From the NCBI GenBank assembly GCA_024409025.1, contig JAKSUM010000049.1:1-8077 (forward strand): 8,077 bases of DNA. Reading direction: 5' to 3'. The DNA comes from a bacterium. Its GTDB lineage: Bacteria; Vulcanimicrobiota; CADAWZ01. The translations under genes were made by a program, and so were the position numbers. Positions 1-8,077 of the stretch are shown in pieces; positions within the stretch are counted from its first letter, which is position 1, and each line of letters opens with the position of its first letter. Under the pieces are notes generated by a model, which was not told the origin of the DNA, ran no database searches, and was given only the letters and a program-made list of their open reading frames with translations.

Positions 1-1
1 G

Positions 2-1069
2 GTTTACGTTTTTCCTGTTCTTGATGATTCTATGATTTCAAGCTACAAGAAGCTTGATCCCAAGAAGCCCGTTGTCGAGTTCCCGATTAACGTGTGGATT
101 GGCTGGCTTCCGATCGTTGCGGCAAACCATGGCTGCAAGCCGAATGAGGAAAGCTATTTCTATAAAAATTACGGCTTCATGGTCAATATAACACTTATTG
201 ACGATCCTGTGTCCGCAAGAGATGCTTTTGCTTCAGGCAAGAGCCATGTGCTTTGGGGAACGCTTGACATAATGGCACTTTTCGCGCCTTCTCTTTCTGC
301 GGATGCGAGAACAGCCCCCAAGATTTATCAGATTGTTGACTGGAGCAACGGCGGTGACGGAATTGTTGCCAGAGACAACATAAAGTCCGTTAAAGACCTC
401 AAGGGAAAGACGATAGTTTACGCTCAGAATTCCCCAAGCCAGTACTATGCAAACACAATGCTTCTTAAGGCAGGAGTTCAGCCTGGCGAAGTTAACCATA
501 AGTTCACGGATACGCCTTTCTCTGCTGCTGCTGCTTTCGTTGCTTCCAACGGAAAGAAGGAACAGATTGACGCTGTCGTGTCATGGGCTCCGGACATTTA
601 CACTATTCCTGAAAAGGTTCCAGGAACTAAGCTTCTTTCAAGCACTCAGGATGACAACAAGGTTATTGCCGATACTTGGGCTGTAAGGGCAGATTTCGCA
701 AGGGACAATCCGAAGATCGTAAAGGGTCTTGTCGAAGGCATATTTGCAGGAATGGATATGCTTAATGACGCTTCCTATAAGAAGGAAGCCTGCAAGTGGC
801 TTGGCGAGCTTTACGGATACGGCGAAGACGAGATAACCGGAATGATTAACGATGCACATTCGACAAATTTTGCTGAAAACGCTTCGTTTTTCCTTAATGC
901 AGACAATCCTGCAAACTTTGCCAATACTTGGAAAAACATATGTTTCGTATATGGAGAGCTCGGCGTCATTGATGCTCCTATTCCTGTAGAAAAGGTTATG
1001 GATGCGTCAGTAATAAAGGAGCTCCAGAAGGAAGGCAAGTTTAAAGGCCATAAGGATACATATAAATAA
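2..1069 (+). CDS. ABC transporter solute-binding protein, NrtA/SsuA/TauA-like, 5'-truncated, without OmpA domain
   Basis: Periplasmic solute-binding protein of the nitrate/sulfonate/taurine class, cut by the left edge. The first ATG (32) is not a credible start. The frame is open to base 2, and the residues before it (FPVLDDS) align with IPQLDNS of the neighbouring paralogue, so the real N-terminus lies outside the window. From residue 1 at base 32, 345 residues align without gaps to residues 85-429 of the next gene, with 274 identities by my hand count (about 79%). Family-like segments are INVWIGWLP near the start, DWSNGGDGI, DLKGKTIVYAQ and DAVVSWAPDIY. It stops at HKDTYK, exactly where the paralogue continues into an OmpA domain; the bases after the stop show no OmpA remnant. 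Whether it has a signal peptide or a membrane anchor cannot be seen. It probably serves the same permease as the next gene. The substrate is unknown. Confidence 0.88.
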   Translation, partial: VYVFPVLDDSMISSYKKLDPKKPVVEFPINVWIGWLPIVAANHGCKPNEESYFYKNYGFMVNITLIDDPVSARDAFASGKSHVLWGTLDIMALFAPSLSADARTAPKIYQIVDWSNGGDGIVARDNIKSVKDLKGKTIVYAQNSPSQYYANTMLLKAGVQPGEVNHKFTDTPFSAAAAFVASNGKKEQIDAVVSWAPDIYTIPEKVPGTKLLSSTQDDNKVIADTWAVRADFARDNPKIVKGLVEGIFAGMDMLNDASYKKEACKWLGELYGYGEDEITGMINDAHSTNFAENASFFLNADNPANFANTWKNICFVYGELGVIDAPIPVEKVMDASVIKELQKEGKFKGHKDTYK

Positions 1070-1082
1070 CCTTGATTAAAGA

Positions 1083-1109
1083 GCCCGGCCAGAAGCTTTT
1101 CGGCCGGGC
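1083..1109 (+). terminator. GC-rich intergenic hairpin between the two binding-protein genes
   Basis: GCCCGGCC (1083-1090) pairs perfectly with GGCCGGGC (1102-1109). An inner GAA/TTC pairing is possible around a GCTT loop. The sequence after the stem is ATAAAATTAT, not a T-run, so a full intrinsic terminator is doubtful. It may instead stabilise the upstream mRNA end or attenuate transcription. The ribosome site of the next gene lies 16 nt downstream. Confidence 0.5.
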
Positions 1110-1125
1110 ATAAAATTATATATAA

Positions 1126-1131
1126 AGGAGG
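1126..1131 (+). promoter_or_regulatory. Strong ribosome binding site for the OmpA-fused binding protein
   Basis: AGGAGG sits 7 nt before the ATG at 1139, a near-ideal match to the anti-Shine-Dalgarno. This fixes the start used for the long protein and implies high translation. Confidence 0.85.
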
Positions 1132-1138
1132 CTGAAAT

Positions 1139-2887
1139 ATGTCTATGGGACACCGTCCGCAAGGCGGTCTTACTCCTTTTGCCAAGATTCTCATAGCAGG
1201 AATAATTATTGCTATTGGATATTTTGCTTGGAATGCGATTGGCAATAAGGCTGGCGGGCCTGCCGGAACCCAGTTTAAAAAGGTAGATATGTCAAAGATG
1301 ACTGCCGAGGCATCCGATACAAAGGGAATTACTACCGTTCAGGAATACAAATATGTTCCTCAGGAGAAGATCCCGCAGCTCGACAACTCTGTTGTCGCAA
1401 GCTATAAAAGGGTTGATCCTGAGAATCCTGTCGTTGAGTTTCCTATCAATGTCTGGATTGGATGGCTGCCTAGTGTTGCAGCAAACCATGGCTACAAGCC
1501 GAATGAGGAGAGCTACTTCTATAAAAAATATGGGTTTAAGGTTAACATAACGCTTATTGATGACCCTGTTTCCGCAAGAGACGCTTTTGCTTCGGGAAAG
1601 AGCCATGTGCTGTGGGGAACTCTTGACATTATGGCTCTCTTTGCTCCGACTCTTGTTTCTGATGCAAGGACTTCTCCGAGAATTTACCAGATTATAGACT
1701 GGAGTAACGGCGGAGACGGAATCGTTGTAAGGGACGACATAAAGTCCATTGCCGATCTTAAAGGCAAAACCATTGTTTATGCGCAGAATTCTGCCAGCCA
1801 GTATTTTATAAACAACCTTCTTCTCACATCAGGCATCCAGCCTAATGAGGTTACTCATAAATTTACAGACAGCCCGTTTTCCGCTGCTGCCGCTTTCGTT
1901 GCTTCCAACGGAAAGAAGGATCAGATAGATGCCGTAGTCTCATGGGCTCCGGACATCTACACCATCCCCGAGAAGGTTCCCGGAACAAAGCTTCTGGCAA
2001 GCACTAAGGATGCCAGCAAGACAATCGCTGACACTTGGGCTGTAAGGGCTGATTTCGCCAGAGATAACCCGAAGATCGTCAAAGGCCTTGTCGAAGGTAT
2101 ATTTGCCGGAATGGACATGCTCAAGGACGGTGCTTATAAAAACCAGGCCTGTAAATGGCTCGGAGATCTGTACGGCTATGATGAAAACGAGATCAAGGGC
2201 ATGCTTGAAGATGCCCATACGACTAATTTTGCAGAGAACAAGGACTGCTTCCTGAATGCCAATTCTCCGTCTAACTTCGAGAGAACTTGGAAAAACATAA
2301 ACTTTGTCTACAGAGAGCTCGGCCTCATTGATTCGCCGGTTCCTTTTGACAATGTTATGGATTTCTCCGTAATAAAGGCGCTTCAGGCTGAAGGCAAGTT
2401 CAAGGATCACAAGGATGAGTACAAGGCTAAATTTGTACCGTCCTCATTCTCAAAGCTTAAAGCAGAGGCTCCGATCCTCACTCAGACGATCAGAATCAAT
2501 TTCTATCCTAATTCATGGAATATTCTTGAGCCTCAGCATGACGAGGCAGGCAACAAGATAAAGGACACCTACTATGATCCATCAGCTCTTGCCAGCGTTG
2601 AGAAGGCTGCAAGGCTTGCAGGCCAGTTCGATTCCGCAAGAATAGCCATAGTAGGTCACTCTGACAGCTCCAAGAAGGGGCAGGTCAGGGATGAAACAGT
2701 TAAGACCCTCTCACTTAATAGGGCTAAGGCGGTTAAGGATATGCTTGTTGAAAAGTATAAATTCGATCCTAATAAATTCGTTGTTGAAGGAATGGGATGG
2801 GATGTTCCCTTCGATCCGGCAAATCCTTATGATCAGGCTAAAAACCGTAGGGTTGAGATAACTGTATATCAGCCTGAAGAAGAGTAA
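1139..2887 (+). CDS. Membrane-anchored ABC solute-binding protein fused to an OmpA peptidoglycan-binding domain
   Basis: A 582-residue three-part protein. Residues about 15-33 (AKILIAGIIIAIGYFAW) form one hydrophobic helix with no lipobox or obvious cleavage site, so it is probably an uncleaved inner-membrane anchor. A polar linker runs to about residue 95. Residues about 97-430 are a nitrate/sulfonate/taurine-type binding domain, paralogous to the upstream gene. Residues about 450-578 are an OmpA-like domain: GHSDS at 506-510, LSLNRAKAV at 524-532 and NRRVEITV at 569-576. The Asp509 and Arg528 positions correspond to those that hold diaminopimelate in known OmpA domains. The binding domain would therefore sit in the periplasm between membrane and cell wall, an arrangement like MotB but with a ligand-binding core. 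The genes after it encode a matching permease and ATPase. Databases sometimes call such fusions 'phosphate ABC transporter substrate-binding/OmpA family', but phosphate is not supported by anything visible here. Confidence 0.9.
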   Translation: MSMGHRPQGGLTPFAKILIAGIIIAIGYFAWNAIGNKAGGPAGTQFKKVDMSKMTAEASDTKGITTVQEYKYVPQEKIPQLDNSVVASYKRVDPENPVVEFPINVWIGWLPSVAANHGYKPNEESYFYKKYGFKVNITLIDDPVSARDAFASGKSHVLWGTLDIMALFAPTLVSDARTSPRIYQIIDWSNGGDGIVVRDDIKSIADLKGKTIVYAQNSASQYFINNLLLTSGIQPNEVTHKFTDSPFSAAAAFVASNGKKDQIDAVVSWAPDIYTIPEKVPGTKLLASTKDASKTIADTWAVRADFARDNPKIVKGLVEGIFAGMDMLKDGAYKNQACKWLGDLYGYDENEIKGMLEDAHTTNFAENKDCFLNANSPSNFERTWKNINFVYRELGLIDSPVPFDNVMDFSVIKALQAEGKFKDHKDEYKAKFVPSSFSKLKAEAPILTQTIRINFYPNSWNILEPQHDEAGNKIKDTYYDPSALASVEKAARLAGQFDSARIAIVGHSDSSKKGQVRDETVKTLSLNRAKAVKDMLVEKYKFDPNKFVVEGMGWDVPFDPANPYDQAKNRRVEITVYQPEEE

Positions 2888-2905
2888 TAATCCGATTTGA
2901 AAATG

Positions 2906-2947
2906 GCCGCCGCTTTGCGGGATCTCGTCCCGGGGAGTTGCGGCTTT
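2906..2947 (+). terminator. Intergenic hairpin cluster before the permease gene
   Basis: GCCGC (2906-2910) pairs with GCGGC (2940-2944), enclosing a second stem CGGGA (2918-2922) with TCCCG (2928-2932). CCGC (2910-2913) with GCGG (2917-2920) is an alternative small hairpin that excludes part of these. Only CTTTGCTTTTG follows, so termination would be partial at best. It is placed where binding-protein mRNA is often separated from lower-expressed permease mRNA. Confidence 0.4.
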
Positions 2948-2954
2948 GCTTTTG

Positions 2955-2961
2955 AAAGGAG
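2955..2961 (+). promoter_or_regulatory. Ribosome binding site of the permease gene
   Basis: AAAGGAG lies 6 nt before the ATG at 2968. It supports that start, and no earlier in-frame start has a comparable site. Confidence 0.75.
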
Positions 2962-2967
2962 TTTTTT

Positions 2968-3792
2968 ATGCAGAAGATGTTTAAGGACTTTTTTGGCATA
3001 AGGGATGAGGTGGAAGGTAAGCATGCCCTTATGTTTGCCCTTATTCCTTTGGCCTTGGTTTTTATTCTTTGGTTTATCGTCACATCCGGAGAGCGTTCAA
3101 GCAGGATAATGCCTGCTGCTATTCTCCCAAGCCCTATGGATCTCGTAAATGTGATACCAAAGCTTTTCTCTCCTGAGAAGAAGCTTGGCGAGGGCATATT
3201 CATGAGCATGCAGAGAATCGTTGTCGGTTTTAGCATAGCTGCTGTTGTTGCAGTGCCATTGGGAATTCTTATGGGTGCTTTTATAAGGATTGAAAAGATG
3301 TTTTCGACAGTCCTTCTTGTTGGAGCTTATCTTCCTATTCCTACAATTGTTCCCCTCACCATGGCATGGTGCGGAGTAGGCGAGGAGCAGAAGATATGCT
3401 TCCTTGCAATTGCCTCATTCGTATACCTGCTTCCGGCGGTAGTAAATGCTGTTAACGATGTTGACGACATATTTATCAATACGGGATATACTACTGGAGC
3501 AACCAAATGGCAGATTGTTACAAAGATAATAATTCCTGTTGCCGCGCCTAAGATTTTCGACGCTCTCAGGATGGGTTTTGGCGTCGGATTTACATGGATT
3601 ATTATGGCAGAGATGATTGGTGCTGATACTGGCATAGGATATCTTCTGAGGCAGGCGCAGTCGAGAGGCGGAATTGATAATACGCCGATGGTTTTCGCGC
3701 TTCTCATACTTATTATACTTATAGCGTTTGTAGTTGATTTTATCTGGAAATTCGCATATAATCAGATTTTCAGATACAAGGAGGGCAAGTAA
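2968..3792 (+). CDS. ABC transporter permease, TauC/SsuC-like
   Basis: Inner-membrane permease subunit of a nitrate/sulfonate/taurine-type importer, 274 residues, a usual length for the family. Hydrophobic segments lie at about 20-38, 84-105, 113-135, 143-162, 188-218 and 240-260, giving about six passes. The cytoplasmic coupling loop that contacts the ATPase is clear at about 170-200: NTGYTTGATKWQIVTKIIIP, followed by APKIFDALRMG. This matches the EAA-loop form of TauC/SsuC (A-x-T-x-GA-x-x-W, then P-x-I-x-x-xR). The start at 2968 has a good ribosome site. The stop codon directly abuts the ATG of the ATPase gene (TAAATG), so the two are translationally linked. Family membership is secure; the substrate is not determined. 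Confidence 0.93.
   Translation: MQKMFKDFFGIRDEVEGKHALMFALIPLALVFILWFIVTSGERSSRIMPAAILPSPMDLVNVIPKLFSPEKKLGEGIFMSMQRIVVGFSIAAVVAVPLGILMGAFIRIEKMFSTVLLVGAYLPIPTIVPLTMAWCGVGEEQKICFLAIASFVYLLPAVVNAVNDVDDIFINTGYTTGATKWQIVTKIIIPVAAPKIFDALRMGFGVGFTWIIMAEMIGADTGIGYLLRQAQSRGGIDNTPMVFALLILIILIAFVVDFIWKFAYNQIFRYKEGK
3778..3784 (+). promoter_or_regulatory. Ribosome binding site of the ATPase gene, inside the permease 3' end
   Basis: AAGGAGG overlaps the last permease codons, 8 nt before the ATG at 3793. The codons encode the lysine/glutamate-rich permease tail. Confidence 0.75.
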
Positions 3793-4683
3793 ATGGCGGT
3801 AATACAGGATAATCCTTCCATACATGACAAGACAGGCAATGTTCCGATCGTTACGTTTGAGGGCGTCTCCAAGACCTTTTATAAAGGCACTAAAAAGGAA
3901 TTTACTGCAATAAAGGATGTCTCCTTTGAGGTTGAGGACAGGGAAGACAAAGGACAGTTTATTGCGCTTCTGGGGCCTAGCGGCTGCGGAAAATCAACTG
4001 TAATTAATATAATAGCCGGCCTTACTCCACATTTCCCCCATACGACAGGCAAGGTACTGCTTCATGGAAAGCCTCTCGAAGGCCCTGGCAGGGACAGGGG
4101 CATGATATTTCAGAAATACAGCTCTTTTCCGCATCTGAATGTTCTTCAAAATGTGGCATTCGGAGTTATGCTTATGAGCCAGAATGACAGGGATGCTCTT
4201 CTTGAAAAAAAGAATGCTTCCTATGACGATGTTGCTGAATATGCAATGGAGTGGATTGATGCCGTTAAGCTTAAAGGCAATGAATATAAGTTCCCTCATG
4301 AGCTGAGTGGAGGCATGCAGCAGAGAGCGGCTATTGCAAGGACTCTTTCAATGAAGCCGAGGATTATTCTTATGGATGAGCCGTTCAGCGCTCTTGACGA
4401 GCCTACAAGGCTGTCCATGCAGGATCTTACGCTTAATCTATGGAGAAAGACTAAGTCAACAGTTTTTCTTGTGACCCACAGCATCTCTGAAGCGGTTTTT
4501 CTTGCTGACAGGATATGGATGTTCAGCCCGTCTCCTGGGACAATCAAGCTTGAGGTTGCCGATCTTCCTGAAATGGAAGGCGATGCATTGCTTGAGCAGG
4601 AAAAGAGCGTTTTTAAAGAGAATGTATTGATGATTACAGAAGCATTCCAGAAAATTACAAAAGTCAGAGAGCCTTTTTCATGA
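3793..4683 (+). CDS. ABC transporter ATP-binding protein, TauB/SsuB-like
   Basis: Cytoplasmic ATPase that powers the permease encoded just before it. All nucleotide-binding motifs are intact in 296 residues: Walker [10 protein letters not shown] at 61-69, Q-loop glutamine 107 in [10 protein letters not shown], signature LSGGMQQR at 171-178, Walker B IILMDEP at 191-197, D-loop SALD at 199-202 and switch histidine 229 in VTHS. The line SALDEPTR is the form seen in the nitrate/sulfonate/taurine ATPases (usually SALDxxTR). The protein is somewhat longer than many TauB/SsuB proteins, with an extended N-terminus (about 20 residues before the first strand) and an insert around 125-150 ([16 protein letters not shown]). 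The C-terminal tail from about 255 is acidic then helical, of unknown use. Its last codons overlap the next gene by 4 nt (ATGA). Confidence 0.95.
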
Positions 4684-5528
4684 ACAAGATAACAGTTTGG
4701 GACAGAGTTAAAGATGCCTTTTGGCTTAAAATATTTGGTCTTCCCTTGAACGCATGTGCCGTTGCAACATTATGCCTTTTCGGCTTCAGCGATCCAAGAA
4801 TGTGGATTGTTGCGGGAGTCGGAGAGTCTCTGTACCTTTTAGCAATGACAGGATCAGGAATTGTACATAAATCTCTTATGGACAAGGAAGCTCAGAAAAA
4901 ATTAAAAGAATGGGAACTCAGAAAAAAGAAAATTCTTGATAAGATATCCCCTGTAGGGAGAAAGAGATTTTATCAGCTTGAGACCTTGGGGCAGTCCATC
5001 ACTTCAATGACTGTAAACGCAAAGAAGGAAGGTCTTCCTGTCGATATGGCAAAGCTTAAAACAGTTTCTCAGCTTCTTTGGCTGGCCCTTAAGCTTCTTG
5101 CTTCCAGAGAGATTATGGTGCAGAATATTAAGGGAAATTCAAAAGACGCTCTTGAGATTAAGATTGCGAACCTTAAAAAGAGCAGGGATTCGGAGCAGAA
5201 CGAAAAGCTTAAAGCTATGTTTGATTCCACTCTCGAAACAATGGAAAAAAGGCTTCGCACCTATGATGACGTCAATGTCAAAATAAAGGAGATCGATCTT
5301 AATCTGCTTAGAATAGAAGAGCAGCTTCCCCTTCTGAGAAATGTTGCGGCACTTGAAGTACAGAACGGCAAGAGCAGCGTTACTCAGCAGATTGACAATG
5401 CGCAGTCTGCTATTGACGACACTAATGAATGGATGATGTCTGCAAAGGATCTGTTCTCTTCGCTTGATGATGATCTTGCAGAGACGCCTCCTGATGACGT
5501 GTTTATCGGAATCAGCGAAAAATTTTAA
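4680..5528 (+). CDS. Uncharacterised membrane protein with two TM segments and a long charged helical region
   Basis: I do not recognise this 282-residue protein. After a short amphipathic N-terminus ([14 protein letters not shown]) it has two hydrophobic segments at about 21-36 and 41-60, separated by SDPR, which would form a tight hairpin in the inner membrane. Everything after residue 64 is polar and looks mostly helical: a Lys/Glu-rich stretch at about 68-90, then probable coiled coils near 160-215 ([20 protein letters not shown]) and 218-240, and an acidic tail ([14 protein letters not shown]). No enzyme motif is visible. Its ATGA overlap with the ATPase gene, and the lack of a strong ribosome site of its own, imply translational coupling and a stoichiometric role near the transporter. 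It could be a scaffold or adaptor linking the membrane complex to the AAA+ protein downstream. A loose resemblance in layout to XpaC-type proteins of tellurite-resistance-like operons is only a guess. Confidence 0.8.
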
Positions 5529-5542
5529 TAATTAAAGAGATA

Positions 5543-5587
5543 ATACCGCAGGCAGTATAGCTTTATATTCAGGCCTGCGGTATTTTT
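5543..5587 (+). terminator. Intrinsic terminator inside the gene cluster
   Basis: ATACCGCAGGC (5543-5553) pairs perfectly with GCCTGCGGTAT (5573-5583), an 11-bp stem with a 19-nt loop, followed by TTTTT (5583-5587). This is the best terminator in the window. The start codon of the next gene is only 19 nt after the T-run, too little room for a promoter, so the downstream genes are probably reached by read-through or anti-termination. Confidence 0.8.
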
Positions 5588-5596
5588 ATAAATAAT

Positions 5597-5601
5597 GGAG
5601 G
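5597..5601 (+). promoter_or_regulatory. Ribosome binding site that decides the start of the AAA+ gene
   Basis: GGAGG is 5 nt before the ATG at 5607. An in-frame ATG at 5595 overlaps this site and has no ribosome site of its own, so 5607 (protein start MAVAASLPEW) is preferred over MEVFMAVAAS. Confidence 0.75.
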
Positions 5602-5606
5602 TTTTT

Positions 5607-7388
5607 ATGGCAGTCGCAGCTTCGCTTCCCGAATGGGCAAAAAAAATGCAGCAGTTTTTTGTTGCAGGCACTACTTCCCAGTTTATTCTTTATGGTAATG
5701 TGTTTGATTATATATCCTCATTCAATGGTGAGGTGAGAGAGTTCGTTTCTCTTAGGAAGTATCTTGAGGATGTCATGTTTGCCCCGTTCGAGGTTGTTAT
5801 TTTTTATGACAGGGGCAAGGGTATAAGGGTAAGGAAAGGGCAGGATGAATTCCGCAAGTTCCTTTCGGGCTATGACAGCTTTAACAACACCAATTATGCA
5901 ACCTTCATGGGAGCTCTTCCGAGAGATGCCAAGAGATGCGTGGATTTGATTGACAGGTTCCTCCAGTACTCTCTCCAGAGAATAAGGGTTTCAGAGACGG
6001 AAAGGGATGCTGACGGAAGGCTTAAGAGATATTCATGCCCGATAAAGGTTGCCGTTGTCATCGATTATGCCCAGTACGTTGTTCCAAGGGGAGAGCTCAC
6101 TCAGATGCTTGGAGATTCCGGAGAGGTCCTGATTAAAATAATAGACTGGGCATCGAATCCGGCAATAAGAAACGCAAGCATTGCGACATGTCTTATAACG
6201 GAAAATCTTCAGGAGCTTAATTCGCTGTTAGTGCAGAATCCGTATAACTCGAAGATAAAGATTCCTATGCCTGACGAGGCTGAGCTTGCTGATTTCTGCA
6301 AGTATCTTTCAGAGAAGATTAAGGATTTCTCTGAATATTGCAGGATTGAGCTTCCGCAGCTTGCTTCAGGGATGCTTGGACTTACAAAAGCCGGTGTAAA
6401 TTCAATAATATCATTTGCCGTAAGCAATAAAGAGGAACTGTCACGCAGGATTCTTGCCAAAAACAAGAAGGAGTTTATTGAGAAGGAATGCAACGATCTT
6501 CTCGAATTTATAGAGGCTCCGTTTAATCTGGACATGGTTGCTGGCCATAAGGCTGCAAAAAAGTGGCTTAAAGATGATGCCGAACTTATAAAAATGGGAA
6601 AGACAAGATCTATTCCTATGGGGTATCTGCTTACTGGCGGCATAGGCACTGGTAAGACCTTCCTTGCAAACTGCTGGGCCGGAGAGCTTGGTATTCCGTT
6701 TGTTAAATTTAAAAATTTCAGGGACAAGTGGCAAGGAGCAACAGAGGGTAATCTTGAAAAGATATTTAATGTTCTTGATGCTCTTGGACAGGTGATTGTC
6801 TTTATTGATGAGGCGGATCAGTCTACAGGAAAACGCGATGGGGGCAGTGGGGATTCCGGAGTATCCGGAAGAGTGTATTCGATGCTTGCCCAGAAAATGA
6901 GCGATACGAAGAACAGGGGAAAAATTATATGGATTCTCGCCACTTCAAGACCCGATCTTCTTGAGGTTGACCTTAAGAGACAGGGCAGGCTTGACGTCCA
7001 TATACCTCTTTTCGCTCCTCAGACGGACGAGGACAGGAACGAGCTTTTCAGGGTTGTGGCTAAGAAGACGGGATCTGAAATACCTGCGGGCAAGCTTCCT
7101 AAGATTCCTGAGGATATTGAGCTTGGAGGAAATGAGATGGAGGCTCTTCTTGTAAGGGCACACAGGATTTTCGACCTTCAGAAATCAAAGAAGAGCATCG
7201 CTCTGATAGTAAAGGAGCTTCTAAAGGATTTTCGTCCCTCCGCACATACGGCGGCGCTTGAATACATGGATCTTATTGCTGTCAAGGAATGCACTGACTC
7301 TGTGTTCCTGCCTGAAAAGTATAAGGACATTTCTCAGGAAGAGCTTGACAGCAGGCTTGAGATATTAAAGCATAGAATGGAAAGGTGA
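5607..7388 (+). CDS. AAA+ ATPase with a degenerate N-terminal AAA-like module
   Basis: A 593-residue cytoplasmic protein with no signal or membrane segment. The C-terminal half is an active-looking AAA+ domain. Walker A is GGIGTGKT at 344-351 (Lys350), Walker B is IVFIDEAD at 397-404 with catalytic Glu402, and the sensor-1 strand is ILATSRPD at 443-450, where Ser447 stands in for the usual Asn. Arginine-finger candidates Arg458 and Arg461 lie in LKRQGRLD, and the lid helix contains GGNEMEALLVRAH. The first ~240 residues also look AAA-like but lack a P-loop: FILYGNVFDYI, a Walker-B-like VVIDYAQYV (Asp153) and a sensor-1-like ATCLITENLQELN leading to IKIPMPDEAEL. The overall plan, dead module then live module, recalls Ycf46-like AAA proteins, but I would not assign it there. 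Likely forms a ring that remodels or unfolds a partner; the flanking helical proteins are the obvious candidates. Starting at 5595 would add only four residues. Confidence 0.9.
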   Translation: MAVAASLPEWAKKMQQFFVAGTTSQFILYGNVFDYISSFNGEVREFVSLRKYLEDVMFAPFEVVIFYDRGKGIRVRKGQDEFRKFLSGYDSFNNTNYATFMGALPRDAKRCVDLIDRFLQYSLQRIRVSETERDADGRLKRYSCPIKVAVVIDYAQYVVPRGELTQMLGDSGEVLIKIIDWASNPAIRNASIATCLITENLQELNSLLVQNPYNSKIKIPMPDEAELADFCKYLSEKIKDFSEYCRIELPQLASGMLGLTKAGVNSIISFAVSNKEELSRRILAKNKKEFIEKECNDLLEFIEAPFNLDMVAGHKAAKKWLKDDAELIKMGKTRSIPMGYLLTGGIGTGKTFLANCWAGELGIPFVKFKNFRDKWQGATEGNLEKIFNVLDALGQVIVFIDEADQSTGKRDGGSGDSGVSGRVYSMLAQKMSDTKNRGKIIWILATSRPDLLEVDLKRQGRLDVHIPLFAPQTDEDRNELFRVVAKKTGSEIPAGKLPKIPEDIELGGNEMEALLVRAHRIFDLQKSKKSIALIVKELLKDFRPSAHTAALEYMDLIAVKECTDSVFLPEKYKDISQEELDSRLEILKHRMER

Positions 7389-7389
7389 T
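7383..7389 (+). promoter_or_regulatory. Ribosome binding site of the last + strand gene, overlapping the AAA+ stop
   Basis: AGGTGAT, part of the extended complement to the 16S rRNA 3' end, spans the TGA stop of the AAA+ gene and lies 4 nt before the ATG at 7394. It supports 7394 over the ATG at 7407, which has no such site. Confidence 0.6.
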
Positions 7390-7393
7390 TATC

Positions 7394-8057
7394 ATGGCAG
7401 AAAACAATGAAAACTCAGCTGAGCCTAAGAAAAAAGGCGGATTTAGGATTCCGTTTCTTAATTTCGGCAACCTGTTTGCCGGAAAGAAGCAGGAGGAGCC
7501 TTCTGAGGCGGAAGTCCGATGAGGAAGAAAAACCTGCTTCCGTGAAGAAGGTTGTGTCTTTTGATATGCTTAAGCGAATAATGAGCAATCAGGACTATAA
7601 TTATGAAGAAAATGTTGAGCCTGGAAATGAAGTAAAGACCTTTGAAGAGATATTTAAGATAACCAAAATACCTACCAAGGGCCCAAGTATAGACAAGATT
7701 GTTGAATATCTTGATTCTGATTTCATCAGAGGTATTCCTGATATGAAATCCAAGAGTGCGGAGATTCTTAAGAAAATCGCCATGGACAATATAAGCAAGC
7801 AGGACCTTTTTGATGATGCAATAAGAAAAGACAAGGCTCTGGACACATATGAGGACTTCATTGTCTCACGAATGAAAAAATTCTATAAGAAGACAGTCGA
7901 AGAGATGAATGCCCTTAAAAAAGAGCTTGAAGAGAAGAATGCCGCTTATCAGAAGGACTGCATCGGCACCGCAACGGTAAGATATGTCTATCTCGTCTTC
8001 CTCAAGCAGGAAGTCCTTTCTAAGGACAGGAACATCTGTAACTGCAGCGCATACTGA
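7394..8057 (+). CDS. Uncharacterised helical protein, frame broken near 7515 and 3' end replaced by antisense trpC
   Basis: I do not recognise this gene. Translation from 7394 gives MAENNENSAEPKKKGGF, RIPFLNFGNLFAGKKQ, then an acidic linker EEPSEAEVR and a TGA at 7520-7522. The same kind of acidic linker continues one frame over as SDEEEKPASVKKVVSF, then a charged, mostly helical body: TFEEIFKITKIPTKG, a middle around SDFIRGIPDMKSKSAEILKK and a coiled-coil end near MKKFYKKTVEEMNALKKELEEK. The two halves need a one-base skip between about 7505 and 7519; removing one base there gives a seamless SEAESDEEEKPAS. In the downstream frame an ATG at 7407 exists, but the peptide before ~7515 looks non-natural. 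After about 7940-7958 the reading frame only mirrors the opposite-strand trpC, so the natural C-terminus is missing. It lies 5 nt after the AAA+ gene, so it may be that ATPase's partner. The true protein probably covers 7394 to about 7945. Confidence 0.6.
7505..7522 (+). other. Frameshift site in the last + strand gene
   Basis: The upstream frame reads GAG GCG GAA GTC CGA TGA, while the downstream frame reads TCC GAT GAG GAA GAA. A single extra base in this stretch would explain the break. It lies in a low-complexity acidic linker with no long homopolymer. Sequencing error, real mutation or +1 recoding are all possible; error or mutation is more likely. Confidence 0.65.
7935..7958. other. Breakpoint joining the helical + strand gene to reversed trpC
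   Basis: Left of this interval the + strand reads as a natural coiled coil (ELEEKNAA); right of it the minus strand reads as conserved TrpC. Each gene loses its remainder here, so neither can be complete. I see no insertion-sequence end, target repeat or attachment-like site at the join. The exact base cannot be fixed without an intact copy of either gene. Confidence 0.65.
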
Positions 8058-8077
8058 GATCAGGTCTTCAAGGCTTC
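7944..8077 (-). pseudogene. trpC: Internal fragment of trpC (indole-3-glycerol phosphate synthase), cut at both ends
   Basis: Read on the minus strand from the right edge, the frame gives SLEDLISVCAAVTDV, PVLRKDFLLEEDEID, then ISYRCGADAVLLIS. This matches the central TIM-barrel strands of indole-3-glycerol phosphate synthase (the tryptophan pathway enzyme that closes the indole ring): the family pattern GSLxDL, then PVLRKDF with the invariant catalytic lysine, then GADAVLLI. The partial codon at the edge (xGA) fits the expected Gly of GSL. The N-terminal half lies beyond the window. After LLIS the frame stays open to a stop at 7866-7868, but that peptide (GILLFKLFFKGIHLF) is simply the complement of the helical + strand gene and resembles no TrpC sequence. 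The gene is therefore broken near its middle. It is unrelated to the operon and points the opposite way. Confidence 0.75.

Follow-up and report, generated by a model that had tools for sequence, protein, structure and literature searches.

A candidate PspA-linked AAA+ machine encoded beside an OmpA-fused ABC importer

The stretch of DNA analysed here, the window, is one entire contig of 8077 bases from a metagenome genome of 1.46 Mb that is 69% complete. It contains six recognisable genes, all on the + strand, and a seventh, from 7394, that is broken. The features are these:

2..1069, + strand: first binding protein, of the NMT1 type, without an OmpA domain (PF09084, 1e-8); the 5' end is lost at the contig start
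1083..1109, + strand: hairpin separating the two binding-protein genes (-20.7 kcal/mol, z -4.25)
1139..2887, + strand: binding protein/OmpA, or SBP-OmpA (NMT1 5e-9, OmpA 1e-9)
2968..3792, + strand: permease of an ABC importer (PF00528, BPD_transp_1, 2e-20), with six hydrophobic stretches
3793..4683, + strand: ATPase of an ABC importer (PF00005, 1e-28)
4680..5528, + strand: coiled-coil protein of 282 residues (CC282), its gene overlapping that of the ABC ATPase
5542..5584, + strand: terminator-like hairpin in the gap between the CC282 and AAA+ genes (-22.7 kcal/mol, z -5.42), with a U run at its end
5607..7388, + strand: AAA+ ATPase (PF00004, 2e-26, in the C-terminal half); alternative start at ATG 5595
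7394..7958, + strand: gene of a small helical protein, its frame broken before 7522 and its end lost at the contig end
7935..8072, - strand: trpC fragment (PF00218, 1.3e-7), outside the system

From the 2–1069 gene through the AAA+ gene the intergenic gaps are, in order, 69, 80, 0, -4 and 78 bases, and 5 bases precede the last gene. The 2–1069 gene and the second binding-protein copy are 77% identical in DNA over the aligned part. A preliminary description of this DNA had placed the genes for binding protein/OmpA, permease, ABC ATPase, CC282 and AAA+ on one strand and had noted an ATGA overlap of the CC282 gene with the ABC ATPase gene. Both points are borne out, the former with Pfam matches on the + strand, the latter at 4680 against 4683. 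As a whole the description stands as regards its genes, but the two membrane segments that it counted in CC282 could not be upheld, and the last gene proved to be broken.

Is the cluster read as a single transcript? This is uncertain because of the U-run hairpin at 5542..5584, which could attenuate transcription ahead of the AAA+ gene; the list from a simple scan does not include it. The start of the AAA+ gene is most likely 5607, since ATG 5595 overlaps a GGAGG; read from 5607 the protein has 593 residues, equal to the database copy P0001.

The two ends of the contig affect what can be read from it. The last gene starts at 7394 but is not intact: the frame from that ATG stops at TGA 7520–7522, and homology to relatives resumes in another frame. 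The final 120–140 bases are probably a misjoin, because the trpC match lies there whereas in G001, a genome of the same family as the window, an HD-domain gene comes after the small helical one. At the other end the contig begins inside the cluster, and the position that pspA occupies in relatives falls beyond the cut. PspA was for this reason invisible to the preliminary description; no PspA over the cut-off was found in the window's 69% complete genome.

What, then, accompanies these genes elsewhere? Among 149 genomes of the window's phylum, 20 have the AAA+ protein, called at E <= 1e-60. PspA was identified by PF04012 in three relatives and by our own HMM in the others. G001, G004, G028, G030, G034 and G040 show, in full or almost so, one arrangement: PspA, SBP-OmpA, permease, ATPase, CC282, AAA+ and the small helical gene, with PspA upstream. 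The repetition of this arrangement in other genomes supports the suggested system and shows it to be conserved. In 12 of the 20 AAA+ genomes PspA is part of the cluster. It adjoins SBP-OmpA on a contig other than that of the AAA+ gene in G036 and G048 and is located away from the AAA+ cluster in G018, G032, G038, G044 and G050; in genus g17 the AAA+ gene is distant from pspA.

The importer follows a different pattern. G002 and G003, which belong to the same family as the window, retain PspA, CC282 and AAA+ as well as the helical gene but show no SBP-OmpA match, and such a match is missing in 11 of the 20 AAA+ genomes (one of them 61% complete, one 82%, the rest at least 89%). SBP-OmpA at 56% identity or more occurs in 9 of the 149 genomes, each of which has the AAA+; CC282 at E <= 1e-8 occurs in 10, again all with the AAA+, and weaker CC282 relatives stand beside PspA and AAA+ in G010 and G013. 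The naive hypergeometric values for association with the AAA+ are 2e-9 for SBP-OmpA and 2e-10 for CC282, kinship being ignored in both. The preliminary description had counted either separation, AAA+ and coiled-coil genes routinely without the transporter or the reverse, against a single system, and half of this applies. The former is seen in G002, G003 and five acidobacterial loci, whereas a close SBP-OmpA without the AAA+ was unseen in the 149 genomes; the exceptions are G007, with a relative of 29–32% identity and no AAA+ at E <= 1e-60, and, in a planctomycetal sample, G296, with SBP-OmpA present and the AAA+ not found.

The five acidobacterial loci run from PspA through CC282 and a TonB_C-type protein (called by Pfam in L057 only, by our own HMM in the other four) to AAA+, and SBP-OmpA has no match in these genomes. 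G026, G046 and two verrucomicrobial loci have only PspA and AAA+. From the layouts across phyla, with their importer and TonB_C variants, we conclude that the constant core in relatives is PspA, CC282 and AAA+, the importer being an add-on and the periplasmic partner exchangeable. The constant partner of the AAA+ is thus PspA, and not the importer, to which the preliminary description had given that place. Its proposal that the ABC importer itself is what the AAA+ remodels or assembles, with CC282 as a bridge, is improbable. The same-strand order, the ATGA coupling to the CC282 gene and the confinement of close SBP-OmpA to AAA+ genomes within the phylum would fit it, but not the 11 AAA+ genomes and the five acidobacterial-locus genomes in which SBP-OmpA is unmatched.

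Could these simply be independent units that share a neighbourhood? SBP-OmpA matches are present in 6 of the 17 AAA+ genomes of the named loci (L050–L053, L055–L067), three at 53–63% and three at 28–31%. In G159 two contigs divide the set, one bearing SBP-OmpA, permease, ATPase and CC282, the other PspA and AAA+. The AAA+ of G160 is separate from its SBP-OmpA, permease and ATPase, which are accompanied by a doubtful CC282-like gene, and G151 and G152 pair SBP-OmpA with a CC282 relative separately from PspA and AAA+. It follows from these four layouts that the modules can separate and yet both persist, the transport part being inconstant. Importer-side genes and AAA+ are on separate contigs also in planctomycetal G183, G283, G299, G314 and G343. 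Such separations, like the hairpin between the CC282 and AAA+ genes, would be expected of independent units, but the split cases retain both sides in one genome, with G007 and G296 as exceptions, which makes a mere shared neighbourhood quite improbable.

How does the importer module compare with known importers? The families of its NMT1-type binding protein, permease and ATPase are those of TauABC, NrtABC and SsuABC. Unlike these, its binding protein is fused to OmpA and anchored (a hydrophobic N-terminal anchor, residues 8–36, by hydropathy), and the matches listed to the NCBIfam taurine/nitrate/sulfonate models all fall below the cut-off (best bits 75.1 against 333.9 for the binding protein, 126.4 against 295 for the permease and 184.9 against 360 for the ATPase). 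Against the PDB, SBP-OmpA matches a taurine-binding protein at 2e-6 and the OmpA domain of Omp38 at 2e-7. An invariable adjacency of permease and ATPase to SBP-OmpA does not hold in the distant relatives L070, L071 and L073: neither gene was found beside SBP-OmpA in L070 and L071 (G151 and G152; 13.5–15 kb examined), nor beside the tandem binding proteins of G007 (L073, 7.5 kb examined). Transport is therefore not necessarily part of the function.

The same loci shift a little weight away from importer remodelling and towards another explanation, in which SBP-OmpA would be a sensor of solute or wall state that signals through the permease/ATPase or CC282 to PspA and AAA+, the whole forming a variant envelope-stress response. 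An anchored, OmpA-fused binding protein suits a sensor, as do the TonB_C-type protein encoded between CC282 and AAA+ in the five acidobacterial loci and the failure to find a permease or ATPase near the SBP-OmpA of G151 and G152, where a CC282 relative is its neighbour, and near the tandem binding proteins of G007. Close members, however, have the permease and ATPase families, adjoining where the contig is long enough (the window, G001, G004, G028, G030, G034, G040), and we regard this explanation as unlikely, if the foremost of the alternatives.

Hydropathy gives CC282 a single strong hydrophobic segment, residues 13–37, in place of the two transmembrane segments first described. A hairpin of helices 23–35 and 40–57 appears solely in a weak model (pLDDT 69); the N-terminal segment is perhaps a membrane hairpin. 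CC282 relatives occur in planctomycetal, acidobacterial and verrucomicrobial genomes. We treat CC282 as one family across phyla, since an HMM built without the acidobacterial proteins recovers them from 12357 ORFs at 5e-17 to 4e-15 and the hhalign value is 97%. Against the PspAs of the clusters hhalign gives a probability of 1%, and structural matches of the low-confidence fold model are ambiguous.

The AAA+ protein had been described as having two modules, and its model (pLDDT 90) agrees: both halves align with Rix7 and Cdc48/p97, the N half with the first AAA module of Rix7/p97, and the C-module also with Vps4. The C-module is a classical AAA with Walker A and B. Walker A is present in 55 of 55 C halves and in 0 of 55 N halves, and the N half is predicted to be a second, degenerate AAA module.

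If PspA is the constant partner of this ATPase, does it carry a mark of that partnership? PspAs linked to the AAA+ have a variable, often proline/alanine-rich linker and then a C-terminal [KR]x[MLI]G. All 14 system PspAs of the window's phylum match this pattern somewhere in their last 45 residues; by reading the count is 12 of 14, because in G010 and G013 the regex match falls in the last helix, the actual tail being KTMEP. Eight non-system PspAs (extra copies in G001, G002, G003 and G050; genomes G015, G072, G092 and G119) have tails without the motif. G018, G038, G044 and G050 each have a PspA with the ending PRELGGG besides one whose TRPLQI-like ending lacks the motif, and the single PspA of G032 ends PRELGPG.

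The planctomycetal sample comprises 246 genomes from the phylum of G149 (locus L050, Planctomycetota), 60 of them with PspA, and yielded 77 usable PspA regions, a region being linked when AAA+ or SBP-OmpA lies within about 5 kb. The motif is present in 25 of 25 linked PspAs against 12 of 52 others (Fisher 1.6e-11). Counted per genome, all 28 that have the AAA+ show it, as do 8 of the 32 without the AAA+ (3.8e-10). Of the 25 linked tails, 21 begin the motif with K, 20 have M or L at its third position and 16 continue with P. With shuffled tails 0.9 of 25 matches are expected among the linked PspAs against 24 seen, and 2.0 of 52 among the unlinked against 13 seen. Seven AAA+ genomes have several PspAs. 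Six of these bear the motif on the system-linked copy only, and their extra copies close with a helix of the EL..LK type; G241, the seventh, has it on both copies. As to the 12 unlinked matches, five are in four genomes with the AAA+ elsewhere (G174, G241, G329, G356), one is the tail of G352, and six fall within the last helix or next to it, most of them LKRELG-like; we take these six for chance matches, a judgement formed once the data had been seen. G296 and G352 have motif tails and no AAA+ that we could find, perhaps through genome incompleteness. Of the 120 top-ranking database proteins from this clade, many of them acidobacterial near-relatives, 114 have the motif against 4.1 after shuffling.

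Did tail and ATPase arise together repeatedly? In a tree of 89 PspAs, 49 of 52 motif rows fall in one clade (SH-aLRT 97), with two motif-less rows inside it. No more than two independent pairs sit on branches with good support, and correlated gain has no support. Since the motif PspAs form essentially one clade, we reject independent gains of the tail and read the motif as co-inheritance; because of the tree, the correlation of motif and AAA+ is no evidence of repeated co-evolution. The motif is kept in a PspA clade that travels with the AAA+, and the two may simply be co-inherited.

The preliminary description called the system undescribed. It is not: Ravi et al. 2024 (mSystems, PMC11237479), in the portions of the paper available to us, describe operons of PspA/Snf7-TM, a two-AAA ATPase, an ABC ATPase, a permease and PBPB-OmpA, and propose transport-linked, ATP-dependent membrane remodelling. 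The window shares with that operon type the ABC ATPase, the permease, the solute-binding/OmpA protein and two AAA+ domains, the N-terminal copy inactive (Walker A lost, fold predicted). The published type has PspA, whose place lies before the start of the window's contig, and a Snf7 homologue with TM, where the window has CC282 with one hydrophobic segment. We conclude, from what those portions contain, that the window is a member of this operon kind and that the system is real, conserved and already described from genomes. Unlike the present analysis, the same portions mention neither a PspA tail motif nor numbers for the operon type. Within the literature searched, as far as its accessible text extends, we found neither the tail motif, the core-versus-add-on counts and the TonB_C variant, nor experiments on the system.

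PspA, a member of the ESCRT-III superfamily, forms polymers on membranes (PMC11746142, PMC8281802), and Vps4 removes and unfolds ESCRT-III subunits, with recruitment via its MIT domain (PMC11746142), according to the accessible parts of these papers. As in ESCRT-III/Vps4 (Cdv in archaea), the present clusters set a superfamily polymer protein, bearing a conserved C-terminal motif, beside a classical AAA ATPase. Unlike Vps4, the AAA+ has no MIT domain among its Pfam matches up to E 1 and has a degenerate AAA module at its N-terminus. The ESCRT-III motifs that the MIT domain of Vps4 binds are C-terminal; the PspA tail is presumably dissimilar to MIM sequences. The tail motif is, within the text searched, new here, and by analogy we infer that it would recruit the AAA+ as ESCRT-III C-terminal motifs recruit Vps4. 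The E. coli Psp response (PspF–PspABC) likewise brings PspA together with an AAA+ protein. PspF, however, is an NtrC-type transcription activator (PMC11237479, the part available), whereas the AAA+ here matches PF00004, the classical AAA.

The best overall explanation, to which we assign a probability of about 0.6, is a PspA-linked AAA+ machine with an importer. The AAA+ would grip the K-x-M/L-G-P tail of PspA, perhaps by its degenerate N-module, and, on the analogy of Vps4, would pull PspA out of membrane polymers, CC282 serving as a putative membrane anchor or adaptor of the assembly. In the form that the window shows, the ABC transporter and its OmpA-bearing binding protein could position the machine at the cell wall, to which OmpA would tie them; alternatively the importer might report solute or wall state to the machine, or tune the machine to a solute. 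Several findings weigh against this explanation: the near-single clade of motif PspAs, the distance between AAA+ gene and pspA in genus g17, the TRPLQI-like and KTMEP tails, the motif tails of G296 and G352 for which no AAA+ was found, the window's genome with no PspA over the cut-off, and the importer-poor distant loci L070, L071 and L073. A broader proposal, which we advance tentatively and at a little under even odds, is that bacteria have a dedicated equivalent of ESCRT-III/Vps4. A PspA clade represented in at least four phyla would bear a C-terminal recruitment tag, of the K-x-M/L-G-P type, recognised by its own double-module AAA+, and in many species this machine would be tied to the cell wall and solute uptake via an OmpA-fused ABC importer. 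Through the tail motif the central mechanism can be put to a direct test: with a PspA clade, its own AAA+ and a conserved short tail in hand, is the tail bound, and are PspA polymers dismantled, by the AAA+? The importer link would join membrane repair to nutrient or cell-wall state.

Might the ATPase instead serve phage defence, as an IetA-like system? The PADLOC IetA models do match the AAA+, at best at 3.5e-14, but only in its C-terminal AAA half; NCBIfam IteA scores 31.8 bits against a cut-off of 510, and phage and plasmid collections hold no match at E 1e-60. We rejected a defence or mobile-element role on these grounds and consider it very improbable. A search on a Ycf46/bicarbonate lead gave nothing relevant. 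The AAA+ family is itself large: 7871 of 7999 scored candidates fall at E <= 1e-3.

How are the genes of the window separated from one another? Two strong intergenic hairpins were located, the first of which ends in a run of U:

5542–5584, intergenic hairpin, strong, U run at its end
1083–1109, intergenic hairpin, strong

The genes around both look like a single operon.

The 3′ end of the window is less regular. In the last gene, which encodes the small helical protein, the break lies within 7394–7530: the first frame meets a stop at 7520–7522, after which another frame takes up the homology; this break may be an assembly error or may mark a pseudogene. The contig then ends in a fragment that is probably an assembly misjoin:

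7935–8077, − strand, trpC fragment, at the contig end

What follows the helical gene in relatives? Equivalent positions are occupied in two loci, L024 being from a same-family genome:

L024:332–1654, HD-domain protein gene (PF01966, PF19276), after the helical gene
L027:6576–7895, 439-aa ORF, in the equivalent position

The two binding-protein copies of the window resemble a tandem in locus L073 (contig C195 of genome G007), where a binding protein and a binding protein–OmpA fusion, relatives at 29–32% identity, lie in tandem. In that genome the AAA+ ATPase of the system was not found at E ≤ 1e-60.

Acidobacterial loci present a variant:

L057:8757–9812, TonB_C-type protein gene, between the coiled-coil and AAA+ genes

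The same arrangement occurs in L055 and L058–L060, and the binding protein–OmpA fusion has no match in the genomes of these five loci.

The C-terminal PspA motif, [KR]x[MLI]G, was also seen in single relatives. P0244, a system-clade PspA named Ahniella affigens (no MAG tag), has the tail ARNMGK. In L061 the PspA frame (8947–9741) is broken ahead of the tail; an overlapping frame (9426–9731) encodes a KTMGP motif.

Locus L048 (JAAZKF010000011.1) is titled Burkholderiales, yet is placed among UBP9-titled relatives; its title is probably wrong.
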